From Treponema sp. (GTDB lineage Bacteria; Spirochaetota; Spirochaetia; Treponematales; Breznakiellaceae), in the NCBI GenBank assembly GCA_031266695.1, contig JAISAK010000322.1, positions 1 to 12,146 of the forward strand: DNA of 12,146 bases. The letters run 5' to 3'. Under the pieces are notes generated by a model. The model ran no database searches. It worked only from the letters and a program-made list of their open reading frames with translations, and was not told the DNA's origin. Both the position numbers and the translations under genes were made by a program. Of this stretch, positions 1-12,146 are shown piece after piece. Each line of letters opens with the position of its first letter. Position 1 is the stretch's first letter.

Positions 1-384
1 GGTAGAATGTTCTTTTTTTTTAGAGAATTTGTTTTCATACAAGCCTCCATAGAAATTGAATGGATTAGTATAACATGGTTTACAAAATACATTCAAGGCA
101 ATATTTCATACCCCAGCGATACAAACGAAAGCAGGATATTCCCCCGCGGGGAGAAGTCATGTGTTTCATTCGTGGTGCAAGAGGTAGAATCTATTACCTT
201 GAGTGTTTTTTTGTAGATAAAGAAGTCACCGGGCAGGCAAAGCCAAGGGGGGCGAAATAAAAGCGCCCTATTAAGGGGCGTTGTTGAGAGAAGTTGACTG
301 CGCCCAGCGCACAATAAAGGTCGCAGTACTGAACAAAGGCGCGAGGGTTTTAATCCGAGCGGCGCGCTGCGGGGTATAAGGTCT

Positions 385-451
385 TTTCTTGTATGAACCA
401 CGAACGAACCAGGGATTACAGTACACAAGTTCGTGTTTTTCGTGTGGTTTG
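385..451. repeat. Imperfect inverted repeat (ACCACGAA type)
   Basis: The left arm, around 385-400, reads AACCACGAACGAACC. The right arm, around 430-450, carries TTCGTG, CGTGTGGTTT and GTGGT words that are partly its reverse complement. The match is imperfect. The words are the same as those in the stronger palindrome at 562-657, which suggests a related or decayed copy of one repeat family. Confidence 0.35.
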
Positions 452-561
452 TGGTAAATTTTCTTTACTGTTTTTTAAACTGAGAATTCCTGAACGGGTG
501 CTGCCTTGTAATGACTAAACACAAAGAAATATAAATAACCGCGAAGTCAAATAAGTCGAAG

Positions 562-657
562 TAAAGAGAGAAGAAATAACCACGGAGGACACGGAGTTAA
601 GAAAGGATTTGTTCCAAAAACTCCGTGTATCTCCGTGGTTTAATATTCTTCTCTTTG
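562..657. repeat. Long inverted repeat, MITE-like intergenic palindrome
   Basis: The left arm at 562-598 (AAAGAGAGAAGAAATAACC, then CACGGAGGACACGGAGTT) is nearly the reverse complement of the right arm at 619-657 (AACTCCGTG, TATCTCCGTGG, TTTAATATTCTTCTCTTTG). There are few mismatches and about 20 bases lie between the arms. The transcript of either strand would fold into a long hairpin. No coding capacity is present. Similar CACGGAG-rich palindromes are, to my knowledge, dispersed in intergenic regions of many environmental bacteria. Membership of a mobile, non-autonomous repeat family is inference. Confidence 0.6.
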
Positions 658-679
658 CTACTGCTATTTGCCGAATTCA

Positions 680-697
680 GTGCCCGGCACCTTTTTT
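680..697 (+). terminator. Short GC palindrome followed by a T run
   Basis: The palindrome GTGCCCGGCAC (680-690) is followed directly by C and six T residues. On the plus strand this has the form of a small intrinsic terminator, with a 4-bp stem and a 3-nt loop. No plus-strand gene ends here, so it may instead be part of the neighbouring repeat element or a remnant. Confidence 0.3.
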
Positions 698-730
698 ACC
701 TTCTTCGACTTCGTGGTGAATTTTTTCTTC

Positions 731-745
731 AAAGCATGCTGCTTT
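731..745 (-). terminator. Small hairpin just past the ftsK stop
   Basis: AAAGCA (731-736) and TGCTTT (740-745) form a perfect 6-bp stem with a 3-nt loop, 22 bases past the stop of the minus-strand ftsK gene. On the minus strand it is followed by A-rich rather than T-rich sequence. It is therefore not a canonical intrinsic terminator, though it could stabilise the mRNA 3' end. Confidence 0.25.
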
Positions 746-767
746 TAGGAGAATTTAACGGGGTACT

Positions 768-3032
768 CTATATTCCATGTAAAAGCTCTCTTGGCTTTGA
801 GCCTTGGGCGGGCCCGACGACGCCTTTCGCTTCCATTTCCTCAACAAGCCGGGCCGCGCGGTTGTAGCCGATCTTGAGCCGCCGCGGTATATAGCTGGCG
901 CTGGCCTTGCCCTGCTGAACCACAATCTCCAGCGCTTTGTCGTAGAGGGGATCGCTGCCTTCGGAGAAAAGGGAAGGGGAAAGCTCGTCGTCTTCGTCGT
1001 CGTAGAAAATTTCATCGTCAATGTAGTCGGGTTTGCCCAGGGTTTTGACGTGAGCGACCACGGCTTCCACTTCTTCTTCGGAAACAAAGGCTCCCTGCAT
1101 GCGGATGGGGAAGGGATCGACCACGCCGGCGTAGAGCATATCGCCCTTGCCCAGCAGCTTCTCCGCGCCCACCATGTCGATGATGATCCGGCTGTCCGTC
1201 TTGCTGGCAACCATGAAGGCGATTCGGCTGGGGATATTGGCCTTGATAAGGCCGGTGATCACGTCAATCGAAGGCCGCTGGGTGGCCAGTACCAAATGAA
1301 TGCCCACGGCGCGGCTCATGGCGCATAACCGGGCTACGGTGGATTCAAGCTCCTTGCCGGTGGTTGCCATAAGATCGGCAAACTCGTCGATTACCACTAC
1401 GATGTAGGACATGTGCTCCTGGGCGATATTCTTTTCGGCTATGCGTTTGTTGTAGCTGCGTATGTCCCGCACGCCCATAGAGTCCAGGCATGCGTAACGC
1501 CGCTCCATTTCGTAGATACAGTACTGCAATGCCTGAAAAGCTTTCTTCGGTTCGGTGATGACCGGGGTAAGCAGATGAGGTATGTCATTGTAAAGCTTGA
1601 GTTCCACAATTTTGGGATCGATAAGCATGAGCCGGCACTCCGCCGGATGCCGCTGGTAGAGAATCGAAAGGATCATGGCGTTGACGCAGACCGATTTTCC
1701 CGAGCCGGTTGCTCCCGCGATGAGCAGGTGGGGGGTCTGCACCAAATCCACGGTGACTGCCTCGCCGGTGATATCCTTGCCCAGTACCACCGGGATTTCA
1801 AGCTTTTTCCCTTCCCGCCGCTGTTCCCCCTCGATAATCTCCCGAAAAGAGACAATGTTTCGTTTTGCGTTGGGCACCTCAATGCCTACCGCGTGCTTGC
1901 CCGGAATGGGAGCGACGATGCGGACTGAGGAAGCGGCCAGGCGCAGGGCTATGTTGTCCTGGAGGTTGACGATTCTGGAAAGCTTTACCCCCGGCGCGGG
2001 GAGTATCTCGAACATGGTAATGACCGGCCCCTTTCGGATTCCCGTCACTTCCGCCTGTATCTTGAATTCCTCAAGGGTTCCCTTAAGGGTTACCGCGGCG
2101 TCTCTTGTCGCCTGATCGATGATCCAGTATTCGCCGTCGGGGTACTCGTTGAGAATATCCAGGGGTATCTTCCATGAACGGAGGACCTTTGGCGAAGGAA
2201 AGGCGGATTTTTTCCGGCGTTCCCGTTCCTCGTGTTCCAGGGCCGCGGCTTCCGCTTCCTTCAGGGCCCGTTCAACGTCGTCTTCGAGGGGTTCGGTGTT
2301 CCCGGTTTCAACAAAGGGTTCAACTTCTTCGACAAGCTCCGCTTCTTCTTCATCAGCTTTGTCTGCCGGGACCTCGTCCGTCATGGCCTCGTCCGCCGCA
2401 GCGCTGTCCGTTGCAACGCTGTCCGGCGCGGGTATGAATAAGGTTGTTCCGGCGTTATACTTCACGGCCCCGCTTTCGTTACCCCCGGTTCCTGCCGCGG
2501 CCTCCGGTTCCTTTTCCGGCGGGGGGATAAGTAAAGTTCCCGCCCTGCCCTTATAACCGCCGCTCCGGCGGAACCCCGCTCCCGTTCCGTAAAGGCCCGA
2601 AAAGAAAAGAGCGTTCTTCAGGGAATAGAGCGCAAGGACTTCAAGAACCGTAATAAGAACAATGACAAAGCTGAATCCCGTTTTGCCGGCAAAATCAAGA
2701 AAGGCAAACTGTTTTGAGCGGGTTTCAAAATCGCGGATAAAGGCAAAGCCCAGGGCCAGGGTTAAAAAGGGAAAGACGCCCGCGCTGAGGACAAAGATAC
2801 GATCCGGCCGCCATTTCGGATCTGCCAGAATGAACGCGGCGTAGCCAAGAAAAACCGGAATAAGAAAAGCGAGGACTCCGTAGGATCGGGCAAAAAAATC
2901 ACCGGGCGAAGGAGGAAAAATTCCAAAGCCAAAAAGGGCTTCCGCGACGGAAAAGCCAAGGAACAGGGTGATTATGCCCAACAGTACCGCCAGCGCAATA
3001 CCGGCGGCGCGGAATTTGAGATCCGTATCCAT
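768..3032 (-). CDS. ftsK: DNA translocase FtsK/SpoIIIE
   Basis: This is a septum-located, ATP-driven DNA pump that clears and segregates chromosome termini during division. The protein has 754 residues, close to Bacillus SpoIIIE and much shorter than E. coli FtsK. Four membrane segments lie near residues 9-35, 51-70, 79-99 and 117-137. An acidic low-complexity linker covers about 140-280 and contains a short internal duplication (AGTLLIPPP and AGTTLFIPAP). The alpha/beta motor follows: Walker A GATGSGKS at 440-447, Walker B VVVIDEFADL with D549/E550, then ATQRPSIDVITG. The C-terminal gamma winged helix (about 690-754, with SYIPRRLKIGYNRAA) would read polar chromosomal motifs. The ATG overlaps the TAA of the upstream transglycosylase gene (TAATG), so translation is probably coupled. 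It is the last gene of the three-gene unit. Confidence 0.97.
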   Translation of the reverse strand: MDTDLKFRAAGIALAVLLGIITLFLGFSVAEALFGFGIFPPSPGDFFARSYGVLAFLIPVFLGYAAFILADPKWRPDRIFVLSAGVFPFLTLALGFAFIRDFETRSKQFAFLDFAGKTGFSFVIVLITVLEVLALYSLKNALFFSGLYGTGAGFRRSGGYKGRAGTLLIPPPEKEPEAAAGTGGNESGAVKYNAGTTLFIPAPDSVATDSAAADEAMTDEVPADKADEEEAELVEEVEPFVETGNTEPLEDDVERALKEAEAAALEHEERERRKKSAFPSPKVLRSWKIPLDILNEYPDGEYWIIDQATRDAAVTLKGTLEEFKIQAEVTGIRKGPVITMFEILPAPGVKLSRIVNLQDNIALRLAASSVRIVAPIPGKHAVGIEVPNAKRNIVSFREIIEGEQRREGKKLEIPVVLGKDITGEAVTVDLVQTPHLLIAGATGSGKSVCVNAMILSILYQRHPAECRLMLIDPKIVELKLYNDIPHLLTPVITEPKKAFQALQYCIYEMERRYACLDSMGVRDIRSYNKRIAEKNIAQEHMSYIVVVIDEFADLMATTGKELESTVARLCAMSRAVGIHLVLATQRPSIDVITGLIKANIPSRIAFMVASKTDSRIIIDMVGAEKLLGKGDMLYAGVVDPFPIRMQGAFVSEEEVEAVVAHVKTLGKPDYIDDEIFYDDEDDELSPSLFSEGSDPLYDKALEIVVQQGKASASYIPRRLKIGYNRAARLVEEMEAKGVVGPAQGSKPRELLHGI

Positions 3033-5272
3033 TATCTATATATATCGGCAAAAGACCCGGCTAAACTCAAATCATAATACAGGCAGCCGTAGAGGAGGGC
3101 CGCGGCCAGAACTTTTCTTCCATAATTCCGGGTTTCGGGATATTCAATGGTTTCCAGGAAAAGATCGCCGGGAAGTTCCATTCCCCTGCCGGCGGCCTGC
3201 CTGTCCGCTTCGCGCCAGCGCCTGACCCGGTTCATGCCGCCGTTATAGGCAAGCAGGGCCAGAAGGGGGCTTTCCATGCGGTCGATTAGGTAGCCAAGGT
3301 AGACCGCGCCGATGCGGATGTTTGTCTCCGGGTCAAACAGGTTGAGGTTCCCTTCTTCACCGGCGCTCAGCCCCGCGCCCCTGTCGGGAGAGTTTCTTCG
3401 AATGCGTCCGGCCGTCTCCTCCGCCGTGGCGGGCATAAGCTGGGTCAGGCCCACCGCGCCCGCCCGCGAAACAATGCCGCTTTGGAAGGCGCTTTCCGTG
3501 CGGATAAGGCCGAAAAGCAGTTCCGGGGCAAGTCCGGTTTCCTTCGCGTACTTTTCAACCGTTTCCCGGAAGGGCCGCGGATAGTAAAGTTCCAGATCCC
3601 GCCGTCCGGGTTCGATATCATCCCTTTCCAAATAAGAAGAAATAAGCCGGATTGATTCGGCATACAAACCTGCCCCGGCAAGAGATTCCGCCAGAACCCG
3701 CAGATCTTCCCCGGTCAATTCATCTTCCAGTGCCCTGATATAGGGTTCCGCAAAGCCGGCCGCGCCATACCTGAAAAAGTCCAGAAGAAACCGCAGGGCC
3801 GGTTTTTCCCTACCCGAACCGGAAGCCGCGCTGGCCCTGTCCCCGGCCGGGGCTTTGCCGGCTTCCGGCAGCTCCGGAAAAGGCTCCCCCAGGGCGGCGG
3901 CGCTCAGGGCGTGGTAGTAAAGGGCAGATTTTTCCGCTTCGCGGGCGGCGCGCAGAAAAGCGGCGGCCGGCGAATCGGCCCCGCCTTCCGTCCCGGCCGC
4001 GGCACGGGCCCCGGCGCTTTCCTCCGGTGAGAGAAAACCTTCCTCCAAAGCCCGGCCGATGATGTAGGCGTATTTCGCTGTCGATGCCCCGTCGGAACGA
4101 TTTTTAATCAGCGCGAAAATCCGTACAAGATCGCCCCACTGCCGCCCCGCGGTAAGGAGGCGGGCAAGATTGTCCAGGATATCGGAAAAATAGAGATCGT
4201 TGTTCCATTGGGGAATATAAAGGGCGGCCTGTTGAGCAGCCCTGCCGGGGCTTCGGGTCAGCGTTGAATCGAGGATGTACCAGATGCAGGCGTCTTCCTG
4301 AACCGGGTCGGGGGCAAAGGGCCGGGCCCGGGTAAAAAGCTCTATCCCCCGGTCAAGGCGGCCCCGCTGCCGGGCCATACGCGCCGCGAAAAAAAGAAGA
4401 CGGAACCGGATGTTTGAAACCTCCGCGGCAAAGCGCCCCTCCGCGGAAAACAGGGAAGGAGCTTCCGGAGAAGTTTCCCCGGGAATCTTTCCGGGATTTT
4501 CCGCAAGTTCTTTTTCCCAGCCCAGAAACAGATCGAGACCTTCTTCACCCGAGTCTGTGTACTGGAAGCACCTTCCCAGATCGTTCAATAAATTTGGGTA
4601 TTGAAAAAACAGCGCGGGGCCGGCGGCCAGACAGACCCGGAAAGATTCCAGGGCTTCCGCGTAACGGGAACGGGACGCGGCGATGTATCCGTCCAGGGCC
4701 GCCGATTCGGCGGGGCTGAAAAGGCCGGGGCCGCGTTCCCGGCATTCGCGCAGGACATAGAGAGCCGCTTCGCCGGGGAAAGGATCCCCGCCCGCGCTTC
4801 CTGTTATCCGGACGCCGTTTTCTGTCCGGGCGCCGGCCGGCGGCCCCAGCAGAAAAGCCAGGGCCCTTTCCCGCGTCTCTTCCGGCGGGGCGGCAAGAAC
4901 ATCGAAGGCGGCAGCCCAGGACGGAGGCGCTTCCCGTTTCAGGCGGGCGTATACCCTTGGGGAGACCGCCTCTCCCCGGTACAGAAGCTTGAGAAGCTCT
5001 TCGGCCGCGGCCTTTCTGACATAGGGATTGGAACTGCCCAGGGCCTTTTCAAAATAAGCCCCGGCCCCGGTTGGCCGGGCGGCAGTTTCGGCGGAGTCCG
5101 CTGTAGCGGATGCCGATTCCGCCGCGCTAAGCAGGCCCCGGTAAAAATCAGGCTGCGGGCCGGCCGCGCAGAAAACAAAACCGAAAAACAGGAAAAGGAC
5201 AACAAGAAAAGAATTCAATCCCAAAAATGACGCAGAGCCCGGAGCGTCTTCGCGGGGATTCCGGCCTTCCAA
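3032..5272 (-). CDS. Slt-type soluble lytic murein transglycosylase
   Basis: This enzyme cleaves peptidoglycan glycan strands, leaving 1,6-anhydro ends, in the periplasm. Residues 19-39 form a hydrophobic export signal, probably a signal peptide; FVFCAAG is a poor lipobox. Residues ~45-560 are Ala/Leu/Glu-rich helical repeats resembling the superhelical scaffold of Slt70. The C-terminal SLT domain (about 575-730) has the catalytic glutamate E593 in LIRTESAF, then GLTQLMPAT (608-616) and AYNGG (675-679). At 746 residues it is longer than E. coli Slt70. The assigned start is TTG, immediately after the TGA of the LysM gene; no strong Shine-Dalgarno is visible. An in-frame TTG at 5218 (residue 19) would give a shorter signal peptide lacking positive charge. 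The stop overlaps the ftsK start. Confidence 0.93.
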   Translation of the reverse strand: MEGRNPREDAPGSASFLGLNSFLVVLFLFFGFVFCAAGPQPDFYRGLLSAAESASATADSAETAARPTGAGAYFEKALGSSNPYVRKAAAEELLKLLYRGEAVSPRVYARLKREAPPSWAAAFDVLAAPPEETRERALAFLLGPPAGARTENGVRITGSAGGDPFPGEAALYVLRECRERGPGLFSPAESAALDGYIAASRSRYAEALESFRVCLAAGPALFFQYPNLLNDLGRCFQYTDSGEEGLDLFLGWEKELAENPGKIPGETSPEAPSLFSAEGRFAAEVSNIRFRLLFFAARMARQRGRLDRGIELFTRARPFAPDPVQEDACIWYILDSTLTRSPGRAAQQAALYIPQWNNDLYFSDILDNLARLLTAGRQWGDLVRIFALIKNRSDGASTAKYAYIIGRALEEGFLSPEESAGARAAAGTEGGADSPAAAFLRAAREAEKSALYYHALSAAALGEPFPELPEAGKAPAGDRASAASGSGREKPALRFLLDFFRYGAAGFAEPYIRALEDELTGEDLRVLAESLAGAGLYAESIRLISSYLERDDIEPGRRDLELYYPRPFRETVEKYAKETGLAPELLFGLIRTESAFQSGIVSRAGAVGLTQLMPATAEETAGRIRRNSPDRGAGLSAGEEGNLNLFDPETNIRIGAVYLGYLIDRMESPLLALLAYNGGMNRVRRWREADRQAAGRGMELPGDLFLETIEYPETRNYGRKVLAAALLYGCLYYDLSLAGSFADIYR

Positions 5273-6217
5273 TCAGTTTTTCGGCGGAACCCGGATGGTT
5301 GTTCCCGAGATAATAAGATCCGGATTACGGATATTGTTGAACCGGGCAATCCGGTGGTAGAGCCAGGGATCGCGGTAAAAGGCCTCGGAAATATCCCAAA
5401 GGGTATCGCCCCAGCGAATCTTGTAGGGGGCGCCCTCCTGGGGAATAGTTGCGGGAACCTTATACGAAGAAACCGGAGCAGGCGGACGGACCCGTCCTCC
5501 GCTCTGTCGCTGAACGGGAGGAGGCGCGGAAGGGGCCTGTATCACCGGCGGAGGAGCGGGGGGCTGAACCGCCGGAACCTCTTGCCGGGCCGGAGGCGGC
5601 TGCGGGGCCTGGCTTGCCGGCGGCGCCGGGGGAATAACTCTTTCGACGACGGGTTTGCTTGTTATTCTCCGCAAAGTACTTCTGCCGCCAAGAAAAAAGA
5701 ACCAGAGGGCGGCGACGATCAGGATAAGAGCTATGCCGATAATAATGAGTACAATCCAGGGGAATTTTTTCGTTTCTTCACTGTCTGACGCGGCGCTGTC
5801 TTCATAGAGGGCGCTGGGAGGCTCCTCATTTTGCTCCAGTTCAAAATCGGGAATCTCATATTCCCGGTTATCTTCGTCCAGGGATTTAAGGGAGACATTG
5901 AGCATCTGATGTTCTCCGCCGGTGCTGGTATCCAGATCAATAGCATCCGCCGTAATATCTCCGTTTTTCGTGGAAGAAATCACCAATTCAATAGAAGGCT
6001 CCCCTTTCGGTTTGGGTTTAATGTTTTCAACAACCAGGCTGCCAATATACTGGGCATCGGCCATAGTCCGGGTGAAACTTCTATAAAGATCGATCTGTAC
6101 ACTACGCTGTTTATCATGGACGGTAGTAAGAATAAGCCGCTTTTTAACGGCGGAATTTTCTTCCATGATAGAATAGAATTCCCCGTTAGCAATTTTGATC
6201 CCAATAGTTGATGCCAT
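5273..6217 (-). CDS. Hsp70 substrate-binding-like domain, membrane segment and LysM protein
   Basis: This 314-residue protein has an unusual layout. Residues 3-110 align by eye with the DnaK substrate-binding beta domain: IGIKI near the start, SVQIDLYRS, YIGSLVVENIKPKPKGEPSI (compare DnaK LGQF...INPAPRGMPQIEV) and NGDITADAIDLDTSTG. There is no ATPase domain and no helical lid. An acidic linker covers 112-149, a single membrane helix 153-176, a Pro-rich stretch 190-250, and a C-terminal LysM domain 264-314 (YKIRWGDTLWDIS to ISGTTIRVPP) should bind peptidoglycan. Topology is uncertain: a cytoplasmic N-terminus is expected, yet the residues just after the helix (R179, R183, R184, K188) are basic. 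The ATG has a good AAGGAG 7 nt upstream. It is first in the operon with the transglycosylase and ftsK genes. Its function is unknown; it may be an envelope or division scaffold. Confidence 0.85.
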   Translation of the reverse strand: MASTIGIKIANGEFYSIMEENSAVKKRLILTTVHDKQRSVQIDLYRSFTRTMADAQYIGSLVVENIKPKPKGEPSIELVISSTKNGDITADAIDLDTSTGGEHQMLNVSLKSLDEDNREYEIPDFELEQNEEPPSALYEDSAASDSEETKKFPWIVLIIIGIALILIVAALWFFFLGGRSTLRRITSKPVVERVIPPAPPASQAPQPPPARQEVPAVQPPAPPPVIQAPSAPPPVQRQSGGRVRPPAPVSSYKVPATIPQEGAPYKIRWGDTLWDISEAFYRDPWLYHRIARFNNIRNPDLIISGTTIRVPPKN

Positions 6218-6236
6218 TGGTCAACTCCTTATTTTG

Positions 6237-6265
6237 ACTCTAGAGGGCGAATTTCCCTTTGTCAA
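6237..6265 (-). promoter_or_regulatory. Sigma70-type promoter of the LysM-slt-ftsK unit
   Basis: On the minus strand a perfect -35 TTGACA (6265-6260) is followed by a 17-bp spacer and TAGAGT (6242-6237) as the -10, which matches 4 of 6 consensus bases. Transcription would begin near 6230, at the AAGGAG ribosome binding site, giving a leader of only about a dozen bases. The spacer contains the partial palindrome GGGAAATTCGCCC. Confidence 0.6.
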
Positions 6266-6287
6266 TATATATCGGCAAATATTATGT
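6259..6287 (+). promoter_or_regulatory. Candidate promoter of the TPR gene
   Basis: On the plus strand TTGTCA (6259-6264) precedes TATTAT (6280-6285, 15-bp spacing) or TTATGT (6282-6287, 17-bp spacing). Transcription would begin about 30 bases upstream of the ATG at 6323. Its -35 hexamer shares bases with the minus-strand -35, so the two promoters are back to back. It is weaker by consensus than the opposing promoter. Confidence 0.4.
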
Positions 6288-6322
6288 TTTGAAATAGGAT
6301 CATTTTACCGATAATTGAAATT

Positions 6323-7699
6323 ATGTTACTTCCAGTCGTGGCCGGAATAGCTTTTCTCGCTGTTGTTGCCGTCGCCTTTGTGATGCTAATGGGCCGTTCC
6401 CGGGGCAGTATCACCGGACGCGGCAAACGCGCCAAAGGCCGGGACGCTGTTCTAAAGGACGCCAACAAAAAGCTTGCCCAAAATCCACGGGATCCGGAAG
6501 CTCTTTACGCTATAGCGGATATTTGTTTTCAGGAAGAAACCTGGGACAAGGCCATGAAGAATTATGAAATATTGATGGAAATTTGCGCCACTTCTTCAAA
6601 CACGGGTATTAATGAATTTGAGGTGGATCTCCGCTTTGCGCTTTCGGCGCTGAAGCTCAACCTGCCCGATCAGGCTTACCGGGGATTCAGCGCCGCCCGC
6701 ATTATCAGGCAGGATAATTTTGAGGTAAATTACAACCTTGGCTACCTGGAATTCCAGAAAAAAAACTACGAGAAGGCGATTCATCTGCTTCAGCAGGCCA
6801 GGCAGCAAGACCCGGAGAGTTCCGCGGCGCTTCGTTATCTGGGACATGCCTTCTTCCGGATAAAAAAGCCCAGGGAGGCAATGAATTTTATCCGCAAGGC
6901 CATTGATCTTGCCCCGGACGACAAGGAATCCCTTTATACCCTGGCGGAGTGTTACTACGAGGCAAATCAGACGGAGCAGGCCCAGCGCATTTTCACTCAT
7001 CTCAGGGCTGATCCGGTAATGGGTCCCAGCGCCTGTCTTCTTTCGGGGACGATCAATTCCGATGCCCGCCAGTACGAAGCGGCAATTCAGGATTTTGAAA
7101 TCGGTCTCAGGCATCAGGACATCAAACCCGATGTGCTTGTGGAACTGCGTTACCGGCTGGCGTCCGCCTACCTCAAAAAAAACGCAATCGACAAGGCTCT
7201 TCCTCTGCTTAAGCAAATACAACTGGAAAATTCCAATTATAAGGATGTCAATGTTCTTGTCGGCAAATATCAGGAACTCAATGCCAACAAGAACCTTCAG
7301 ATTTTCCTTATGGCCCCTTCCGCGGACTTTGTTGCCCTTTGCCGCAAGATAGTGATGAACTATTTCCGGAAGGCAAAGGTAAAAATTACCAACATATCGG
7401 TAAACAAGAGTGAATGGGCGGATATTTTGGCCGAGGTCGATACTCCCAAATGGGCGGATCTGATCATGTTCCGGTTTATCAGAACCCAGGGCTCCATCGG
7501 CGAACTTATTGTGCGGGATTTTCACTCCCACCTTAAAGAGGTAAAGGCCGGAAAAGGCATCTGCGTTACCGTCGGCACCTATACAGAAGAAGCAAAGCGC
7601 TACACCGAGGCAAGGCTGATTGATTTGATTGAGCGAGACAGGCTTTCGGCCATGTTGAACGCGGTTGACGCGCGCCCCCAGGCTGCGGCGAAAAAGTAG
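6323..7699 (+). CDS. Membrane-anchored TPR protein with C-terminal Mrr-like domain
   Basis: The protein has 458 residues. A single membrane helix (3-23) is followed by a strongly basic stretch (25-40), so by the positive-inside rule the body faces the cytoplasm. About seven tetratricopeptide repeats span ~58-304, clearest at 133-165 (YNLGYLEFQKKNYEKAIHLL), 166-199 and 271-304. These usually mediate protein-protein contacts. Residues ~333-447 resemble the Mrr/restriction-endonuclease-like fold: RKIVMNYF, a strand pair around EWADILAEV and WADLIMFRF, then ELIVRDF, GKGICVTVGTYTEEA and LIDLIERDRL. The expected QxK catalytic pair is not evident, so it is probably a non-cleaving relative. The ATG has no strong Shine-Dalgarno. 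It is divergent from the LysM operon and followed 47 bases later by a small gene, probably co-transcribed. Confidence 0.88.
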   Translation: MLLPVVAGIAFLAVVAVAFVMLMGRSRGSITGRGKRAKGRDAVLKDANKKLAQNPRDPEALYAIADICFQEETWDKAMKNYEILMEICATSSNTGINEFEVDLRFALSALKLNLPDQAYRGFSAARIIRQDNFEVNYNLGYLEFQKKNYEKAIHLLQQARQQDPESSAALRYLGHAFFRIKKPREAMNFIRKAIDLAPDDKESLYTLAECYYEANQTEQAQRIFTHLRADPVMGPSACLLSGTINSDARQYEAAIQDFEIGLRHQDIKPDVLVELRYRLASAYLKKNAIDKALPLLKQIQLENSNYKDVNVLVGKYQELNANKNLQIFLMAPSADFVALCRKIVMNYFRKAKVKITNISVNKSEWADILAEVDTPKWADLIMFRFIRTQGSIGELIVRDFHSHLKEVKAGKGICVTVGTYTEEAKRYTEARLIDLIERDRLSAMLNAVDARPQAAAKK

Positions 7700-7746
7700 C
7701 TCCCGCCCTTTCTTGCGGTTCCGCGTGTTTCGTAGTATAAGGTTTT

Positions 7747-8136
7747 ATGCGTCCCATCGATCGTTTTTTTTCCCGCCTCAGCCGCCTCGAAGCCGGCCCT
7801 GTTCCCGACAAGAAACAGCTTGCCCGGGTTTCCGGGGATTTCGCCGCCCTTGTAGCCCCCCTGACCGGCGCGCGGACAGCCGGAGAACTTTTTGACCGCG
7901 CCCTGGGACGCATAGAACGATTCGGCGGCCCGGGGAAACCCGGCGGAGGATCTTCCCTTCAGAAGTTAGGCGCCATTGCGGCCTTTTTTACCGGCGAGTT
8001 TGATGATGAGACCATGAGCCTGGAAGATGAAGATTGGGAAGATCTGCGCGAAACGCTCAAGGAAATTTCAGGCGAAATGGATATAGAGACCCTTACCGCT
8101 TTAATGGGAGAGCTTTTAAGCCGGGGGAAAATTTAA
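7747..8136 (+). CDS. Small acidic protein of unknown function
   Basis: I do not recognise this 129-residue protein. It has no membrane segment or signal peptide. The N-terminal part (1-60) is basic and amphipathic. A Gly-rich hinge follows (60-70, GGPGKPGGGSS). The C-terminal part is predicted helical and highly acidic around 84-113 (EFDDETMSLEDEDWEDL). The ATG is preceded by AAGG four bases upstream. It lies 47 bases after the TPR gene on the same strand, with codon composition like its neighbours, so it is probably a real gene in the same transcript and perhaps a cytoplasmic partner of the TPR protein. Confidence 0.7.
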   Translation: MRPIDRFFSRLSRLEAGPVPDKKQLARVSGDFAALVAPLTGARTAGELFDRALGRIERFGGPGKPGGGSSLQKLGAIAAFFTGEFDDETMSLEDEDWEDLRETLKEISGEMDIETLTALMGELLSRGKI

Positions 8137-8156
8137 GAGAAACGACGGCAACAGGA

Positions 8157-8207
8157 GATAAGCAGAAAGGAACAGGCCGCTTTCCGCCTTTTTGCTTGCT
8201 GCTTATC
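8157..8207. terminator. Inverted repeat between convergent genes, likely bidirectional terminator
   Basis: GATAAGCAG (8157-8165) and CTGCTTATC (8199-8207) are perfect 9-bp complementary arms in the short gap between the plus-strand gene ending at 8136 and the minus-strand RRM gene ending at 8224. Inside lies a smaller AGGC/GCCT hairpin followed by a T run (plus strand), with AAAGG on the other side. Position and symmetry fit termination of both convergent transcripts. Confidence 0.5.
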
Positions 8208-8223
8208 CCCCGCCTTCTGATTA

Positions 8224-8523
8224 CTACCAGTTATTTCCGCCGCCGTAACCGCTGCCGGCGCCGCGATCACGCCGGGGTTTGTCCATTGCTTCATTTACCC
8301 GAATCTGGCGGCCTTCAAATTCGCGGCCGTTGGTGCCCGCAATTGCCGCATTTGCTTCATCTTCGGTACTCATTTCGATAAAGCCGAACCCCTTGGAGTT
8401 GCCGGTCTCACGATCGAAGATGATCTTGGCGGAAGCGACGCTACCGAAGTCGGCGAAAAGATTCCGCAGACTATCTTCGGTGGTGTTGTAAGAGAGATTA
8501 CCGACATACAGTTTCTTGGCCAT
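8224..8523 (-). CDS. RRM-type, Gly-tailed RNA-binding protein
   Basis: A 99-residue protein made of one RNA recognition motif and a short tail. RNP2 is LYVGNL (5-10) and RNP1 is KGFGFIEM (44-51), both with the aromatic residues that stack on RNA bases. The tail (82-99, ending GSGYGGGNNW) is basic then Gly-rich. This matches the small bacterial Rbp family, whose cyanobacterial members include cold-induced proteins and act as cytoplasmic RNA binders. The ATG at 8523 has GAAGGAA 8 bases upstream. The gene stands alone behind a long region containing hairpins, so regulation at the mRNA leader is plausible. Confidence 0.93.
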   Translation of the reverse strand: MAKKLYVGNLSYNTTEDSLRNLFADFGSVASAKIIFDRETGNSKGFGFIEMSTEDEANAAIAGTNGREFEGRQIRVNEAMDKPRRDRGAGSGYGGGNNW

Positions 8524-8530
8524 TGAGAAA

Positions 8531-8569
8531 ATTCCTTCACCCGGAAGATCCTTCCTTTCCGAAGGAAGG
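8531..8569 (-). promoter_or_regulatory. Hairpin with anti-Shine-Dalgarno arm upstream of the RRM gene
   Basis: In mRNA sense, CCTTCCTT (8569-8562) pairs perfectly with AAGGAAGG (8557-8550) around a 4-nt loop. The TTCCTTC within and just after the first arm is also the exact complement of the ribosome-binding stretch GAAGGAA (8537-8531). A third pairing, TCTTC with GAAGG across CGGGT, would also cover part of that site. These structures exclude each other, the usual layout of a thermosensor or other leader switch. Such a function is inferred, not shown. Confidence 0.4.
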
Positions 8570-8638
8570 TTCCGCGCCGGGCACGCTTTGGACTAAAGAG
8601 CCCTTTTATTCACGCCCACAAAAGCGAGCGACTCAAAT

Positions 8639-8665
8639 TTTCCCCGCCTCTGACAGCCGGGGAAA
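8639..8665 (-). other. Perfect 8-bp hairpin in the RRM leader region
   Basis: TTTCCCCG (8639-8646) and CGGGGAAA (8658-8665) are exact reverse complements around an 11-base loop, about 115 to 140 bases upstream of the RRM start codon. There is no T run directly after a clear gene end, so it looks like a leader structure more than a terminator. Confidence 0.4.
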
Positions 8666-8938
8666 CATAAGATGCTTACTGTTAAGGGAAATGAAAGACA
8701 GGCAAAAACGCAAAAACAGAACCCCTAAACCTCTAATAAATGGCGCGTCTCTTGCAACGGCGCCTCTTCGCACTATACTCAAAAAAATATCCTATTTACT
8801 ACAGTACCCCACTTTACCCGTAACGTCAAGCGTTTTCCAACAAATTCCACTTAAAATGTTATATTTTTACAGCCCCGGGACGGGAAATTGCGGAACTGCA
8901 AGACGAATCCGCTCTTTTCCCCGCAGACCGAAACTTTT

Positions 8939-9916
8939 CTAATACCCCTTGTTCTTGTCTACCAGATTCCTCAAGGGTTCGCCGCGGTTATACCGATCCA
9001 GATTCTCCAGGGCTATTCCCATTGCCATGCGGCTGTAATCGGGGTGGCAGCCCGCATAGTGGCCGGTAATAATCACATTGTCCAGATCCCAAAGCGGGGA
9101 GTCCTTGTCCAGCGGCTCCTTTTCAACAACGTCAAGCATGGCGCCGGCAATACTTTTTGACTTTAGGGCTTCGATCATGGCAGCCTCGTCCGTAGTGGCG
9201 CCGCGGCCAAGATTGATGTAGAGGGCGCTGCTTTTCATCCTGCCGAACTCGGCGGCGCCGAAACAGTGTCTCGTATCGGGCGTTGAAGGGAGCAGGTTGA
9301 CTACATAATCCGCGCCGGGAAGCAGCTCCAAAAGCCGCGCCGCGTTCTCAATCCGCACCCCTTCCGTTCCGCCGCCCCTTGCGGGGTTCCGCCGGAGGCC
9401 CGTCACCTTAATTCCGAGACCAAGCGCTGCCCCGGCAATTGTCCCGCCAATAACGCCATAACCCAGGATCAGCATGGTCTTCCCCGCGCAGACGGAGAGC
9501 TTTTGGTCATCGGCAAAAAACCAGACGTGCTGTTTCTGCGCGGCAAGGGCATCGGGAAGGCGCCGGTTCCAGCCGAGCAGCATGGCAAAGAGATGTTCGG
9601 CCAATTGCCGGCCGTGTATCCCCGTGGCGGTGGTAAGCTGAAAGGGAAGCTGTTTTGCCTCGGGGAATTTCTGCAAAAAATCCGCGCCCGCCGACCAGAG
9701 TTGCAGCCATTTTAACTTCGGCATGCGGGGAAGAAGGCCGTAGGGAACATCGCCCAGGCCTATTTCTATACGATCAAGATACGGCTCTATCCCGGCCGCA
9801 TCCCTGGAGATAAGCACTTCCCTGCCTTTCCCGGCCGCTTCCAGTTGTTCCCCGAATTCGGGAAGCAGCCTGAAGGGCTGCATGGATAAAAGAATCACGC
9901 TTTTTTGGGTTTCCAT
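8939..9916 (-). CDS. D-isomer-specific 2-hydroxyacid dehydrogenase
   Basis: This is an NAD(P)-dependent oxidoreductase interconverting a 2-keto acid and a D-2-hydroxy acid; the substrate cannot be read from sequence. It has 325 residues, normal for the family. The Rossmann glycine motif is GYGVIG (152-157). The catalytic set is R238 in INLGRGA, E267 in VVEKEPL and H286 in ITGHYAG, with spacing close to that of phosphoglycerate dehydrogenase. The N-terminal substrate domain is short, and the WLQLWSAGADF segment (70-80) is typical of GhrA/GhrB-like glyoxylate or hydroxypyruvate reductases. The ATG has AAGGTGGT upstream. It starts 39 bases after the deacetylase stop, so the two are probably co-transcribed. 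Confidence 0.93.
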   Translation of the reverse strand: METQKSVILLSMQPFRLLPEFGEQLEAAGKGREVLISRDAAGIEPYLDRIEIGLGDVPYGLLPRMPKLKWLQLWSAGADFLQKFPEAKQLPFQLTTATGIHGRQLAEHLFAMLLGWNRRLPDALAAQKQHVWFFADDQKLSVCAGKTMLILGYGVIGGTIAGAALGLGIKVTGLRRNPARGGGTEGVRIENAARLLELLPGADYVVNLLPSTPDTRHCFGAAEFGRMKSSALYINLGRGATTDEAAMIEALKSKSIAGAMLDVVEKEPLDKDSPLWDLDNVIITGHYAGCHPDYSRMAMGIALENLDRYNRGEPLRNLVDKNKGY

Positions 9917-9955
9917 AGGACCACCTTAAACCGAAACCCTCCCCTGTATCAATCC

Positions 9956-11149
9956 TCAAAAATCCCCGAACACGTAAAACCGCAGCCCCAATTCCTGCGC
10001 GGTCCGCAGTGTATACTCAAGCCGTTTTGGTTTAATTCCCCACCTGGCTTCATTCGAAATATCATGGCTGGTGAAGGGCACAATCTTTTCGCCGCCGATA
10101 AATTTTGCCGCAAGGAGCATCAGCCCAATTTCGCGTTCAAATTCTTCGTCATCCTCGTAAATGATGTTGTCCAGGGCCTTGGAGACAATATAGCCCTCCT
10201 CGCCGATAAATTCCGCGTCGTACAGCCGGAAGTTTACCCCATAGCCGCGGGTTATTTTAAATACGGGTCTGAGGGCATCCCTCATCCACTGGGAGGAAAA
10301 GCCGAAGGGAAACGCGAAGGAAGAAAAGTTTATGCCCGCCCCGCGGAATTTTTCGGCGGCCTCCGTGGTCTCGCTGTCAAAGACCTCGCGGGATGCCCCG
10401 GTCAAATCCTGATGATTGGCGCTGTGATATCCGATATCGTGTCCCCGGCGGAAAGCTTCGGCGCAAAAAGCGGCAAGCCCCTCTCCGTCCGCGGCCGCCT
10501 CTCCGCCCCCTGCGCCGTCCGCAGCGCCGTTCCCGGCGGCGGCAGGATCTTCGCCTGAGTCAAGCTCGCCCTGAATAAAAAAGGTAACCCTGGCGCCGAA
10601 CCTGTCAAGGAGATCGAAATACTGCCGCCAGGACTGCCGGTAATCGTCGTCAAAAGAGAGGAGCAGGCCCGCCCCGCGGGCCCCGGCGCGGGAAAAGGCG
10701 CTGCCCTCCGTGTGTCCCTCCGCGGAACCGCTTTCCTCCGGGGCGGGGGAGAGCAGGGGGTTCCAGAACAATTCGTCATCCCTTGCCGCCCCGCTTGCGG
10801 AATCTTCGGCGGTAAAAGAAATCCTGAAAAAACCTTCCCTGTTTCTGCCGGCTTCCGCGGCGGCGGCAAGGCGATACACAACAAAAACATCGGCATCCCT
10901 TTCCTTATATTCGCCTTTAACAACAATGCCGCTTTCTTCGTCAAAGTAAAAAAATTTTTCAACCCGGGGAGAATTCACCTTGATAAAATAAAGAGCCCGC
11001 TCAAAGGGATCGCGTATTTCCTCCGGCGCCGTCCGCCCCGGGTACGCTGTTTCCGGCGTGCGGAAAAAAGACCGGCTCGCGCAGGACAGGAAAAGAATAG
11101 GCAGGACAAACAGCCCTTTGTAAATATATTTCATTGACATATATTTCAT
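9956..11149 (-). CDS. Lipoprotein polysaccharide deacetylase (NodB family)
   Basis: This is a metal-dependent carbohydrate esterase expected to remove N- or O-acetyl groups from a surface or cell-wall glycan. It has 397 residues. The signal sequence ends in a lipobox (LFLSCAS, C23), so it is probably lipid-anchored and periplasmic. The NodB motifs are in order: SFDDDY (165-170), HSANH (242-246, metal histidines), FPFGFS (280-285) and TSHD (360-363). The ~120 residues before the catalytic domain are not recognised, and an Ala/Gly/Glu low-complexity insert lies at 196-224. The assigned ATG has GGAG only 4 bases upstream. Codons 4 and 6 are also ATG, and the start region contains a short duplication (ATGAAATATAT twice), so the true start may be a few residues later. 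It is divergent from proA, with 30 bases between. Confidence 0.88.
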   Translation of the reverse strand: MKYMSMKYIYKGLFVLPILFLSCASRSFFRTPETAYPGRTAPEEIRDPFERALYFIKVNSPRVEKFFYFDEESGIVVKGEYKERDADVFVVYRLAAAAEAGRNREGFFRISFTAEDSASGAARDDELFWNPLLSPAPEESGSAEGHTEGSAFSRAGARGAGLLLSFDDDYRQSWRQYFDLLDRFGARVTFFIQGELDSGEDPAAAGNGAADGAGGGEAAADGEGLAAFCAEAFRRGHDIGYHSANHQDLTGASREVFDSETTEAAEKFRGAGINFSSFAFPFGFSSQWMRDALRPVFKITRGYGVNFRLYDAEFIGEEGYIVSKALDNIIYEDDEEFEREIGLMLLAAKFIGGEKIVPFTSHDISNEARWGIKPKRLEYTLRTAQELGLRFYVFGDF

Positions 11150-11163
11150 TTAACTCCGCCCTG

Positions 11164-11172
11164 TGCTATGAT
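11164..11172 (+). promoter_or_regulatory. Extended -10 promoter element of proA
   Basis: TGCTATGAT fits the extended -10 consensus TGnTATAAT with one mismatch. No -35 hexamer lies at 17 bp; a TTGACA at 11134-11139 is 27 bp away. Transcription would begin around 11179-11180, at the proposed proA start codon, which implies a leaderless or nearly leaderless mRNA. Confidence 0.45.
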
Positions 11173-11179
11173 ACCATAC

Positions 11180-12146
11180 ATGAGTTCCCTGGATACACTG
11201 TTTATTTCCCTCAAAAAGGCCCAGGCGCGGCTTGCCCTGGAAAACCGCGCGGCCAAGGACAGGGCGCTTCACGCGGCGGCCGGAGCGGTCGACAAAGATC
11301 GCGCCGCCATACTTGCCGCCAATGCCCGCGATGTCGAAAGAGCCCGGGCCGGCGGAATGCGGGAAAGCCTTGTGGACCGGCTGTTTCTGGACGGGGGCCG
11401 GATTGACGGCATTATCGAAGGAATGGAAACCGTTATTCGCCAGGAAGACCCCATCGGCCGTGTACGGGCCGGCTGGACTCTGCCCAAGGGACTCGAAATC
11501 GAAGAAGTCACCGTTCCCCTGGGCACAGCGGCAATCATCTATGAATCGCGCCCCAACGTAACCGCCGACTGCGCGGCCCTTGCCTACAAGGCGGGCTGCT
11601 CCGTTTTGCTCCGGGGCTCTTCGTCCGCGCTGGACTCAAACAGGGCCCTGGTAAAGGCAATCAAAACCGGTCTTGAAGAGGGGGGCGGAATACCCGGCGC
11701 CGTCGCTCTGGCGGATTCGGGAAGCCGTGACGAGGTCGACGAAATTCTCAAGGCCCGGGGTTTTATCGACGTGGTTCTTCCCCGGGGCGGCAGGGAGCTG
11801 ATACGGCGGGTGGTGGAAAACGCCCGCATTCCGGTAATTGAAACCGGCGAAGGCAACTGCCACATCTATGTCGAGCCCGGCGTCGATATGAATCAGGCCG
11901 TCGGGATTATCGCCAACGCGAAGCTCCAGAAACCCGGCGCCTGTAACGCCGTGGAAACCCTGCTGGTACACCGGGACGCCGCCGCCGCGCTGCTGCCGCT
12001 CCTTGCCGCACGGTTCGCGGGAAAAGCGGAACTCCGCTGCGACGCCGCTTCGAGGGCGCTTATTGAGGGGGGAAGCCTCCCCCCGGGCCACAACCCGGCC
12101 GGTTTAGGCACACCCCCCAACCCGGGGGCCGCCCCGCCCCCCGCTC
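11180..12146 (+). CDS. proA: Gamma-glutamyl phosphate reductase, partial
   Basis: This enzyme reduces gamma-glutamyl phosphate to glutamate 5-semialdehyde with NADPH, the second step of proline synthesis. The frame is open to the right edge (322 codons of an expected ~415-420), so the C-terminus is missing. Family landmarks are VPLGTAAIIYESRPNVT, VLLRGSSSALDSNRALV, VVLPRGGRELI, PVIETGEGNCHIYV and the active-site cysteine C255 in KPGACNAVETLLV. The ATG at 11180 is chosen because the family N-terminus (LDTLFISLKKAQ) follows. An in-frame ATG at 11168 would add four residues but overlaps the -10 element. No Shine-Dalgarno is visible. The last ~60 bases encode a Pro/Gly string unlike ProA, probably from a frameshift or poor sequence at the end. 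Confidence 0.95.
   Translation, partial: MSSLDTLFISLKKAQARLALENRAAKDRALHAAAGAVDKDRAAILAANARDVERARAGGMRESLVDRLFLDGGRIDGIIEGMETVIRQEDPIGRVRAGWTLPKGLEIEEVTVPLGTAAIIYESRPNVTADCAALAYKAGCSVLLRGSSSALDSNRALVKAIKTGLEEGGGIPGAVALADSGSRDEVDEILKARGFIDVVLPRGGRELIRRVVENARIPVIETGEGNCHIYVEPGVDMNQAVGIIANAKLQKPGACNAVETLLVHRDAAAALLPLLAARFAGKAELRCDAASRALIEGGSLPPGHNPAGLGTPPNPGAAPPPA

Follow-up and report, generated by a model that had tools for sequence, protein, structure and literature searches.

An Hsp70 substrate-binding domain without its ATPase in spirochaete membrane proteins encoded beside a flagellar lytic transglycosylase

Spirochaetes have a widespread family of proteins in which the β-sandwich of the Hsp70 substrate-binding domain (SBDb) stands alone, anchored by a membrane helix and joined in many members to a LysM domain. 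The SBD gene usually lies beside the gene of a wall-opening enzyme and was not found where flagella have been lost, suggesting a so far undescribed adaptor. Here a familiar domain apparently serves a new purpose. The sequence-only reading of this DNA knew of no system with such an arrangement; likewise, no description of the orphan SBDb-membrane helix-LysM architecture was found among the open-licence PubMed Central papers that our searches listed, and a gene-name search for BB0261, BB0258 and FtsK returned no paper.

The window, i.e. the whole stretch of 12,146 nucleotides of Treponema sp. contig JAISAK010000322.1 analysed here, carries on its minus strand the gene of a bitopic membrane protein of 314 residues, P0001 (5273..6217; profile and structure prediction). 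A ribosome-binding site, AAGGAG, is read 7 nt 5' of its ATG (6225..6230, minus strand). The Hsp70 SBDb-like domain, assigned by profile and predicted structure, has eight strands and a short helix (residues 1-119; 5861..6217). It is followed by an acidic linker of low predicted order, cytoplasmic by expectation (residues 120-153; 5759..5860), which begins with the conserved motif YEIPDFE, located by alignment and predicted structure at the place of the Hsp70 lid (residues 120-126; 5840..5860). A single predicted membrane helix (residues 154-176; 5690..5758) and a Pro/Ala-rich linker, periplasmic by expectation (residues 177-262; 5432..5689), lead to the LysM domain (residues 263-311; 5285..5431), which scores 33.5 bits in Pfam for a cut-off of 20.9 and is also predicted to adopt the LysM fold. 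We infer an N-in orientation with the SBD in the cytoplasm from the charges flanking the membrane helix: of 111 members, 102 have more K/R residues before it than behind it, 6 have equal numbers and 3 show the reverse. P0001 itself, with 2 K/R before the helix and 4 after, disagrees with the family majority, and 17 of 20 Borreliaceae proteins show a reversed charge balance.

An Hsp70 SBDb without its ATPase, fused to a membrane helix and LysM, had been read from the sequence alone and is confirmed by Pfam and by the predicted structure. The Pfam HSP70 match (PF00012) starts at profile position 393 of 599; the protein opens with the SBD and no nucleotide-binding (actin-like ATPase) domain is detected by Pfam. 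Structure prediction and comparison with the DnaK SBDb point to the same eight-strand, two-sheet sandwich, about 25% identical in sequence to Hsp70 SBDs. The N-terminus of P0001 corresponds to the position of DnaK T395, and DnaK T417-I418 are deleted. The interdomain linker VLLLDV is absent, DnaK positions 389-394 being gapped in 57-98% of the 144 aligned family members. The helical lid SBDa is also absent from the predicted structure of P0001, which shows only helix 110-119 and then a low-confidence linker. Loop L2,3, a contact of the ATPase domain in DnaK, is two residues shorter in the family than in DnaK. The window genome has a separate Hsp70 gene with an ATPase domain (567-aa frame, profile positions 1-499 of 599). 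In a tree of 53 SBD sequences the family sits on a long branch apart from DnaK, with weak support (0.548) and an arbitrary root. Locus L172 (G329) holds an Hsp70-like frame of 578 aa; its SBD carries GGDFFPLM and branches away from DnaK. Other Hsp70-like frames, of 580-650 aa, fit the family profile slightly better than ordinary DnaK frames. A protein of the L172 type is a possible source of the orphan SBD.

Groove positions were defined by a list of peptide contacts in DnaK structures, which we take to mark the groove in this family as well. Their mean weighted entropy is 1.27 bits versus 2.24 elsewhere (103 positions examined; permutation p 7e-5), and hydrophobic groove positions average 1.08 versus 1.87 for hydrophobic non-groove positions. 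Outside Borreliaceae, Q433 (0.96), I401 (0.89) and alanine at the M404 position (0.87) are among the most conserved. By sequence, the peptide-groove residues of Hsp70 thus appear present in the family and weaker in Borreliaceae, and the SBDb groove may bind peptides. The motif YEIPDFE is conserved among the 144 members, most visibly at P (0.85), D (0.88) and F (0.81); in P0001 its region has no regular predicted structure (block pLDDT 61).

A survey of spirochaetes for the same fusion shows how common it is. The protein search gave 1807 matches among 8000 scored candidates, and among the best 120 of these 1807, 119 combine the two Pfam domains while the remaining one has just LysM; where sources name the relatives, 'Hsp70 family protein' and 'LysM' protein are among the labels used. 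Relatives are encoded in 500 of 525 pattern-matching stretches of the named genome collection, the best 80 of the 500 coming from Treponema sp., Spirochaetaceae, Spirochaetia, Breznakiella, Gracilinema and one organism labelled Brevinematales. When 58 genomes were searched, the window's included, 47 matched with an E-value no higher than 1e-20 and the other 11 matched at the level of DnaK or of the LysM domain only. Among 296 genomes of the phylum, a member is found in 58 of the 59 belonging to the window genome's order (window's included), in families f6, f8, f9, f10, f12, f15 and f17 of the rest of the class, and in f18, f31 and f44 outside it; a profile tally of 288 of 296 consists mostly of DnaK itself and does not measure family presence. 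Divergent members in Borreliaceae (f7, 30 genomes) and in f14 escape the first family model. A second model, A8, was made from such divergent sequences and recovers all five Borreliaceae tested, two of which had served to build it, and the f14 genome G291, itself a source of A8.

The genes for FtsK (768..3032; Pfam), the flagellar lytic transglycosylase slt of the BB0259 family (3032..5272) and SBD-LysM follow each other on the minus strand of the window, and next comes a divergent TPR gene. With the BB0259_flg_lyt model NF047373 (cut-off 234) the window slt reaches 418.6 bits; the model also has matches in 8 of 14 control genomes, none above its cut-off. Of 73 named loci, 69 have slt directly after the SBD gene on its strand; these 73 are what remained of 80 once 7 without an SBD ORF called above 25 bits were dropped. 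The window and L031-L050, read in all six frames, show the same order in 19 of 21 loci; L041, which ends at the contig edge, and L046, which shows no slt, are the two exceptions. Within L131-L159 the SBD-slt pair occurs in 13 of 29 loci, LysM being missing in 10 of those 13, and many of the remaining loci had been picked around LysM-bearing copies or slt. The SBD gene is linked to the BB0259-type transglycosylase with the exception of G307 and L046, which have a member without adjoining slt, and of three f10 genomes (L142-L144; G310, G197, G284), in which SBD-LysM directly adjoins ftsK and slt gives no more than trace matches. A strict one-to-one SBD-slt linkage is ruled out by these cases. 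The L142-L144 genomes are small and have unusual flagellar sets. In f6 the LysM-bearing copy (L137, L138) adjoins a gene of about 1600 residues, which in L137, the one scanned, encodes repeated Ig-like domains; the LysM-less copies go with slt (L154, L156).

The fullest cluster, TPR / SBD / slt / uppP / ftsK, occurs among others at the Borreliaceae loci L149 and L150 and at L132, which lies outside the class, with BacA/UppP and FtsK each recognised by Pfam in 4 of 4 genes tested. This old cluster, with TPR divergent, is common to Borreliaceae and a locus beyond the class. The window TPR gene (6323..7699, plus strand; Pfam) encodes an N-terminal hydrophobic helix, seen by eye, TPR repeats and a C-terminal Mrr_cat-like (restriction-endonuclease-like) domain scoring 37 bits for a cut-off of 21. 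The TPR gene faces away from the SBD gene in Borreliaceae and as far as loci beyond the class, and the Borreliaceae and window TPR proteins share 26% identity over nearly their whole length (E 3e-43). At E 1e-20 the TPR gene is found in none of 17 class genomes lacking FliG and, among the 20 flagellates tested, in 15; one internal stop codon interrupts each of four of its best matches. The TPR/Mrr_cat protein is itself an uncharacterised protein with a link to flagella. Beyond it lie ordinary neighbours identified by Pfam, all on the minus strand: an RRM RNA-binding protein (8224-8523), a D-2-hydroxyacid dehydrogenase (8939-9916) and a polysaccharide deacetylase (9956-11149).

Within the class, SBD members were found only where flagella are present. 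None of the 17 genomes without FliG, twelve of f13 and five of f4, has a member in searches with P0001 or A2 and then A8. The twelve f13 genomes also lack slt and give one DnaK-level SBD match each; no flagellin was found in the three searched for it and no FlhA in the two searched. From the five f4 genomes FliG, flagellin and FlhA are all missing, and the window protein matches them at DnaK level only. Slt exceeds its cut-off in four of these five, in one by summing same-frame pieces, and in all four a methyltransferase gene abuts slt, the SBD gene missing between them. The order in flagellate f4 loci (L039, L042) is methyltransferase, SBD-LysM, slt, and the f4 methyltransferases are 49-55% identical in the three compared. 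A Fisher test on counts entered by hand, with Borreliaceae scored as lacking a member and G298 included, compares 71 of the 106 class genomes that carry FliG with 0 of 12 (p 6e-6), a value that overstates independence because the FliG-less genomes represent two lineages only.

Not all flagellated spirochaetes have a member. Six f1 genomes with flagellin (G005, G009, G011, G022, G026, G030) gave none with P0001 or A8; four of the six are 64-81% complete, and G005, G009, G011 and G030, unlike G022 and G026, also lack slt above cut-off. Upstream of slt in G022 (L157, near 3173-3295) there is a LysM-like stretch with two stop codons, apparently the remnant of an SBD-LysM gene decaying in a flagellated genome. 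No member was found, A8 included, in the flagellated f16 genome G321. The f11 genomes G232 and G311 have flagellin and no slt match. Their A8 matches are marginal (G232:C14:33121-33282, E 7.5e-4; G311:C2:46007-46156, E 5.3e-4) and fall in 196-aa frames about 3 kb from an ftsK match on the same strand; these frames may be divergent members. The f10 genomes, with FlhA, no flagellin match and a weak or divergent FliG, were judged flagellate by FlhA. These observations fit a protein useful to periplasmic flagella, yet not essential for them.

LysM is absent from Borreliaceae members, as from other lineages. The Borrelia 'hypothetical protein' adjoining the transglycosylase has no Pfam match; its predicted fold is the same as that of SBDb, kept despite loss of the groove residues TTV..Q. 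The paper on BB0259 (LTase-Bb) describes an enzyme acting on the wall during flagellar assembly, without which, in Borrelia, hooks stay under the peptidoglycan and no filaments form; its main text makes no mention of bb0260 or bb0261 (PMC8517470). T. pallidum TP0048, tried as an ortholog, is ruled out, being CcmA (PMC5015957).

We privilege as most likely, from the anatomy, neighbours and loss pattern, and at about even odds, the hypothesis that the SBD protein is an ATP-independent transmembrane adaptor connecting a cytoplasmic partner peptide to the wall close to the enzyme that opens it for the flagella. Like lidless DnaK, such a groove would bind peptides fast and independently of nucleotide. 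The cytoplasmic SBDb, freed of ATPase and lid, would have a groove that stays open and grips an extended stretch of a partner protein; its own conserved YEIPDFE tail could alternatively occupy the groove when empty. The membrane helix and Pro-rich stretch would cross into the periplasm, where LysM, if present, would rest on peptidoglycan. A cytoplasmic or flagellar component would thereby be set beside the wall patch opened by the neighbouring slt for the periplasmic flagellum; both the partner protein and the positioning of the transglycosylase are presumed. More tentatively, the protein could be a nucleotide-free, Hsp70-derived hook that ties a peptide from the cytoplasm or the flagellum to the wall at the point where the periplasmic flagellum passes through the peptidoglycan, an old flagellum-linked component present in Treponema relatives and hidden in Borrelia. 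We know of no model of the spirochaetal motor that includes an orphan SBD.

The domain might also be a passive scaffold, a stable β-sandwich for dimerisation or surface docking whose groove is empty and irrelevant. A common fold alone does not prove function and the Borreliaceae motif is gone; conservation of groove positions elsewhere in the family speaks against this reading, to which we still give perhaps one chance in four. The division site proposed by the sequence-only reading is weakened, the commonest neighbour being the flagellar slt. A factor of the divisome or of general wall remodelling, acting with FtsK and UppP at the septum and tied only secondarily to flagella, would agree with the frequent action of LysM proteins at septa, with the place of ftsK and uppP in the old cluster, with the slt-less f10 loci and with the marginal f11 matches near ftsK. 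The link to ftsK keeps some weight because of that cluster and of L142-L144. However, FtsK is kept in all 17 FliG-less class genomes, none with a detected SBD gene, which weakens it as the main partner, and we hold the septal role to be unlikely.

A membrane-tethered holdase or DnaK co-chaperone taking unfolded clients, which corresponds to the possible client receptor of the sequence-only reading, would make use of the SBDb fold and conserved groove alongside the ATPase-bearing Hsp70 encoded elsewhere in the genome. The missing linker and lid, the shortened L2,3 and a gene context of wall and flagella, not of chaperones, leave it quite improbable. The resemblance to Hsp70 SBDs could finally betray a fragment or decayed copy of DnaK, an origin given practically no credence: it is ruled out by the family's own conservation and fixed architecture, by its separate long branch and by the second Hsp70 gene. 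The SBDs of Hsp70 are seen as wholly governed by their ATPase. A conserved family with the SBD alone, in a membrane protein of flagella and wall, would reveal grip without engine, and the gene next to bb0259 is a testable candidate for how spirochaetes place the wall opening at internal flagella.

Among known systems, Hsp70/DnaK shares with the family the eight-strand SBDb fold, I401, S427 (T), Q433, V436 and I438 being kept or conservatively substituted in most members; the family differs in having no nucleotide-binding domain, linker or lid and in its fusion to a membrane helix and LysM. The nearest model for a specialised groove is the HscA SBD with the IscU peptide (PDB 1u00), dedicated to one peptide. 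HscA, unlike the SBD-LysM protein, retains its ATPase and lid. BB0259/LTase-Bb is the product of the usual partner gene, the enzyme itself and not the SBD protein. RodZ-type bitopic adaptors, which join the cytoskeleton to the wall, also combine a cytoplasmic domain, one membrane helix, a linker and a periplasmic end; their cytoplasmic domain is a helix-turn-helix instead of an SBDb, and the likeness is one of layout.
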